63,684 nucleotides of DNA, taken from NCBI GenBank assembly GCA_026391315.1, contig JAPLDT010000011.1, forward strand, positions 1-63,684. The letters are read 5' to 3'. This DNA comes from Bacteroidia bacterium. Its GTDB lineage: Bacteria; Bacteroidota; Bacteroidia; Bacteroidales; Prolixibacteraceae. The position numbers were made by a program, and so were the translations under genes. Below, piece after piece: positions 1 to 63,684 of this stretch. Each line of letters begins with the position of its first letter. The stretch's first letter is position 1. Under the pieces are notes generated by a model. It saw nothing but the letters and a program-made list of their open reading frames with translations. It did no database searches and had not been told where the DNA came from.

Positions 1-185
1 AACAGGATAAGCACCAACCGATGTCACAAATCGTAGTAATAAAATTGCTACGAGGAAGTACGAGCATGAAAATTTACTCTCTTAACCTGTTTTATTAATT
101 ATTGATTTTTAAAGTATTAGAAATTTATATACACATGAAATGAGCATGATTGTAAATCACCAATCGGAGTGAATATAAACAACAT
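1..185. other. Intergenic leader region with inverted repeats
   Basis: No gene is visible. Bases 1-11 can pair with 81-91 (10 of 11 positions), and TCGTAG (31-36) pairs with CTACGA (48-53), so a branched fold of about 90 nt is possible. A partial copy of the 3' half of the neighbouring hairpin element, reading TATATACACATGAAA, lies near 127-141. Nothing allows an assignment to a known RNA family. Confidence 0.3.
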
Positions 186-231
186 GCGAATTCCATGTGG
201 CAATTAAAAAACAAATTATATACACATGAAA
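186..231 (+). repeat. Hairpin element copy A, contains the blaI start codon
   Basis: A 46-nt element whose arms CATGTG (194-199) and CACATG (223-228) enclose a 23-nt A-rich loop. The ATG in the right arm is the start codon of the BlaI-type gene. An inverted copy with 42 of 46 matches lies at 3585-3630, and more diverged copies at 40403-40439 and 47179-47223. Stem bases differ between copies but stay paired. Confidence 0.75.
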
Positions 232-600
232 CATCTGACAAACAGGGAAGAGGAGATCATGGAACTCTTCTGGCAAAAAGGGGCCTTGTATGTGAAAGAG
301 GTCATTGACGAATTGCCCGAACCCAAACCGCACTACAACACCATCTCCACCATCGTTCGCGGACTCGAAGAGAAAGGTTTTGTGGGTCACGAGCAATTTG
401 GGAATACGCACCGCTACGCCGCCATCATCACAAGGGAGGAGTTCAGCCGGTACACCCTCAAACGCATGGTGGGCAAATATTTCAATAAGTCGTATGCATC
501 GGTCGTTTCCATGTTTGTGGAAGAGGAGAAAATCTCCATCGAGGAGGTCAAGGAGTTGATCAATCAGGCAAAATCCTCCAAAAGTAAAGGCCATGCATAA
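226..600 (+). CDS. BlaI/MecI/CopY-family transcriptional repressor
   Basis: A 124-residue protein with the family's usual length and composition: an N-terminal winged-helix domain (about residues 3-75, with EEEIMELFWQKG and the recognition region HYNTISTIVRGLEEKG), then a C-terminal dimerisation helix region. The family binds palindromic operators as a dimer and is inactivated when an M56 membrane peptidase triggers its cleavage. That peptidase gene follows immediately with an 8-bp overlap, so the two form a translationally coupled pair. In Bacteroidota such pairs are often unrelated to beta-lactam resistance, and no beta-lactamase is nearby. The start codon lies inside the 3' arm of hairpin element copy A, which could affect translation initiation (inference). 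Confidence 0.9.
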   Translation: MKHLTNREEEIMELFWQKGALYVKEVIDELPEPKPHYNTISTIVRGLEEKGFVGHEQFGNTHRYAAIITREEFSRYTLKRMVGKYFNKSYASVVSMFVEEEKISIEEVKELINQAKSSKSKGHA

Positions 601-2458
601 TTTCCTGCTCTACCTCTTCAAATCAACGGTGTGCATTAGCCTGCTCTACATGTTGTTCAGGATCATCATGCGCAAGGAGAGTTTTTTCGCGATGAACAGA
701 ATATTGCTGCTAACCATTGTAGTTGCATCTACCATCATCCCACTGCTTTATCTTCCTAAGGCTTACCAACCACCTGTTCAGGTAGAATTACTGCCTGTTT
801 TCGTTCCTGTTAAAACAACTCCCGCAACCTTGCCAACAATGGAAACCAAGGCTGCGGGAAATATTACTGTTCCAGGGAACCCAATACCTGCGATAAAAAG
901 CCCGGATTTGGTTTTCCCTGTGCAGCAGCTTCTTCAATATGGTTATTTAACAGGATTTTTAATCACACTCCTATTCCTTGTTTATAGTTTGACAGCCATT
1001 TCGTTGTTTTACAGGAATGCCCGATCCATAAAAATGGATGGTTACAGGTTGCTGATCATCGACAGGGAGATTGCCGCCTTCTCTTGCGGCAGATTTGTGG
1101 TGCTTTCGCAAAATGATTATGAAGAACATCGACACGCCATGCTCGCCCACGAGCAGGCACACATCAGGTTGTACCATTTTTTCGATCTGCTTTTGCTTGA
1201 AACAATCAGGATTTTTCACTGGTTCAATCCGTTTATCCACTGGCTTATCCGGGACATGAAAGAGATCCATGAGTTTCAGGCCGATGATTATACCCTTACC
1301 AAAGGCATCGATGCAATCCAATACAAATTATTAATTATTCAAAAAGGTGTCGGACCACAAATGTTCGCTCTTGCCAACAGTTTCAATCATTGTCAAATTA
1401 AAAAGCGTTTAGTTATGATGAACAAAGAAAAACCAAGCAAAGCATGGAGTTGGAAGGTGGCGACCTTTCTTCCCCTGTTCGCACTGCTGCTGATGGCTTT
1501 CGGCAGAAAGACGGAAAACGAACCTCAGGGAGTTCCTGGATTGTCTTCTATCGCACAGGTTGTTTCAAAGGATTCGACAAAACAGTGGAGTGAAGCTGAT
1601 TTTAAGTCTCCACGTGACTATACCACATGGATAGGACCAGACCTTGGATATATTACAAAGGATGGCAAACTTGGATATATCACAAAGGATAGTAAAAAAG
1701 TGACTATGCAAAAATCGAATACTTCCGTCTTTAAACATTGGAATGTTCAAATTGATTCAAGATCACAGATTTGGATAGGAAACCATAGTAGTCATCTGAA
1801 TTGGCATGAATTTCAGGATAGCATAAAGACTTATTTTGATTATGATTTTGCCACAGAACAAACGAAACCGTACTTTCAAAAATGGACAATTGATGGAATC
1901 GAGACAATGACCCCACATCGTTTTTTTGAGATTGTATGTGATCAAAGTACACCAGTCACTGATTATCAGAAGTTTCTAAATGCAATCGGAAATACGATTC
2001 TTGAGATTAGAGGGAAATATTCAAAGGAGATATACAAAAAAGACTATACTAGACTTACTTCAGAGCAAAAGGAGCAAATTGATATAGTAATTCCATTGAT
2101 TGGTGGCTTTTATAAAACTCCTGTATCTAGACAAAAACTGACCTTAATGCTGGATTCTCTTTCCAAATCATCTAAAGGAGATGAAAAAATTGAAGTGATT
2201 CAGGCAGATAAGTTTGTAACAAATAGGGACAAACCTTCTATAATGAATCTTTACAATGCTCAGGTAAAGTTCAATAAAGGGAAGTTAACGGCAGACTATA
2301 TTGAGGTAAATAATGACAGTTGTCTGATCTATGCGACAGGAAGGCCAGATTCTACGGGTAAAATCGTAGGGAAACCAGTTCTTACTTTAGGCAATCAGGA
2401 AATTACTGCCAATGAAATTAAGTATAATTTAAAGACGAAGAAGTATATTACATTTTAG
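593..2458 (+). CDS. BlaR1/MecR1-like M56 metallopeptidase with OstA/LptD-like C-terminal tail
   Basis: A 621-residue membrane zinc peptidase. Hydrophobic segments lie near residues 5-25, 36-54 and 115-140, with another at about 288-304. The zinc motif HEQAH is at 186-190 and the third ligand region EFQAD at 227-231, as in M56 peptidases. The family senses an envelope signal and inactivates the partner BlaI repressor, encoded directly upstream with 8 bp of overlap. No penicillin-binding sensor domain is visible. The periplasmic part (about 305-621) has a short internal duplication (LGYITKDGK / LGYITKDSK). Its last 65 or so residues (ADYIEVN, PDSTGKIVGKPVL, NEIKYNLKTKK) strongly resemble the repeated OstA/LptA-like module found in Bacteroidota LptD-type proteins. 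That tail assignment rests on motif recognition only. Confidence 0.88.
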   Translation: MHNFLLYLFKSTVCISLLYMLFRIIMRKESFFAMNRILLLTIVVASTIIPLLYLPKAYQPPVQVELLPVFVPVKTTPATLPTMETKAAGNITVPGNPIPAIKSPDLVFPVQQLLQYGYLTGFLITLLFLVYSLTAISLFYRNARSIKMDGYRLLIIDREIAAFSCGRFVVLSQNDYEEHRHAMLAHEQAHIRLYHFFDLLLLETIRIFHWFNPFIHWLIRDMKEIHEFQADDYTLTKGIDAIQYKLLIIQKGVGPQMFALANSFNHCQIKKRLVMMNKEKPSKAWSWKVATFLPLFALLLMAFGRKTENEPQGVPGLSSIAQVVSKDSTKQWSEADFKSPRDYTTWIGPDLGYITKDGKLGYITKDSKKVTMQKSNTSVFKHWNVQIDSRSQIWIGNHSSHLNWHEFQDSIKTYFDYDFATEQTKPYFQKWTIDGIETMTPHRFFEIVCDQSTPVTDYQKFLNAIGNTILEIRGKYSKEIYKKDYTRLTSEQKEQIDIVIPLIGGFYKTPVSRQKLTLMLDSLSKSSKGDEKIEVIQADKFVTNRDKPSIMNLYNAQVKFNKGKLTADYIEVNNDSCLIYATGRPDSTGKIVGKPVLTLGNQEITANEIKYNLKTKKYITF

Positions 2459-2488
2459 AGCGATAAAATCTCAAAATTTTAATCAAAA

Positions 2489-2525
2489 AGCTGCCGGCTT
2501 TGGTGCGTCTCCATTGCCGGCAGCT
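2489..2525. terminator. Hairpin after the M56 gene
   Basis: Perfect 10-bp arms AGCTGCCGGC and GCCGGCAGCT with a 17-nt loop, 30 nt after the M56 stop codon. There is no T-run on the + side, while an A-run precedes it, so it is only a plausible transcription end or RNA-stabilising hairpin. Confidence 0.5.
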
Positions 2526-2603
2526 CAATCATTGTCAAATGTTGCATTGCTACAACGGATCAAATATATAAACTAAAAGAGTCAAAAACCATAACCTTTT
2601 TCC

Positions 2604-2924
2604 ATGAGTACAATTCGTGCCATTCTCTCTTTTTACAGCTCATTTGCCTTCCTTGGTTTTTTGCTGACGGCGGCCTGTCTCGGAATCATCATCACCAACG
2701 GCATTGTCATGTTTACGATTCTTTTCTGGTTTAAGATCGGCACGATGTGGCTCATCTATTATTTCATTGATAGTTACAAGAGAAAGGAGTATTACTATTA
2801 CGATAATTTGGGAATTTCAAAACGCATTTTGTGGATTCCTGGTCTGGCGTTTGATTTTACGGTGTTTATGGTATCCATGGTTGTTCTAATGCTGAAGATG
2901 AATGGTGCACAAGCTGGAAGTTGA
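2604..2924 (+). CDS. Small membrane protein, probable ABC-ATPase partner
   Basis: A 106-residue protein with about three hydrophobic segments (residues 6-28, 32-55 and 81-100) separated by a short basic, tyrosine-rich stretch (SYKRKEYYYYDN). I recognise no family. Its last 23 bases overlap the start of the ABC ATPase gene in another frame, which implies translational coupling and a shared function, perhaps as a membrane anchor or permease-like subunit. It is too small to be a normal ABC permease. A hairpin separates it from the M56 gene, so it may be a separate transcript. Confidence 0.65.
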   Translation: MSTIRAILSFYSSFAFLGFLLTAACLGIIITNGIVMFTILFWFKIGTMWLIYYFIDSYKRKEYYYYDNLGISKRILWIPGLAFDFTVFMVSMVVLMLKMNGAQAGS

Positions 2925-3564
2925 CAGTATCATTCTGGAATTCGGTTCCCACCGGGTCTTGCAGGATGTCTACGTTACAAATGAGACGGGCAAGATCACC
3001 GGAATCCTCGGAAGGAACGGGTGCGGAAAGAGCTGTCTGATGAACATCATCTACGGGGTTCTTCCTACCAACGATAAATCCATTCGCATTGACGGGCAGG
3101 CCATTTTTGACGGTTTCCGCAATCCTGAGATTTTCAGGTACCTGCCCCAGTTCAGTTATATGCCCAAAGATTTCAGAATTCGCAGGATATTTGTCGATTT
3201 CAGATTGGATTTTGCCCAATTCGCAGCCTATTTTCCCGGGTTTGAGAAATATTACACCATGAAATTGGGTAAGTTATCAGGCGGGGAAAGAAGGATCATT
3301 GAAGTGTATGCGATTTTGGCATCCAAAACCAAATTCTGCATGCTGGATGAACCGTTTTCGCACATTATGCCGCTGCATGCCGAAACGCTGAAAAGTATTT
3401 TGACCCATGAGAAGAAAAACAAGGGAATCATCATCACGGATCATATGCACCGGTACATCACCGATATCAGCGACCATCTTTACGTGATCACCAATGGCAA
3501 AATTTATCTGACCAAGGGAATAGAAGATCTGAAAACGCTGGGGTATATATCATATATAGAGTAG
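2902..3564 (+). CDS. ABC transporter ATP-binding protein
   Basis: A 220-residue ATPase with all nucleotide-binding motifs: Walker A GRNGCGKS (about 38-45), ABC signature LSGGERR (about 124-130), Walker B KFCMLDEP with its catalytic glutamate, and an H-loop histidine in IITDHMHRY. Length fits a single cytoplasmic ATPase subunit. The start ATG lies inside the preceding small membrane protein gene. No standard permease gene is adjacent, so substrate and direction of transport are unknown. It converges with the glycosidase gene on the other strand 185 bp further on. Confidence 0.85.
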   Translation: MVHKLEVDSIILEFGSHRVLQDVYVTNETGKITGILGRNGCGKSCLMNIIYGVLPTNDKSIRIDGQAIFDGFRNPEIFRYLPQFSYMPKDFRIRRIFVDFRLDFAQFAAYFPGFEKYYTMKLGKLSGGERRIIEVYAILASKTKFCMLDEPFSHIMPLHAETLKSILTHEKKNKGIIITDHMHRYITDISDHLYVITNGKIYLTKGIEDLKTLGYISYIE

Positions 3565-3584
3565 TTTAGAAATTTTTCTCGAGA

Positions 3585-3630
3585 TTTCATATGTTTATAA
3601 TTTGTTTTTTAATTGCCATATGGAACTCGC
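3585..3630 (-). repeat. Hairpin element copy B
   Basis: Inverted copy of the element at 186-231 (42 of 46 identical). Arms CATATG (3588-3593) and CATATG (3617-3622) enclose a 23-nt loop containing AATTTGTTTTTTAATTG on the + strand. It follows the ABC ATPase gene by 20 nt and no gene starts in it on either strand. Together with copy A it brackets the whole 0.2-3.6 kb module in inverted orientation. Confidence 0.7.
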
Positions 3631-3749
3631 CGATCCACCAGCTGGCGGATTCTCCTATGTGCCAAAAGATTTTCCATGGCTCGTTTGGTACTGTCTTAAT
3701 GTGATCAAGGAGAAGCTCAAGCCTTCTGTCGCAATGTTAATCCAAAATG

Positions 3750-6437
3750 TTATCTGATTTTATAGATATCAACTGCATCGAGCATAGCCTGATTGATTTC
3801 TCCGTTCATGTTTTCGTTGGAAGGCTCGAAGGAGATTGAAATCTGGTGTTTCCCTTTTGACAGCCTGACTGCCAAGGCATTGGTGTATCCCCAGTTTGAC
3901 CATTCGTTGGTCCCTCTTTGGGGAAGGACAACGGTGCCAGCAAATTTGCCATCAACTTTTAAAGTGCGGATCGCACATTTGTTTTCGGTATTTATCGGGC
4001 CGTTGCCGTTTGCATAACGGAAGTTAATTGCGTAGGTTCCGGTAGTATCTGTTTCCACTGGAATGGTAATGTTGCGGTTAATTGTCTTACTAATTTCCAC
4101 AAAACCTTCCCCCTGGTAGTTTTTGTAAGGTTGAATTGATTTCGGGGCAAATTTTTCAACTTCATAACTCTTATGCAACTTGCTATTGACAACAATCACC
4201 GGTTCGGAGGCGAAAGACGAAACGTTGTTCGCATCCTTTGCCATTATCTGATATTCATCAAAATCAGCTACCATAACTTTTAGGGAACTCTCTTCCGTCT
4301 GCTGAAAAACCTTTCCATTTTTCAGGATGACGTACAATTTAGCGTCGGCAATGGAATTCCAGGAGAGCTTTCCTTCCGAATAATTTGCAGCAGGTGTTTC
4401 TAGGGTAGTGTAATTAGCAACTTTATTGATTTTTGATCCGGTCAGTTCATTGTTGGCCAAAACGATTTTAATGGAATGAGTTCCGGTCAGGGTGCAAGGA
4501 ATTACTGCATGAACACTGCTTTCCCCATCCAGTTCGAAAGATTTAATTTGGTTGCCAAAACCCTCCAATCCGATGTTCAAAACTGCATTCCGGTATTTGA
4601 AATTGGTAAGGGCCCGTTTTCCTGCCAGCGCTTTTGGTACAAATGGATGAAATAACAGGCTGTCCGATCGAAAATCAATGCCGAATAAAACTTTATGAAC
4701 CAGGCTAAGACTGCCTGAAAGGCTCCAGAGCATGTTGCTGGAATTGATTTGTGTCCCGGCAAAATCGCCGTTATCAACTATAAAATTTTCCTTGTTGGTC
4801 AAAAAAAGTGCAGCAGGACGATAAATTGCAGCAATTGACTCCAGCACCGATTTTTCATTACCGGCTTTGGCCGATGCCAGGGCCCAGTATGATTGTACAA
4901 ACGGCCAAACGGCATTGTTGTGATAAGGTGGGATGGCCGGAATCTGTGGATAAATACACGAAATTCCATAATTGGTCACCGGCGTATTTTCGATAACAGA
5001 CTTTTGTTGCCGGGCATCAGCAATTCCAAAAAGTACGCTTAAAGCCTCTCCCAACGCTTCGGAACGTGGCGACAAACTTTTGTAATTTCTTCCGTAGAGG
5101 TATTGACCGTAGTACCCTTTATCGTTCATCCACAAATAGGTATTGACACCTTTTTTGATGGAGGCCGCAATCAGACTGTATTTTTCCGCTGCCTGCCGGT
5201 CATTGAGCAACTTCGCCATTTGCGATAGCACTATATTGGCCTGATAATGCACGGCGTTGGTCCCCAGATTTTCCGATTCGTAAATATCGACCGGCTGCAT
5301 CCACCTCGGGTAGGTCTGTTCGCGCCAGTCGAGAAACGACGATTCGCCATGCATCATTCCGGTGACTAGGTCGAAAGCATTGTTCTGATCGTCCTCAACC
5401 GAGTTTTTGATAATAGCATAAGCCTGGCGCAACCAATTCTGATCACCGGTCGCTTTGTACAATTCCCATGCCGCCACTGCCCAGATCATGCGATCGGTCG
5501 ATGCAGGATAGGCGCCACCGGTACCGGTATCCTGGATAATACGTCCGTTTTTCACCTTCTTGAGCAAACTGTATTTCGCCACTTTGGGTTGCAAATACGC
5601 CATCGACAGAATAATGCTGTAACTGATATCGCGCGTCCAAACCCCTGCCCATTCCTTTCCGGTACGAAAGGTACTGTCGGGTTCAACCGCATTGATCATT
5701 TCATCAATGGCCAGGTTGTAAATGGCATCAGAAATGGGGTAATCTGAATGATATTGTGGGAATGCCGAAATATCATGAAATTGTTTCCATTGTGCGGCGG
5801 TCTGCTTCTCATTGCTTTTGGCATTCATAATCAAAGTCGTTTCATAAATGCCGTCGCCATCAGGATCTTTCAATTGCAGTTCGGGACGGGTGTGCAGATT
5901 GTTAAAATCCCACATTAGAGGAGCTGCATTCCCGGCAACATAAACGCCATTAAAATCAGCCTGATCTAATTTATCTCCGTTGTATAGGATGTAGAATCCT
6001 TTCTCTTTGAAGGCTTTCAGTACTTCCCGCATATCAAGCCGAATCGTCCAGTGGGTGTTCGGAGCCAAATTAACCCCATCTGCAACCGCGACAGTTTGGA
6101 TAAGTTGTTTCCCAAACTGAACGGTTGTTACGCAATTACCATTTTCTGGCTGAAGCGTTACATGGTGATCCTGCCCGGAAACCATCTCATTGTCATGCAG
6201 GTTAATGCTGAATTTAAAAGTAATGTTTGGACTGTATTTGTCGGCATCAGGACTTCGGTAATTCGAACTCATTTCTCCCGGGGAGATGGCTATCGCTTTG
6301 AAATTGGCTTGTTCCACCCGATTATTGAAAATGCTGTATGTATCAGATTTATAAATTAATCCGTCTCCGGTTTGTGAGAATGCACATATTTGTAATCCGC
6401 AGAAAAGCGCTGACAGGTATAATTTTTTTGTATCCAT
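3750..6437 (-). CDS. Secreted six-hairpin glycoside hydrolase (debranching-enzyme-like) with C-terminal carbohydrate-binding-like domain
   Basis: An 895-residue protein with a signal peptide (KKLYLSALFCGLQICAFS, cleavage near residue 21). Three parts are seen: an N-terminal beta-rich region (about 25-215), a helical (alpha/alpha)6-type catalytic region (about 220-610) with EWAGVWTRDISYS, GGAYPASTDRMIWA and SSFLDWREQTYP, and a C-terminal beta-domain (about 760-895) of the CBM6/35 kind ending AMLDAVDIYKIR. WxRD motifs occur in GDE/GH63/GH100-type six-hairpin glycosidases, so the conserved Asp and Glu residues there are the likely catalytic ones; I cannot give a family number. It is the last gene of the Sus-like operon, 5 bp after GH31, so it probably trims the same alpha-glucan outside the cytoplasm. 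Confidence 0.75.
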   Translation of the reverse strand: MDTKKLYLSALFCGLQICAFSQTGDGLIYKSDTYSIFNNRVEQANFKAIAISPGEMSSNYRSPDADKYSPNITFKFSINLHDNEMVSGQDHHVTLQPENGNCVTTVQFGKQLIQTVAVADGVNLAPNTHWTIRLDMREVLKAFKEKGFYILYNGDKLDQADFNGVYVAGNAAPLMWDFNNLHTRPELQLKDPDGDGIYETTLIMNAKSNEKQTAAQWKQFHDISAFPQYHSDYPISDAIYNLAIDEMINAVEPDSTFRTGKEWAGVWTRDISYSIILSMAYLQPKVAKYSLLKKVKNGRIIQDTGTGGAYPASTDRMIWAVAAWELYKATGDQNWLRQAYAIIKNSVEDDQNNAFDLVTGMMHGESSFLDWREQTYPRWMQPVDIYESENLGTNAVHYQANIVLSQMAKLLNDRQAAEKYSLIAASIKKGVNTYLWMNDKGYYGQYLYGRNYKSLSPRSEALGEALSVLFGIADARQQKSVIENTPVTNYGISCIYPQIPAIPPYHNNAVWPFVQSYWALASAKAGNEKSVLESIAAIYRPAALFLTNKENFIVDNGDFAGTQINSSNMLWSLSGSLSLVHKVLFGIDFRSDSLLFHPFVPKALAGKRALTNFKYRNAVLNIGLEGFGNQIKSFELDGESSVHAVIPCTLTGTHSIKIVLANNELTGSKINKVANYTTLETPAANYSEGKLSWNSIADAKLYVILKNGKVFQQTEESSLKVMVADFDEYQIMAKDANNVSSFASEPVIVVNSKLHKSYEVEKFAPKSIQPYKNYQGEGFVEISKTINRNITIPVETDTTGTYAINFRYANGNGPINTENKCAIRTLKVDGKFAGTVVLPQRGTNEWSNWGYTNALAVRLSKGKHQISISFEPSNENMNGEINQAMLDAVDIYKIR

Positions 6438-6442
6438 TTGAT

Positions 6443-8989
6443 CTATTTATTGATTACAATTTCAGTTGGTGTGCCGTTATCCTGCAATTTAATCGAACAG
6501 GTATTGGTCCGTTTATCCCAATTCCAAACAGCTTTTTCCGAAATTTCATACCAGGATTTCTCTAGCTTATCTGGATTGGTCGATTTTAGTTTCCCTGAAT
6601 TCAATAAGATCGATTGCGGAGCCTGTTCTAAATGTATTTTGATCCCAAAATTCCGGTCAGTTTCTGGATTACGTCCGCCTTCGTTGTGCCTGAGAATACT
6701 CACATTCCAAGTTTCTTTGGATGATACGCATTTCACCTCTGTTTTGCTGCAAATGTCCCTTTTGTAATTATTCGTTTCCCCATCGTCTTCATACAAAGTA
6801 AAAGTTGCAATACGGCCTGCTGTTGCAGGGAAAACCTCGAACCAAACCGGCGCATTTTTCTTTTCTCCAATATATTGCACAACCGGCATTAGAGGAATAA
6901 TTGAACCGCGTTTTACAAAAACCGGTGTTGTTTCCAAAGTTACGGGAAAATCAATCCACTGCTTGCCCTGATAGCTTTTTTGAGGATGATTAAAATCGAT
7001 CCATTCCCCTTCGGGCAAATATATTTTTTTTGATGCGGTTCCTGGTTCTACAACCGGAGCCACCAGCAATTCTTTACCAAACAGAAATTGTGAATTCAGG
7101 TTGAAGGTTTCGGGATCATCCTGATACTCCAACGTCAGTGCCCGCATCAGTGGCAATCCTGTATCATAGGCTTGTCGGGCATAAGTATAGATGTAAGGGA
7201 ACAATTGATATTTTTGTTCGATGGCCTTTTTACAAATTGTTTCAGCTTCAGTTCCAAAGAGCCAGGGCTCGACGGCATTGTTCCCTTCGTGGTGAGCACG
7301 GCTGATAGGGTTGAAAACGCCAAACTGCATCCATCGAACATACAATTCGCTCATGGCTTCGTAATTGGTAATGTCGCCGCAATAACCGGAGATATCACAA
7401 CTCCAGAACGGGATTCCGCACATTCCGGCAGAAAGGGCCACCGGAAGCTGATTTGCCAACTTTTCCCAGCCATTCAGCACATTGTTGCCATCACCTGTAT
7501 CGCCTGACCATCCAAACGTGTAACGCTGCATTCCGGCAAAACCAGCACGGGTCATCTGGAAAATGCGGATGTTGGGATTTCGCTTTTCAAACTGCTCAGT
7601 GACTACTTTATCCCAGGTCAGTCCATATACGTTATGGATTTCATTATGCATGCCCAAATGGTGCTTCATAAACAGGCGATCGGTGCTTTCTTCATTGCTC
7701 CAGGCTGGTTCGCCCATATCAGTCCAGAACCCCCGGACCCCATCATCCAATACTTTTTGCTGATATTTACCCCACCAATCTGCCACTTCAGGATTGGTGA
7801 AATCAACCAACCCGCAATTTCCCCCCCAGGGCCAGGGCATATCATAGGTTTTCCCGGTACGTATATCTTTGGTAAAGTATCCAAGCGAATCGGCTTTCTG
7901 CCATTGTGTCATCGAATCATTGGAATCTGCAGTGTGCCAGTCTGGCGAATTACCTTTTGAAACAACAGGATCCTGTGAAACAATGATTTTAAAGCCCATT
8001 TTTGAGAGATCAGCCACCATGCCACGGGGATTTTCATATGCCCGGGGATTCCAACAAAAATCCTGAAGATGCTGCGTCCAGCCAATGTCCTGATAAATAA
8101 TGTCGCATGGGATTTGGCGATCACGGTAACCCTGAGCAATTTCGCGGGTCAGTTTTTCATTGGTGAGCAAGCCCCGGCACTGCGAAAATCCCAAAGCCCA
8201 GGCTGGCGGCATAATTGGCTTCCCTGTCAACTCCATATATCGGCTGATCATTTGCTTGTAGGTTGGTCCATAAATGAAATAATAGACCATTTTACCCCCT
8301 GGCGATGAGAAAGAGTAATAGTTTGCAGCTCCAACACCAAAGTCATATTCCGTTTTGTAGGTATTGTCGAAGAAAATGCTGTAACCGGCGCTGCTTATGA
8401 AAAATGGAATGCTTTTGTACAATGGATCTTCATGAATGTCATAGCAGGGCTTATCGCTGTTCCACATTTTGAATCTACCTCCCAACCTGTTGATCGAACC
8501 ATTTTTTTCGCCCAGGCCATAAATGCGTTCACCAGGACGTAGTGTTTTATAACTGCTCATTTTCAAGGAGTCCTTCTCAAACCCACGGTTTTGAAAATCT
8601 TCCATCAACAACTTCTGGTACTTGTCAAAAATCCGGATTTGAAATGGTGATTTATTGATCCGGACAATCAGGTCGCCGGTATAAATTTCGAAACTCAATG
8701 GTTGCTCCGAAACATTTAATTTTGCCGATTCATCTCCTTTTTTGATTACAGCAAACGATTCGTTGTTTTGTTTGAAATTATCCTGATCATACCAGATTTT
8801 CAGGATGCCGGAGCTAACCTGCTCCAGTTGAACTTTTATATTGTTTTCGCAGGAAAATACTGCTTTGTTGCCCAGCACTTCGTATGAAAGACATTTGCCA
8901 GGAATAACAGCACTTTGGGCTGATAAAGCGAATGTCATACTAACCAATAAAAACCAGAGTTGAAAAAGAAATCTTAAATATTTAGACAT
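6443..8989 (-). CDS. GH31 alpha-glucosidase-type enzyme
   Basis: An 848-residue secreted glycosidase with a signal peptide (residues 1-24). The GH31 layout is clear: N-terminal beta-sandwich, TIM barrel from about 255 (MPPAWALGFSQCRG), nucleophile Asp424 in FWTDMGEP, acid/base Asp497 in WSGDTGD, and C-terminal beta-domains with FVKRGSIIPL. GH31 retaining enzymes cleave alpha-glucosidic, and in some subgroups alpha-xylosidic, linkages from non-reducing ends. The position between the SusE/GH27-like genes and the six-hairpin gene points to periplasmic or surface processing of an alpha-glucan. Exact linkage cannot be read from the sequence; alpha-1,6 or alpha-1,3 cleavage is as likely as alpha-1,4. 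Confidence 0.93.
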   Translation of the reverse strand: MSKYLRFLFQLWFLLVSMTFALSAQSAVIPGKCLSYEVLGNKAVFSCENNIKVQLEQVSSGILKIWYDQDNFKQNNESFAVIKKGDESAKLNVSEQPLSFEIYTGDLIVRINKSPFQIRIFDKYQKLLMEDFQNRGFEKDSLKMSSYKTLRPGERIYGLGEKNGSINRLGGRFKMWNSDKPCYDIHEDPLYKSIPFFISSAGYSIFFDNTYKTEYDFGVGAANYYSFSSPGGKMVYYFIYGPTYKQMISRYMELTGKPIMPPAWALGFSQCRGLLTNEKLTREIAQGYRDRQIPCDIIYQDIGWTQHLQDFCWNPRAYENPRGMVADLSKMGFKIIVSQDPVVSKGNSPDWHTADSNDSMTQWQKADSLGYFTKDIRTGKTYDMPWPWGGNCGLVDFTNPEVADWWGKYQQKVLDDGVRGFWTDMGEPAWSNEESTDRLFMKHHLGMHNEIHNVYGLTWDKVVTEQFEKRNPNIRIFQMTRAGFAGMQRYTFGWSGDTGDGNNVLNGWEKLANQLPVALSAGMCGIPFWSCDISGYCGDITNYEAMSELYVRWMQFGVFNPISRAHHEGNNAVEPWLFGTEAETICKKAIEQKYQLFPYIYTYARQAYDTGLPLMRALTLEYQDDPETFNLNSQFLFGKELLVAPVVEPGTASKKIYLPEGEWIDFNHPQKSYQGKQWIDFPVTLETTPVFVKRGSIIPLMPVVQYIGEKKNAPVWFEVFPATAGRIATFTLYEDDGETNNYKRDICSKTEVKCVSSKETWNVSILRHNEGGRNPETDRNFGIKIHLEQAPQSILLNSGKLKSTNPDKLEKSWYEISEKAVWNWDKRTNTCSIKLQDNGTPTEIVINK

Positions 8990-9018
8990 GGTACTTATCC
9001 ATTAAAAGATTGCTACTA

Positions 9019-10419
9019 TTATTTTCCTTCAATTCTTAGAATAACACAACCATGGGCGGGAATACTTTTCGAGATGGAAGACATCCGCCCCAAATCTACA
9101 TGAAGCCACATATCCCGAACCGTTGCCGACTTTAATCCGAGTTGGGCCATAAAGTCAATGTTACGGGTTTGTAAACTGTCTTCCCGGTTGAAAAGTCCTA
9201 CGACCCAGTCGCCATTGGATAGTTGTCCTTTCCAGATTTGGCTGGAAGGATTTGCGGGATCACCGGACAGTGGTTTTCCAACAAAGCCGTCTTTGTTCAA
9301 CTCGAGCAATTCCGAATTTTGGTAGAATCGGGCATTGTCGCCTATCGAACTGCTTAAATCGGAAATGGCCACTGGTCCACCTGCCATCAATTGCCAGGAT
9401 ACGGCAGATTTCTTCTCCTCATCGTTACCAAATGTATTCATGCGTGTAAAATCCCCATCCAGAATCATTTTGCCACGCCCCGAAAGTCTGGACCAATAAA
9501 TAAATCCATCGCATGGGTTGGCATAAACTGACCACCATTGACGTTTTACACCCCGGTACAGTTCGCTGAACCGCTTCCAGCCCTCGGTCGCAATATCCTC
9601 ATTGATGCGAATCATGTTGCCATATTTCTTTTCCACCCGACCATCGTCTTTCAGGTGTGGCATGACCAGACTCAGGAAAATATGATGCTTGTCGCAGGCC
9701 TCTTTCATCCATTTCAGCTGAAGCTCGTAATGCGCTTCGGGCCGGTCGGGACGGCCAACCAAGGTGCCCTTATCGATGCCGTCTTCATACCATGAAAGAA
9801 AATCGACACGTAAAAAACTTACTCCGCAGCTTGCAAAATAATCGATATACCCTTTCACAAACTCTTCTGCTCCCGGCTTAGTTACATCAACCCAATACAA
9901 GGTATGGTCACCACCATTGTACCCAAACCGGTCGCCTTTCAGCCCCCGGGCATTGGAGAAATGGTAGGTGGTATCAACAATATCACAGATTTTAATGTTG
10001 GTGCCGATTACGGTCTTTGAGGTATCTGCAACGGCTGCCGGAGTCACCCACATGGGGTTATAATACACCCCGAATTTCAGGCCTTTGGCCTTCAGGTATT
10101 CCCCCATGTCTTTCCAGGTCATGATCCAGCTGTTATGATGTTTTAGTACGTAGCCGTTTGCATTGGTCTGGCTAGAGCCTTCAATCCATCCATCAGCGAC
10201 AATCATATCATAACCATAGGATTTAAAATTCTTTTCAACCCAATTCGCCTGTTCTTTCCAGACATCCTGCGGAAGATAATCATTGTGTGTATATTGATAT
10301 TCGTAACTGTCCCAGTAGAGCGGTGCCTTGTATGGATTATCTTGCGCAAGTACCTCGATGGTTGAGCAAACAACCAAACATGTACATATTAATATTAAAC
10401 TATTCTTGCTCATTGACAT
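9019..10419 (-). CDS. GH27-like (clan GH-D) secreted glycosidase
   Basis: About 466 residues from the preferred start MSMSKNSLILICTCL, which gives a normal signal peptide ending at VLAQ; an upstream ATG at 10446 would add nine residues before it. The barrel shows the clan GH-D pattern: YDMIVADGW, LKAKGLKFGVYYNP, then GVSFLRVDFLSWYED, whose Asp matches the KxD nucleophile position, and later MAGGPVAISDLS. GH27 holds alpha-galactosidases but also isomalto-dextranases. In a locus with SusE and GH31, an alpha-glucan role is plausible (inference). It sits 29 bp before GH31. Confidence 0.7.
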   Translation of the reverse strand: MSMSKNSLILICTCLVVCSTIEVLAQDNPYKAPLYWDSYEYQYTHNDYLPQDVWKEQANWVEKNFKSYGYDMIVADGWIEGSSQTNANGYVLKHHNSWIMTWKDMGEYLKAKGLKFGVYYNPMWVTPAAVADTSKTVIGTNIKICDIVDTTYHFSNARGLKGDRFGYNGGDHTLYWVDVTKPGAEEFVKGYIDYFASCGVSFLRVDFLSWYEDGIDKGTLVGRPDRPEAHYELQLKWMKEACDKHHIFLSLVMPHLKDDGRVEKKYGNMIRINEDIATEGWKRFSELYRGVKRQWWSVYANPCDGFIYWSRLSGRGKMILDGDFTRMNTFGNDEEKKSAVSWQLMAGGPVAISDLSSSIGDNARFYQNSELLELNKDGFVGKPLSGDPANPSSQIWKGQLSNGDWVVGLFNREDSLQTRNIDFMAQLGLKSATVRDMWLHVDLGRMSSISKSIPAHGCVILRIEGK

Positions 10420-10671
10420 AAATGGTAAATTGTAAAGGCAAAACATTGACGGAGAGACAAAAATTTGTCTCTATAAATTCATCTTCAAAAATTTATTCAA
10501 CCAAATTATACTGGATATTTCCGATTGTAGTTCAAAAGCAGGAGGTTGCCTCACAAGTCATCATCTTCTTTATTCCTGTCAACCTGAATTTGTTTCGCTA
10601 ACTGACACTCAACAAGGTCGTTCTGGATAACTTGGCTTTGACTTTTGGGACAACCTCCTAAATACTTTTCC
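10420..10671. other. Intergenic region between susE and the GH27-like gene
   Basis: No gene seen. A palindrome AGAGACAAA / TTTGTCTCT (10453-10472) lies just upstream of the GH27-like gene. The arms AGGAGGTTG (10540-10548) and CAACCTCCT (10651-10659) can pair across 100 nt directly after susE. The larger pair could attenuate transcription between binding-protein and enzyme genes, or hold a decayed dispersed repeat. Confidence 0.4.
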
Positions 10672-12087
10672 TTATTGCTTCTGAATATTTATTGAGAGAG
10701 CCTCTACATTCGCCATAATCATATAATTTCCGGCTGAAGTGATGTTCCATTTATTATCGTCTGAAGCTCCTCCTTTATGAAGATACATGTGCGTATCATC
10801 TACTCTCATGTACATATCCTGCCCCCAGCTGCTATCACGGTTTACCGGAAACTTAAATTCTCCATCCACCATAGGTCCGGTATAGGTAAAGATGCATCCG
10901 TCAGTAGCGTTTTCTGTTAATTCAATCGCTTTATCAATGCTCCAGCCAATCGGTGTTGCACTGCCTACAAAGTATAGTTTCAATCGATTGATTGAAATCG
11001 TCTTATCTAACAGATTAAGTGTTATGGTATAAAATCCCTTTTTGGCAATTGTCCATTTATTGTCGTCAGAAGCTCCGCCTTTATGCAGATACATGTGCGA
11101 ATCATCTGTTTTCATATACATATCCTGACCCCAATCAGTATTGCGGTTCACCGGAAATTTAAATTCACCGGGCAACATCACACCTGAATAGGTGAAAAGA
11201 AACGGATTTACTGTACTTTGTATCATTGGGACAGCATTCGCAATATCCCAACCAATTGGAGAAGAACTGCCCACCATGTAAATCTCACTATATGCCGGCA
11301 AGTCCACTTTGCTGATCGTTATTATTAGATCGAGTAAGCTAACGGTTACTTTGTAAACTGCTGTTTCGTTGATAATAAACTTGTTATCCGCCTGACTATC
11401 CAGAGTGCGGTAAACAATATGTGCATCATCGGCACCTTTTTGATAAGATGGCAGGAGTTGGCCCTGTGTAGTTATAAATTTGAGTTCACCGGCACTCAAC
11501 GTTCCCTGATATACAAAGACAGTAGGATCGCTCTGAGGTTTCATTATTAAAGCTCTACCAGCATCCCAGCCTTTGGGGGAAGCGCTGCCTATCAAATATA
11601 AGGTTTCGCTTACAGGCTGATAGGCAGTTGCAGAAAAACCGGATAAAGCCGAAACATCTTTCATCTCTGTATCTGCGTGAATTACAGCATTTATCCGGGC
11701 TTCAAATTGTGTCGCCGTGTTGGGCGCTACTTTCCAGAAATTCAGAAGGTAATCATTCAGTTCAGCCCCGGAAAGATTCTTGGCATATACTCCTTTTCCC
11801 AAATCAAATTTCACAGGATTAGCGAAGCTATTCCCTTTTTTATCGATTTGCAGTTGATAGGAGATGGATGCATCTGTTCCATGGTTATTCCCGGTAGTCC
11901 ATGTGAAATTTACCGCGCTTTCAGCTGCTGCCTTCTGGGTAAGTATCACATTGCTTTTTGATGCTGAAAGAGCCAAAGGTCCTGCCAGTTGAATTTTGAA
12001 GTCATCGTACGGCTTACAGGAGGCGACCATTAAAATGATAGCCGCTGCTAACCATGTCTTTTTATATAACCGTTCAGTATAATGCAT
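10672..12087 (-). CDS. SusE/SusF-like outer-membrane glycan-binding lipoprotein
   Basis: About 471 residues from the preferred Met, which gives a compact lipoprotein signal (RLYKKTWLAAAIILMVASC); an upstream Met at 12117 is also possible. After an Ig-like N-terminal domain (about residues 30-165 from that start) come three related modules of about 100 residues, beginning YLIGSASPKGWD, YMVGSSSPIGWD and YFVGSATPIGWS. The last two share GQDMYM and LHKGGASDDNKW. This is the architecture of SusE/SusF, where such modules bind starch at the cell surface without catalysis. It lies 63 bp after susD, so the complete SusC-D-E set supports an alpha-glucan as substrate. Confidence 0.88.
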   Translation of the reverse strand: MHYTERLYKKTWLAAAIILMVASCKPYDDFKIQLAGPLALSASKSNVILTQKAAAESAVNFTWTTGNNHGTDASISYQLQIDKKGNSFANPVKFDLGKGVYAKNLSGAELNDYLLNFWKVAPNTATQFEARINAVIHADTEMKDVSALSGFSATAYQPVSETLYLIGSASPKGWDAGRALIMKPQSDPTVFVYQGTLSAGELKFITTQGQLLPSYQKGADDAHIVYRTLDSQADNKFIINETAVYKVTVSLLDLIITISKVDLPAYSEIYMVGSSSPIGWDIANAVPMIQSTVNPFLFTYSGVMLPGEFKFPVNRNTDWGQDMYMKTDDSHMYLHKGGASDDNKWTIAKKGFYTITLNLLDKTISINRLKLYFVGSATPIGWSIDKAIELTENATDGCIFTYTGPMVDGEFKFPVNRDSSWGQDMYMRVDDTHMYLHKGGASDDNKWNITSAGNYMIMANVEALSINIQKQ

Positions 12088-12150
12088 AAAAATGCCTTTC
12101 ATATTTTGATTCTTCATTTTGCAGTGTTTTTAATGTAGTTCAAACAGGAT

Positions 12151-13626
12151 TTAATAACCGGTATTTTGAGTCAGATTCGGATTGGCATCCCTCTCTTTTT
12201 GAGGAACAGGGAAAAGTAAGAACTTCGAACTCATATTCGATTTTCCGATCGAATGCAGGAAGTTGATACCATACTGCCCATTGCTTACCCGAATAAGATC
12301 AAACCAGCGCTGACCTTCGAAAGCCAATTCCATACGTCGTTCGTGCAACACTTTTTCGCGGAAGGCATCTTTCGCCAGTCCGCTTACGTTTCCTAAACCG
12401 GCACGGGAACGAACCTGGTTCAGGGGAGCCTCAGCTTCGCCGGTCCGGTTAAGTTCGTTTAAAGCTTCAGCTTTCATGAGCAGCACATCGGCATACCGTA
12501 AAACCGGAAAATTCAATGGGCTATTGTCGTAAGAAGGTACAGCTGATAAGGGCACTAAAAACTTGCGGAGGTTGTATCCAGTCAATGAATATGATTTTTT
12601 ATAGTCTTTCCCGTCAAATTTCGGACAGCCTTCATACAATACGGTAACATCTTTACGCAAATCGCCGGTTTCGTATGAATCCATAAACTCCTGAGTGGGC
12701 TGATCCCATCCAAAACCAGCGGCAACCAATCCGGAACCACGCGGCCCTGTAAAGGCGCTGAGCCACGATGCCTGGTTTTCATTATCCCAAAAACCAAAAC
12801 CGCCATTGCTTGCATACTGAATTTCGAACAGCGATTCATTCGAATTTTCAGTTGCTGAATTAAAGTTGTCGACATAATTGGCATTTAACGAATAACCCAA
12901 ACTTGTTACCTGGCTGCATAAATCAACCACTTTCTGCCAGTTGCCGAGTGTTAAATATACTTTGGCCAGCATTCCGGTAGCCGATCCTTTGGAAGCGCGA
13001 CCCACATCAGAACCCGAATATTGCTCTTTCGGAGGCAATAAGGTGATGGCCTGGGTCAGGTCCAGAATAATCTGATTATACACATCTGTTTTGGAAGTCC
13101 TGAAAGGTCGAAGGTCATCTCCCGGATTAACAGGTTTCAGGGGCAAAGGTACATCGCCAAAAAACCGTACCAGGATAAAATAGTACTGAGCACGTAAAAA
13201 GTAAGCTTCGCCCAGCACCCTGTTTTTTATACTCTCACTGATGTTCATTCCCGGAACCTTCTCCAGGACAATGTTGCACCGCAGGATTCCCGGCCAGGGA
13301 CCACGCCACAAATCCAAAACGCCCTGGTTGTCGCTTGCCGTTACAAAATTGGCTTCATCCTGAGTTTCGATACCGTCGGTTCCACCACCGGCACCCACGA
13401 TGCTGTTTCCGGCCATGATGTCGGGAGTCCACATGCGCATGTTGTAAAGTTTTGGCCATTGCAAAGGTTGGTAAGCCCCGTTGATAGCTGAAATCGCATC
13501 ACTTTCGGTCTGAAAGAAGTTGGAAGTATTAATAGAATCTTCAGGCACTTTGTCCAAAAAGTTTTTACCACAGGCATTGAACAGTATTGCCATAATAGCG
13601 ATAAAAAAATATTTTTTGAGTTTCAT
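12151..13626 (-). CDS. SusD/RagB-family nutrient-binding lipoprotein
   Basis: A 491-residue lipoprotein (MKLKKYFFIAIMAILFNAC, lipobox Cys19). The SusD fold is indicated by an N-terminal TPR-type helical half (SAINGAYQPLQWP, RAQYYFILVRFFGDVPL) and the conserved C-terminal block VLRYADVLLMKAEALNE, RMELAFEGQRWFDLIR. SusD proteins form a lid on the SusC barrel and capture oligosaccharides. The gene begins 20 bp after susC, typical of this tightly paired complex. Length is usual for the family. Confidence 0.95.
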   Translation of the reverse strand: MKLKKYFFIAIMAILFNACGKNFLDKVPEDSINTSNFFQTESDAISAINGAYQPLQWPKLYNMRMWTPDIMAGNSIVGAGGGTDGIETQDEANFVTASDNQGVLDLWRGPWPGILRCNIVLEKVPGMNISESIKNRVLGEAYFLRAQYYFILVRFFGDVPLPLKPVNPGDDLRPFRTSKTDVYNQIILDLTQAITLLPPKEQYSGSDVGRASKGSATGMLAKVYLTLGNWQKVVDLCSQVTSLGYSLNANYVDNFNSATENSNESLFEIQYASNGGFGFWDNENQASWLSAFTGPRGSGLVAAGFGWDQPTQEFMDSYETGDLRKDVTVLYEGCPKFDGKDYKKSYSLTGYNLRKFLVPLSAVPSYDNSPLNFPVLRYADVLLMKAEALNELNRTGEAEAPLNQVRSRAGLGNVSGLAKDAFREKVLHERRMELAFEGQRWFDLIRVSNGQYGINFLHSIGKSNMSSKFLLFPVPQKERDANPNLTQNTGY

Positions 13627-13646
13627 AATATTTTCGTTTTTATTGA

Positions 13647-16600
13647 TTAGAATCCAAGGTTAATCCCAAGGCTATAGGTCTGGGTAACCGGATAAACATT
13701 GTTGTCGATGCCACTTGGACTAACTTCAGGATCAAATCCTTTGTATTTGGTGAAAGTAAAAAGGTTTTGTGCTGACAAATAGAATCTTACAGAAGAAATT
13801 CGCATTTTTTCCAACAATAATTTCGGTAAAGCATATCCCAGTGTAACATTCTTAATCCTCAGATAAGAACCATCTTCGATATAGCGGTCTGAAGGACGGG
13901 TGTTTTTATTCGGGTCATTGAAAACGGCTCTTGGCATGATATTACTAGTGCCGTCGCCAGTCCATCGTTTCAATACTTCTGTGGTTTGGTTCTGAGCAAC
14001 AGACATAGCTTCGCTCCAGAAACGGTTGGCATTGCATATCTTATTTCCGGCAACTCCCTGCATGAATATGGTCAGGTCGAATCCTTTGTAGGAGAAACTG
14101 TTATTCATCGCAAATATGAAAGTCGGATTTGGACTCCCCAAATAGGTACGGTCTTTATCGTTAATAACCCCATCATTGTTTAAATCCTTGAAACGGATAT
14201 CTCCTGCGGAGGTACGATTGTAAGGATCATTTCCGGGCACTTGAACTGCATGTGAATCCACTTCAGCCTGGGTCTGAAAGATTCCGTCTGTTTTAAACCC
14301 ATAGAAGAAATTGATTGGTTGGCCTGCCTGAATTAAAGCCAGATTTTGGTTTAGTCCAATGCTTCCGCTGGACATCGGTATGGTGTCGTTTATGCTTACT
14401 ACTTTATTTTGATTGTAAGACAAGTTAAAATTTGTGTTCCATGTCAATTCCCCTGTCAGGTTCCTGGAGTTAACAGTAATTTCGATCCCCCTATTTTCCA
14501 TTTTACCGGCGTTGATTGGGGGAACAGAAATGTCGGAATATCCGGTAGAAACCGGGACTGACATAGGAACCAACATTTTATCAGTTTGTTTCAGATAGGC
14601 ATCCACTGTTACATCTACCCGTTGATTAAATAGGGTCGCATCAATACCGATATTGGCTTGTTTCTGTTGCTCCCACTGAACAGACGGGTTAGGCATGACT
14701 TTGGGCACGACCGCGGAAACAACACTATTATTGAAGTTGTATTTGATCGTATTCAATGAAGAGGAAAAAGAGTAGTTTCCAATCTCCTGATTACCGGTTA
14801 CACCATATCCGGCGCGGAGTTTCAGGTCATTAACAAAGCTTGTCTTCTTAAAGAATTCTTCCTGGGAAATACGCCACGCCGCTGAAGCTGAGGGGAATAA
14901 TCCATATTTGTTGTTTTCGCCAAATCGAGACGAACCATCCCTTCGAAGAGTTGCTGTAACCAGATATTTGTCTGCATAAGAATAATTTGCACGCCCCATT
15001 AAAGAGAATAATGCCCAACTTGAAGCACTTCCGCCCACGGTGGGCTGCAGTATCCCATTATTCAATTGTTGTGTCACGTCGCTGGCAAAACTTTTTATGG
15101 AACCATTTATATAATTATACTTATTCTCCTGCGCACTGGTACCGGCCATAAAACCCAAACGATGTTTATCAAAAGCTTTTTCATAGGTAAACGTGTTATC
15201 CCATAACCATGTAAGGTTCTTGTTGTATTGTTGTGACAAATAAGATTCAGTATTTATTTGTGAATCCCAGTTGTAATCTGGAGCCCAGGAGCGTAAATCA
15301 TAGAAATTTGCCTGAAGTCCAAAAGTAGATTTGAATTTCAATCCCCTAATGATTTCCAGCTCTCCAAAAATAGAACCCATCAAGTTATACCCTTGTGTAG
15401 TATTTTCTACTGTTTTGGCCAGACCAATCGGGTTTACCAGATCACCATCAAAAATTGGTTGAGCTATCGGTCCTGAATAGTTGCCATTATTGCGTAAAAT
15501 GGGTTGCGTAGGTAATGCCAACATCGTATTCTGGATGTTATAAGCTCCGCTTGGTTTAATATCATGATTCAATGTCCAATTATTTCCGAATCTAAGTTTT
15601 GATGTCACTTTACTTTCGGTATTTAATTGAAGGGTAAAGCGTTTGAAACCAGTATTGGTCACAATTCCCTGCTGATCAAAATAATTTGCGGATACATAGT
15701 AACTGGTTTTTTCGCTGCTACCTGAGTAGGACAATGAGTAATTCTTCATGCTTGCAACGCGGAATAATGACCCTAACCAATCAGTTCCTGCTCCAAGGCT
15801 TGCCGGATTAGCATTTGCCGGATTTTTAGTCAGCCCTGCATTGTCCATGATTTCGTTATGTAAAGAGGCAAACTGGGATGAATTGAGCATTTTAACCATA
15901 TTTGTCGCTTGCTGAACGCCATAGGAATAGTTGAAATTCACTTTTGACGGGCCAATTTTACCGTGTTTGGTTGTTACAATTACAACCCCATTGGCTCCGC
16001 GTGATCCATAAATAGCAGTCGCAGAAGCATCCTTCAAAACCTGAAGCGACTCAATGTCATCCATATTCAGCTGATTCAGACCACTGGAAACTGGCAGACC
16101 ATCTATCACGATAAGTGGATTACTATTGTTGATTGTCCCTACACCGCGTATGCGGAACGTAGCATCACTACCCGGCGTTCCGGCTGAAATTACCTGCACA
16201 CCAGCTGCGCGTCCTTGCAGCGCATCGCTCACGCTTGGAACGGGTAACGAGCTGATATCTCCTGTTTTAATCACAGCTACTGATCCGGTCAGGTCTTTCT
16301 TTCGTTGGGTACCATATCCAATAGCCACTATCTCTTCAACAACCACAGTTTCTTCTGTCATTACCACATTAATTGCGGTTTTATTGTCAACTGCTACCTC
16401 CAGCGACTTCATCCCGACAAATGAGAAGACAAGAACTTTAGCATCTGATGGGATAATTAAAGAAAATTTCCCTTCATTGTCGGTAGTTATACCTGTTGTA
16501 GTCCCTTTTATAACGACCGATGCTCCCGGAATTGATGCTCCTTTCGAATCTGTAACTTTCCCGGCAACCTTTTTGCTAAGCTGTTCGCTTATAAACGGTT

Positions 16601-16967
16601 CCATCTCGTTTTTATCGTATAAGGCAATCTGACGGCCAATAACCTTGTATTTAACAGAGGTGTTTGCCAATACTTTGTCAAGGATGTCGACAATGGATTT
16701 TTGGTTTACCTCAACAGAAACAGGTCTGTTAACATCCACTTTTTCGTTGTAGAAAAATTTAAATTCACTCTGTTCTTCGATCGAACGAAGGATATTAAGG
16801 AGCGTTGAGTTATTCTCATTGAGAGTCAATTTTGTTGTCTGCGAATAGGTTTCGGCAGAGAAACAGCTTAAAATTGACATCGTTACAATTAAAACAGTTA
16901 GTTTCATTTTTCTAAAAAATTGATAAAATAATGGCAGATTGCCATCTTTTTGTAGCAATTTATTCAT
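13647..16967 (-). CDS. SusC/RagA-type TonB-dependent receptor with STN signalling domain
   Basis: A 1106-residue outer-membrane oligosaccharide importer. After the signal region come an STN domain (about 60-115, LLNILRSIEEQSEFKFFYNE), a CarboxypepD-regulatory-like domain (about 133-210, GKVTDSKGASIPGASV), a plug (about 220-340, with DALQGRAAGVQV and the SusC motif VLKDASATAIYGSRGANGV) and a long beta-barrel ending in a terminal Phe. The STN domain is the part that contacts FecR in trans-envelope signalling, and FecR plus an ECF sigma factor are encoded directly upstream. It should therefore both import the glycan and signal its presence. Confidence 0.96.
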   Translation of the reverse strand: MNKLLQKDGNLPLFYQFFRKMKLTVLIVTMSILSCFSAETYSQTTKLTLNENNSTLLNILRSIEEQSEFKFFYNEKVDVNRPVSVEVNQKSIVDILDKVLANTSVKYKVIGRQIALYDKNEMEPFISEQLSKKVAGKVTDSKGASIPGASVVIKGTTTGITTDNEGKFSLIIPSDAKVLVFSFVGMKSLEVAVDNKTAINVVMTEETVVVEEIVAIGYGTQRKKDLTGSVAVIKTGDISSLPVPSVSDALQGRAAGVQVISAGTPGSDATFRIRGVGTINNSNPLIVIDGLPVSSGLNQLNMDDIESLQVLKDASATAIYGSRGANGVVIVTTKHGKIGPSKVNFNYSYGVQQATNMVKMLNSSQFASLHNEIMDNAGLTKNPANANPASLGAGTDWLGSLFRVASMKNYSLSYSGSSEKTSYYVSANYFDQQGIVTNTGFKRFTLQLNTESKVTSKLRFGNNWTLNHDIKPSGAYNIQNTMLALPTQPILRNNGNYSGPIAQPIFDGDLVNPIGLAKTVENTTQGYNLMGSIFGELEIIRGLKFKSTFGLQANFYDLRSWAPDYNWDSQINTESYLSQQYNKNLTWLWDNTFTYEKAFDKHRLGFMAGTSAQENKYNYINGSIKSFASDVTQQLNNGILQPTVGGSASSWALFSLMGRANYSYADKYLVTATLRRDGSSRFGENNKYGLFPSASAAWRISQEEFFKKTSFVNDLKLRAGYGVTGNQEIGNYSFSSSLNTIKYNFNNSVVSAVVPKVMPNPSVQWEQQKQANIGIDATLFNQRVDVTVDAYLKQTDKMLVPMSVPVSTGYSDISVPPINAGKMENRGIEITVNSRNLTGELTWNTNFNLSYNQNKVVSINDTIPMSSGSIGLNQNLALIQAGQPINFFYGFKTDGIFQTQAEVDSHAVQVPGNDPYNRTSAGDIRFKDLNNDGVINDKDRTYLGSPNPTFIFAMNNSFSYKGFDLTIFMQGVAGNKICNANRFWSEAMSVAQNQTTEVLKRWTGDGTSNIMPRAVFNDPNKNTRPSDRYIEDGSYLRIKNVTLGYALPKLLLEKMRISSVRFYLSAQNLFTFTKYKGFDPEVSPSGIDNNVYPVTQTYSLGINLGF

Positions 16968-17122
16968 AACTTTGCAAATGGTTTTATTAATTTATTATTT
17001 TAAAATCAAATCTGAACTAAGGGTGGGAACTGCAATTCTCACCTTTTCTTTTTATGATTGTTTTTTTTTCTCCATATTTAATGTTTTAAGTTGACAATCT
17101 GGTTTAACTTCCGAGTTGGGAT

Positions 17123-18097
17123 CTATCTTCCTGAAATCTTTAAGATCCTTGTGCTTTTATCGAAACTTGATTTGATAGGTGTTGTTACGTTGATCAGATC
17201 CAGCACTTCTCCAAAACTCTCCATCTCAATTGTGCCGGTATAGCCAAGCTTCTTCAACCTTTCTCCCTGTAATTCAATTTTCACATTGTACCACCGCTCC
17301 AGTTCCTTGGCTACTTTAGAGAAAGGCTCTTTCACAAAAATCAGTTTTCCCTCTCTCCAAGATGTAATCAAATCTGTATTTACCTCATTCAGGGAAAATT
17401 CATTGTTTGTTGAGATGATGGATCGTTGTCCGGGTTTTAAAATGGCTAACCGGTTGGTTTTGTCGCTCACTTTAACAGATCCTTCAACCAATGTTGTTTC
17501 GAAATTATCATTGTCATAAGCTTTTACATCGAAAGAGGTTCCCATCACTTCAACAGAGCCATATCCCGTTTTCACAAAAAAGGGCTTTCCATCCTTTACC
17601 ACATGGAAATACGCTTGTCCGGTGAGTTCAACATCACGGACTGCTCCATATTGTCTTGGGAAAGAGATTGTTGATCCGGAATTCAACCATACCTCTGAAC
17701 CGTCGGGGAGTTTAAAGTTTGTTCTTGCCCCGTAAGGCGTAGTGACAGTCTGAGTAATCTCAGCGTAAAGATCCGTTTTCGGTTGAATGAAAAATAGTGA
17801 TGTGGTGACTATTAGGCCGATGATTAATACTGCTGCAACTTTTAACAGGTTCTTGTAAATTGTAAACTTGCGGGCAACTGACCTTGATTCTTCCAAGGCA
17901 ATGCGGTGGTGTATTTTATCAAGCAACCTGCTGTTCTCCTTGCTCTCGATCGCTGCAGTTAAAATCTCTTTCCAATGTTTAAGGAGTTCTGCCGACACTT
18001 TGCCGTTGTTATCCTCTGCACATAGAGCCGCCAGTACCTCAGAAAATTCGTTCGGGTTGGCTGTGCCATTCAAATATTTGCTGATTTGTTTTTCCAT
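17123..18097 (-). CDS. FecR-family anti-sigma factor
   Basis: About 324 residues from the preferred Met in MEKQISKYLNGTANPNEF; an upstream Met at 18142 would give an untypical N-terminus. The cytoplasmic N-terminal part is followed by one membrane segment (LLKVAAVLIIGLIVTTSLFF), then the FecR domain (TPYGARTNFKLPDGSEVWLNSG, ELTGQAYFHVVKDG) and a C-terminal DUF4974-like domain (FSKVAKELERWYNVKIE). It holds the ECF sigma factor until the receptor's STN domain signals. It lies between the sigma gene and susC. Confidence 0.93.
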   Translation of the reverse strand: MEKQISKYLNGTANPNEFSEVLAALCAEDNNGKVSAELLKHWKEILTAAIESKENSRLLDKIHHRIALEESRSVARKFTIYKNLLKVAAVLIIGLIVTTSLFFIQPKTDLYAEITQTVTTPYGARTNFKLPDGSEVWLNSGSTISFPRQYGAVRDVELTGQAYFHVVKDGKPFFVKTGYGSVEVMGTSFDVKAYDNDNFETTLVEGSVKVSDKTNRLAILKPGQRSIISTNNEFSLNEVNTDLITSWREGKLIFVKEPFSKVAKELERWYNVKIELQGERLKKLGYTGTIEMESFGEVLDLINVTTPIKSSFDKSTRILKISGR

Positions 18098-18152
18098 GTT
18101 ATATAGGTAATACACAAAAGGGCAGGGTATCCCCTGCTCCAAAAGCGAAGAA

Positions 18153-18749
18153 TTATAAAAAAAGATAAAAATAGAGGATGGAAAGGATTCCCATCTCTTT
18201 CATGGAGCGTTTTATCTGCTTAATAGCGTGGGTGATATGATCTTCGACAGTTTTTTCTGAAATGTTCAGTTGTTGGGATATTTCTTTGTTGGAAAGTCCA
18301 TCGGTACGGCTCAGAATAAAAATCTGCTGTCTCTTTTCCGGCAGTTTTGCCACAATTTGATCGATCCCGACTTTAATCTCTTCAAATTCCAACTGATTTT
18401 CAGGTTGATATTCTTCAGCGACTGAACGATGGAAGAGTTGATCTCTAAAGGTGTGATCACTAAGATTTTTTCTGATTAAATTAAGGACTCCATTTTTTGT
18501 GATGGTGAAGATATAGGCATTAAAAGTCTCAGCATTTCCTATCTTTTGACGATTCAACCAGATCTTGACAAATACATCCTGAAGAATATCATCAATCTCA
18601 TTTTCAATTTTAAGGATGGATTTTGAAAAATGGTGAAGACGTGGGTAATAATATCCGAATAAATCATCTAGAGCTGATTTATCATCCTTTTTTAACCTGC
18701 GAATGATCTCTGCAGTTTCATCATTGGTCATTACACTTTTTTTCATCAT
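18153..18749 (-). CDS. ECF RNA polymerase sigma factor (sigma-70 family)
   Basis: A 198-residue sigma factor with region 2 (about residues 22-90, FGYYYPRLHHFSKSIL, DDILQDVFVKIW) and region 4 (about 130-185, ILSRTDGLSNKEISQQLNISEKTVEDHI). This is the Bacteroidota sigma/anti-sigma type dedicated to a SusC/D locus. The start could be Met1, Met2 or Met7; the longest is given. A promoter with both boxes lies about 45-75 bp upstream and a palindrome overlaps its -7 box. The gene after it encodes the FecR anti-sigma partner. Confidence 0.93.
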   Translation of the reverse strand: MMKKSVMTNDETAEIIRRLKKDDKSALDDLFGYYYPRLHHFSKSILKIENEIDDILQDVFVKIWLNRQKIGNAETFNAYIFTITKNGVLNLIRKNLSDHTFRDQLFHRSVAEEYQPENQLEFEEIKVGIDQIVAKLPEKRQQIFILSRTDGLSNKEISQQLNISEKTVEDHITHAIKQIKRSMKEMGILSILYFYLFL

Positions 18750-18775
18750 TTAATTCACTACCGGATGGAACTTTC

Positions 18776-18805
18776 AGTAGTTTTGATAGTCGATCAAAAG
18801 TAACT
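18776..18805. promoter_or_regulatory. Palindrome overlapping the sigma-gene promoter
   Basis: AGTAGTTTTGAT (18776-18787) and ATCAAAAGTAACT (18793-18805) form an imperfect inverted repeat covering the -7 box of the ECF sigma promoter. It could be an operator or a mRNA 5' hairpin. The binding factor is unknown. Confidence 0.4.
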
Positions 18806-18824
18806 ATTTCCCGCATTTTTCCAA
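18795..18824 (-). promoter_or_regulatory. Housekeeping promoter of the ECF sigma operon
   Basis: On the minus strand, -33 TTG (18822-18824), a 19-nt spacer, and -7 TACTTTTG (18795-18802) match the Bacteroidota consensus TTTG-N19-21-TAnnTTTG. It predicts a start about 40 nt upstream of the sigma gene. Confidence 0.6.
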
Positions 18825-18918
18825 TTCAGCTAACCTGCGATGGGCTTTCTTTTAAACATTCACCGGAATTAGGATTCCCGATTGCCAAATATCGATACCC
18901 TCTGTGATCATTCGTCAA

Positions 18919-18951
18919 CTCATTTTACGACTCATCCGCCTCATTCTACGA
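18919..18951 (+). promoter_or_regulatory. Direct-repeat operator candidate (LytTR-type spacing)
   Basis: CTCATTTTACGA (18919-18930) and CTCATTCTACGA (18940-18951) are direct repeats with one mismatch, spaced 21 nt start to start. This is two helical turns, the arrangement used by LytTR response regulators. They lie about 65-100 bp upstream of the TonB-receptor gene whose module encodes a LytTR regulator. Confidence 0.5.
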
Positions 18952-19016
18952 TCCGGTAGATTATTTTTTTTCTCATGCGATTTTCAGCTTTTATTTGAGG
19001 GAAAATTTATATTACC

Positions 19017-21149
19017 ATGAAGACCGTCATCTGTACACTCCCTTTTCTATTGTTGTTAGCTAACCTTTCGGCCCAGGTTGCTATCTCCGGTAGGGTGTTG
19101 GATCAAAAACAAATGCCGCTCACCGGAGCCAATGTTTTTCTTCAGGGGAGTTACGACGGAACGACTGCCGACAGTCTGGGGAATTTCAGTTTTAAATCCA
19201 AGTTGAAAGGGACTCAGATCATTTCAGCCACTTTTATCGGGTACAAACCCTTTTCCCGGAAATTAAACCTGGACAGTACGAAAACCATCGTACTTAACCT
19301 CGTTTTAGAAGAAACCGGAGGACAAATCGATGAAGTGGTGATCAACGCCGGAGCCTTTGAGGCCAGCGATGAGAAGAAAGCAGTTATTATGAGGATGTTT
19401 GATGTTGCAACAACTCCCAGCGCCCAGGGCGATATTTTTGGCGCTCTCTGTACCCTGCCGGGAGTTCAAAAAGTGGGCGAAGATGGTCGGGTGTTTGTCC
19501 GAGGAGGCGAAGGCTACGAAACAAAAACCTTTATGGACGGGATGCAGGTTTCATCACCATATATGTCTAAAATGCCTGATATGCCTACCCGGGGACGCTT
19601 CTCACCCATGCTTTTCAGCGGAACACTGTTCAGTACAGGCGCCTATTCGGCCGAATACGGCCAGGCATTGTCCTCGATTGTGGACATGAAAACCAATTCG
19701 ATTGAGACCGAAGAAAAATCGAGCATTTCGATCATGACGGTTGGAGTGATGGGATCAACAACCAAATGCTGGAAAAAGGCTTCCTTTTCGCTGAGCGGGG
19801 ATTATGTAACTTCCGGATTGTCCAATGTAATTAATAAACAGCAGGTTGACTGGATTAAAAATCCGGCAGGAGTTGACGGAACCCTTATGTTTCGGCAGAA
19901 AACAGGAAAGACGGGTTTGTTTAAAGTTTTCGGAACATTTAACAACAGCGCCAGTGGCCTGAACTATCTGAATACACAATCGGGCGTAGAACAGGCTATT
20001 CTACTGAACAGCAGCAATGTATATCTTAATAATACCTACAACGGCATGTTGGGCGAAAAGTGGATGATCAAATCCGGCCTCGCGTGGAATTGGGACATTC
20101 AAAAGTTTGATCTGGATAAGGATCAGGTAGCTACGACCCAAAGGATGACACAAGCCAAACTTGGATTCAGCCATTTTTTGAATGAAAAGACTGAATTGAA
20201 ATTTGGCACCGATTGGGTGAACTTTTCCTATGATCAAAAAATAAGAATGAATGGTAATTACAGGTTACCGTTTATCAACAATCAGCTTTCGGCCTTTGCC
20301 GAACTGGAATACAAGCTCACCAAAAAATTTGTAACCCGGTTGGGAGCAAGGCTGGAAAACAGTTCACTTCTGAATGGAACAACGCTCACGCCGAGGCTTT
20401 CTGCTGCATACAAAACAGGCAATCACAGTCAGGTATCGCTGGCATTTGGCCAGTTTTACCAGAATCCGGGAAACGATTACCTGAAATTTGCACCTCAGTT
20501 AAAACCTGAAAAATCGGGCCATGCCGTGATGACCTGGCAATATCAGACTGACTTAAAAACATTCAGGGTGGAGGGTTACCTGAAGAAATATTCAGATTTG
20601 GTGAAATTCACCAACCCATTGGCAACCAATCCGCTCGATTATTCGAATGCGGGCAGTGGTCATGCAGAAGGAATAGACCTCTTCTGGCGCGACAAGGAAA
20701 CATTTGACCTTACCGATTATTGGATTTCCTATTCATGGATCAATGCCCGTCGTGATTACAAAGATTACCAGATGTCTGCCACTCCAACGTATGTTTCGGA
20801 ACACAATTTGTCGGTGGTGTACAAACGTTTTCTGGAAAAATTCCGCACGTACGCTTCACTGACTTACTCATTTGCAAGCAGTCGCCCTTACCATGATCCG
20901 AATCTCCCGGGATTTATGAATGCGAAAACCCAGTCCTACAACGATATCAGTTTGAGCCTGACTTACCTGATGAAAATCTTCAGGAGACAGTCGGTTTTGC
21001 ACCTGATGGTCAATAATCTGGCTGGATTCGACAATGTTTACGGATACAATTTTTCGGCCAAACCGAATGCGGCCGGATATTATGAATCGACCCCCATCAA
21101 ATCGCCTTTTGTGCGGCAAACCATTTTGCTTATATCTATTATGTTTTAA
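19017..21149 (+). CDS. TonB-dependent receptor, module 1
   Basis: A 710-residue outer-membrane receptor with a signal peptide (TVICTLPFLLLLANLSAQ), a CarboxypepD-regulatory-like domain (about 22-100, ISGRVLDQKQMPLTGANVFLQG), a plug domain (about 125-235, GALCTLPGVQKVGEDGRVFVRGG, FSTGAYSAEYGQALSSIVDM) and a barrel ending LLISIMF. There is no STN domain and no SusD partner, so it is not a classical glycan importer; vitamin, metal chelate or peptide uptake are alternatives. It heads a four-gene module (TPR protein, LytS kinase, LytTR regulator). A paralogue in the same gene order lies inverted at 26557-28722. Confidence 0.92.
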   Translation: MKTVICTLPFLLLLANLSAQVAISGRVLDQKQMPLTGANVFLQGSYDGTTADSLGNFSFKSKLKGTQIISATFIGYKPFSRKLNLDSTKTIVLNLVLEETGGQIDEVVINAGAFEASDEKKAVIMRMFDVATTPSAQGDIFGALCTLPGVQKVGEDGRVFVRGGEGYETKTFMDGMQVSSPYMSKMPDMPTRGRFSPMLFSGTLFSTGAYSAEYGQALSSIVDMKTNSIETEEKSSISIMTVGVMGSTTKCWKKASFSLSGDYVTSGLSNVINKQQVDWIKNPAGVDGTLMFRQKTGKTGLFKVFGTFNNSASGLNYLNTQSGVEQAILLNSSNVYLNNTYNGMLGEKWMIKSGLAWNWDIQKFDLDKDQVATTQRMTQAKLGFSHFLNEKTELKFGTDWVNFSYDQKIRMNGNYRLPFINNQLSAFAELEYKLTKKFVTRLGARLENSSLLNGTTLTPRLSAAYKTGNHSQVSLAFGQFYQNPGNDYLKFAPQLKPEKSGHAVMTWQYQTDLKTFRVEGYLKKYSDLVKFTNPLATNPLDYSNAGSGHAEGIDLFWRDKETFDLTDYWISYSWINARRDYKDYQMSATPTYVSEHNLSVVYKRFLEKFRTYASLTYSFASSRPYHDPNLPGFMNAKTQSYNDISLSLTYLMKIFRRQSVLHLMVNNLAGFDNVYGYNFSAKPNAAGYYESTPIKSPFVRQTILLISIMF

Positions 21150-21179
21150 TCGGAATATTGAATATTAAAAACACAAAAA

Positions 21180-21830
21180 ATGAAAAAGTTAATTGTTACC
21201 CTCGTATTGGTTTCGTTATTCAGTAACCTCATTGCGAACGAAAACTACCAGAAGGCCATCAACCAATCGGTCAAAGCGCTCTTTCAGTCTAAAACAATTC
21301 CTGAATATGTTGAAGTTGCGAATCAGTTCGAGCGAATTTCGAACATCGAAAAGGGGGAGTGGTTACCCTTGTATTATGCCTCCTTTGCCTACATCATGAT
21401 AAGCTTTCGGGAAACCGAAAATGCAAAAAAGGACCAATACCTCGATCAGGCACAAAAATACCTGGATCAGGCCTTGGCAATCGATCCTAACGAGTCTGAA
21501 TTGCATATGCTGCAGGGTTTTCTCTATCCATCACGGATTAACATTGACCCGATGACCCGCGGAATGACCCTTGTGTCGGTCATGAACAAATCCCTCGACA
21601 AAGCTTTGGAGCTGAACCCGGACAATCCGCGTGTTTATTACCTTCGGGCTACCATGACTTTTCACACTCCCGAAGTTTATGGTGGCGGGGCTGCCAAAGC
21701 GCTTCCAATGTTTCAGGTTGCTGACGAAAAATTCAGGATTTTCAAACCCAAAACTGCGATCTCACCCAATTGGGGAAAAGAGATGAACGATTCCGAATTG
21801 AAAAGTGTTCTGGAATTGGTGAAGAAGTAG
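21180..21830 (+). CDS. Secreted TPR-like protein, module 1
   Basis: A 216-residue protein with a signal peptide (KKLIVTLVLVSLFSNLIA). TPR-like helical repeats are visible (YLDQAQKYLDQALAIDPNESELHMLQGFL; SLDKALELNPDNPRVYYLRA). It starts 30 bp after the receptor gene. A paralogue is at 25865-26506 in the second module with the same local order, so it likely works with the receptor in the periplasm, for instance as an adaptor or signal-sensing protein (inference). No catalytic motif is seen. Confidence 0.8.
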   Translation: MKKLIVTLVLVSLFSNLIANENYQKAINQSVKALFQSKTIPEYVEVANQFERISNIEKGEWLPLYYASFAYIMISFRETENAKKDQYLDQAQKYLDQALAIDPNESELHMLQGFLYPSRINIDPMTRGMTLVSVMNKSLDKALELNPDNPRVYYLRATMTFHTPEVYGGGAAKALPMFQVADEKFRIFKPKTAISPNWGKEMNDSELKSVLELVKK

Positions 21831-21870
21831 ATTAATTCAGTAAATTCGATCAACCGGAACGATAAAATAG

Positions 21871-22914
21871 GTGATAATGAACCAGAAGATTAATATAAAG
21901 AAACTGATATGGCAGGTACCTGCCTTTATGCTGTTGCTAATTGCGATGGGAAACCTGATTATGCTGACTGTTGCTAAATTGGAGTATATTACCCCACAGA
22001 TGGTCATTCATGGTTCGATCAGTTCGGTACTTATAGGTGGTTCGTTTATGTTCGGAATAAAATGGATGATCTGGATTCTTGATCGGAAACTTCCCTGGTT
22101 GCAATTTCCGCTTAAGCGGTTGATTGTTCAATTCTTTGTTACCATTGGGCTCTCTGTGGTAATTATTGTGCTTGCGATCTTTCTGACCAGTTTATTATGG
22201 CACCAGAAAATGAATTCCGACTTTTTTATTGAAACAGGTTCTTTCATGGTAAAGGTTGCCTTTACATTCGTTTTTCTGGGCTCGCTAATTTCGAATGCGA
22301 TCATGTTTTTTAAGAACTGGAAAGAGGCGGCAGTTCAGCAGGAGAAACTTAAAAGAGAGCAATTGGCCTTGCAATATGAAACATTGAAAAGCCAGGTGAA
22401 TCCTCATTTCCTCTTTAACAACCTGAATTCACTCACTTCACTGATCAGCTCCAATCCTGATAAGGCGATCGATTTTGTGAAGAAACTTTCGGAAGTGTAT
22501 CGCTACGTGCTCGACCAAAAAAACAATGAACTGGTGGACCTCGATACTGAATTGAAATTTCTGGAATCCTATGTTTTTCTGCAGAAAATTAGGTTTGAAT
22601 CAAATCTGGATGTGCAAATTACCGTTCAGACAGGTAACTTCAAAGTCATCCCATTATCCATTCAAATGCTCGTCGAAAATGCCATCAAACACAATGAAAT
22701 TTCGGATAAAAATCCTTTGATTATTCGCATTTTCTCCACGGAAGATGGTTATCTGACCGTTGAAAACAAACTTCAGCGAAAAGTTGGATCGGAGGGAAGT
22801 GGAAGCGGCATCCAAAATATCAAAGAGCGGTATCAGTTTTTCACAGAAAAAAAAGTGATGATTGCTGAGAGCAGTGGCAATTTTGTAGTTCGTATTCCTT
22901 TGCTAACTGACTGA
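21871..22914 (+). CDS. LytS-type sensor histidine kinase, module 1
   Basis: A 347-residue membrane kinase. Four hydrophobic segments occupy about residues 12-150, followed by a coiled linker and the His_kinase (PF06580-type) domain with phospho-acceptor region QVNPHFLFNNLNSLTSLI (His about 176). The ATPase part shows the N-box VENAIKHNEIS and the G-box SGSGIQNIKERYQFF. No periplasmic sensor domain is present, so it may sense through its membrane part or a partner. The LytTR regulator gene starts 1 bp after its stop. Confidence 0.93.
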   Translation: MIMNQKINIKKLIWQVPAFMLLLIAMGNLIMLTVAKLEYITPQMVIHGSISSVLIGGSFMFGIKWMIWILDRKLPWLQFPLKRLIVQFFVTIGLSVVIIVLAIFLTSLLWHQKMNSDFFIETGSFMVKVAFTFVFLGSLISNAIMFFKNWKEAAVQQEKLKREQLALQYETLKSQVNPHFLFNNLNSLTSLISSNPDKAIDFVKKLSEVYRYVLDQKNNELVDLDTELKFLESYVFLQKIRFESNLDVQITVQTGNFKVIPLSIQMLVENAIKHNEISDKNPLIIRIFSTEDGYLTVENKLQRKVGSEGSGSGIQNIKERYQFFTEKKVMIAESSGNFVVRIPLLTD

Positions 22915-22915
22915 G

Positions 22916-23683
22916 ATGTATAAAGTGCTGATCATAGAAGACGAAAAGCCTGCGGCTGAATGGTTGAGGCAACTGATCCTGAAATTTGATCCTCAGATTT
23001 CGGTACTTGCCGTCATTGATTCAGTAAATGGCGCCGTTGAATGGTTTCAGCAGAATCCTGCCCCTGATCTGGTTTTTATGGATATTCAGCTTGCCGACGG
23101 ATTAAGCTTCGGGGTGTTTGAGCGTGTGAATATGACTTCTCCGGTGATTTTTACGACGGCCTATGAGGAATATGCCATCAAAGCTTTCAAAGTAAACAGT
23201 GTAGACTATTTGCTTAAACCAATAGCTTACCAGGAGCTGGAAGCGGCATTTCAAAAATTCAACGATAGGATCAGGCATTCACAGTCAACTCCTGCAGTTA
23301 CGATTGAACTGTTGAATAAAGTGAAGGAAATGCTCCAGAAACAGTACAAAACCAGATTTGTAATTAAAGTGGGAGAGCACCTGAAATCCATCGCTGTTGA
23401 AGATATTCTCTTTTTTTACAGCCTCGAAAAGGCCACATTCCTGTGTACCTCTGATTTCAAAACCTACCTTGTTGATTATTCGCTCGACCGCATCTCGGAG
23501 ATGGTGGACGAACAGCAATTCTTTCGCATCAACCGCAAGTATATACTGAGCAATCGATCCATTGCAGACATTGTTTTTTACTCCAATAGCCGGCTGAAAG
23601 TCAAATTGAAGAAGGCGGACGAAGAGAGCATTGTCGTTAGCAGGGATAAAGTTTTTGCATTCAAGGAATGGCTTGATTTGTAG
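22916..23683 (+). CDS. LytTR-family response regulator, module 1
   Basis: A 255-residue regulator: receiver domain (about 1-120; acidic IIEDE, phospho-acceptor Asp about 57 in DLVFMDIQLADG, VDYLLKPI) and C-terminal LytTR DNA-binding domain (about 148-250; VEDILFFYSLEKATFL, QQFFRINRKYILS). It is the cognate regulator of the preceding kinase and its likely target is the receptor promoter, where 21-nt-spaced direct repeats occur at 18919-18951. A strong hairpin follows 27 bp after the stop. Confidence 0.94.
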   Translation: MYKVLIIEDEKPAAEWLRQLILKFDPQISVLAVIDSVNGAVEWFQQNPAPDLVFMDIQLADGLSFGVFERVNMTSPVIFTTAYEEYAIKAFKVNSVDYLLKPIAYQELEAAFQKFNDRIRHSQSTPAVTIELLNKVKEMLQKQYKTRFVIKVGEHLKSIAVEDILFFYSLEKATFLCTSDFKTYLVDYSLDRISEMVDEQQFFRINRKYILSNRSIADIVFYSNSRLKVKLKKADEESIVVSRDKVFAFKEWLDL

Positions 23684-23709
23684 GTGTTTAATAGGCGCAA
23701 AAATAAAAA

Positions 23710-23744
23710 CTGACGGGGTGACTCTGAGTGACCCCGTCAGTTTT
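23710..23744. terminator. Hairpin terminator shared by two convergent modules
   Basis: CTGACGGGGTGACTC pairs with the region ending ACCCCGTCAG (one mismatch, 1-nt loop), followed by TTTT on the + strand and preceded by an A-run that gives T's on the - strand. It lies between two convergent LytTR genes and fits a bidirectional terminator. A near-identical, perfectly paired copy is at 28960-28990. Confidence 0.85.
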
Positions 23745-23756
23745 AATAAGCTGCCA

Positions 23757-24506
23757 TTACCTATTCAGCCAATTCTTGAATTCCTGAACCCGCTCCCGGG
23801 CAACAAAGATATCCGGATCATCAATCCCCTCAATTTTTAATCGTAGCCGCGAATTGGTCCAGGCCAAAATATTGGTACAAGTTTGAATGGAAACAATGTA
23901 TTTTCGGTTAATCCTGAAGTGAATTTCCGGGTCAAGCATTTGTTCTATCTGATCAAGCGTATATTCAATGTTATAGTTGTGTTTGTCGGACGTCAGGAGA
24001 TAAGTTCCTTTCTCCTGGCTAAAAAATGCCAGAATTTCTTCGACAGGAATACTTTTGATTTTATCGCCAACCTTGACCATAAACCGTGACTTATAACTTT
24101 TCCCATATGATGGATTGTTCATTCTAATCATCTTTTCGAGGATCAGGCCTGGAGAAAACTGCCTGGCTTTTTCAATGGCTTTGCTGAGCCTCTCTTCCTC
24201 AATGGGTTTTAGCAAATAATCGATACCGCTTGTTTTGAATGCATCGATGGCATAGTGGTCATAGGCAGTAGTAAAAATGATCGGACAACGCACATCGAAT
24301 TGATCGAAGATCTCAAAACTCAACCCATCGGCAAGTTGGATATCCGAAAAAAGGAGGTCAGGCTCAGGATTGGTCCGTAGGTATTTCAGACCATCACGAA
24401 CTGAATCCAGTTTGGCAATTACGATCATGTTCGGGGCGACCTTTGCAAGTAAACGCTCCAGATGATTGGCCGCTCTTGGTTCGTCTTCCAAAATAATTAC
24501 CTTCAT
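23757..24506 (-). CDS. LytTR-family response regulator, module 2
   Basis: A 249-residue paralogue of the regulator at 22916-23683: receiver domain (IILEDEPRAANHLERLL, DLLFSDIQLADGLSFEIF with the acceptor Asp, IDYLLKPI) and LytTR domain (VEEILAFFSQEKGTYLL, IHFRINRKYIVS). It overlaps the kinase gene by 4 bp, so the two are translationally coupled. It converges with the module 1 regulator across the shared hairpin. Divergence from its paralogue suggests distinct targets. Confidence 0.93.
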   Translation of the reverse strand: MKVIILEDEPRAANHLERLLAKVAPNMIVIAKLDSVRDGLKYLRTNPEPDLLFSDIQLADGLSFEIFDQFDVRCPIIFTTAYDHYAIDAFKTSGIDYLLKPIEEERLSKAIEKARQFSPGLILEKMIRMNNPSYGKSYKSRFMVKVGDKIKSIPVEEILAFFSQEKGTYLLTSDKHNYNIEYTLDQIEQMLDPEIHFRINRKYIVSIQTCTNILAWTNSRLRLKIEGIDDPDIFVARERVQEFKNWLNR

Positions 24507-25546
24507 TTTTCCGTCAATTTTAGAATGGGTATCCGAACCATAAATTGCTCCTCAGACGGAAGGATTTCAATGGGTCGGTCGCAAAAGAATGCAAATTGTT
24601 GAACAATGTTTCTCAATCCGGTTTTCTTTGAGTCTTCACCCACATTTTTCGGTCGCAACACATTTGTAACTTCCAGATAATCTTTGTTTTTCCGGATAGT
24701 AATTCGAAGGGGATAAGTCTCAGAAACCTCGTTGTGTTTAACTGCATTTTCGATCAGCAGTTGTAAGGTCATTGGCACAATGTAATCTGCGCTATCGGGT
24801 TTAACATCAATGATTATTTCCAGCTTCTCTTCGAACCTTGTTTGAAGCAAAAAGATAAATGAACGAATAAATTCCATTTCATCTTTCAGTGGAACCAGTT
24901 CTTTGTCGCGACTATCCAGTACATAACGAAACAGATCGCTCAACTGCCGGATAAACTTTACAGCTGTGGCCTGGTCGTCGTAAACCAGGTCGCTCAGCAC
25001 ATTCAGGCTGTTAAAAAGGAAATGGGGATTGATCTGATTACGCAAGGATTCATATTTGTACACCATCATTTCCGCTTTCAGTTTTTCAGCCTGGATCAAC
25101 GAATTCTTCCATGCAAAAAAGAAGCCGATTGCGGTAAAAATTAATGAAATAAACAGTGAAATCAATACAGTGACAGGAATGGATGATACAATCCATGGCC
25201 ATGACTGGGCGGGTAATATGCCTCTCCAGATATAGTAATTGGCAAATTGCATGACTACATAGGCAAATATTGAATAAGCCAGAAAAGTAAAGATTTGAAC
25301 AAGAACCTTTTTTACAGGAGCTTTTATCCAGGAAATCTTTCGGTCGATTAACCTGTAAATAAAACCCAGTCCAATCCATTGTGTAATGCTGATGCTAAAG
25401 GTCCAAACAAATATTACAAAAGATGTTTTTAAATCTTGCAGCGCATTTGCCATTAAAACCAACATTAGCAGGATGCTTAAGGCTGCATTGGACAAAATGA
25501 GTTTTGCCAGCTTGATTGATTTTTCACGTAATTCCGGAATCGTCAT
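24503..25546 (-). CDS. LytS-type sensor histidine kinase, module 2
   Basis: A 347-residue kinase, the same length as its paralogue at 21871-22914. Four membrane segments (about residues 15-150) precede the kinase core with acceptor region QINPHFLFNSLNVLSDLV, N-box LIENAVKHNEVS and a degenerate G-box (KKTGLRNIVQQFAFF). The signal sensed is unknown. Between it and the TPR gene lies a 318-bp intergenic stretch with a long inverted repeat, so kinase and regulator may have their own promoter. Confidence 0.92.
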   Translation of the reverse strand: MTIPELREKSIKLAKLILSNAALSILLMLVLMANALQDLKTSFVIFVWTFSISITQWIGLGFIYRLIDRKISWIKAPVKKVLVQIFTFLAYSIFAYVVMQFANYYIWRGILPAQSWPWIVSSIPVTVLISLFISLIFTAIGFFFAWKNSLIQAEKLKAEMMVYKYESLRNQINPHFLFNSLNVLSDLVYDDQATAVKFIRQLSDLFRYVLDSRDKELVPLKDEMEFIRSFIFLLQTRFEEKLEIIIDVKPDSADYIVPMTLQLLIENAVKHNEVSETYPLRITIRKNKDYLEVTNVLRPKNVGEDSKKTGLRNIVQQFAFFCDRPIEILPSEEQFMVRIPILKLTEK

Positions 25547-25864
25547 TTGGAATTTAGTATTTTGGATGCTGGTAGTTATGTAAATGTAAAGATAAATCCG
25601 GTTTCGGATGAGCCAATTTTCAGAAATCCGGTTTTATTCATTGTTGAGTTTTCAAATTGCATCATGGCACCGAGATTGTACCAAAAGCGAAAATATTTGA
25701 CCACGAAGGTCTCGGAGGTAAAACACAAAGGTCACAAAAAGATCACAATCAATATTATACGGTTGTGTCCTTTGTGCATCCTTTGTGCCCTTTGTGGTTA
25801 GATGCGACTTTTAAGACACACACAGGAGTTTCGCCCCGTGCCCCATGCTCTCCGCCCTCTGCTA
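25547..25864. repeat. Intergenic stretch with a long periodic inverted repeat
   Basis: No gene seen. About 25697-25801 forms a long imperfect hairpin: the left arm carries ACCACGAAGG and ACACAAAGG units, the right arm GTCCTTTGTG, ATCCTTTGTG and CCCTTTGTGGTT units repeating every 11-12 nt. The same kind of sequence occurs at 49545-49630, and relatives at 40528-40620 and 46543-46815. Confidence 0.6.
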
Positions 25865-26506
25865 TTACTGGCATCCTTTCACTATTCCCTCAGCCTGATC
25901 TTTTCCCCATGCCGGATCTATTGGCGATTTTGGTTTGAAGTTATCCCATGTGGCCAGCAGTTCTTTTGCTTGCGGACAAAAAGTTTTCGGATCCTGGCCA
26001 AAAAATCTTGCTGAACCCATATCACCTTGCAATTTGATCAGGCGGGCGCGTGGATTGGTCGGATCCAGAGCCAGCGCTTTGCCTACAGCCTGCCCGGAGA
26101 GCGCGCTATACTTCTGTCCGCGTTCCATTGGATTGACTACCAACCGTGCAGTATAGTAAAACGACTGGAGGGCAAAAACTTCCGCTTCGTTTGGAGCCAT
26201 GGCAACCAACTTGTCAATAGATTTTTCTGCCTCATCCAGGTAACTATCTTTTTTTACTGCATCACCTTGTTCCACGAAACTCATAATGATGAAACAATGT
26301 GCATGATAATACAATGGCGACCATTCCGCTTTTTCTACATTGGCAATCATCTGGAATTTGTTGCCCAAAGCCTGAAAATCGGCTACCGTCCTGCAAGATG
26401 CATATTGACCGAGCGTTTCGCCCATGGTTTGAAAGAACTCCGGTTTCTGTGCGATAGAAACCATGTTAACTAACAGAACTGCAATCACTAAAATAATTTT
26501 TTTCAT
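25865..26506 (-). CDS. Secreted TPR-like protein, module 2
   Basis: A 213-residue protein with a signal peptide (IILVIAVLLVNMVSIAQ), clearly related to the TPR protein at 21180-21830: both share the patterns EWSPLYYHAHCFIIMSF / EWLPLYYASFAYIMISF, a DSYLDEAEKSIDKL-type repeat, an NPMERGQKYS / DPMTRGMTLV step, LDPTNPRARLIK / LNPDNPRVYYLR, and an ending with P-x-WGK. The conserved pairing with a TonB receptor and two-component system suggests a role in that system. Exact function is unknown. Confidence 0.8.
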   Translation of the reverse strand: MKKIILVIAVLLVNMVSIAQKPEFFQTMGETLGQYASCRTVADFQALGNKFQMIANVEKAEWSPLYYHAHCFIIMSFVEQGDAVKKDSYLDEAEKSIDKLVAMAPNEAEVFALQSFYYTARLVVNPMERGQKYSALSGQAVGKALALDPTNPRARLIKLQGDMGSARFFGQDPKTFCPQAKELLATWDNFKPKSPIDPAWGKDQAEGIVKGCQ

Positions 26507-26556
26507 AGCATTTTAATTTTTAATTTTTAATCTGTAATTTTTATTTATTCCTGTTT

Positions 26557-28722
26557 TTACTCAATTTTATCGAGCTGATTGGCTTTTCCCTTTTTTGTCA
26601 GTGTAATAAAACAAGCCACTACGAAGAAACGGTTCGAACCAGGCTTGATGGATGAGCTTGGATATTGTCCGTTGGCATCAATCGTATCAGCATATTGCCG
26701 TCCGAATTCATTTTTAAATCCGGTAATATTGGTGACTGCGCCATAAATAATGATGTTTTGCCGATACAGGAAACTCCAGCTCAGGTCCAGGCTTCTGTAG
26801 GGTTTCATCAGCTCTCCATTAAAAACCGACGAGTTGGGATTGTTGTACACACGAGGTGACGAATACTTGAAATTTGCCCCTGCCAGCGAACGTAAACCTG
26901 CGAACCAGTGTTTGTAAACCACCGAGAAATTGTGTTTACTGGCAAATGTTGGGATAGCCTCTGTCGGAAAATTGCGGTAATTGCGTTTGATATCCAGGTA
27001 TGAATAGGATATCCAGTAGTCGCCATTTTTTATTGTTTTATTGTCTCTCCAGAAAAAGTCGAGCCCTTTGGCGTAGCCGTTACCCAGATTGGAGTAGCTG
27101 GTTGGTAGATAAAATGCATCACCGTTTTGTTTAACCAGGTCCCTGTAATCTTTGTAGTACAACTCTACTTTAATGGTTCGTTCATTGATGGTGGATTGAT
27201 AGCTAAATGTATAATGATCTGCCCTTTCCGGCTTTATTTGGTTGGTGTAGAGCAAATAATCGTCCAGCGGATTCTGGTAAAACCAACCATAGGCCAGGGA
27301 AAACTGACCGTTTTCGCTTATTTTATAGGCTGTCGATAAACGTGGTGATACTTTAAATCTTTTCAGGTAATCTGAATATTCCATGCGAGCTCCGATACGC
27401 GTCGTAAAATTTGAGGAGGCATAGACCTGTGCTTCGGTGAAACCCGAGAAATTGTTATTGATAAACCGATTGTCATGCGTTTCGGTTGACGTTACTACAT
27501 TTTGCCCGAACGACTTTGCAGAAAATTCCCCTCCAAACTTTAAGATGAATTTGTCGCTGAATGGATGGGTAAACACATTCTTCAGAAATATTCCCTGAAT
27601 TTTTTTGTCAACAGTTGTTTGGTCAAATCCAATATTGTCTTTGTTGTTTGTAAACGAAGCAGCAGAATTCATGCTCCAGTTTTCACCCAGTTTGCCATTC
27701 CATGATGCATTTAAAAAATAATTGTTGTTGGATAGTTCATAGTCAATGGGTTTTCCTCCCTGATTCAGGTCTTCCTGATTCAGGTTAAAACTACTCCGGC
27801 TGATACTCGAATAAAGCTTAAACATGCCTGTTTTACCTGTTTTTTGACGAAGGCTTATTGCTGCGTTGGCCGATTCCGGAGCCTGAACCCAATGGTAATT
27901 TTGGGGGGCAATGCTCATGTATGGCTGAAGATTGTTGTAGCCGAATGATCCAGTCACGGCACCATTTTTCCATAATTTTGATCCTGCAACTTCTGCACCA
28001 ACCGAAAGCACGGATAAATCGAGCTGATCTTCAGCCGGCATATCGTTTGTATTGAGCAGGAGCACCGAAGATAGCGCCTGACCGTACTCTGCCGAATATC
28101 CACCGGTACTGAAAACCATTCCTTTGAACATGAATGGATTAAATCTACCTCGGGTAGCCAGATTGGGCGCGGTTGAATTGTATGGAACTGAAACAAGCGA
28201 TCCATCGATGTATGTTTGTGATTCTTCGCTGTCTCCACCTTTTACAAATAACCGGCCCGACTCACCATTGGTTGTCGTACCGGGCAACGTCTGCAGGGCT
28301 CCGTACATATCGCCGGCAGCGCCTGCAGTGGTCATCATATCGAGAGGTGTTATGGTTACCGCGCGTTTTTTATCGCCGGCTTCGAATGTTCCTGCCGTGA
28401 TGGTCACTGCATTCAACTGGTTAAATGCCTCTTTTAATTGAACATTGATCCGAATGGTATCGCCCTTCAATTCCACTTTGCGCGTAAATTGTTCGTACCC
28501 AACTAGTCCGACAACCAAATCAAAGGAACCGGTTTTGGTCGATTTAAATTTGAAAACACCTTTTTCGTTGCTTGATGTTCCATCATAGGTTCCTTTTAAA
28601 TAGGCATTTGCCCCTGCCATTGCCACGCCATTTTCTTCGGTCACTTTGCCGGTAATGACGGTTTGTGCAAAAACATGTAAGCCGGCCAGTGAAAAAAGCA
28701 GATAAAAGAATAAACGTCTCAT
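26557..28722 (-). CDS. TonB-dependent receptor, module 2
   Basis: About 721 residues from the chosen Met, which starts a normal signal peptide (MRRLFFYLLFSLAGLHVFAQ); a Met 48 bases upstream gives an untypical N-terminus that would overlap the promoter. Domains: CarboxypepD-regulatory-like (ITGKVTEENGVAMAGANAYLKG), plug (GALQTLPGTTTNGESGRLFVKGG, FSTGGYSAEYGQALSSVLLL) and barrel. It is paralogous to the receptor at 19017-21149 throughout. The C-terminus runs past the usual terminal aromatic residue (VACFITLTKKGKANQLDKIE), which is odd for an outer-membrane barrel and may reflect a lost stop codon. Confidence 0.92.
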   Translation of the reverse strand: MRRLFFYLLFSLAGLHVFAQTVITGKVTEENGVAMAGANAYLKGTYDGTSSNEKGVFKFKSTKTGSFDLVVGLVGYEQFTRKVELKGDTIRINVQLKEAFNQLNAVTITAGTFEAGDKKRAVTITPLDMMTTAGAAGDMYGALQTLPGTTTNGESGRLFVKGGDSEESQTYIDGSLVSVPYNSTAPNLATRGRFNPFMFKGMVFSTGGYSAEYGQALSSVLLLNTNDMPAEDQLDLSVLSVGAEVAGSKLWKNGAVTGSFGYNNLQPYMSIAPQNYHWVQAPESANAAISLRQKTGKTGMFKLYSSISRSSFNLNQEDLNQGGKPIDYELSNNNYFLNASWNGKLGENWSMNSAASFTNNKDNIGFDQTTVDKKIQGIFLKNVFTHPFSDKFILKFGGEFSAKSFGQNVVTSTETHDNRFINNNFSGFTEAQVYASSNFTTRIGARMEYSDYLKRFKVSPRLSTAYKISENGQFSLAYGWFYQNPLDDYLLYTNQIKPERADHYTFSYQSTINERTIKVELYYKDYRDLVKQNGDAFYLPTSYSNLGNGYAKGLDFFWRDNKTIKNGDYWISYSYLDIKRNYRNFPTEAIPTFASKHNFSVVYKHWFAGLRSLAGANFKYSSPRVYNNPNSSVFNGELMKPYRSLDLSWSFLYRQNIIIYGAVTNITGFKNEFGRQYADTIDANGQYPSSSIKPGSNRFFVVACFITLTKKGKANQLDKIE

Positions 28723-28750
28723 GGCAATAACTAATTTTTGATTTACGATA

Positions 28751-28780
28751 CAAAGGTGGCACAACACCAATAAGGTTCAA
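28751..28780 (-). promoter_or_regulatory. Promoter of the module 2 receptor
   Basis: On the minus strand, -33 TTG (28778-28780), a 19-nt spacer and -7 CACCTTTG (28751-28758) match the Bacteroidota consensus with one mismatch. It lies 29 bp upstream of the preferred receptor start. Confidence 0.5.
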
Positions 28781-28906
28781 AAATTAAGGTGACGAACTGT
28801 AAAATTTTCCGGATGAATAGCGGAAATTGTAGCGTATATGTTTTTTGCCAGATGCTTCTGCTGTATAGATTCGCAACAGCCATCTCAGGAAATTTACAAA
28901 AAAAAT

Positions 28907-28943
28907 TCCCACAAGAAATGAACGAACTTCACTTCTTGTGGGA
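28907..28943 (-). terminator. Terminator for the PfkB-HAD transcript
   Basis: A 16-bp stem with one mismatch (TCCCACAAGAAATGAA with its complement) and a 5-nt loop. On the minus strand it is followed by a run of T's. It lies 100 bp after the PfkB-HAD gene and insulates the module 2 receptor promoter. Confidence 0.7.
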
Positions 28944-28959
28944 TGAATGTTTTAATCAA

Positions 28960-28994
28960 CTGACGGGGTGACTCTGAGTCACCCCGTCAGTTTT
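28960..28994. terminator. Second copy of the module-boundary hairpin
   Basis: A perfect 15-bp stem, CTGACGGGGTGACTC and its complement around a single T, followed by TTTT on the + strand. It differs from the hairpin at 23710-23740 by one base, the one that breaks pairing there. The two copies bracket module 2. Confidence 0.7.
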
Positions 28995-29045
28995 ACGAAT
29001 ATGGCCATATAACATCCTATTAATCTGTGATTTGCGAGTCTAATC

Positions 29046-30953
29046 TCAATTTATCCCCAACAACTCCAACAGCAGCTCCATTTGCGAAAAATCAGAGATG
29101 ATGATGTCTGCTCCTGCTTTGATCAGACGGGTGCGTTTGTGGGCATTTAAGCCGTACCTGCGCTGTTCGTTGCTTGCCAGTCCGACGGTGATGCCGTTAC
29201 GTTTGTGGGTTTCGCGGATCTCAACGGGACCGTCCCCGAAGGTGATAATCTGTCCTGATTCGGCGGTGCCAATTGAGTCGAGGATGCGATCCAGCACGAT
29301 CTTTTTCGCCTCTATGGTGATATCGCCTACGGCTCCGTAGATTCTGCCTTCAAAGAGGTATTCATATCCGAGAGTTTTGGCTTCACTTTTTGCATCTTCG
29401 TCATCGGTACCACTCGCCAGATATAGTTTAATACCTGCCTGGTAAAGTCGTGTCAGAAAGGGAACCGCATTCTTGACCGTGAAATCTTCCAGTGAAAGTT
29501 CACACCGCTGCAGCTTTTTCTCCCGTTCTTTGACCATCAGCAACAATTCGTCGTTGTAGATTTTCTTGTAGCCGAAGATATCCAGTATCTCCTCTTCAGG
29601 GACACAGCCAAACTCTTTGACCAGCGCTACCAATCCCTGCATCTGAAACAGGGTCTGGACACCCGTTGTTTTGTCAATAAACTCGGCAACACGGGCTTCC
29701 ACCTGGTGGTATAGGTTATCATCCGTATCCTTGTAATTTTTGCCTAAGATGGCTTTGATCATCATCGGATTCATGATCCCTTCCCATCCTTCACGCAAGG
29801 TAGAGATGGTTCCGTCGTGGTCGAAAATGGCATACTTTGGACAGACATCTTTACTCATGAGCGTTTGGTCGACGATTTCAATTTCGCTATCTCCTAAATA
29901 TTTAGCCATGCGGATTTCTTCTGCTAGCTCGTGGTGGTAGATGAAATCGCTGTTTTCTCCCAGGTGCAAAATCTCTTCTGGAGTAGCCGTACCGCACTGG
30001 AATAACTTTTGAACGGTGACACCGGCAACGAGTGCTCCCAGTTCTGCCCCTTCCTGCATGGAATATCCTGCTGCCAATGCGCCTGCCGCACCAGCCAGAT
30101 AACTGTCGCCAGCCCCCACGGTATCAACTTTAGACATAATCATCAATCCGGGTACTTCAGAGATGCCATTGGCATCGATGGTGAGCGAGCCTTTGCTTCC
30201 CCTGGTGACAAACAATGGTTTGCCGAATTTGCCAAACAATGTTTTGGCTGAGGAGACGACCTCGGAATATAGTACCACTTCATCCGGTTTCTTGTTGAGG
30301 CCGCAAAGACGTGCAGCTTCTGTATCGTTCATTTTCCGAATCGCTCCGTCGTAAAAGTCGTTGAAATTTCGGCTGTCAACGATAAAGCTCTTTTTTGGAA
30401 ACTTTTGGATCACCTCTACCAGCCGCTTCCTGAAATATTCGGTGTGAATGCCGGAGGGTACCTGCTGGTTGATAATCACGAGATCCACCTCAGGAACTGC
30501 TTTCACCAGACTATCAATCAGACGGTCAGCGGTAGCTTGGGACAAAACGTTATAGTTACCAAAGTCTACACGATTGAGTTCAAAATCGTCGATGTATGGC
30601 TTGGCGTAGGTGTGGGTGTACCACTCCTCCTCCTGCACCAGCAGGTTGGTCGGATCGATACCGGTGGCCGTCATGAGCCGCTTCATCTCGGCGCCAAAGG
30701 GATCGGTTCCTATCACACCAAAGGCGCGGATCTCTTTGATCCCGATAGCTGCCAGGTTGTTGGTGACATTTCCTGCACCACCCAAAGAGTAGCGTTGTTG
30801 TCTGACAGGCCTGGTTGCCTGGTTTGTTTCGACTGAGATTTCGCTCATCGCCTCGTCGATGAACCAATAGGCATCGCAGCAGAAATCCCCCAGCACCGCA
30901 ATCTTCACCGCACTTATGTCCTTCAGGATTGTTTGTAATTGTTCTTTTTTCAT
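29046..30953 (-). CDS. Fused PfkB-type sugar kinase and HAD-family phosphatase
   Basis: A 635-residue two-domain cytoplasmic protein. Residues 1-330 are a PfkB kinase related to the HldE/RfaE kinase domain (VLGDFCCDAYW, SLGGAGNVTNNLAAIG, catalytic Asp283 in DTVGAGDSYLAG). Residues about 370-635 are a HAD hydrolase (nucleophile Asp378 in FDHDGT, then LASGTDDED, TFGDGPVEI). HldE normally carries a cytidylyltransferase instead, so this is not HldE. A kinase and a phosphatase in one chain suggest either sequential steps or opposing activities on a sugar phosphate. A GmhA-like isomerase is encoded in the same gene run (42015-42665), pointing to a heptose-like or ketose substrate (inference). It is last in a long minus-strand run. 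Confidence 0.85.
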   Translation of the reverse strand: MKKEQLQTILKDISAVKIAVLGDFCCDAYWFIDEAMSEISVETNQATRPVRQQRYSLGGAGNVTNNLAAIGIKEIRAFGVIGTDPFGAEMKRLMTATGIDPTNLLVQEEEWYTHTYAKPYIDDFELNRVDFGNYNVLSQATADRLIDSLVKAVPEVDLVIINQQVPSGIHTEYFRKRLVEVIQKFPKKSFIVDSRNFNDFYDGAIRKMNDTEAARLCGLNKKPDEVVLYSEVVSSAKTLFGKFGKPLFVTRGSKGSLTIDANGISEVPGLMIMSKVDTVGAGDSYLAGAAGALAAGYSMQEGAELGALVAGVTVQKLFQCGTATPEEILHLGENSDFIYHHELAEEIRMAKYLGDSEIEIVDQTLMSKDVCPKYAIFDHDGTISTLREGWEGIMNPMMIKAILGKNYKDTDDNLYHQVEARVAEFIDKTTGVQTLFQMQGLVALVKEFGCVPEEEILDIFGYKKIYNDELLLMVKEREKKLQRCELSLEDFTVKNAVPFLTRLYQAGIKLYLASGTDDEDAKSEAKTLGYEYLFEGRIYGAVGDITIEAKKIVLDRILDSIGTAESGQIITFGDGPVEIRETHKRNGITVGLASNEQRRYGLNAHKRTRLIKAGADIIISDFSQMELLLELLGIN

Positions 30954-30976
30954 CAGATAATAATTTGTTATTTATA

Positions 30977-32233
30977 CTATTTAGTTGGATACATGTAAAT
31001 GGCTGCATCACCAGCTTCTATCTCTGTTGTGCTGGTGTATTCGCTGTTGGGTATTAAAGTCCCGTCCTTGAGTACTTTCTTTACCGTTTCATCCGTGCTG
31101 ATAATTAACTTCATCGGATTCTTATAGTCCCTGTTGACTATTACCAAAAATCTGTTTTTACCGTTTTCAAGAACCGAGACTACGGCTCCTTCCCCTACTG
31201 TTTCAAGTAGTTTGATCGGTTCCGGCAGTTTCCCCAGCCTCTTTGTTTCATTCGGGATAACTGACCCGGTTTGCGCAACAGAGATTAACTTCGCACCCAT
31301 AAATACACCCGAAAGATTCTGAATTTCATTACTGACTTTTTGCAATCTGTCAAATACCACCGTGCGTTTGCCCGCTCCGTCAAGCGGAGACCCGAAACCC
31401 CTGAAGCTCCAATATTCAATTCCCTGGGCGCCATAGGCAAGATTCACATAAATCTGCAATCTTAACCCGGCCAGTGTTGGAATATCGTGTAAAAATGTTT
31501 TTTCGGGTTTGTAGGTTTTATAAAGTTGATAGAAATCATTTAAAGCAGGCTGACCTGAATCGTCGGAGTAGGCAAGATAAGAAGTGGTGAGTGCAAATGC
31601 CCAAAAAGGTCTGCCGCCGGTCTTGTACTTATTGCCAAAAAACTCCATGTTTTCGTACCATCTGGGATGTATTGTTCCATCAACCAGCGGATAAAAATCG
31701 AACGAGAGGTATGGGGCAGGGAATAAGTTATCGAATGTTTCAATATACTCCTTATAATCCTTTGTCCCGAATTTGCCCTGGTTGGAATTAATATTTGGAA
31801 ATAGGTTTACAAAACTGTAGTGTTTGTCATCAACTGCTTTCAAGCGCTTTGCCCAATCTGCCAATTCCTGAAATTGAGGACTGGCCGGCTCGTCTGCGAG
31901 ATAGTAACCTTCCAGGGCCGGATGTTTTTTGAAACGTAGGGCAGTTTTCTCCGGATAACTCCTGAGTTCAGGACACGAAATCATCAATTTTACCCCTGCC
32001 TTACCGGCTGCATCAAGAGCTGCAGCAATGGCATCGGCGCTGGTGAAAAAGGCTATGTCGATGTTCACTCCAACTTCTTTCAGCTTCTTGTAGCTTTCGA
32101 CGGATACTTCCGTTTGAGGAATACCACCCCACGACATTACCGGGATCACCCCTCCAGATTTTAATTTTTCCTGCGACTTTGCTTGACCAATACCTATAAT
32201 CGAAAGAATGGCAATTATTATAATTTTTCGCAT
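30977..32233 (-). CDS. Secreted TIM-barrel glycosidase-like protein, paralogue 1
   Basis: A 418-residue protein with a signal peptide (KIIIIAILSIIGIGQAKS). It has the look of a (beta/alpha)8 glycosidase: VIPVMSWGGIPQTE, LMISCPEL, YYLADEP with Glu115 as acid/base candidate, YLSFDFYPL, RPFWAFALT and LAYGAQGIEYW, then a small C-terminal beta-domain. I recognise no exact family; GH42/clan A-like is the nearest impression. Three relatives follow in the same run (32241-33434, 36550-37782, 37786-38980). It is 7 bp from the next paralogue and close to GH92, so a mannose-containing glycan is a reasonable guess. Confidence 0.65.
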   Translation of the reverse strand: MRKIIIIAILSIIGIGQAKSQEKLKSGGVIPVMSWGGIPQTEVSVESYKKLKEVGVNIDIAFFTSADAIAAALDAAGKAGVKLMISCPELRSYPEKTALRFKKHPALEGYYLADEPASPQFQELADWAKRLKAVDDKHYSFVNLFPNINSNQGKFGTKDYKEYIETFDNLFPAPYLSFDFYPLVDGTIHPRWYENMEFFGNKYKTGGRPFWAFALTTSYLAYSDDSGQPALNDFYQLYKTYKPEKTFLHDIPTLAGLRLQIYVNLAYGAQGIEYWSFRGFGSPLDGAGKRTVVFDRLQKVSNEIQNLSGVFMGAKLISVAQTGSVIPNETKRLGKLPEPIKLLETVGEGAVVSVLENGKNRFLVIVNRDYKNPMKLIISTDETVKKVLKDGTLIPNSEYTSTTEIEAGDAAIYMYPTK

Positions 32234-32240
32234 ACCATTT

Positions 32241-33434
32241 TTATTTTTTAGTTGGGAAGAGGTAAACAGCCATATCTCCGGGCTCTATTTCAGTCGTATT
32301 CGCGTATATACTTGCCTTTACGATGGAGCCATCTTTCAGCACTCTTTTCAGCGACTCATCGCCAAGTATTGTGATTGGCAAGCTTTTGTTCAGATCTCGA
32401 TTGACCACCACAAAAAACGAATTGACTCCATTCTCCAAAATAGAAACCAGCGCTCCGGATCCCTCTGTTTCAAAAACCTTTATTGCCCGGGGCAAGGTGC
32501 TTAACCGGGAGGTCCCCCTTGGGATAACTACCCCGGTATGACTAACAGATACAACTTTTGATCCAACAAAAACCCCGGCAAGATCCTGGATCTCTTTGTT
32601 TATCGCTTTGATCCGATCGTAAACCACTGTCCGCTTTCCATCCAGCGCGATAGGTGAGGTGCGATTATCCGGCATCCAGTATGGCCAATACTCCAGTCCT
32701 TGCGCACCATAGGCCAGGTTGCTGTAAAGCTGAAGCCGCAGGGCAGGAATGGTGGGTATTGGATGTAGTTCATTGTATGAGCAGGCAAGGGCAAAAGCCC
32801 AGAATGGTCTATTCAGTTTTCTGGCCTCTGCCGAGAATATCTCCAGTCCTTCGTACCATCTCTCATGAATGCCATCAACCAAAACGGGATAAAAATCGAA
32901 GGAGAGGAGTCGTGAAGAAACCTCTCTGGCGAAGGTGCTTACGTATTCGGCGTAAGTGGCTGTCCCCAAAGCTTCGGTTTTGGTGGTATGAATGCTTGCG
33001 ATCAGATTCACGAAACAAAAATGGTTGCTGTCGACCGCTTCTATCTTTTTGGCCCAGTCGCCCAACTCTGCAAAATCTTTGCGAACAGGCTCATCCCGCA
33101 AATAATATCCGGCCAGTGCCGGATGGTTCATAAACCGACTGACCGTCTTTTCAGGCTCTGTCTTCAATTCAGGGCAGGAAGTAACCATCCTGATCCCGAC
33201 CTGCTGTGCCAGATCAAGCGCTTGCTGCATGGCCTCAGCATTCGGATAGTTGGACAGGTTTACATTAATTCCCATTTCCTTTAGCTCCCTGAACCGCTCA
33301 ACATTCGTTTCTTCGGCAGGAATGCCCGCCCACGCCATGATTGGAAGCGGTTTATCTGATGTTATCTTTTCCTGAGCTATAACACTGACCATAATGATCA
33401 TCGTAAAAAGGGATAGCAATACAATTTTTCTCAT
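32241..33434 (-). CDS. Secreted TIM-barrel glycosidase-like protein, paralogue 2
   Basis: A 397-residue relative of the previous gene product, with signal peptide (RKIVLLSLFTMIIMVSVIAQ), PLPIMAWAGIPAEE, MVTSCPEL, YYLRDEP with Glu115, LLSFDFYPV, RPFWAFALACS and LAYGAQGLEYWPYW. It shares with paralogues 3 and 4 the stretch GTSRL, LPRAIKVFETEG and the ending EPGDMAVYLFP. Tight spacing (7 and 15 bp to its neighbours) supports one operon with GH92. Function is unknown beyond likely carbohydrate cleavage in the periplasm or at the surface. Confidence 0.65.
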   Translation of the reverse strand: MRKIVLLSLFTMIIMVSVIAQEKITSDKPLPIMAWAGIPAEETNVERFRELKEMGINVNLSNYPNAEAMQQALDLAQQVGIRMVTSCPELKTEPEKTVSRFMNHPALAGYYLRDEPVRKDFAELGDWAKKIEAVDSNHFCFVNLIASIHTTKTEALGTATYAEYVSTFAREVSSRLLSFDFYPVLVDGIHERWYEGLEIFSAEARKLNRPFWAFALACSYNELHPIPTIPALRLQLYSNLAYGAQGLEYWPYWMPDNRTSPIALDGKRTVVYDRIKAINKEIQDLAGVFVGSKVVSVSHTGVVIPRGTSRLSTLPRAIKVFETEGSGALVSILENGVNSFFVVVNRDLNKSLPITILGDESLKRVLKDGSIVKASIYANTTEIEPGDMAVYLFPTKK

Positions 33435-33449
33435 TAGGGCAATCTTGAA

Positions 33450-35789
33450 TTAGTATATAGTTGTTGACATTGATGGTGGTGCAGCTGCCTGTTCACTTCC
33501 CCAATTTTTATTCGGTTGAGCTCCCATCTGGAAGATTAAAGTTCCTCCGTTTTTAATTTCAGCATGGTCGAACCACGCCTTGTTCAGCGGTTTGCCATTT
33601 AAAGTAGCAGATTGGATGTATTTGTTTTCTTTGGAGTTATTCCTGGTCTCAATAACGAATTCATTTGCCTTATTGAAAGATTTATCCAAGTGAAGGATTA
33701 CTTTGCTGAATTCCGGACTTCCAATTGCATAGACATTCTGTCCGGGTGCAACAGGATAAAAGCCCATCGAGCTTAAAACGTACCAAGCCGACATTTGACC
33801 CATATCCTCATTGCCACATAACCCCGCAGGTCCGGAGCTGTACAAACTGTCAACTACGGTCCTGACGATATTTTGTGTTTTCCACGGAGCGCCTGCGTAA
33901 TTAAACAGATAGGCTGTATGATGACCTGGTTCATTACCATGAGCATATTGCCCGATCAGTCCGGTAATATCTGAAACACTGCTTTTAACTTCAGAACTGA
34001 TCGTAAACAGAGAGTCCAGTCTCTCGATAAACCGTTTACGTCCACCTTCCAGATTTATCAGGCCCTTCACATCATGAGGAACAAACCAGGTGTATTGCCA
34101 TGCATTCGCTTCGGTATAATGACGGTCCTTTCCATGTCCGACAAAAGTAGGGTCAAAAGGCGAAAGCCACGATCCATCTTTGCTTTTTGGCCGGGCAAAT
34201 CCGGTAGATATGTCTATTATATTTTTGTAGTTAGCGGCTCTTTTCATAAACATTTCGTAGTCGGATGTTTTACCAAGAGCTTTTGCCAACAGTGCATCAC
34301 ACCAGTCGTTGTAAGCATACTCCAACGTTTTGGAGACTGATTCTTTAACCTCTTCATAAGGGACATAACCTAACTTCTTATAGGATTCCAAACCTGTGCG
34401 TCCTTCAGATCGACAGTCAGCAGGTGGAGCTTCCATCGCATTTTTTCTGGCCGCTTCGTAGGCTTTCGCCAGATCAAAATTCCGGATTCCTTTCTGCCAG
34501 GCGTCCAGAATGGCAGCTACCGGATGATCGCCGATCATATCATTGGTATAACTGTTTCCAAACTGCTGGGGTGTTGGCATCCAGCCACCCTGTTCGTACT
34601 GCGCAATCCAGGTATTTATGGCATCATTGTTTCTTTCAGGTTCTATCAAAGTCAGCAGGGGCATTTCAGCCCTGAAGGTATCCCAAAGCGAAAAATCACT
34701 GCGATAGGTATAACCCTTTGCCGTGTGTACCTTATCGTCAAGACCCATGTATTTTCCATCAAAGTCACCGAAAGTAGCCGGAAACAACAGGGAATGGTAG
34801 AGCGCTGTATAGAAAGTAATTAGCTTATCTTTTTGATAGGTTTCACCGTTGCTATTGTTCATCTGGACGTCAATCTTACTCAAAGCTGTGTTCCATTTTG
34901 TCCTGGCATTTTCCCTAATCCGGGCGAAATCCCAGTCCGGTATTTCTTTGTCCAGGTTCAGGCGTGCCTGGGCAATACTGGTATAGGAGATTCCAACTTT
35001 TACTTCAATGTTTTCGTTTTCTGAAGTGACGTAATCGACATAAGCCCCAATCTGTGGTCCGGAATCTTCCTTTGATCCTGATTTGATATTTTTCCCATTC
35101 CAGGTTCCGGATGAATGAAATGGCTTGTTGAATTTAGCGCAGAAGTAGACATTCTGATTATCGATAAACCCATTTGACAAGCGGTGTCCCTCAATTTCGG
35201 TGTCATTCACAATTTTGATCTGAGCATCTGTGCATTTATCGCCAATGCCGTGCTGCATGTCTATCAGAATATGCGATGCGTCCGATTTCGGGAAGGTATA
35301 TCGGTGGTATCCGGCCCGTTCCGAAACCGTCAATTCGACTTTAATTGCGTAATCTTTGAGGGTAACGGCATAATATCCAGGTGATGCCTGCTCTTCCTGA
35401 TGCGAATACCTTGACCTGTATCCTTCTCCGGGTTTGTCTTTTGCACCCGGCAGAATTTTCAATGATCCGGTAGTGGGCATTACCATGATATCGCCCCAGT
35501 CGCCGGCGCCCATTCCACTCCGGTGCAGATGACTGAATCCCATAATGGAATTGTCGCTGTAATGGTATCCCGAACACCAGTCCCAGCCGCTGATATCTGT
35601 GTCGGGACCCAGTTGAACCATTCCACCTGGAAGCGCAGCTCCTGGAAAGGTGTGCCCATGGTAATCCGTTCCAATGAATGGATTCACCAGATCAACATGG
35701 TTTTTTTGGGCAAATGATGTGTTGATCAGGCCGATTAAGGCAAGTACCATGATCAATCTTAATGGTATGTATTTGAGTTTATTACGCAT
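33450..35789 (-). CDS. GH92 alpha-mannosidase
   Basis: A 779-residue secreted enzyme (signal peptide to about residue 27). GH92 hallmarks are clear: VNPFIGTDYHGHTFPGAALP at the N-terminus, SGYHYSDNSIMGFSHLHRSG, the (alpha/alpha)6 region with NEPGHHTAYLFNYAG and the conserved GNEDMGQMSAWYVLSSMGFY, and the end of the beta-domain. GH92 enzymes are calcium-dependent inverting exo-alpha-mannosidases acting on N-glycan or yeast mannan side chains. Length is normal. It sits amid four TIM-barrel paralogues, giving the strongest hint that this run handles mannose-containing glycans. Confidence 0.95.
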   Translation of the reverse strand: MRNKLKYIPLRLIMVLALIGLINTSFAQKNHVDLVNPFIGTDYHGHTFPGAALPGGMVQLGPDTDISGWDWCSGYHYSDNSIMGFSHLHRSGMGAGDWGDIMVMPTTGSLKILPGAKDKPGEGYRSRYSHQEEQASPGYYAVTLKDYAIKVELTVSERAGYHRYTFPKSDASHILIDMQHGIGDKCTDAQIKIVNDTEIEGHRLSNGFIDNQNVYFCAKFNKPFHSSGTWNGKNIKSGSKEDSGPQIGAYVDYVTSENENIEVKVGISYTSIAQARLNLDKEIPDWDFARIRENARTKWNTALSKIDVQMNNSNGETYQKDKLITFYTALYHSLLFPATFGDFDGKYMGLDDKVHTAKGYTYRSDFSLWDTFRAEMPLLTLIEPERNNDAINTWIAQYEQGGWMPTPQQFGNSYTNDMIGDHPVAAILDAWQKGIRNFDLAKAYEAARKNAMEAPPADCRSEGRTGLESYKKLGYVPYEEVKESVSKTLEYAYNDWCDALLAKALGKTSDYEMFMKRAANYKNIIDISTGFARPKSKDGSWLSPFDPTFVGHGKDRHYTEANAWQYTWFVPHDVKGLINLEGGRKRFIERLDSLFTISSEVKSSVSDITGLIGQYAHGNEPGHHTAYLFNYAGAPWKTQNIVRTVVDSLYSSGPAGLCGNEDMGQMSAWYVLSSMGFYPVAPGQNVYAIGSPEFSKVILHLDKSFNKANEFVIETRNNSKENKYIQSATLNGKPLNKAWFDHAEIKNGGTLIFQMGAQPNKNWGSEQAAAPPSMSTTIY

Positions 35790-35811
35790 CTTTTTATACT
35801 TATTTCTGTCT

Positions 35812-36519
35812 TTATTTTATTCCACCAAAAGCGCCAAAACACATATTTTTATGTAGAATTTCAACGCTCGTAAAGCCAACTTTTTTCATAAGTTCCAATT
35901 GATAATTTATTGACCTTGGTGAGTCTTCTTTTGCAACATAGTCTAACACTTTTGTGCGATAATCCTTTCCGCCCAATTCTTCCAAATAGTCGCCATATCT
36001 TTCCCAGGTATAATCGTTTAGTCGTTCATTATCCTGCGTTATCAAATCTGAAATCATTAAACATCCACCTGGTTTAAGTAGTTTGAAAAGTTTACCAAAG
36101 GTCGTTTCCCAATCTTGGTCATCTCTTAAATGGTGCAAGACTGCTCCTGCTAAAATAATGTCAAAATGATTTTCCTTCAGCCTAACTTCTCTAATGTCTC
36201 CCTGTAAAATCTCTACATTTTTACTTGTTTGTTGTGATACCCTTTCATATGCTTTCTCCAACATAGGCTTACTCAAATCTACCAAAGTACAATTTAGGTT
36301 TGGAACTTTTGTAAGCATCATTAATGAGTAGTTTCCGCCACCGCACCCTATGTCCAATAAGTTTTCAGCGTTTGGGACAATTCTTTTGGAAGCTTCAGTA
36401 ATAAGTTCCAATGAAATTTTGGCGTCAATAGTTGAAAGTTGACCTGTCTCAAGGTTTGAAAATCGTTCTACGTCATTGTCAAACCTTTCTTTAATTTCTT
36501 CTACTGTCGATTTATTCAT
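35812..36519 (-). CDS. Class I SAM-dependent methyltransferase
   Basis: A 235-residue cytoplasmic methyltransferase: SAM motif I LLDIGCGGGNYS (about 57-68), an acidic loop VDLSKPML, QGDIRE, and motif IV region FDIILAGAVLHHL, then LLKPGGCLMISDL. Substrate cannot be told; a small molecule or tRNA (CmoA-like) are options. It interrupts a run of secreted glycosidase genes with no functional link, and its coding DNA looks more AT-rich than its neighbours, so it may be a later insertion. Spacing to GH92 (22 bp) means it is still co-transcribed. Confidence 0.85.
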   Translation of the reverse strand: MNKSTVEEIKERFDNDVERFSNLETGQLSTIDAKISLELITEASKRIVPNAENLLDIGCGGGNYSLMMLTKVPNLNCTLVDLSKPMLEKAYERVSQQTSKNVEILQGDIREVRLKENHFDIILAGAVLHHLRDDQDWETTFGKLFKLLKPGGCLMISDLITQDNERLNDYTWERYGDYLEELGGKDYRTKVLDYVAKEDSPRSINYQLELMKKVGFTSVEILHKNMCFGAFGGIK

Positions 36520-36549
36520 TTTCTACTTTATTTTATTGGAATTCGGTTG

Positions 36550-37782
36550 TTAATGTGTGTTTGCTATGTTGGAAGGAAACATATAAATAGCGGCATCACC
36601 CGGATCCAGTTCGATTGAACTTTCGTAAGCGCTGGCTGGTACAATTGTTCCGTCTTTCAATACTTTTTTTAACGTTTCGTCGCCGGCAACAATCAGGTTC
36701 ATTGGATTCAGAAAATCCTTGTTGACTACCACGACAAAGGTGTTCGCTCCATTTTCCAACACAGATACCAAAGCCGGCGCACCATTGGTTTCCAATACAC
36801 GAATTGCTTTCGGAAGGTTGATCAAACGACTGGTACCTTTTGGAATCATCGCTTTTCCAGTATGTTTTACGCTGATCACTTTTGCACCCAGGAAAACTGC
36901 TGAGAGTACTTGAATTTCAGCGCCCATTTGCTTTATCCGATCAAATACGACGGTTCTTTTGCCCCGGGCGTTGATTGGTCCACCCCGATCATCCTCTGAT
37001 GCGGCCGTATTTGCAGGAGTTCTGTCCCAATACTCATAATAGCAGATTCCTTGCGCTCCATAGGCTAAATTGCTGTATATCTGAACTCTTAAAGCGGCCA
37101 AAGATTGAGGATTCAGGTGCTCTTCGTCATAATTCGAGGTCAGGGCAAATGCCCAAAATGGCAAACCCGCTTTTTTGGACTCTGCTGAAATCAACTCCAG
37201 ATTTTCGTACCAGGTTTTTGACAACCGGTTATACATGACCGGATAATAGTCGAACGAGACAATCTGAACAGGCATTTGCTTTAGGAACTCATGCACATAC
37301 TCCACATAACTTTCAGTACCCAAAACTGAAGGGCTAGCAAAGTTTGGCCAGATATTTACATACCTCAAATTCTTGTTGTCGACGGTTTGAATCCTTTTGC
37401 ACCAACTGGCCAGTTTAGGAAAAAGGTTCATGCCCGGTTCGTCATAAATGTAGTAACCACCCATCCCCGGATGATCCTTAAACAATTTAGCAGTCTTCTC
37501 CGGTTCGCTTTTCAATTCGGGACAGGAAACAAGTAGTTTAATACCTGCTTTTGCCGCCAGGTCCAAGCCATTTTTCATGGCGTTAACATCAGGAAAATTA
37601 TCTATAGCAAGGTTTATACCTGCCTCTTTCAGCTCATTGAAACGGGCAAGATTGACTTGGTCCATGGGGATGAAAGCGTAGGCTAGAACCGGCATCACCC
37701 CCTTGTCAATTAACTTTCCCTGAGAAAAAAGTGATACGGAGAAAAGAAATGAAAATACGATCGTTGAAAAGGTCTTCTTCAT
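36550..37782 (-). CDS. Secreted TIM-barrel glycosidase-like protein, paralogue 3
   Basis: A 410-residue protein with a signal peptide (KTFSTIVFSFLFSVSLFSQ). Shared motifs: MPVLAYAFIPMDQ, LLVSCPEL, YYIYDEPG with its Glu, IVSFDYYPV, LPFWAFALTSNYDEEHL and LAYGAQGICYYEYW. It is closest to paralogue 4, 3 bp downstream, with which it shares VLENGANTFVVVVNK and DETLKKVLKDGTIVPA. This pair therefore looks like the most recent duplication. Paralogue 3 has an intact reading frame, unlike 4. Confidence 0.65.
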   Translation of the reverse strand: MKKTFSTIVFSFLFSVSLFSQGKLIDKGVMPVLAYAFIPMDQVNLARFNELKEAGINLAIDNFPDVNAMKNGLDLAAKAGIKLLVSCPELKSEPEKTAKLFKDHPGMGGYYIYDEPGMNLFPKLASWCKRIQTVDNKNLRYVNIWPNFASPSVLGTESYVEYVHEFLKQMPVQIVSFDYYPVMYNRLSKTWYENLELISAESKKAGLPFWAFALTSNYDEEHLNPQSLAALRVQIYSNLAYGAQGICYYEYWDRTPANTAASEDDRGGPINARGKRTVVFDRIKQMGAEIQVLSAVFLGAKVISVKHTGKAMIPKGTSRLINLPKAIRVLETNGAPALVSVLENGANTFVVVVNKDFLNPMNLIVAGDETLKKVLKDGTIVPASAYESSIELDPGDAAIYMFPSNIANTH

Positions 37783-37785
37783 GAT

Positions 37786-38980
37786 TTACTTTTTGGAAGT
37801 GGGGAACATAAATATGGAGGCGTCACCTGCATCAAGTTCCATGGTGGTTTCATAAGCGCCGGCCGGAACAATTGTACCATCTTTCAATACCTTTTTTAGT
37901 GTTTCGTCACCCGCAACAGTAAGATTGATTGAGGCAAGGTGGTTCTTGTTGACTACCACGACAAAGGTATTTGCTCCATTTTCAAGTACCGAAACCAAAG
38001 CCGGCGCCCCGTTGGTTTCGATCACGCTGATGGCTTTTGGCAGATGAATCAGGCGACTGGTTCCCTGTTACGCTGACAACCTTTGCACCCATGAAAACGC
38101 CGGAAAGGTCTTTGATTTCCTGGCTCATCTGTTTCACACGGTCGTAAACAATACTTCTCTTGCCTGCAGAGCTGATCGGGGCCCCCCTTTGATCCTCTCC
38201 CGATGGCCCGGATGAGGTTGCCGACCAGTAGGTGAAATATTGTATACCCTGCGCTCCGTAAGCCAGGTCACTATATACCTGAAGCCGCATGGCAGCAAGC
38301 GATTGAGGAGTGAGGTGATCTTCATCATAATTGGTCGTCAAAGCAAAGGCCCAAAATGGTTTATTTGACTTTGCAGCCTCTTCTGAAATCTGCTCCAGAT
38401 TCTGGTACCAGGTCTTTGAAAGCCGTTCTTTTAATACCGGGTAGTAGTCGAACGACATAAATTGTATCGGTAATTGTTTGTTGTATTGCTGGATATACTC
38501 CAGATAGCTTTTGGTTCCCAACTGGATAGAATCGGCGTGATTTGGGAATAGGTTTACATAGCAAAAATGCTTTTTATCAACAGATTGAATTTTTTGTGCC
38601 CAGGCAGCCAGTTCCGGATAGAGTCGAATATTTGGTTCGTCTATCAGATGGTAACCGGCCACAGCCGGATGGTTCATAAAACGTCTGACAATTTTCTCTG
38701 GCTCAGTTTTCAGCTCAGGACAATAAACTACGATTTTGATTCCCACTTTCGCCGCAGCATCCAAAGCTTTTTGCAGATCATCTGCATTTGGGAAAAAACT
38801 GAGAGAATAGGTTATCCCTGCATCTTTCAGCTCCTGGTAACGGGCAACAGAAGTTTCGTCTGCTGGAATACTGTACCAGGCCAGGATGGGTAACTCTCCA
38901 TTCGATTTCAGCTTTTCCTGAGAATTCGCATATCCCGAAAAAAGGAATAATGCAAGAAGAAGTATATAATATTTTTTCAT
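37786..38980 (-). pseudogene. TIM-barrel glycosidase-like paralogue 4, frameshifted
   Basis: Two overlapping frames (37786-38025 and 37982-38980) together match one 400-residue paralogue. The N-terminal frame has the signal peptide, LPILAWYSIPADE, YHLIDEPN and LAYGAQGIQYF and is in register up to GAKVVSV, then runs into unrelated residues. The correct sequence resumes in another frame at GTSRLIHLPKAISVIETNG. Against paralogue 3, about 26 nt are missing near 38064-38069, enough to shift the frame. The barrel with its DEP motif is intact, only the last 80 or so residues are changed, so a shortened protein might still be made. Confidence 0.8.
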
Positions 38981-39018
38981 GTGTTAATAGCAATAGTTTA
39001 AAATTCAATGTTGTACAG

Positions 39019-40407
39019 TTAATTAAACGAAATAGGTTTAAGATTGTAAATTGTTATTGCATTTTCCCGAAGGATTTTTTTTGCCACATCCAATGCCTCC
39101 GATTCGGTCAGATAAGCCTCTTTGACCATCTGAATCAAGGTCGAAGCTACGGTTTCCCTTGCCAATACCGATGCTCCATAGGCTCCTTCTACCGTCTGGC
39201 TATCTCCGCCATAAGCCATGATTTTATTGTTGGGTACGGTTTCGATAAACTCCTGCAGGTACCGACTGGTATAAGCTGGCGAAATCAGCGCCGACCAGGC
39301 CATGTCAATGAATACATTCGGGAAATTTTTGGCAAGGGTGGCCATCTCGCCACCATAAGGATAACCGGCATGAAGCAGACAAAATTTCACTCCCGGAAAT
39401 TTGAAGAACGCCTTGGCCAGTCCGGTGGGATTGGCGTTTGTTATTTCGTTGCCGCTTCCGGTTTGAAGTCCTGTATGAATCTGGACCGGGACCTTGTACT
39501 TTTCGCAGAGGCCCAGAAGTTTGAAGAAGATGAAATCCTGCAAAGGTTTGGCCTCTTCAAAGGGGTAAATGTGATCGGGATTTGATTTCATCTTCTCAAA
39601 AACAGTGGTGGCGTTTTCTCGGGAAACCTCGTCGAATTTCAGGGTACGGTAGTAGGCAACTCCAAATTTTGCTCCCTGGATACCGAGCTTTATATCCTGT
39701 TCAAAAATGCTGTCGACCAGTGATTCGTATGCCTTCAGAGAAGTGATCTTCTTCCCGCTGGCACCAAATCGGCTGTTCATCTTGTTGTATCCGAAAAAAC
39801 TTACATACCTGTCGTACACAAAGAATCGCCTGAAGTTGCAATTCCCTTCGTTCACCACATCCCTTGGATTGGAGGTGTTGTACTCCATAATCAGGCAGGC
39901 ATCAATTTTGGATTTCTGTTTCAGGATGGTTTCATAATAGCCTTTTTTATGGGAATCCTTGATACGTTTAGAGAGCTCAACGTAGGTCTGATCGTTCAGA
40001 TCATCCATCCCAAAGAGATCTTTGGCTGCAATCAGCACGGATCGGCCGTATGCGGTGGTCCGCATGTTTGCCCAACCATCTTTGGCAGCCAACCATTTTT
40101 CTTCTATACTTTTATCCTTGCCTTTCAGTATATTGTATATTTTGTCTGAAGGAGATCCGGATGAAATAAGATCCGACTGCTGGTAATTGGTAAACAGCGT
40201 GCTAAAGTCTGCCGGACCGGCAAGAGCCTCAGTTTCACTCATCAGATGTTCGTGCGTATCAATCAGTCTGATAGCATTCACGGCGTTTTGAATTCTCTTT
40301 TCGAAACCGGGTTTAGGCAATGCGCTGATAGATGATTGCGCATTTAAACCCAGTGCAAGGAATAAAATCAGGACCGAGATAATAGTCGTTCGTGTTAATT
40401 GATTCAT
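39019..40407 (-). CDS. Secreted amidohydrolase-superfamily protein
   Basis: A 462-residue protein with a signal peptide (TTIISVLILFLALGLNAQ). Metal-site motifs of the amidohydrolase-2 type are complete: HxH in DTHEHL (His52, His54), VQIHTG, LLHAGYPYGGEM and a late Asp in MAYGGDSQ. The family includes decarboxylases, lactonases and uronate-isomerase-like enzymes, mostly cytoplasmic, so export is notable. Its place in a glycan run suggests a sugar lactone or deacylation step (inference). The start ATG lies in the 3' arm of hairpin element copy D, as in the blaI gene. Confidence 0.82.
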   Translation of the reverse strand: MNQLTRTTIISVLILFLALGLNAQSSISALPKPGFEKRIQNAVNAIRLIDTHEHLMSETEALAGPADFSTLFTNYQQSDLISSGSPSDKIYNILKGKDKSIEEKWLAAKDGWANMRTTAYGRSVLIAAKDLFGMDDLNDQTYVELSKRIKDSHKKGYYETILKQKSKIDACLIMEYNTSNPRDVVNEGNCNFRRFFVYDRYVSFFGYNKMNSRFGASGKKITSLKAYESLVDSIFEQDIKLGIQGAKFGVAYYRTLKFDEVSRENATTVFEKMKSNPDHIYPFEEAKPLQDFIFFKLLGLCEKYKVPVQIHTGLQTGSGNEITNANPTGLAKAFFKFPGVKFCLLHAGYPYGGEMATLAKNFPNVFIDMAWSALISPAYTSRYLQEFIETVPNNKIMAYGGDSQTVEGAYGASVLARETVASTLIQMVKEAYLTESEALDVAKKILRENAITIYNLKPISFN

Positions 40408-40439
40408 GCGTATATATTTTTTTTAAAGGTCGCATGGAA
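40403..40439 (-). repeat. Hairpin element copy D, contains the amidohydrolase start codon
   Basis: On the minus strand TTCCATGCG ... CGCATGAA with a 20-nt A-rich loop; inner arms CATGCG / CGCATG pair perfectly. Aligned to copy A it shares TTCCATG, TTAAAAAA, TATATAC and CATGAA, and the stem bases that differ from copy A do so on both sides. A second inverted repeat, ATGGAATACCCA (40434-40445) with TGGGTATTTCAT (40481-40492), lies directly upstream. Confidence 0.65.
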
Positions 40440-40527
40440 TACCCAAAGATTCATTTTCGGTTGGAATGAAAATTTTCTCATGGGTATTTCATCAGGATAA
40501 TTTAATAGTTGAAAATGGATGAAAAGT

Positions 40528-40620
40528 AAAAGGTTCACGCAAAGAACGCATAGAAGAAGCTTGTTATTCAGTACTTTACGATCTCTGCGTCTTTCTTTGC
40601 GTCCTTTGCGTGAACCTTTT
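40528..40620. repeat. Long periodic inverted repeat
   Basis: The arm AAAAGGTTCACGCAAAG (from 40528) is perfectly complementary to the arm ending at 40620, and pairing continues imperfectly inward. The right arm holds units of CTTTGCGTC every 11-12 nt. It lies between the transporter stop and the amidohydrolase start, on a minus-strand run, and could end or attenuate transcription. Confidence 0.7.
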
Positions 40621-40636
40621 CATTGTAATTTACAAA

Positions 40637-41788
40637 TCAGCTCTTCCGGACGAAAAATGAGACCCAAAGGATATAAAGCATGCAGCATCCGATAACGGCC
40701 AAACTGACCAGAGGTCCGAAGGCTGTGCTTACATAGCCCATTACCAGCGGGATAAAGGCGCCACCCGAAACAGCCATGATCAGCAATCCGGAAATTTCGT
40801 TGGAACGAGTTGGCATTTGGGCCAGCGCAAGTGAAAAGATAATGGGAAACATGTTTCCGATGCCAAGTCCGATGACAACGATCGAAACATAGGCGAACAT
40901 GTTTACCGGGGCCAAAAAGACTCCGAGAATACCTGCAAGCGCTACCAGTGTGGTAAGCAACAGAAAAACCTGTGGTTTTATCCAATTCAGGATGATTGCA
41001 CCCAGAAAGCGTGAGACTGTTTCTCCGAAAAAGAACATGCTGATTCCCAGTGCAGCTGCTTCCATGGTCAATCCATATTTGGCAATCAAAATGTTGGCAA
41101 TGTTGGTGTTGATGGCCACTTCCGTTCCTACAATCAGAAAGATGGAGAGCGCCATAAATGCCACAAACCTATTTTTAAGCAGTCCGAAGCAAGAGGCAAA
41201 GGAGGCCGGTTTGCGGTCAGGTTTCGACTCCACAATTGGGGTCATGGAGAGCCACAGGGCTGCAAGAAGGGAGGTGATGCCATAAACGGCGAATACCAAT
41301 CTCCAGTCGCCCATATATTTGGCCATGAAGGTGGCAATAATAGGACCGGAAAAAGAGATGATGGCCTTCACAAATTGGGAAGTACTCAAATAGCTGGCAA
41401 GTTTTTTTTCGGGTGAAACATCCTGCAGCAGTGGGTTTGCAGAAACCTGAATCACCGTATTACCGATTCCAAGGAGAATAAAAGAGGCCAACATCATTCC
41501 GAAAGAGTAGTGCACGAAGGGCAGTCCAAGTCCGAATGCCTGAATGACCATCCCGATGTTCAACATGTTGCGTTTGCCATATTTGTCCTGCAACACACCA
41601 ACCGGCACCGATAGCACGAAGAACCAAAGCAGCACCATCATTGGCAGAAACTGAGCCACGAAGTCGGTCAGTCCGAAGTCTTGTTTAACATACCCGGTCG
41701 CCACACCGATGATATCCACAAATCCCATCACCACGAAGGAGAGGAATACGGGAAGCAATTTTTGAAGTCCGATGTTTTTAGATGTCAT
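40637..41788 (-). CDS. FucP-like sugar transporter (major facilitator superfamily)
   Basis: A 383-residue inner-membrane protein with about 11-12 hydrophobic helices. FGLTDFVAQFLPMMVLLWFF, GVLQDKYGKRNML and GIGNTVIQVSANPLLQDVSPEKK are typical of the FucP/glucose-galactose/hexose proton symporter branch. It is a little shorter than usual FucP (about 430 residues), mainly at the N-terminus. It probably imports the monosaccharide released by the glycosidases of this run. A 9-bp tandem repeat starts 18 bp upstream of the start codon. Confidence 0.85.
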   Translation of the reverse strand: MTSKNIGLQKLLPVFLSFVVMGFVDIIGVATGYVKQDFGLTDFVAQFLPMMVLLWFFVLSVPVGVLQDKYGKRNMLNIGMVIQAFGLGLPFVHYSFGMMLASFILLGIGNTVIQVSANPLLQDVSPEKKLASYLSTSQFVKAIISFSGPIIATFMAKYMGDWRLVFAVYGITSLLAALWLSMTPIVESKPDRKPASFASCFGLLKNRFVAFMALSIFLIVGTEVAINTNIANILIAKYGLTMEAAALGISMFFFGETVSRFLGAIILNWIKPQVFLLLTTLVALAGILGVFLAPVNMFAYVSIVVIGLGIGNMFPIIFSLALAQMPTRSNEISGLLIMAVSGGAFIPLVMGYVSTAFGPLVSLAVIGCCMLYILWVSFFVRKS

Positions 41789-41806
41789 GGGGAATAGTTT
41801 ATTTAG

Positions 41807-41887
41807 TTTGAAATGTTTGAAATGTTTGAAATGTTTGAAATGTTTGAAATGTTTGAAATGTTTGAAATGTTTGAAATGTTTGAAATA
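41807..41887. repeat. 9-bp tandem repeat upstream of the transporter gene
   Basis: The unit TTTGAAATG is repeated eight times without change from 41807 to 41878, then once as TTTGAAATA. It lies in the 5' leader or promoter of the minus-strand transporter gene. Perfect short tandem repeats of this kind change copy number by slippage. Confidence 0.95.
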
Positions 41888-41911
41888 TTGACAGACACTG
41901 AGCCTGGACTC

Positions 41912-41930
41912 CCCTGAGCTTGTCGAAGGG
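41912..41930. repeat. Short dispersed repeat CCCTGAGCTTGTCGAAGGG
   Basis: A 19-nt semi-palindromic sequence; relatives with one or two changes are at 46638-46656 and 46685-46703. It is followed here by partial repeats of CGAAGGGT. I recognise the string as one seen dispersed between genes in many bacterial genomes; its role is unknown. Confidence 0.7.
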
Positions 41931-42014
41931 CGAAGGGTCGAAGGGTGATGAAAATGTCAGAAATTTAAGGGTGCCATAATCTGTAATTTTTAATCTGTAA
42001 TCTGTAATTTGTTT

Positions 42015-42665
42015 TCATTTCCCAAAGAAATGATGTTCCACCGCTAAACAAAGCACATGATACACCGGCAAATGCAGCTCTTGTACAAAATAAGTGCGCC
42101 TTCCGGGTACGTTGATCAGGATGTCGCATAATGCTTTCATCTTTCCGCCTGTTTCGCCGGTCAGACCGATCACTTTCAGGTTCATGGCTTTGGCTACCAT
42201 ACAGGCATCCAGCACATTTCGTGAATTTCCGGAGCTGCTGATACCAATAAGGATATCATTTGGCCGACCATAGCCAATTACCTGCTGGGCAAATATCACC
42301 TCGCCGTCAATGTCGTTGGCAACTGCTGTGATCAGCGCTGTATGGGCTGTCAGGGAGATAGCGGGCAAGCCCTGTTGCAGGTGGCTGGCCAAGTAGCTTC
42401 CCCTTTCAGGATCGATGGCAGCCAGTTTCTCCTGTAATTCGGAAGGTATGTGTCTTTTCAGTTCGAAACTTTTCATTAGCTCACCGACGATATGGTCGGA
42501 ATCCGAACAGCTTCCCCCATTGCCGCAAACCAGTATTTTGCCTCCATTTTCATAGCAGGCGATCATTTGGTTGCACGCCTCTTCGATAGCAGGCTTCACG
42601 GTAGTTAAAGATGGATATCTTTCGCAAAGCTGATCAACTAAAAACAACGTAGTAGGTGTTGTCAT
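42015..42665 (-). CDS. SIS-domain sugar isomerase, GmhA-like
   Basis: A 216-residue cytoplasmic protein with the phosphoheptose-isomerase pattern: GNGGSCSDSDHIVGELMK (about 48-65), GISSSGNSRNVLDAC, LTGETGGKMKALCD and the Glu/His pair in VQELHLPVYHVLC. GmhA converts sedoheptulose 7-phosphate to glycero-manno-heptose 7-phosphate. In a catabolic gene run next to a ROK kinase and in the same run as a PfkB-HAD fusion, it may instead isomerise another phosphosugar. It overlaps the ROK gene by 4 bp (ATGA), so they are translationally coupled. Confidence 0.85.
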   Translation of the reverse strand: MTTPTTLFLVDQLCERYPSLTTVKPAIEEACNQMIACYENGGKILVCGNGGSCSDSDHIVGELMKSFELKRHIPSELQEKLAAIDPERGSYLASHLQQGLPAISLTAHTALITAVANDIDGEVIFAQQVIGYGRPNDILIGISSSGNSRNVLDACMVAKAMNLKVIGLTGETGGKMKALCDILINVPGRRTYFVQELHLPVYHVLCLAVEHHFFGK

Positions 42666-43654
42666 AATAGGTTATATTTATTCTCATAGATCGCCACACA
42701 CAATGCGGCATAATCGCCAATGGTGTCCCCGAGGGCTGCAGGCACAATTTTGCATACTTTCATCGATAACGGAATGGCCTCCTGTTCCAGAATCCTGTCG
42801 ATATGCGGGCGGAAGAGATCTTCATTTCTGGTATAGATACTGCCAATCACGATGCACTGTGGATTGAGGACATCCACCAAAATTGCCAGGCCACGGCCCA
42901 GGTATTCGCCCGAGATCCGAATGATTTCGAGGGCCGTTTCATCACCTTTTTGCGCAGCGATGGCAACAGTTTTAGCATCCAGATCATCGGCAAGCTCAGG
43001 TGTAGGACAAAACCCTACCGGGATGTTGTTGGCCAGCTTTTCGAGCACGACTGTTTTTGCCAGTTGGGCGATGCCGCCGCCGGAGCAAAAACCTTCGAAG
43101 GAACCTGCTTTCCCAAATCCGACCGGACCGGAATCCGCTAACCGCATGTGTCCAACCTCGCCACCAAGGTCGTTGGTGCCGGCATAAAGATTGCCGTTGA
43201 GGATCAATCCCGAACCCATTCCGGTACCAAAAGTCAGGAAGATCATGTTGCGTGTTCCTTTGCCGGCGCCCATCAGCCATTCGGCCAGGGCACAGGCATT
43301 GGCATCATTCTGGATGGCAGCGGGAACACCATATGTCTCTTCAAATATCTTGACGATCGGGACATTATCCCATCCCGGAAGGTTTGGCGGGGAATAGATT
43401 TCACCTTTGACAGAGTCGAGTGGCCCTCCGCAACTGATACCGATTCTTTTGAGCTTTTCCCTGGGGAATTCGAGTAGCAAAGCGTCGATATGTGATTTGA
43501 ATTCATCGAGAATCTCGACATATCCCCGCTGATCCGTGCGGGTTTCAAAAAATATTTTTCGCAGAATTGTAAATTGGTCGTTGCCAATTACAACGGCGCA
43601 TTTGGTCCCGCCTATATCGAGACCAATGTAATAATGACCGGAGTTCGATTCCAT
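42662..43654 (-). CDS. ROK-family sugar kinase
   Basis: About 330 residues from the preferred Met in MESNSGHYYIGLDIGGTKC; an upstream Met at 43678 adds eight residues. ROK features: ATP-binding LDIGGTKCAVVIG, GISCGGPLDSVKG, substrate loop QNDANACALAEW, FLTFGTGMGSGLILNG and GEVGHMRL. The usual zinc cluster CxCGxxGCxE is replaced by GSFEGFCSGGGIA, so zinc is probably not bound. Members phosphorylate glucose, N-acetylmannosamine, fructose and others; no DNA-binding domain is present, so it is an enzyme, not a repressor. It is first in the 29-43.7 kb run. Confidence 0.88.
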   Translation of the reverse strand: MESNSGHYYIGLDIGGTKCAVVIGNDQFTILRKIFFETRTDQRGYVEILDEFKSHIDALLLEFPREKLKRIGISCGGPLDSVKGEIYSPPNLPGWDNVPIVKIFEETYGVPAAIQNDANACALAEWLMGAGKGTRNMIFLTFGTGMGSGLILNGNLYAGTNDLGGEVGHMRLADSGPVGFGKAGSFEGFCSGGGIAQLAKTVVLEKLANNIPVGFCPTPELADDLDAKTVAIAAQKGDETALEIIRISGEYLGRGLAILVDVLNPQCIVIGSIYTRNEDLFRPHIDRILEQEAIPLSMKVCKIVPAALGDTIGDYAALCVAIYENKYNLL

Positions 43655-43735
43655 AATAGTTAATCCTTTAAAGAACATTCAGTACGGATCCGGTTTGGAT
43701 ACCCGTACACATTGCAGTAGTAGTTAATATGGTTC

Positions 43736-43743
43736 CAAAAGTA
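43736..43743 (-). promoter_or_regulatory. Promoter -7 box of the ROK/SIS operon
   Basis: TACTTTTG on the minus strand, about 82 bp upstream of the preferred ROK start. No clear -33 box is seen at the right distance. Confidence 0.4.
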
Positions 43744-43844
43744 GTTTTTTTCTGCACTTTTTTGTATATTAGTAGGATAGAATATTGATTCAATATTTTT
43801 TTCACCTCATAGTTACATAGGTCACAATAGATTTTGAGAATCCT

Positions 43845-43852
43845 TACCTTTG
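43845..43852 (+). promoter_or_regulatory. Promoter -7 box of the GH2 gene
   Basis: TACCTTTG, a perfect match to TAnnTTTG, 31 bp before the GH2 start codon. The -33 element is weak. Confidence 0.5.
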
Positions 43853-43883
43853 CATTTATTTCAAATCAACACGATACATTACC

Positions 43884-46535
43884 ATGAAGCTTCTATCTCA
43901 ATGTTTTGCCGCACTCTCACTCTTTTTTCTGATATCGTGCCACAAACCCGCAAAGGTAGGGGAGCAACTGCTTTCTGACAACTGGTCCATCATCTCATCA
44001 AAAAAAACAACGCTGGACGGGGCTGCCTTAACCAGCTCCAACGCTTTTGACCAGTCACAATGGGTCAAAACAAAAGTACCCGCGACCGTGATGGGTGCCC
44101 TGGTAGATGCCGGGGTCATCAAAGATCCCTTCTTTGGGAAAAACCTGGAAAGTATTCCCAAAACTGACTTTAAGGATCCATGGTGGTTCCGCACCCCATT
44201 TGACCTGGATGGGTTCAATGCGAACCACGAAGTGGCGAGACTATTGCTGGACGGAATCAACTACCGCGCCAATATCTGGCTGAACGGATCGAAAATTGCC
44301 TCACAGGACTCCATTTACGGCGCTTTTCGTCAGTTTGATCTCAATATCTTCAAACAGGCCAAAGCCAAAGGCAACCTCCTGGCCATCGAAATTTTTCCTC
44401 CCAAACCACGCGATTTTTACATGGGATTTGTCGACTGGGCGCCTACACCACCTGATAATTACATGGGGATCTTCCGCGATGTTCATGTTAAAAGAACAGG
44501 AATGGTCTCCATGGACAGAATTTTCGTAGCTCCGGATGTTGATCTGAAAACTTTGAAAAATGCGACATTGGCTGTTACTGCTGATGTGACGAATTACTCG
44601 AACGAAAAGAAACAAGTAGAAATAAATGGAAATATTGAAAATATAACTTTTAGTTCCACCTTTCCGCTTAACCCCGGTGAAACAAAACCGGTCAAGTTTG
44701 ACCTGAAAGTGGAAAATCCCCGTCTTTGGTGGCCCAACGGATTGGGTAAGCCCGAAATGTACGACCTGAAGATGGAGCTGAAGGATGGATTTCAGGTGGC
44801 CGACCGGCAGTCAAAAAGATTTGGTATCCGTAAAATTGAGACCTACCTCACCAAAGATAATGTGCGCGGTTACAAGGTGAATGGTCGCGAAGTGCTGATC
44901 AAAAGCGGTGGATGGGTCGACGATCTTTTTCTGCGTTATATGCCTGCAAAAGATGCAGACCAGATTCGGATGGTCAAAGAGATGAACATGAACTCGATCC
45001 GTTTCGAAGGCATCTGGGGAAACAATCACCACATTTTTGACCTCTGTGATGAAAATGGAATCCTGATGCTGGTTGGCTGGAGTTGCCAGTGGGAATGGCC
45101 CGATTACCTTGGTGTGGCGCTGAAGGTAGTGGAGGGTGATGCCAGTCAAACCATCGCTGAAGGAGTTGAGCAGAACGGGGTTAAACTGACTCCAAAAGAG
45201 CAGGATCTGCTGGTTCTATACCTGAAAGATCAGGTATCCTGGTTGCGAAACCACCCCTCTATCCTGACTTGGGCAACAGGCAGCGATGCCTATCCGAAAA
45301 CAGAACTGGAAGCAAAATACATTGAGGTATTGAAAAAGATCGATACCACCAGGCCTCTGCTCATCTCTTCGGGCAATTTCACCAGCAAGATTTCCGGTCC
45401 TTCGGGGATGAAGATGAATGGTCCATATGAATATGTCCCTCCGGTTTACTGGTATGAAGACAGGAAAACAGGCGGCGCTTTTGGCTTTAATTCGGAAACC
45501 GGTCCCGGCCCGCAGATCCCGCCAATCTGGTGCATCAAACAGATGATGCCCAAAGATAAGCTATGGCCGCCGCTGAACGATCATTGGGACTATCACTCAG
45601 GCAGGAAGGAATTTAGCTCGGTGAAGGTTTACCTCAATGCCCTGAATAAAAGATACGGCGAACCAAAAAATCTGGAGGAACTTGCATTAAAATCACAACT
45701 GATGAATTACGAAGCCATCCGGCCCATGTTCGAGGCATTTGTGGTGAACAAGCCTGTCTCAACCGGCGTGGTTCAGTGGATGCTCAATTCGCCCTGGCCG
45801 GAGTTTTACTGGCAGTTGTACGACTACTCTTTGATGCCGACAGGGGCGCTGTATGGCACCAAAAAAGCCTGTGCGCCATTGAACCTGATGTACAACTACT
45901 TCGACAAAAAGATCTATGTCAGCAACGATGGGGTGGGTGCGATGGAGAATTTCGATGCAGTTATCTCACTATATAATATCCGTTCAGAAAAACTTTTTGA
46001 GAAGTCTGTAAAAGTGTCAACTCCTGAGAATAAGACTGAATTGGTTAGCGAACTGCCGGCGATTGTAGGCGACCGGGAAGTTTATTTTCTGGATTTGAAA
46101 CTGAAAAAACCTACCGGGGAAGTTGTTGCAGACAATTTCTACTGGTTGGCAACCCAAACCGATCAAATGGCCTGGGACAAGTATCTTTGGTTCTACACAC
46201 CTCAGAAATCCTTTGCTGATTTCACAAAGATCAACACGATGACGCCTGTGAAGCCTGAGGTGATGAAGGTTGAAACCACCGAAGGGGAGGAGGGGAAGAT
46301 AACATTGATGTTGAAGAATCCGGCGAAAGCGATCTCTTTCTTTACCGAAATTGTATTGGAGAAAAAGGCTGCAGGCGCGCCGGTTTTGCCTCAGTTTCTG
46401 AGCGACAATTACATTTCGCTCATGCCGGGTGAGACCAAAATTGTAGTCATTAAATACCATTTGAAAGATTTGTCGGGCGATCAACCGGTGATCAAAATCC
46501 AGGGGATCAACCTTCCTGGTAGAATTGTGCTGTAA
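43884..46535 (+). CDS. GH2 glycosidase of the exo-beta-D-glucosaminidase type
   Basis: An 883-residue lipoprotein (CFAALSLFFLISCHK, lipobox Cys19). GH2 layout: sugar-binding jelly-roll (about 30-205; DPWWFRTPFDL, LLLDGINYRANIWLNGS), Ig-like domain, then TIM barrel. The acid/base region reads TWATGSDAYP with Asp468, and the nucleophile region GFNSETGPGPQIP with Glu538. An Asp instead of the usual Glu at the first site marks the CsxA-like exo-beta-D-glucosaminidase subgroup; beta-mannosidases near it keep Glu. Likely action: removal of terminal glucosamine or a related sugar. It diverges from the ROK/SIS operon, whose kinase could use the product. Confidence 0.88.
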   Translation: MKLLSQCFAALSLFFLISCHKPAKVGEQLLSDNWSIISSKKTTLDGAALTSSNAFDQSQWVKTKVPATVMGALVDAGVIKDPFFGKNLESIPKTDFKDPWWFRTPFDLDGFNANHEVARLLLDGINYRANIWLNGSKIASQDSIYGAFRQFDLNIFKQAKAKGNLLAIEIFPPKPRDFYMGFVDWAPTPPDNYMGIFRDVHVKRTGMVSMDRIFVAPDVDLKTLKNATLAVTADVTNYSNEKKQVEINGNIENITFSSTFPLNPGETKPVKFDLKVENPRLWWPNGLGKPEMYDLKMELKDGFQVADRQSKRFGIRKIETYLTKDNVRGYKVNGREVLIKSGGWVDDLFLRYMPAKDADQIRMVKEMNMNSIRFEGIWGNNHHIFDLCDENGILMLVGWSCQWEWPDYLGVALKVVEGDASQTIAEGVEQNGVKLTPKEQDLLVLYLKDQVSWLRNHPSILTWATGSDAYPKTELEAKYIEVLKKIDTTRPLLISSGNFTSKISGPSGMKMNGPYEYVPPVYWYEDRKTGGAFGFNSETGPGPQIPPIWCIKQMMPKDKLWPPLNDHWDYHSGRKEFSSVKVYLNALNKRYGEPKNLEELALKSQLMNYEAIRPMFEAFVVNKPVSTGVVQWMLNSPWPEFYWQLYDYSLMPTGALYGTKKACAPLNLMYNYFDKKIYVSNDGVGAMENFDAVISLYNIRSEKLFEKSVKVSTPENKTELVSELPAIVGDREVYFLDLKLKKPTGEVVADNFYWLATQTDQMAWDKYLWFYTPQKSFADFTKINTMTPVKPEVMKVETTEGEEGKITLMLKNPAKAISFFTEIVLEKKAAGAPVLPQFLSDNYISLMPGETKIVVIKYHLKDLSGDQPVIKIQGINLPGRIVL

Positions 46536-46637
46536 AATTTTGTTACACAGAGGAACACAGAGAAGCACAGAGTTACACAGAGAAATATTTAAAAGGTTTG
46601 AGTTTGAAATATTTAAAAAGTTTGAAGGGTTACCCCT

Positions 46638-46656
46638 CCCTGAGCCTGTTGAAGGG
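46638..46656. repeat. Short dispersed repeat, CCCTGAGCCTGTTGAAGGG
   Basis: A variant of the 19-nt sequence at 41912-41930, with two changes. It lies inside the large inverted repeat after the GH2 gene. Confidence 0.65.
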
Positions 46657-46684
46657 GAAGTCAACATGATACAATTAATTCAAT

Positions 46685-46703
46685 CCCTGAGCTTGTCGGA
46701 GGG
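46685..46703. repeat. Short dispersed repeat, CCCTGAGCTTGTCGGAGGG
   Basis: A third copy of the 19-nt sequence, one change from that at 41912-41930, in the same orientation as the copy 47 bp before it. Confidence 0.65.
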
Positions 46704-46841
46704 TGGAAATTAAGTATCTGAATACCTCAGCTTTCCAAACTCTTTATACAAAAAAACTTTTCAAACTATTTTTTTCTCAGTGTAACTCTGTGCTTCTCCG
46801 TGAAACTCTGTGTAATTTTGTAAAAGTGCAAATCTCGAAAA

Positions 46842-47108
46842 ATGGACGCGATACAACCTAATAACCCCCTCCACGGTAAAACCCTTGAGATGATCCTGAC
46901 TGAACTGGTCGACTTTTACGGCTGGCCACAGTTGGCTTACCTGATCCGGATCAACTGTTTTGCAAACGATCCCTCCATCAAATCCAGCCTGACCTTTCTG
47001 CGCAAAACCCCATGGGCCAGGAAGAAAGTAGAAGAACTGTATATGGATAGCCTGGATGTCAGGAGCAGGAGGGGGCTTCACTCACGGGGTGAAGGAAAAC
47101 TTGATTAG
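46842..47108 (+). CDS. VF530-family (DUF2132) protein
   Basis: An 88-residue protein whose first 70 residues match the VF530 family: [54 protein letters not shown]. The family has a small helical fold proposed to bind DNA; its cellular role is unclear. The last residues ([15 protein letters not shown]) come from DNA that also forms a hairpin with 47134-47150, so the natural C-terminus may have been extended. It lies ahead of era but is probably a separate unit. Confidence 0.85.
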
Positions 47109-47150
47109 CGTTAGTAATTTGCATATTAGCTGATTCACCCCGTGAGGAAG
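47076..47150. terminator. Hairpin between the VF530 gene and era
   Basis: CTTCACTCACGGGGTGAA (47076-47093) pairs with TTCACCCCGTGAGGAAG (47134-47150) except for a 1-nt bulge. It overlaps the 3' end of the VF530 gene and has only a short A-rich tail, so it is a possible terminator or RNA-stabilising structure. Confidence 0.5.
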
Positions 47151-47163
47151 CCAGAAAAATTGT

Positions 47164-47171
47164 TACCTTTG
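47164..47171 (+). promoter_or_regulatory. Promoter -7 box of era
   Basis: TACCTTTG, a perfect match to TAnnTTTG. It predicts transcription starting near 47178, at the first base of hairpin element copy C. The -33 box is weak. Confidence 0.5.
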
Positions 47172-47178
47172 CGCAGAT

Positions 47179-47223
47179 TTTCATGCTATATTAATTTGTT
47201 TTTCAATGGTAGCATGGAACTCC
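47179..47223 (-). repeat. Hairpin element copy C in the era leader
   Basis: Arms CATGCTA (47182-47188) and TAGCATG (47210-47216) enclose a 21-nt loop with AATTTGTTTTT on the + strand. In the orientation of copies A and D it reads on the minus strand. On the + strand it would be the very 5' end of the era transcript. The longer 7-bp stem keeps full pairing although its bases differ from the other copies. Confidence 0.65.
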
Positions 47224-47298
47224 ATGTTGTCGAATATTTATTTCATTCGATTGGAAATTGTGAGGCAACATGTTCGTTTCAGACAATCAGCAGGAATA

Positions 47299-48183
47299 AT
47301 GGGACATAAGTCAGGTTTTGTAAATATTATAGGTAATCCAAACGTAGGCAAGTCGACCTTGATGAACGCCATGGTGGGGGAGAAGCTTTCGATTATCACA
47401 TCGAAAATGCAGACCACCCGTCACCGCATCAAAGGAATTGTCAATGGTGAAGATTTCCAGATTGTTTACTCTGATACGCCCGGAATTTTAAAACCTGTCT
47501 ACAAGCTTCAGGAGAGCATGCTTAAGACGGTAGACACCGCCCTGAGCGATGCCGATGTTTTGCTTTACGTCACTGACATGGTGGAAAGCATCGACAAAAA
47601 CATAGAATACCTAGATAAATTGAAGATGGCGGAAGTACCGGTCATGATTTTGATCAACAAGATCGATTTGACCGACCAACCCGCATTGATTAAGCTCGTG
47701 GAACAGTGGAAAGTGCTGGTACCTAATTCGGAAATAATTCCAATCTCGGCCAAGGAGAAGTTTAACCTCGAATATGTCTTTGCACGTATTCTGGCCAACC
47801 TTCCGGAGGGATTGCCCTATTTTCCGAAAGATGAACTGACCGATCGCAATGAGCGATTCTTTGCCCAGGAGATTATCCGCGAAAAGATTCTTCTTTTCTA
47901 CGATAAGGAGGTTCCGTACTCGGTAGAGATCGAAGTAGAATCCTTCAAGGATGAAGAGAAACTACTCAGAATTGCAGCGGTCATCCATGTGTCGCGCGAA
48001 ACCCAGAAGGGGATCATTATTGGTCACAGGGGAGAGGCTTTGAAAAGAGTCGGAACGGCTGCCAGGATAGATATGGAAGAATTTTTCAGCAAGAAAGTTT
48101 TTCTGGAACTGTTCGTAAAGGTGACCAAAGAGTGGCGCGACAAGGAGATCCAACTCCGTAATTTTGGATACGAACAACAATAA
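47299..48183 (+). CDS. era: GTPase Era
   Basis: A 294-residue essential GTPase that binds 16S rRNA and helps 30S maturation. G domain: G1 GNPNVGKST, G2 region TTRHRIKGI, G3 DTPG, G4 NKID, G5 SAKE. A C-terminal KH domain contains VSRETQKGIIIGHRGEALK. The start is the ATG giving MGHKSGFVNIIG, as in other Bacteroidota; an in-frame ATG at 47206 lies in the leader hairpin and would add 31 untypical residues. der follows after 15 bp, a conserved pairing. Confidence 0.97.
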   Translation: MGHKSGFVNIIGNPNVGKSTLMNAMVGEKLSIITSKMQTTRHRIKGIVNGEDFQIVYSDTPGILKPVYKLQESMLKTVDTALSDADVLLYVTDMVESIDKNIEYLDKLKMAEVPVMILINKIDLTDQPALIKLVEQWKVLVPNSEIIPISAKEKFNLEYVFARILANLPEGLPYFPKDELTDRNERFFAQEIIREKILLFYDKEVPYSVEIEVESFKDEEKLLRIAAVIHVSRETQKGIIIGHRGEALKRVGTAARIDMEEFFSKKVFLELFVKVTKEWRDKEIQLRNFGYEQQ

Positions 48184-48198
48184 GGCACTATTCATTTC

Positions 48199-49509
48199 AT
48201 GAGCAACATCATTGCAATCGTTGGACGCCCAAACGTAGGCAAATCCACCTTTTTTAACAGGCTTACCGAGTCCAGAATGGCCATCGTTGATGATGAGCCG
48301 GGGGTAACCCGTGACCGTAATTACGGTAAATCCATTTGGAACGGCAAAGAATTTTCTGTCATAGATACCGGAGGATACGTATCCGGATCAGAAGATGTTT
48401 TCGAAGAAGAGATCCGTCGTCAGGTTAACCTGGCCATCGGAGAGGCCGACCTGATCATTTTTCTGGTGGATGTCGAAATGGGAGTCACCGACCTCGACAT
48501 GGAGGTGAACAACCTGCTCCGCAAAAGCAAGAAACCTTACATGACGGTGGTCAACAAAGTCGACAACCACAAACGCGCACTAGATGCCAACGAATTCTTC
48601 ACCATGGGAGTTGAGGAAATTTACTGCGTCTCCTCCATCAATGGATTGGGAACCGGCGACCTGCTCGACGAAGTGGTGAAACATTTTCCCGCTCCTGTTG
48701 AGGAGCCGGAAGAGTCACACATTCCGGTTATCGCCATCGTTGGACGACCTAACGTTGGAAAATCGTCTACCATCAATACCCTGATCGGAGAAGAGCGCCA
48801 TATTGTGACGGAAGTCGCAGGTACAACCCGTGATTCAGTTGCACAACGCTATACCAAATTCGGTTACGATTTTATCCTGATCGACACCGCCGGATTGCGC
48901 AAAAAGGCCAAAGAGAAGGAGGATGTAGAATTCTACTCGGTGATGCGTTCGGTAAGGACCATTGAGAATGCAGATGTATGCGTGATGATGCTGGATGCTA
49001 CCCGTGGCGTTGAGGCCCAGGATGTTTCGATTTTCCACCTCATTCACCGAAACAAAAAGGGGGTTGTGGTTGTCGTGAACAAGTGGGACCTGATTGAGAA
49101 GGACAACAAGACCATGAAGGAGTTCGAGGCGCAGATTTACGAGAAATTTGCCCCTGTCACCGATGTTCCGATTGTCTTTTCCTCGGCAGTAACCAAGCAG
49201 AGAGTCTTGAAGATTCTTGAGGAGGCGATGCGTGTTTACAACAACAAGACCAAGCACGTTCCGACATCCAAATTGAACGAACTGTTGGCGGAAGCGCTTG
49301 AGTCATTTGCGCCTCCTTCCTACAAAGGAAAATACATCAAGATCAAATATGTTACGCAGTTGCCCAGATACAAGACTCCCTGTTTTGCGTTCTTCTGCAA
49401 CCTGCCGCAATATGTCAAAGACCCGTACAAGCGCTACCTTGAGAACAAAATCAGGGCCAGTTTCGACTTTACGGGGGTACCTATTCAACTCTTCTTTAGA
49501 CAAAAATAA
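48199..49509 (+). CDS. der: Ribosome-associated GTPase Der (EngA)
   Basis: A 436-residue essential GTPase for 50S assembly, recognised by two tandem G domains: [12 protein letters not shown] with DTGGY and NKVD in the first (about 1-165), GRPNVGKSS with DTAGLRKK and NKWD in the second (about 180-350), and a C-terminal KH-like domain (about 355-436, [16 protein letters not shown]). Length is standard. It is co-transcribed with era. Confidence 0.97.
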
Positions 49510-49544
49510 CTGATTCAATGTCGTTTAGACAGCAAATTACTTTG

Positions 49545-49630
49545 TGATTCCTTCGTGATATCCTTAGTGACTTTTGTGGTGAAATTTAAGACTTAACCAC
49601 AAAGTACACAAAGGATTGCACAAAGGACAC
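49545..49630. repeat. Long periodic inverted repeat
   Basis: Left arm about 49545-49582 (CCTTCGTGATATCCTTAGTG, then TTTTGTGGTGA) pairs imperfectly with right arm 49594-49629 (TAACCACAAAGTACACAAAG and following). It is the same ACACAAAGG-type sequence as at 25697-25801. It separates der from the helicase gene. Confidence 0.65.
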
Positions 49631-49705
49631 TAATAAAAAATTACAAATTACAAATGAAGGTGCATATGAGCAATGAGCCATCTCTCCTTCGCAATACACA
49701 AAAAA

Positions 49706-51412
49706 ATGCAATTCAATGAAATGGGGCTTGACCCCCGAATCCTGAAAGGGATTGAAGCAATGGGCTTCGAAACGCCTTCACCGATTCAAGAACAATTTAT
49801 TCCGGTTTTCTTAAAAGAGCCGAAAGACATCGTCGGACTGGCACAGACCGGCACCGGTAAAACTGCCGCATTCGGACTGCCGATCCTGCAGACGATCAAT
49901 CCGGCAAATCGGGTACCACAGGCATTGATCCTGAGTCCGACCCGTGAGCTGTGCGTACAGATTGCACGGGAGATCAAAGAGTATTCACAATTTTTACCCG
50001 AAATAGTCATTACTCCGGTTTATGGAGGCGCCGATATGGGTGCACAGGTGAAGGCGCTTCGTGCCGGAACCCACATCATCACTGCCACTCCGGGCCGTAT
50101 GCACGACATGATCCGCAAAAACAAAGTGGATCTCTCACATGTTTCGATCCTCGTTTTGGACGAGGCCGACGAAATGCTCAACATGGGCTTTCAGGAGGAC
50201 GTAGATGCCATCCTGGCAATGACCCCCAAAGAGAAAAACACGCTGCTCTTCTCGGCAACCATGCCGAAAGAGGTTGCCGCCATTGCCAAAAACTACATGA
50301 CCAATCCATTGGAGATCGCGGTTGGCAAGAAGAACAGCGGAGCCGATAATGTGGAGCATGTCTACCACATGGTGCATGCCAAGGATCGCTATCTCGCCCT
50401 CAAACGGGTACTGGATTTCGTTCCGGAGGTATATGGCATCGTTTTCTGCCGTACCCGTCAGGAGACCGGTGAAGTGGCTGCCCAGCTGATTACAGACAAC
50501 TATAGTGCAGAGGCGCTGCATGGCGATTTGAGCCAGCAGCAGCGTGATTTCGTGATGGATAAATTCCGTAACCGAGGGGTACAGATTCTTGTGGCTACCG
50601 ATGTGGCAGCCCGCGGACTGGATGTCAACGACCTGACCCATGTAGTTAACTACAATCTTCCCGATGACTCGGAAAACTATATCCACCGAAGTGGCCGTAC
50701 CGGTCGGGTTGGAAAGTCAGGCGTGTCGATTTCGATCATCCACCTGAAAGAGCACGGTCGTATTCGTATGATTGAAAAGAGTATAGGAAAAAAATTTGTA
50801 CGTAAACCGGTTCCATCAGGTAAAGAAATCTGCGAAAAGCAGCTTTTTTATCTGACAGACAAGTTGCAGGAAGTTACTGTTAACGAGGAGGAAATTGCAC
50901 CTTACCTTCCGGCCGTGTATGAAAAGTTTTCCAATTTGTCCAAAGAGGAGCTGATCAAACACATTGTTTCCCTGGAGTTTAACCGCTTTTTGGATTATTA
51001 TGGCAGTACGCCGGACCTGAACATTCCGGATGGTCATGAAGAACGCAGAAGTCCGCGGGTGGTCGAAACTGAAGGATTGACAAAATTCAGGTTAAACGTA
51101 GGATTGGCCAAAGGAATTTCGCCCAAAGAGGTGATCAATTTCGTGGTGGAAGCTACCGGCCGAAGAAATGTCGAGATTGGCAGGATCGATCTATTTGGGA
51201 GCTACTCAGTTGTTGAGGTGGAAGATGCAGCTGGAAAATCACTGCTCCGCAATTCAAGGGGCATGTCTTTCCGCGGAGCCTTCTTTGATGTCGAAGTTTT
51301 CGAAGAGAACCGCGACGACCGTTCTTTCCGTGGCCGACGCAGCGGCGGATATCCAAGGGCGGCAGAGGGAAGGACCGATTTCAAAAGGATGGAGCGAAAG
51401 AGGCGTTACTAA
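49706..51412 (+). CDS. DEAD-box ATP-dependent RNA helicase
   Basis: About 568 residues starting MQFNEMGLDPRILKGIEAMG; an upstream ATG at 49673 adds eleven untypical residues. Helicase motifs: Q motif PSPIQEQFIP, I AQTGTGKT, Ia PTRELCVQ, Ib TPGR, II DEAD, III SAT, V ARGLDV, VI HRSGRTGRVG. The C-terminal part (about 470-545) looks like a DbpA/CsdA-type RNA-binding domain (GRIDLFGSYSVVEV), and a short Arg/Gly-rich tail follows. It resembles DeaD/CsdA, which acts in ribosome biogenesis and cold adaptation. A 25-bp perfect hairpin terminator follows. Confidence 0.94.
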   Translation: MQFNEMGLDPRILKGIEAMGFETPSPIQEQFIPVFLKEPKDIVGLAQTGTGKTAAFGLPILQTINPANRVPQALILSPTRELCVQIAREIKEYSQFLPEIVITPVYGGADMGAQVKALRAGTHIITATPGRMHDMIRKNKVDLSHVSILVLDEADEMLNMGFQEDVDAILAMTPKEKNTLLFSATMPKEVAAIAKNYMTNPLEIAVGKKNSGADNVEHVYHMVHAKDRYLALKRVLDFVPEVYGIVFCRTRQETGEVAAQLITDNYSAEALHGDLSQQQRDFVMDKFRNRGVQILVATDVAARGLDVNDLTHVVNYNLPDDSENYIHRSGRTGRVGKSGVSISIIHLKEHGRIRMIEKSIGKKFVRKPVPSGKEICEKQLFYLTDKLQEVTVNEEEIAPYLPAVYEKFSNLSKEELIKHIVSLEFNRFLDYYGSTPDLNIPDGHEERRSPRVVETEGLTKFRLNVGLAKGISPKEVINFVVEATGRRNVEIGRIDLFGSYSVVEVEDAAGKSLLRNSRGMSFRGAFFDVEVFEENRDDRSFRGRRSGGYPRAAEGRTDFKRMERKRRY

Positions 51413-51422
51413 TTAATTTGAT

Positions 51423-51489
51423 AACTTTCCCAAAGTTGATAGATATGTACAATTATTGCTCATATCTATCAACTTTGGGAAAGTTCTTT
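51423..51489. terminator. Bidirectional terminator, perfect 25-bp stem
   Basis: The arms 51423-51447 and 51461-51485 are fully complementary (AACTTTCCCAAAGTTGAT at the base) around a 13-nt loop, with CTTTT after on the + strand. It lies between the convergent helicase and nitroreductase genes. Confidence 0.9.
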
Positions 51490-52406
51490 TAATAAAAATC
51501 AATATTTGCAAAAGTCCGTTTCACTCCCCTGGCATATTTCACCTTCGGATAACCCACAATCAAAACAAGTCCCTCGCGACTTTTGAAACGAATCTTGTAT
51601 TTGTCCCTGAACTCCTTTGCCCCAAATCCAAACTGCAAAAACGGATGGATGGCGCCCAGCATGCAGGATCCAAGGCCAAGCGATTCGGCGGCAGTCATGG
51701 CATAGGTCGCGGCTATGATCGGGTCGGCCGGATCGCAATAGGGTGTTCCATAGAAATAGAAGGCCAGAGGTGCATCGTAAGTTACATGGTCTACTCCTTT
51801 GTTCATCGAACCAATGTAGATGTCGTATATGGGACGGATGAATTTCTTAAAAAAACGGATGGTCCGCTTGTCGTAGAACGGGGTCATCAGCGCCATGAAC
51901 CATCCTGAGACAAACCACCTGTTTTTATCAAGCAGGTTGCAATAATCGGACGAAAATTGTCTGACTTTTTCTTTTCCCTGCAAAATAACCACATTCACAT
52001 CCGATGGAGGAACCCCCATGGGCGCTGTCTTTGCAGCCGTGAGGATAAGGTCGATGACCTCCCACGAAACGGGTTGATCCTTGTATTTGCGGATACTCCG
52101 GCGGGACTGGAACAAATGAAGCAGGGAGTTGTAGTCGGGTTTGACAGATGGTTCCGTAAACGGGAAAAGATCGTCGGGTGTAAGGCATCGGCCTGTCACA
52201 TCAATGGCATTTTCAGGACAGATCGCCATACATTGGCCGCAGGCCATGCATCCGAACAGTGGATCCTCCGATCTTGTAGCTTTTCCGTTGACAATCTTAA
52301 ATCCGTAATCTGAGCAAACGGTGACACACTTTCCGCACCCGTTGCACTTTAGCTGGTCGATGGAAACCGTTGCAATCTCTTCGGTTCTACTGGTAGGTAT
52401 AGACAT
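51489..52406 (-). CDS. Nitroreductase-family protein with N-terminal 2[4Fe-4S] ferredoxin domain
   Basis: A 305-residue protein. Two cluster motifs, CNGCGKCVTVC and CMACGQCMAIC, each with a further Cys-Pro or Cys, lie in residues 19-70. The nitroreductase (FMN) domain follows (RRSIRKYKDQPV, AAKTAPMGVPPSDVNVVIL, TYAMTAAESLGLGSCMLG). The fusion suggests electrons enter through ferredoxin clusters to FMN rather than from NAD(P)H. Substrates are unknown. It is the last intact chromosomal gene before the AT-rich inserted segment. Confidence 0.92.
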   Translation of the reverse strand: MSIPTSRTEEIATVSIDQLKCNGCGKCVTVCSDYGFKIVNGKATRSEDPLFGCMACGQCMAICPENAIDVTGRCLTPDDLFPFTEPSVKPDYNSLLHLFQSRRSIRKYKDQPVSWEVIDLILTAAKTAPMGVPPSDVNVVILQGKEKVRQFSSDYCNLLDKNRWFVSGWFMALMTPFYDKRTIRFFKKFIRPIYDIYIGSMNKGVDHVTYDAPLAFYFYGTPYCDPADPIIAATYAMTAAESLGLGSCMLGAIHPFLQFGFGAKEFRDKYKIRFKSREGLVLIVGYPKVKYARGVKRTFANIDFY

Positions 52407-52501
52407 GGTTTTCGGGGTTAAATGGGTACCCCTAAGATAATGAAAAAGTGACTAAGGTGAGCTAGAGTGAACTAAAGTGACTAAAGTATTTCGCTGCAGA
52501 C
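52407..52501. other. Junction with degenerate GTGACTAAA-type repeats
   Basis: GTGACTAA, GTGAGCTAGA, GTGAACTAAA and GTGACTAAAG follow one another at 52447-52487. The truncated ORF that follows begins directly after them, so this may mark the left end of an insertion. Confidence 0.4.
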
Positions 52502-52876
52502 ATGATTGTAAGATTTACAACGAGGGGTGAGCATAACTCCTTGGATGAGAATGAAATAGTTGTCTCAGTAAAGACCACTTCCAAGGACAGGATGGGGAAA
52601 ATGTTTATCGACAAAATTTTATTGGAAAGGTTCGTTGAGCACCCTCAGAAGGTCATATGCATTTTTTTAAATGATGTCCAAAGAAAGGAAAATGACAATA
52701 TTAGTTTTACTTTAGTCTCAGGATTATTTATGGTTTATTCAAAGTTTCTCACAAAATTGGAGGGTATATATTACTTAGACTCGCCTCCAAATGCAACAAA
52801 AAAACCGTATTCAGACTATATGAATAGATTTTCAGAATTGATTTCAGGGGATTTTAGAACCTTGCTAACCTCTTAA
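52502..52876 (+). CDS. Probable C-terminal fragment of a type II restriction endonuclease
   Basis: A 124-residue ORF. NEIVVSVKTTSKDRMGKMF looks like the core of a PD-(D/E)xK nuclease, where VxVKTT carries the catalytic Lys and the basic-aromatic helix follows. In-frame codons before the ATG (YFAAD) also fit a nuclease but run into a stop within the GTGACTAAA repeats, so the N-terminal part has been lost. It converges on and overlaps by 12 bp a DNA methyltransferase gene. Taken together, a decayed restriction-modification pair is likely. The assignment rests on motif impression and gene context. Confidence 0.55.
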   Translation: MIVRFTTRGEHNSLDENEIVVSVKTTSKDRMGKMFIDKILLERFVEHPQKVICIFLNDVQRKENDNISFTLVSGLFMVYSKFLTKLEGIYYLDSPPNATKKPYSDYMNRFSELISGDFRTLLTS

Positions 52877-53935
52877 TTTCTTCCTTCGTTGATTTGAGGC
52901 CTGTTCGTCTGCCGCTTCTAATATTCTGGAAATATGATGTTTATCTATTAGTCTGTTTTTGATTATTTTACAGTATTCTAAATCCAACTCGGTTCCGATC
53001 CATTTTCTTTTATAAGCCTCAGAAACTGCAAAAGTTGTTCCTGAACCACCAAAAGGGTCAAGAATTACACTGTCTGAATTCGAAGATGAAAGAATAATTT
53101 TTCTAAGCAACTCAACTGGTTTTTGTGTTAAATGGGGAAATTTTTCCCATGCACCATTCGATATGGTGGGTATTTCAAATACGTCTTTTGGTTTTGCTCC
53201 CAAAGGATTAGGTTCCCATAAATAATCTTTTTTATTTCCGTTAGAATATTGGGATGTTTCCGCTTGAGTTCTTTTGGGATATTTTAGAGTATGTTCATTA
53301 TACCGAATCCTTACTTCGTCAATGTTTAATACAAATTCTTTTGATTTTCTGAAGTGTAGTATACTTTCATGAGAACGCCCCCAGTCGTTTCCAAGGTTAG
53401 CTTTGTTTCGATAAAACCAAACTAGCCATTTGCACCCTTTAAATAGAGGGGAAGCAGACCATTTTATATCAGCTAGAATTTCGGAAAACCCACAAATATA
53501 TAATGATCCAGTTTTTTTCAAAACTCGATGGGCCTCTGAGATCCACTCCATGCTCCATTTAATATATTCTTTTTGATTGGCGAATGTATCCCATTCTGCT
53601 TTTTTAATATTGTAAGGTGGGTCGGCAAAAATTAGATCAATCGAGTTTGAATCTTGTTGTTTTAAAAATTTAATAGCATCATAATTATATAATTCCCCAA
53701 ATTCAGTTTTAAAATAAGGTGTAATAGATTCCCTTTCATGAATTCTTGGTCGATATTGTATTTCAAGTTGGAGTTCTTCAACTAATAGGGAAATTTGTTT
53801 TTCGGAGTAAACACGATAGTTATTTATTGGGTGTCTGGAGCATTTATATTTGCCACTTTTATCCCATCTCCTAAGCGTTTCAGAACTAATATTCAAAATA
53901 TCAGCAGCTTGACTAATTGACAAATACTTATCCAT
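52865..53935 (-). CDS. DNA methyltransferase (N6-adenine or N4-cytosine) with N-terminal helix-turn-helix
   Basis: About 356 residues from the preferred start MDKYLSISQAADIL; an upstream Met at 53965 adds ten residues. Residues 1-55 are a MerR-like excisionase-type HTH (ISSETLRRWDKSGKYKCSRH, NYRVYSEKQI). Then come motif IV DPPYN (105-109) and, late, WEKFPHLTQKPVELL and motif I DPFGGSGTTFAV, the order of beta-class enzymes. It methylates an exocyclic amine in a specific site. The HTH may add target recognition or self-regulation. It faces the truncated nuclease ORF, so it is probably an orphaned modification enzyme. Confidence 0.92.
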   Translation of the reverse strand: MDKYLSISQAADILNISSETLRRWDKSGKYKCSRHPINNYRVYSEKQISLLVEELQLEIQYRPRIHERESITPYFKTEFGELYNYDAIKFLKQQDSNSIDLIFADPPYNIKKAEWDTFANQKEYIKWSMEWISEAHRVLKKTGSLYICGFSEILADIKWSASPLFKGCKWLVWFYRNKANLGNDWGRSHESILHFRKSKEFVLNIDEVRIRYNEHTLKYPKRTQAETSQYSNGNKKDYLWEPNPLGAKPKDVFEIPTISNGAWEKFPHLTQKPVELLRKIILSSSNSDSVILDPFGGSGTTFAVSEAYKRKWIGTELDLEYCKIIKNRLIDKHHISRILEAADEQASNQRRKKLRG

Positions 53936-54273
53936 ATCCTTAAACAACCTTATACATGATTGCACAGCAAATATATAGGAAAAAGATTGGATTATTTAGT
54001 AAACTTAAATAAAATTTGGAAAGAATATATGCAATTTTTAATTTTGTCTCCCACTTGCAAATCCTCTCTTGATATTTGTAAATGAATTCAGAAATCAATA
54101 CTTTTTATACAAATGATCAGTACCATCATGCCAGGCTTAGGAGCTTCGATGACAGGAAACTAATAATTTGAAATGAGATTCTTGTCTGTAAGTTCATCGG
54201 TTAAATCCCGCCCTGCATGTAGCTACGAGACGATAATGTGTGCAATTTTATCTGGACAAAATCCCAAACAAAA
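53936..54273. other. Intergenic region holding the left cassette-like repeat
   Basis: This 338-bp AT-rich gap between the methyltransferase and GH13 genes has no gene. Its second half (from about 54120) holds the repeat at 54143-54223, followed by GATAATGTGTGC near 54232. The first half shows nothing recognisable besides the likely methyltransferase promoter. Confidence 0.5.
54143..54223 (+). repeat. Cassette-like repeat, left copy
   Basis: An 81-nt segment whose diverged second copy is at 56167-56248 in the same orientation. Most similar parts: GCTTC-A-TG-CAGG near the start, and TTAAATCCCGCCCTGCAT-TAGC at the end (22 of 23 identical). The two copies bracket the GH13 gene. Confidence 0.75.
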
Positions 54274-56121
54274 ATGAAAAAAATATTTACTTTATTTATT
54301 ATTTTATATTTCCACAGTGCAACTTTCTCACAGCAGATTAGCAGAATAGAACCTCAAAATTGGTGGGTAGGGATGAAATATAATACCATAACCCTATTAA
54401 TTTATGGGAGCAATCTCACTGACTTAAAACCGTCTTTAAATTATGCAGGGGTTGAACTTATCAAAACAGATAAAGTTGAAAACAAAAATTATTTGTTTGT
54501 TACATTAAAAATCAATCCCACAGCAAAAGCAGGAAACATAAAAATCGACTTCAGCAAAAACAACAAAATTGTTTTGTACAAGTACTTTCCTCTTCTACAA
54601 CGGGAAAAAGGTAGTGCAAACAGAGCAAGTTTTACTCCGAAAGATGCAATACTTTTAATAGTTCCTGACAGATTTTCAGACGGTGATGCCAAGAATAACA
54701 TCATTCCCGAAATGAAAGAAACCAGCCTAGACAGGAATGATGAAAACAAACGACACGGAGGTGATATTCAGGGCATTATCAATAATCTGGGCTACATACA
54801 ATCATTAGGGTTTACGCAAATCTGGAATACTCCTTTAATCGAGAATGACCAGCCGGCTTATTCCTATCACGGTTACGCTGCTACAGACTTTTACAAAATT
54901 GACTCCCGCTTCGGTACTAACGAACAATTCAAATTATTGGTAGAGGAAGCAAAGAAAAGAGGCATTGGTATAATTTGGGATGTTGTTTTAAATCATTGTG
55001 GCGATGAATATTATTTCATTAAAGATTTGCCTTCAAAAGACTGGGTCAATTATTCCGGGACAAGAACGAGAAGCAACTTCTTAAAGACTACTATAACAGA
55101 TCCTTATGCTACGGAAATAGATAAAAAAGAATATACGGATGGTTGGTTTGACACGCATATGCCGGATTTAAACCAAAGAAATCCCCTGTTGGCAAAATAT
55201 TTAATACAAAATACAATATGGTGGATTGAGTATGCTGGCATTTCTGGTATTAGGGAAGATACCTATTCATATGCGGATAAAGGTTTTCTGACGACCTGGA
55301 CAAAGGCAGTTCTGGATGAATATCCAAATTTTAACACCGCAGGAGAAGAAATGTCCAGAAATATATACCTGACATCGTATTGGCAAAAAGACAAAATAAA
55401 TTCGGATGGCTACAAATCCGATTTACCAACTTTAATGGACTTTGCCTTAAACGACAATATTGTTTCCACTCTTAACAGAACAGATAATTGGTTTTCAACC
55501 TGGGTTGATACCTACCAAAGTATTGCTCAGGATTATCTGTTTCCTCACCCGGACAATCAACTAATATTCCCTGACAACCACGATTTAGACAGGTTTTATT
55601 CAAGACTGAATAAAAACTTTTACAGCTGGAAATTGGGAATTGCAATGTATATGACTATGCGGGGCATTCCCGAGTTTTTGTATGGAACAGAAGTTTTGAT
55701 GACCAATGAGAAACCCGGGAGCGATGGACAAAGACGGGGCGATTTTTATGGTGGTTGGGAAAACGATTTAAAAAATGCGAAAACAGGATCGGGGCTAACG
55801 AATGAAGAAAAAGACGCCCAAATATTTTTTTCAAAATTGTTGAATTGGCGAAAAACAAATACAGCAATACACAATGGAAAGTTTAAACACTATGCACCGC
55901 AAAAAAACGATGTGTACGTTTATTTCCGGTACAATGAGAAACATAAAGTAATGGTCCTTTTAAATAAAAACAGAGAAAGTGTAAAACTTGATTTGATGAG
56001 GTATTCCGAAATGATACCTGCTAAATTTAAAGCCAAGGAGATCATTACGGATAAAGAGTTCGTTGTCACTAACACACTTGAAATGCCGGCACGTGCTGCT
56101 ATGATTTTGGAGATAAACTAA
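54274..56121 (+). CDS. GH13 alpha-amylase-family enzyme, neopullulanase/SusA type
   Basis: About 615 residues from the Met that starts a signal peptide (MKKIFTLFIILYFHSATFSQ); an upstream ATG at 54238 adds 12 residues. The N-terminal beta-domain (IEPQNWWVGMKYNTITLLIYG) is that of cyclomaltodextrinases and SusA. GH13 regions: DVVLNH, nucleophile Asp in GIREDTYSY, Glu in AGEEM, and FPDNHDLDR. It hydrolyses starch-type glucans, probably in the periplasm. It is far from the Sus-like locus, in AT-rich DNA between direct repeats, which suggests separate acquisition. Confidence 0.93.
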   Translation: MKKIFTLFIILYFHSATFSQQISRIEPQNWWVGMKYNTITLLIYGSNLTDLKPSLNYAGVELIKTDKVENKNYLFVTLKINPTAKAGNIKIDFSKNNKIVLYKYFPLLQREKGSANRASFTPKDAILLIVPDRFSDGDAKNNIIPEMKETSLDRNDENKRHGGDIQGIINNLGYIQSLGFTQIWNTPLIENDQPAYSYHGYAATDFYKIDSRFGTNEQFKLLVEEAKKRGIGIIWDVVLNHCGDEYYFIKDLPSKDWVNYSGTRTRSNFLKTTITDPYATEIDKKEYTDGWFDTHMPDLNQRNPLLAKYLIQNTIWWIEYAGISGIREDTYSYADKGFLTTWTKAVLDEYPNFNTAGEEMSRNIYLTSYWQKDKINSDGYKSDLPTLMDFALNDNIVSTLNRTDNWFSTWVDTYQSIAQDYLFPHPDNQLIFPDNHDLDRFYSRLNKNFYSWKLGIAMYMTMRGIPEFLYGTEVLMTNEKPGSDGQRRGDFYGGWENDLKNAKTGSGLTNEEKDAQIFFSKLLNWRKTNTAIHNGKFKHYAPQKNDVYVYFRYNEKHKVMVLLNKNRESVKLDLMRYSEMIPAKFKAKEIITDKEFVVTNTLEMPARAAMILEIN

Positions 56122-56166
56122 AAAGATAATGCACAAAAGTGAACTTCCTGCAAGCGTGAGTTCGGT

Positions 56167-56248
56167 GCTTCATTGTCAGGGAATTAGTGAATTGAAAAGC
56201 AAGCACTTCGTAGGGAGTATATATGTTAAATCCCGCCCTGCATATAGC
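56167..56248 (+). repeat. Cassette-like repeat, right copy
   Basis: Second copy of the repeat at 54143-54223, 46 bp after the GH13 stop. It is followed by CCGTTAGCGGTCATTG (from 56254). TAGCGGT at 56258-56264 is complementary to ACCGCTA at 57315-57321, just beyond the GH114-like gene. Confidence 0.75.
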
Positions 56249-56330
56249 CTTTTCCGTTAGCGGTCATTGTATAGAACAAACAGACGAACGACAAAAATAG
56301 TTTAGAAAAAAAAACAAAAAAAGTTAAATA

Positions 56331-57305
56331 GTGAGAAATACAATTTTATTATTTGTTTCAATATTTATTATCTCGTCTTGTAATAAAGAGGAGAGTAATC
56401 CCCACAACGAAACAGAATATAAACAAAAAATGCGGGAATTTGTAATCGGGATAAGTCAATATTCTAAATCTACAAACCCTAATTTTTTAATCATACCTCA
56501 AAACGGAATTGAATTAGTAAGTAGTAATGGAGATGTTTCAGGGCAACCACATAAAGCCTATTTAGATGCAATTGACGCAAATGGACAAGAAGACTTATTT
56601 TATGGTTATGATAAAGACGACCAAGCAACATCCGAAACGGTAAATTCCTATTTAAAGGAGTTACTTAACATTTCAAAAAACCACGGTAATAAAATATTAG
56701 TTACCGATTATTGTTCGACACCTTCAAAAATGACTAATTCATATTTTGAAAACAATAATGCCGGTTATGTTTCATTTGCGGCAAATCGAAGAGAACTTGA
56801 TAATATTCCAACTTTCCCAACATCAATCAATCAAGAAAACAATTCAGTTATAACTAATATTTCTCAAGTAAAAAACTTTTTGTATTTAATTAATCCAAGT
56901 AATTTTTCATCTAAAACAGATTTTATTAATGCTGTAACAGCAACCAATTATGATTTATTGATAATGGATTTGTTTTTCAATGACGTTAAAGCATTTACAT
57001 CATCAGAAATAGCACAATTAAAAAATAAGGCAAATGGAGGTAAGCGATTAGTTGTTTCCTATATGTCTATTGGCGAAGCAGAGGATTACAGATACTATTG
57101 GCAAACCTCTTGGAATACCAATAAACCTGCTTGGCTGGACACTGAAAACCCAGACTGGGCAGGAAATTATAAAGTAAAATATTGGAATACTGAATGGCAA
57201 AATATCATTTACGGCAATGACAATTCGTATCTAAAAAAGATATTAAACACAAATTTTGACGGTGTATATTTGGATATAATAGACGCTTTTAAATACTATG
57301 AATAA
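56331..57305 (+). CDS. GH114-like lipoprotein (endo-alpha-1,4-polygalactosaminidase family)
   Basis: A 324-residue protein starting with GTG. Lipoprotein signal (LLFVSIFIISSCNK, Cys17). The barrel pattern of GH114/TM1410-like proteins is seen: REFVIGISQYSK, FFYGYDKDDQAT, LLIMDLFF, VVSYMSIGEAEDYRYYW, PDWAGNYKVKYWN and FDGVYLDIIDAF, with the Asp and Glu residues as catalytic candidates. The family cleaves polygalactosamine-type exopolysaccharide. DNA is very AT-rich. The gene fills almost all of the space between two cassette-like boundaries. It seems to end with the ORF and lacks any extra domain. Confidence 0.75.
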   Translation: MRNTILLFVSIFIISSCNKEESNPHNETEYKQKMREFVIGISQYSKSTNPNFLIIPQNGIELVSSNGDVSGQPHKAYLDAIDANGQEDLFYGYDKDDQATSETVNSYLKELLNISKNHGNKILVTDYCSTPSKMTNSYFENNNAGYVSFAANRRELDNIPTFPTSINQENNSVITNISQVKNFLYLINPSNFSSKTDFINAVTATNYDLLIMDLFFNDVKAFTSSEIAQLKNKANGGKRLVVSYMSIGEAEDYRYYWQTSWNTNKPAWLDTENPDWAGNYKVKYWNTEWQNIIYGNDNSYLKKILNTNFDGVYLDIIDAFKYYE

Positions 57306-57329
57306 TACCAACGAACCGCTATCACGCGG

Positions 57330-57746
57330 TATTATGCTGCTATTCCTGAAATATTGCAAGACAAGCATTCTCATTTTGGGTGGGTTAAAGTCAAAAGCAG
57401 TATTGACGATTTTTAATTCAGAAATTACAACCTGATGCCCATGGGCAACGGCCAACTCTTTTTACCGGTAAGGGCGGAAATCAGGAAAAAGATTGGCAAA
57501 AAAGCGGGTGATTGGGTAAATGTGATTTTGTTTTCAGACAATGGTCCGGCTGAAATACCGGAAGAATTCATGGTCTGTTTATTGGAAGACCCGGTTGCCC
57601 ACAAAACATTTATAAGCCTATCCGACGGGCAACAAAAGAAATTGATCGACTGGATTTATTCAGCAAAAACAGACGATACAAAAGTTGAAAGGATGGCCGA
57701 AACACTTAATCGTCTTGTAACAGGAAAATTTTTCGGAGACAAATAA
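57330..57746 (+). pseudogene. Broken YdeI/OmdA-family (DUF1905) gene
   Basis: The longest open part starts at 57435 (MPMGNGQLFLPVRAEIRKK) and includes the C-terminal OmdA domain (KTFISLSDGQQKKLIDWIYSAKTDDTK) intact. Upstream, the same frame still encodes DUF1905 residues (YYAAIPEILQDKHSHFGWVKVK, split here as YYAAIPE and FGWVKVKSSIDDF) but is interrupted by TAA at 57414-57416 and loses homology before about 57330. The first 20-30 residues of the gene are missing. The cut falls at the right end of the AT-rich segment, beside ACCGCTA and its partner GCGGT. A 103-residue remnant may still be made. Confidence 0.75.
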
Positions 57747-57782
57747 ATTTATAATCTAAGCCGTATTTTAGTTAAGAATGGT

Positions 57783-58364
57783 ATGAAAAGAGTTTTACTG
57801 TTATTGGCCAATGGATTTGAAATGCTGGAAGCCAGCGTATTCATTGATGTAATCGGATGGAACCTTGTGGAGGGGGATGGTTCGACCGAATTGTTTACTT
57901 GCGGAATACAAAAGGAAGTTAAAAGTTCTTTCAGCCAGAAGGTTATCGTTGATTTTCTGATTGGCGATATCGATATTGATTTGTTTGATGCCTTAGCCAT
58001 TCCGGGCGGATTTGAAGTATATGATTTTTACAAAGATGCCTATGACAACAGGTTTCTTGATCTGATCCGTAGATTTAAAGTAAAAGATAAAATTATCGCT
58101 TCCATCTGTGTTGCAGCTTTACCCCTCGGCAAAAGCGGAGTATTGGAGGGTAAGCGTGGCACAACCTACAATAAAAATACCGTCAGACAGGAAACATTGA
58201 GGGGCTTTGGTGTTACCGTGATGAATGAACCGATAGTCATGGATGATAACAACATTACATCCTGGAATCCGTCGACGGCTACAGATGTAGCATTTTTGTT
58301 GCTGGAATTGCTCACTTCAAAGGCTAATGCAACTTATGTGAGGCAAATAATGGGATTTGAGTGA
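57783..58364 (+). CDS. DJ-1/PfpI-family protein
   Basis: A 193-residue cytoplasmic protein of the DJ-1/ThiJ group: N-terminal strand RVLLLLANGFEMLEAS with the conserved Glu, ALAIPGG, nucleophile Cys in IASICVAALPLG, and late TSWNPSTATDVAFLLLELL. Members act as glyoxalases, deglycases or chaperones; the activity here cannot be told. It lies 36 bp after the broken OmdA gene and is followed by a hairpin. Confidence 0.88.
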   Translation: MKRVLLLLANGFEMLEASVFIDVIGWNLVEGDGSTELFTCGIQKEVKSSFSQKVIVDFLIGDIDIDLFDALAIPGGFEVYDFYKDAYDNRFLDLIRRFKVKDKIIASICVAALPLGKSGVLEGKRGTTYNKNTVRQETLRGFGVTVMNEPIVMDDNNITSWNPSTATDVAFLLLELLTSKANATYVRQIMGFE

Positions 58365-58370
58365 AAAAAA

Positions 58371-58423
58371 TTTCCAAAGTTTTAGTTACGAACAAATTTT
58401 GCCCGTAACGTGAAACTTTGGAA
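58371..58423. terminator. Hairpin after the DJ-1/PfpI gene
   Basis: TTTCCAAAGTTTTAGTTACG pairs imperfectly with CGTAACGTGAAACTTTGGAA, with a CTTTTG tail. It is located 7 bp after the stop codon and resembles the AACTTTCCCAAAGTT hairpin at 51423-51485. Confidence 0.65.
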
Positions 58424-58452
58424 ACTTTTGTACCATTATAATTATCAGTCTT

Positions 58453-58503
58453 CAGGAAAAACATCGAAAGAAACCTGTGCGGCGGATGTGTTTCGAAACT
58501 GTG
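58453..58503 (-). repeat. Decayed copy of the rluA 3' end
   Basis: Read on the minus strand, this encodes FETHPPHRFLSMFF, matching FETPPPHRFLTLFS at the C-terminus of the pseudouridine synthase (59211-59260). About four of five bases agree across 49 nt. The two copies, in the same orientation, bracket the toxin-antitoxin pair. Confidence 0.65.
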
Positions 58504-58549
58504 ATTATGCACCGTGAGAACCATTCAATACAGTTCATTTTTATTTTTA

Positions 58550-58557
58550 TATCTTTA
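58550..58557 (+). promoter_or_regulatory. Promoter -7 box of the toxin-antitoxin pair
   Basis: TATCTTTA, one mismatch from TAnnTTTG, 16 bp before the antitoxin start codon, within a T-rich stretch. Confidence 0.35.
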
Positions 58558-58573
58558 CTAAAAAAGAAAGCAG

Positions 58574-58801
58574 ATGATAGACTATAAACAAATAATAACC
58601 ATTGAACCAGGAAAGCGGGGAGGAAAACCATGCATTCGTGGAATGCGGATAACGGTAAATGATATTCTCGGCTGGCTTGCTTCAGGGATGACTACTCAAG
58701 ACATTTTAGCTGACTTTGAAGAATTGGTCGAAGAAGATATCCTGGCTGCATTAAGCTATGCAGCCGACAGAGAGAATAAGATTTATCAGGTAGCTGTATG
58801 A
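58574..58801 (+). CDS. DUF433-family antitoxin
   Basis: A 75-residue protein with the DUF433 pattern: ITIEPGKRGGKPCIRGMRIT, VNDILGWLASGMTTQDILADF, then an acidic end. The fold is a small winged HTH-like domain. Such genes are regularly followed by DUF5615 genes and are regarded as antitoxins of type II modules. Its stop overlaps the start of the next gene (ATGA), so production is coupled. Confidence 0.9.
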   Translation: MIDYKQIITIEPGKRGGKPCIRGMRITVNDILGWLASGMTTQDILADFEELVEEDILAALSYAADRENKIYQVAV

Positions 58802-59142
58802 AATTTTTGTTTGATCAAAATATTTCCCACAGAATCCTTCGGTTGTTACCGGATAAGTTCGTTGGCTCCAGCCACGTAAAAACCGAGGGATTAATAAATG
58901 CCCCGGATATGCAGATTTGGGAATTTGCAAAACAAAATGGTTATACGATTGTCACCCAAGACTCAGATTTTAACGAATTGAATTCCCTGTTGGGATTTCC
59001 ACCAAAAATAATTTGGATTCGAACGGGAAATCTCAAAACTCAAGCATTGCTGGAAATCTTGATTGAACATTATATTGAAGTTCAAAGATTTCTTGAAGAT
59101 AAAAGCTTTGGTTGTTTCGAAATCATTAAAATGGGAAAATAA
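58798..59142 (+). CDS. DUF5615 PIN-like toxin
   Basis: A 114-residue protein with the PIN-like pattern: N-terminal KFLFDQNISHRILRLLP with the first acidic residue, then IWEFAKQNGYTIVTQDSDFNEL with further acidic residues, and PKIIWIRTGN. PIN-like proteins are metal-dependent RNases and this family is paired with DUF433 antitoxins. The pair lies in a short region flanked by two copies of the rluA 3' end, suggesting arrival by insertion. Confidence 0.88.
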   Translation: MKFLFDQNISHRILRLLPDKFVGSSHVKTEGLINAPDMQIWEFAKQNGYTIVTQDSDFNELNSLLGFPPKIIWIRTGNLKTQALLEILIEHYIEVQRFLEDKSFGCFEIIKMGK

Positions 59143-59210
59143 TATTGCCCGTGCATAGCATATCTACTCAATTCAATGATTTTCAAGATTTAATTCTTCA
59201 TCAATTTTAT

Positions 59211-60109
59211 CAGGAAAAAAGCGTCAAAAATCTGTGCGGTGGGGGTGTTTCAAAACTGAGCTCTTCTCCGGTTATCGGGTGTTTGAAAGCCAGAATATTG
59301 GCATGCAGGCAGGTGCGGCGCAGCGGATTCATTTTGGAACCATATTTTTTATCGCCAGCAACAGGGTGACCCAACTCTTTCATGTGAACACGGATCTGGT
59401 TTTTGCGTCCTGTTTCCAGTTCTACCTCCAACAATGAAAATTCCTCGCTGCGTTTCAGTACTTTGTAATGGGTGATCGCCTCATCTCCCTCTCCCGGAAC
59501 CTTGGTGGAGTACATGAAGAGCATCTTGTTCTCTTTCAGGAAAGAATGGATAGTATCCTCGTCTTTTTCAACAATGCCCTCAACAACAGCGATGTACGAC
59601 CGCCTTATAACTGCCTCCTGCCACTCTTTCTGCATGATCTCCTGCACCTTTTCGCTTTTTGCGAACATCATCACGCCGGATGTATCTCGGTCGAGACGGT
59701 GCACGACAAAGATGCGGTTAGTCGGATCTTCCTTCTTGACATGGGAACTCAGAATGGAATAGGTGGTTAGCAGCTTCTCCTTGGCGGTAGCGATGGAAAG
59801 CATGCCGGCCTCTTTATCAATGACAATCAGGTATGGATCCTCAAACAAAATTCGGACTCCGCGAAGGCGGGTTTGTTCGGGCACAACCCCCCAGTTAATT
59901 GTGACAAGCTGATTTTGTTCCAACGGAAAGTCGAACTGGGTAATGGTATGGGTTCCAACTGATATCTGCCTATGAGCCAGGAGCGACTTGACCGTGGTCC
60001 TGCTTTTGCCTTTGAGCTGTTCGATGAGAAACTCCATCAGTCGTGCAGGCTTGGTTACCGTCAACTGAGTCACTTTGGCTTTTTGCTTGTTGGAGGGGGC
60101 TGTACTCAT
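59211..60109 (-). CDS. RluA-family pseudouridine synthase
   Basis: A 299-residue enzyme that converts specific uridines in rRNA or tRNA to pseudouridine. An S4-like N-terminal domain (about 22-80, ARLMEFLIEQLKGKSRTTVK) precedes the catalytic domain with the family motif VHRLDRDTSGVMMFAK and its catalytic Asp, then ETGRKNQIRVHM and GHPVAGDKKYG. Which uridine is modified cannot be told. It overlaps the preceding lipoprotein gene by 4 bp. The stop codon spans 59210-59212. Confidence 0.93.
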
Positions 60110-61074
60110 TTCGGGTTTTGGTTTGGGATAAAATTGACTTCCGGAAGGAAAGAATCCAGTGATTCCTCGTATTTAAACCCTTTTGATGCAAGCAAATCGT
60201 AAAACTTCTTTACAATTTTGGTGCTTTCCCGATTTGGGTACTTTTCAAGGTATTGAAGGTAGGAGTTTTGGTAAACATGCTGCAGCATCTTTGTATTGGG
60301 ATCGAACAGTGGAAACTGCTCCGTACCTGACAGATAGGTTGTAAATGCATCAATGTATTGAGCCTGAATCTCATCTTTCGAGACATATTCCGGATTATTT
60401 ACCATGAAATCCTCCCAGGCTATTATCTGACGGGCAATTGAATCAGCCGGTGAAACTGGAAGGTTGTTGTCGTCTAAAAGAACCTTTGACAGTGAGATTT
60501 TGGTTTGAAGGTAGTTGCGACTTCCAGTCGTGAGTGCGCCTTCCAAATGGTTGAACACAAATGCAAGATTGGGTTCCAGGTAAAAATCACCTTCACGGTA
60601 GGTAATTAGGATGCCATGAGCTGCCAGTGTGGCGATCAATTTTTGTGCTTCTACCGGATCTTCCTTGCTCTCGAAATGATCCATGAGCTGACGGTTGCCC
60701 AATAACTTGCCCGAATAGTACTCCTGCATGACGGCAGTCATGTACTCATTGAAGGAGATAAGCATTGAGTCGCGGCTCAGCGAATCTGCCTTGTTGTTGG
60801 CAAAAACAGCGAGTGCACGGTTGATATTCTGCAGATCGCTCCTGTCGAAATCATCGAGAACCGAACTGTAGGCCGCATTGGATGGCACGGTCAATTGTGA
60901 AAGTCGGAAAGTATCCGTTGTAACGCTCTTTGCTGCAGATTTGTCATCGGTTTTCAGCTTATCCTGTTTCCCGGAAAAGCAGGAAGCTGCCAACAAAGGA
61001 AGAGTAATCAGGAACAGAAAATTTCTGCCTGTCGAATTCCAAGTCCGATTTGGGATGCCACTGTTTTTAACCAT
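60106..61074 (-). CDS. Lipoprotein of unknown function
   Basis: A 322-residue protein with a lipoprotein signal (NFLFLITLPLLAASCFSG, Cys about 32). The mature part is largely helical, acidic, without a recognised domain, and looks like those Bacteroidota exported proteins found beside pgi. It is coupled on both sides: its ATG overlaps the pgi stop (TAATG) and its end overlaps rluA by 4 bp. No catalytic motif is visible, so no function is assigned. Confidence 0.75.
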   Translation of the reverse strand: MVKNSGIPNRTWNSTGRNFLFLITLPLLAASCFSGKQDKLKTDDKSAAKSVTTDTFRLSQLTVPSNAAYSSVLDDFDRSDLQNINRALAVFANNKADSLSRDSMLISFNEYMTAVMQEYYSGKLLGNRQLMDHFESKEDPVEAQKLIATLAAHGILITYREGDFYLEPNLAFVFNHLEGALTTGSRNYLQTKISLSKVLLDDNNLPVSPADSIARQIIAWEDFMVNNPEYVSKDEIQAQYIDAFTTYLSGTEQFPLFDPNTKMLQHVYQNSYLQYLEKYPNRESTKIVKKFYDLLASKGFKYEESLDSFLPEVNFIPNQNPK

Positions 61075-62423
61075 TATTGCAATCTTTCCTGAATGGCTTT
61101 GCTCTCTTTTTCGAAGCCGGGCTTGTTCAAGAGTGCGAACATGTTTTTCTTGTAACTTTCGACACCTGGCTGGTCAAATGGATTGACATCCAGGATGTAG
61201 CCACTGATTCCGCAAGCGATTTCGAAGAAATAGATCAATTGCCCCAGATAGTATTCGTTCAATTTTGGAACAGAGATCCTGATGTTTGGAACGCCGCCAT
61301 CGACATGCGCGATGGAGGTACCCAATTCCGCCATTTTGTTCACCTCATCGACGCGTTTGCCGGCAAGAAAATTGAGTCCGTCCAAGTCTGCTTCGTCTTC
61401 AGGAACAAGTACTTCATTGTCAACTTCCTCAATGGAGAGAACTGTTTCGAACAGGGTTCTTTCACCTTCCTGGATGTATTGGCCCATGGAATGAAGGTCG
61501 CTCGAGAAGTCAACGCTGCTTGGATATATGCCTTTGTTATCCTTGCCTTCGCTTTCGCCATAGAGCTGTTTCCACCATTCGGCAAAGAAGTGAAGTTTGG
61601 GATTGTAGTTGACGAGTATTTCAATTTTCTTTCCCGACTGGTAGAGGGCATTTCTGGCAGCTGCATATTGGCAAGCCAGGTTTTGTTCGTACGGAACGGA
61701 TGAATCACAGGCTTTTTCCATGTCGATAGCGCCTTTGACCAGTTCGCGGATATTGAAACCGGCCATCCCAATGGCGATCAGACCGACAGGGGTCAGCACG
61801 GAATAGCGGCCACCAACATCATCAGGAATGATAAACGTTTTGTACCCTTCTTCTTTGGCCAGTTTCTTCAAGGCTCCTCTTTCAGCATCAGTTACCGCGA
61901 TGATCCTCTTACTGGCTTCATCGATGCCATATTTCTCTTCCAGATCCTGTTTCAGTAACCTGAAGGCAAGGGCAGGCTCGGTTGTGGTGCCTGATTTTGA
62001 AATGACCGTACAGGCCCAATCTTTGGTGTCGAGCAGATCACGCAGTTCGAATAGATAATCTTCGCTGATATTTTGTCCGGCGAAGACGATCAGCGGTGCC
62101 TCGAAAGATCCTTTGATGGCAGCAAAAGAGTCGGAAAGGGCATCGATAACGGCTTTTGAACCAAGGTAGGAGCCGCCGATTCCAATTACCACAAATACTT
62201 CGAGGTGTTTAACCTGAAGCTTTTGAACCGTTTTTTCGATATCAGCTAACTCGTATTCACCGATCGACCCCGGTAGATCGACCCATCCGAGAAAGTCATT
62301 GCCTTTGCCCGTTTTTTTGTGAAGGGCAAGGTTGGCGGCTTCGGACTGAAGTTTGAAACCGTCTATTTTTGCTTTTGGCACGAAGCCGTATACGTTTTTG
62401 AGATTTAAGGAGATGTTCTTCAT
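61074..62423 (-). CDS. pgi: Glucose-6-phosphate isomerase
   Basis: A 449-residue enzyme that interconverts glucose 6-phosphate and fructose 6-phosphate in glycolysis. The shorter bacterial type is seen: [50 protein letters not shown], catalytic Glu region [14 protein letters not shown], and [13 protein letters not shown] near the end. It heads the pgi-lipoprotein-rluA operon. Length matches the family (about 445-450). Confidence 0.96.
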
Positions 62424-62778
62424 TCTTTGTTTTGTGTTATGTGTTGTATTAATATTCAGGCTATTAGCTTTTAGCTGTTGGCTTTTTGCCTGTGGTTTTT
62501 TTATTTATTTGTTCCTTCCGTCCGAAGGAGGTATTAAAACATCCTCTAAAATGCTACCGCGGACGGTGGTCTTTATTCATCTCTTTACCCGGGGTTACGC
62601 TCCTTCGTCGCTCACCCCGGGTTATTCATATTTAACCCCTTCGGGGTAGGACTCGAGAAGTATCCACTGGGTGGTCAGGAAATTTAGGATTGTGAAACTG
62701 CCAATTTTCACATTTTCACATTTCCCAATTTTCACATTCCCTCAGTCGTCCAAGTCGTCCCCGTCGTCTCCATCCTTT
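62424..62778. other. Intergenic region with GC-rich palindromes
   Basis: This 355-bp gap between pgi and gpsA has no gene. It holds CGTCCGAAGGAGG, a stem ACCCGGGGT (62587-62595) / ACCCCGGGT (62614-62622), a small hairpin ACCCCTTCGGGGT (62635-62647), then TTTTCACA repeats and four GTCGTC-type repeats. The GC-rich block contrasts with the AT-rich surroundings and looks like a dispersed repeat rather than a local terminator. Confidence 0.5.
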
Positions 62779-63684
62779 CTATCGCAGATACTCCGTCAGC
62801 AGCCTCATCTCAATCGCCGGTGAGATATTCTCGTAGATGATGTTGTAGACGGTGTCTGTGATCGGCATGTTGATACGGTACTGTTCGTTGAGCTCTTTGA
62901 TGCTTTTGGTGGCATAGTAACCTTCAGCGATCATATCCATCTCAAGCATGGCCGAACGAACGGTGTAGCCTTTGCCGATCATGGTGCCAAAGGTCCGGTT
63001 TCTCGAAAAGTGGGAGTATCCGGTTACGAGAAGGTCGCCAAGGTATGCCGAAGACTTGATGTCGCGGGTTATGGGATGCACTGTGTCTACAAATCGTTTG
63101 ATCTCCTGGATGGCATTCGACATGAGTACTGCCTGGAAATTATCGCCGTAACGCAGGCTGTGTGAGATACCTGCAGCAATGGCCATAATATTTTTCAGTA
63201 CAGCTGAATACTCAGTTCCCCAAATATCGTCCGAAATATGCGTACGGAGCGAATTGCTTTCCAGTAACATGGCAAATTGCCGTGCGCGTTTGACATCCGG
63301 ACTGGAAATTGTGAGGTAGGAGAGGAGGTCGCGGGCTACCTCTTCCGCATGGCATGGACCGGCAATGACGCAAAACTGTTCAAATGGAAGGTCATAGAAT
63401 TCATGAAAAAATTCACCGACAAACAGATTTCCTTCCGGGATGATCCCTTTGATGGCAGAAACAACAAATTTGTCGCCGATTTCAGCGGTCATGTGACGGA
63501 GTGTATCCTTCAGAAACGCGGAGGGAGTTACGAAAACCAGAATATCTGAATCTTCAACAATCTGGTTGATATCATTGTAGAAGTTGATTTTGGAAACATC
63601 AAACTCTACCGATCGGAGGTAGTTGGGATTGTGCCGGAATTTTTTGAAAAGTTCGATGCTCTCCTTGTTGCGGATGTACCAATT
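62779..63684 (-). CDS. gpsA: Glycerol-3-phosphate dehydrogenase [NAD(P)+], 5'-truncated by window edge
   Basis: The frame stays open from the window end, so the N-terminal 20-30 residues with the NAD-binding glycine motif lie outside; an internal Met at 63492 is not the start. Visible: DSDILVFVTPSAFLKD, VVSAIKGI, CVIAGPCHAEEVARDL, EYSAVLKNIMAIAAG with the catalytic Lys, SYLGDLLVTGYSHFSRNRTFG and MPITDTVYNII. It makes sn-glycerol 3-phosphate for phospholipids from dihydroxyacetone phosphate. About 301 residues plus stop are present of some 330. Confidence 0.93.
   Translation of the reverse strand, partial: NWYIRNKESIELFKKFRHNPNYLRSVEFDVSKINFYNDINQIVEDSDILVFVTPSAFLKDTLRHMTAEIGDKFVVSAIKGIIPEGNLFVGEFFHEFYDLPFEQFCVIAGPCHAEEVARDLLSYLTISSPDVKRARQFAMLLESNSLRTHISDDIWGTEYSAVLKNIMAIAAGISHSLRYGDNFQAVLMSNAIQEIKRFVDTVHPITRDIKSSAYLGDLLVTGYSHFSRNRTFGTMIGKGYTVRSAMLEMDMIAEGYYATKSIKELNEQYRINMPITDTVYNIIYENISPAIEMRLLTEYLR

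Follow-up and report, generated by a model that had tools for sequence, protein, structure and literature searches.

We have found in the window, the 63,684-bp stretch analysed here (part of contig C18 of a 4.69-Mb draft genome of 111 contigs, labelled G000), four copies of what is very probably a non-autonomous, high-copy mobile element of ~85-100 bp. Sequence comparison gives it defined ends (AT and TTTC) and a preferred target (TTTC↓AT, the arrow marking the insertion point), and shows that it often splits and rebuilds start codons of host genes. We regard it as a new kind of miniature mobile element, and a widespread one; the evidence for its mobility, ends and target is strong.

The window hairpins are the left halves of longer units

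The four hairpins described in an earlier note on this DNA were all found in place, with arms CATGTG/CACATG in copy A (194-199 and 223-228, its T-rich strand being the minus strand), CATATG/CATATG in B, CATGCTA/TAGCATG in C and CATGCG/CGCATG in D. We have built a covariance model of this hairpin from 123 distinct sequences and scanned the window at E ≤ 0.01. Copies A to D were matched (E = 1.4e-15, 3.6e-15, 2.6e-11 and 1.1e-9, respectively), as expected by construction because all four are among the building sequences, and nothing else in the window was. The hairpin proved to be only the left half of the unit, a second hairpin following it in each window copy (Table 1).

Table 1. Coordinates of the units, the long-form end and the first hairpins in the window
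Feature	Position	Strand	Remark
Unit A, 91 bp (GAATTCG...CTCATTTC second hairpin)	137..227	-	Adjoins left end of long form
Long-form left end, cut by contig start	1..136	-	Directly follows unit A at TTTC↓AT
Unit B, 99 bp, right end degenerate (TTTG)	3589..3687	+	Not at start codon
Unit D, 85 bp, loop 3 nt short	40406..40490	+	At start codon
Unit C, 98 bp, intergenic before Era-type GTPase gene	47183..47280	+	Not at start codon
First hairpin A with flanking TTTC/GGAA (TTTCATNNG...CNNATGGAA)	191..231	-	Covariance model match
First hairpin B with flanking TTTC/GGAA	3585..3625	+	Covariance model match
First hairpin D with flanking ATTC/GGAA	40402..40439	+	Covariance model match
First hairpin C with flanking TTTC/GGAA	47179..47219	+	Covariance model match

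Two of the units contribute to a start codon. Unit A supplies the AT of the ATG (226-228) of a BlaI-type repressor gene (ORF 226-600; Pfam Penicillinase_R, E = 2.5e-30), and unit D that of the ATG (40407-40405, minus strand) of an amidohydrolase-type gene at 39019-40407 (Pfam Amidohydro_2, E = 2.9e-18). Unit B lies between the end of an ABC-transporter gene (3564) and the next gene, and the gene after unit C matched Pfam MMR_HSR1 and KH_2.

The window also contains other repeats. Inverted copies of a ACACAGAGTTACACAGAG-type repeat at 46542-46584 and 46767-46819 had many matches in the genome and the genus. A 9-bp tandem repeat, GTTTGAAAT, is present in ~10 copies at 41797-41889, in front of the gene at 40637-41788. 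A near-identical, strong and terminator-like hairpin, AACTGACGGGGTGACTCTGAGT(G/C)ACCCCGTCAGTTTTA, occurs twice, 5.2 kb apart (23708-23745 and 28958-28995), and a 33-nt repeat (85% alike; 54191-54223 and 56216-56248) precedes two neighbouring genes, possibly as a shared leader.

Anatomy, copy number and covariation

A search with the 20-nt loop motif, allowing up to three mismatches, returned 75 occurrences in the genome against four for the reversed pattern used as control. Of 150 candidates from this genome that were scored, 123 matched the covariance model, which is a lower bound. Reading 72 of its units on their T-rich strand gave the order AT-NNG-(T-rich loop)-CNN-ATGGAA-(second hairpin)-TTTC. 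Each unit begins with AT right after a flanking TTC and has TTTC as its right end; right ends were assigned by script in 70 of these 72 units and in 109 of 111 distinct units obtained by scanning a genome collection. The stem of the first hairpin runs into the flank, where TTTCATNNG pairs with CNNATGGAA, and the arms of the second hairpin fall into the families GAATACCC/GGGTATTTC, GAATAGCC/GGCTATTTC, GAACCCTC/GAGGGTTTC, GAACTCG/CTCGTTTC and GAATTCGCATG/CATGCTCATTTC. The window units span 85-99 bp, and those of the whole genome 64 to 108 bp.

At eight loci (L064, L065, L066, L068, L001, L002, L031 and L054), small palindromes of another kind (CGAAGATC..GCGAAG, TCCGCCAGCTGGCGGA, CCCGAC..GTCGGG) are found in the loops or arms of the second hairpin, where further short repeats seem to have inserted or to have replaced the original sequence.

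The stem changes, which the earlier note had read as compensatory from four copies, behaved as such in the larger set. The units of the source genome had been picked partly for paired arms (at least 5/6 pairs, or L067), so that their pairing is not independent, and 8 of 80 listed matches were dropped before counting. The pattern used for the collection scan fixed the outer stem pairs and left the two variable inner pairs free, so only these two provide a fair test of covariation. They were Watson-Crick in 101 and 104 of the 111 distinct collection units, compared with maxima of 56 and 77 paired out of 111 in 2000 shuffles. Over all 123 sequences, the own part of which was chosen partly for pairing, 96.5% of the cells pair and the covariation score was 0.225; shuffles gave 0.062 and slid partners no more than 0.064. 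The second hairpin, too, showed paired variants among the 111 collection units. Predicted single-strand folds lend less support, as they displayed both hairpins in only 45/70 own and 58/107 other units (103/177), with a median z of -2.0 and -1.5, respectively. The stem covariation is real, yet it is a property of a mobile element.

Empty sites and independent insertions

We have compared the insertion sites with the corresponding loci of relatives. At the Era-type gene, for which neither G004 nor G006 had an orthologous locus listed, the five relatives' loci that were read all carried the exact empty site GATTTTC↓AGACAATC. The source genome reads GATTTTC↓98-bp unit ending in TTTC↓AGACAATCAG, and the relatives GATTTTC↓AGACAATCAG, two of them with one extra T. 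At the start codon of metF (Pfam MTHFR), G000, G001, G004 and G006 hold four different units, and the site is empty with an intact ATG in G002, G003, G005 and G007. A conserved GCAAATATAATTG block lies upstream of metF in 7/8 loci (by eye), which places the unit between promoter and gene; on the gene strand the block is TATATTTGC-like, which we take to be the Bacteroidetes -7 box.

A zinc-dehydrogenase gene carries a unit in G000 and G004 and a degraded one in G001, and is empty in G005, G006 and G007; the contig of G003 stops 8 nt into a unit, and G002 was uninformative. The site of unit D lacked a unit in 3/3 orthologous loci read, which counts as absence rather than as an exact empty site because the flanks there do not align. 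Within the source genome, five pairs of 88-bp units are 100% identical at different loci, and 9 of 70 units come after another unit in tandem arrays. Taken from these sequence comparisons, the hairpins very probably belong to a mobile unit with ends AT/TTTC and target TTTC↓AT.

Insertion target and rebuilt start codons

The tetramer to the left of the 61 arrays of the source genome was TTTC in 44, ATTC in 12, CTTC in 3, GTTC in 1 and TGTC in 1, and the right-end tetramer was TTTC in 56/61. Since the right TTTC is nearly constant and the left flank varies, TTTC belongs to the element and there is no target duplication. In 38 of the 61 arrays the first unit opens an ORF of 60 aa or more, beginning at an ATG whose AT comes from the unit. 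An AT follows the right end in 34 of these 38 and in 10 of the 23 other arrays (Fisher p = 2.2e-4), four start-codon-like insertions being without the right-hand AT. This pattern is expected of insertion at TTTC↓NN, with the left AT coming from the element and the right AT from the old start codon. Of the 111 collection units, 79 likewise open an ORF of 60 aa or more, and the right end of 96 is followed by AT.

Sequence comparison thus indicates that the element inserts directly after TTTC (or NTTC), with a preference for TTTC↓AT. A start codon (ATGAA) is cut as AT↓G and then rebuilt with the element's own AT, and the inserted unit becomes a 5' leader between promoter and gene. As TTTCAT is the antisense of ATGAAA, start codons are favoured, tolerated sites. 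TTTC sites at starts and in non-coding DNA numbered 11:100 in the window, 21:547 in the own loci and 136:2013 in the other loci, and TTTCAT sites 11:8, 21:49 and 136:213, respectively. By these counts, which use a crude ORF rule for genes and loci chosen because they hold units, the observed start-codon insertions (38/61 own, 79/111 elsewhere) are moderately above the TTTCAT-based crude expectation. TTTC alone falls short of the start-codon bias and TTTCAT explains most of it; the bias needs the full TTTCAT together with loss of insertions in coding DNA.

In the commonest subfamily (137-227 and alike), a short ORF on the gene strand ends at an ATGA overlapping the rebuilt start (by eye), so that translational coupling is possible.

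An insertion usually costs the host a gene; here the gene stays intact because the element brings the missing letters of the start codon, and this would explain the more than 100 copies in one genome and the presence in several Bacteroidota classes. Many genes of these bacteria would then possess a hairpin-bearing leader that was acquired recently. This bears on the annotation of start codons and on how expression is read in a phylum where Shine-Dalgarno sequences are rarely used.

The earlier note had attributed the preserved pairing to selection on a folded RNA. A cis-regulatory leader RNA, spread as a regulon, would fit the start-codon-proximal position in 38/61 own arrays and 79/111 units elsewhere, the start codon lying within the stem, an RNA fold z of -4.7 for one unit and the short upstream ORF of the commonest subfamily. 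We nevertheless regard it as very improbable. The proteins downstream of 79 units had no common function, matching 108 Pfam families of which the commonest (SusD-like) occurred in 3/79, and the copies are mobile, as seen from the empty sites, the non-genic copies, the independent metF insertions, the identical copies and the arrays. As a general explanation, a leader RNA is contradicted by the empty sites, the independent insertions and the unrelated downstream genes; single copies may have been co-opted as leaders.

A long form in the blaI array

A long form of the element, with the same ends, was seen at six contig ends of the source genome. An identical 136-bp sequence opens contigs C18 (window 1-136), C27 and C47 right after TTTC. 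Contigs C8, C99 and C95 end or begin with another shared stretch of 112-131 bp, which finishes in the right end of the element and is each time followed by a short unit. Beyond its last unit, and beginning with the very first base that follows TTC, C95 matched the region upstream of blaI in G003 (76% over 88 nt, E = 6e-13), and also that of G007 and G002; G001 gave no match. The same search with the other right-end contigs returned nothing for C8 and only E ≥ 0.044 for C99. The most likely order at this locus, read from the sequence, would be blaI, unit A, long form, unit, unit, old upstream region, and a left end of the long form would thereby be linked with a right end. blaI would then most likely be a second matching empty site, located at a start codon, with its junction spanning a gap in the assembly.

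Neither the 13 contigs of up to 6 kb, read whole, nor the first 2.4-6 kb of 46 more, nor C4 in full contained the interior of the long form. A 48-aa reading frame adjoins the long-form right end. It had no match in Pfam, NCBIfam, PHROGs, PADLOC, plasmids or viral contigs, and against the PDB returned only glycosidase matches at E = 0.77.

Distribution

The search of Bacteroidota genomes with a covariance model, proposed in the earlier note, found matches in 21 of 41 genomes (the own genome and 40 relatives). Matches numbered 123 in G000, 87 in G004, 71 in G003, 59 in G001, 50 in G006, 32 in G007, 26 in G042 and 24 in G024, with at most 11 in each other matching relative and none in G002, of the same genus. 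In a phylum sample including the own genome, with 44 candidates scored per genome, 15/148 genomes matched. The collection scan returned at least 112 stretches; among the 80 matches listed, all but one have Bacteroidota titles (Algoriphagus, Labilibaculum, Cyclobacterium, Mongoliibacter, Geofilum, Prolixibacteraceae and others), and the remaining one is titled Candidatus Atribacteria. Units of distant classes keep the same ends (20 loci read), the stem of L324 being much shortened. One viral contig contained the motif, and blastn with two units against plasmids and with one unit against phages gave no match.

The earlier note knew of no named family with this pattern, and we have found none either. 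Rfam gave no match in the window at the gathering score. One unit searched singly had no match at E ≤ 5, and a second one matched only eukaryotic families, below the threshold. In the openly available literature, no paper describing the element was found among titles and the opening lines of abstracts. The alternative that the note itself had raised, that the copies are pieces of a known transposon end, was borne out in that they are pieces of a mobile element, but not in that no known element could be named.

Transposition route and rival mobile elements

From this analysis, single-strand transposition of the HUH type (IS200/IS605-like) appears to be the likeliest route, to which we give slightly less than an even chance. 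The analogy is drawn because insertion occurs at a fixed motif without duplication, the hairpins are strand-fixed and GGAA could pair with TTTC (including one G-T pair) in nearly every aligned sequence. The element would transpose as a single strand of DNA recognised through its two hairpins, and the GGAA in its centre would pair, in the manner of an IS200/IS605 guide, with TTTC at both the target and the right end. The enzyme would act in trans, and the long form in the blaI array may be its source. We tentatively propose, as a possibility that falls well short of being probable, that the start codon serves as the address. One internal GGAA (in ATGGAA) would pair with TTTC(AT) at both places, and the element would land at AT↓G of ATGAA, rebuild the codon and become the leader of dozens of unrelated genes, singly or arrayed. 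If GGAA sets the target, a changed GGAA should redirect the element, which would make it a small system in which guide-directed single-strand transposition can be tested.

The short unit carries no gene, and the source genome has 11 Y1_Tnp (PF01797) matches. Together with the high copy number, the short hairpins and the largely non-coding location, these matches would suit a REP element moved by a RAYT (TnpA-REP) protein. Several observations make this improbable. The element was absent within ~1.5 kb of the Y1_Tnp matches of the own genome (0/11), and 35 Y1 loci of the genus gave a single weak, stemless motif match. No pair of Y1 proteins above 45% identity linked the element-rich G003 and G006, in a comparison where 30/34 loci yielded a protein and G003 is 85% complete. 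The Y1 genes have different palindromes of their own (by eye), and the GTAG foot is not in the consensus TTTCAT...ATGGAA of the 123 sequences. An autonomous copy was likewise sought through Y1 transposases, and the flanks and proteins of the PF01797 loci in the own genome and the genus gave no link.

Most of the 11 Y1_Tnp matches (L074-L084, on contigs C75, C34, C79, C40, C31, C4, C59, C39, C84, C35 and C87) are RAYT-like, and own palindromic repeats adjoin most of these genes (e.g. AGTCCCGTAGGGACG, GCCGCGTAGCGGC and GCTCCGGAGGAGC; by eye), so that many RAYT/REP systems coexist in this genome. Locus L249, considered as a unit with a transposase, was set aside; its RAYT fragment (2196-2693) is nested in the second hairpin between direct 9-bp repeats, CTCGCCAGG, and carries its own repeats. 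Loci L152, L163 and L231, which have no proper right end and were considered as cargo carriers, are decayed and hold no cargo gene.

Alternatively, a tyrosine or serine site-specific recombinase could integrate a small double-stranded circle at a shared TTTCAT core, the hairpins being a by-product. The circle junction and the preferred target would then both hold TTTCAT, tandem arrays would arise naturally and no duplication would be expected. Such a reaction does not require two covarying hairpins per unit and a fixed strand, however, and the core tolerates mismatch on its right side, with 13/23 non-start arrays lacking AT; we consider this explanation unlikely. A MITE derived from a DDE insertion sequence, which would also be short, non-coding and multi-copy, is very improbable. 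The ends (AT... and ...TTTC) form no terminal inverted repeat, there is no target duplication and the hairpins are internal rather than the ends of one palindrome.

Comparison with known systems

Like members of the IS200/IS605 family (IS608, ISDra2 and PATEs), the element inserts 3' of a short fixed motif without target duplication and has imperfect, strand-specific hairpins near both ends. In the family, guide sequences are complementary to the cleavage sites, according to excerpts of PMC8266576; in the element, GGAA, a candidate guide complementary to the presumed TTTC cleavage site, is located 5' of the right hairpin, as guides are. It differs in that no TnpA was seen, a single GGAA would serve both ends and the left hairpin lies between presumed cleavage site and candidate guide. 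Moreover, its stems vary and its T-rich loop is conserved, and its target is a start-codon motif.

For Bacteroidetes, passages of PMC6006769 describe TnpA-Y1 subclasses 1.2, 2.4 and 2.6, and REPtrons with high-copy short hairpins whose spread is presumed to be transposase-driven. The element resembles REP/RAYT systems in its high-copy short hairpins, and fits none of the three subclasses as described in those passages. REPs have a conserved GTAG foot, as stated in excerpts of PMC8266576. By comparison, the element has two hairpins with precise ends, no GTAG foot and no flanked RAYT, and the subclass 2.6-like genes of its own genome have palindromes other than those of the element.

Short mobile repeats that become part of transcripts and have known leader effects, such as the Correia elements, are found in other bacteria. 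We know of no Correia-type miniature repeat that cuts and rebuilds a start codon, and these repeats differ from the element in ends, target and phylum. HEARO/IsrB elements reportedly insert next to ATGA-like sites and comprise a long structured RNA, often with a nuclease gene. The window units have 85-99 bp and no gene, and share with HEARO/IsrB both mobility and a start-codon-like target.
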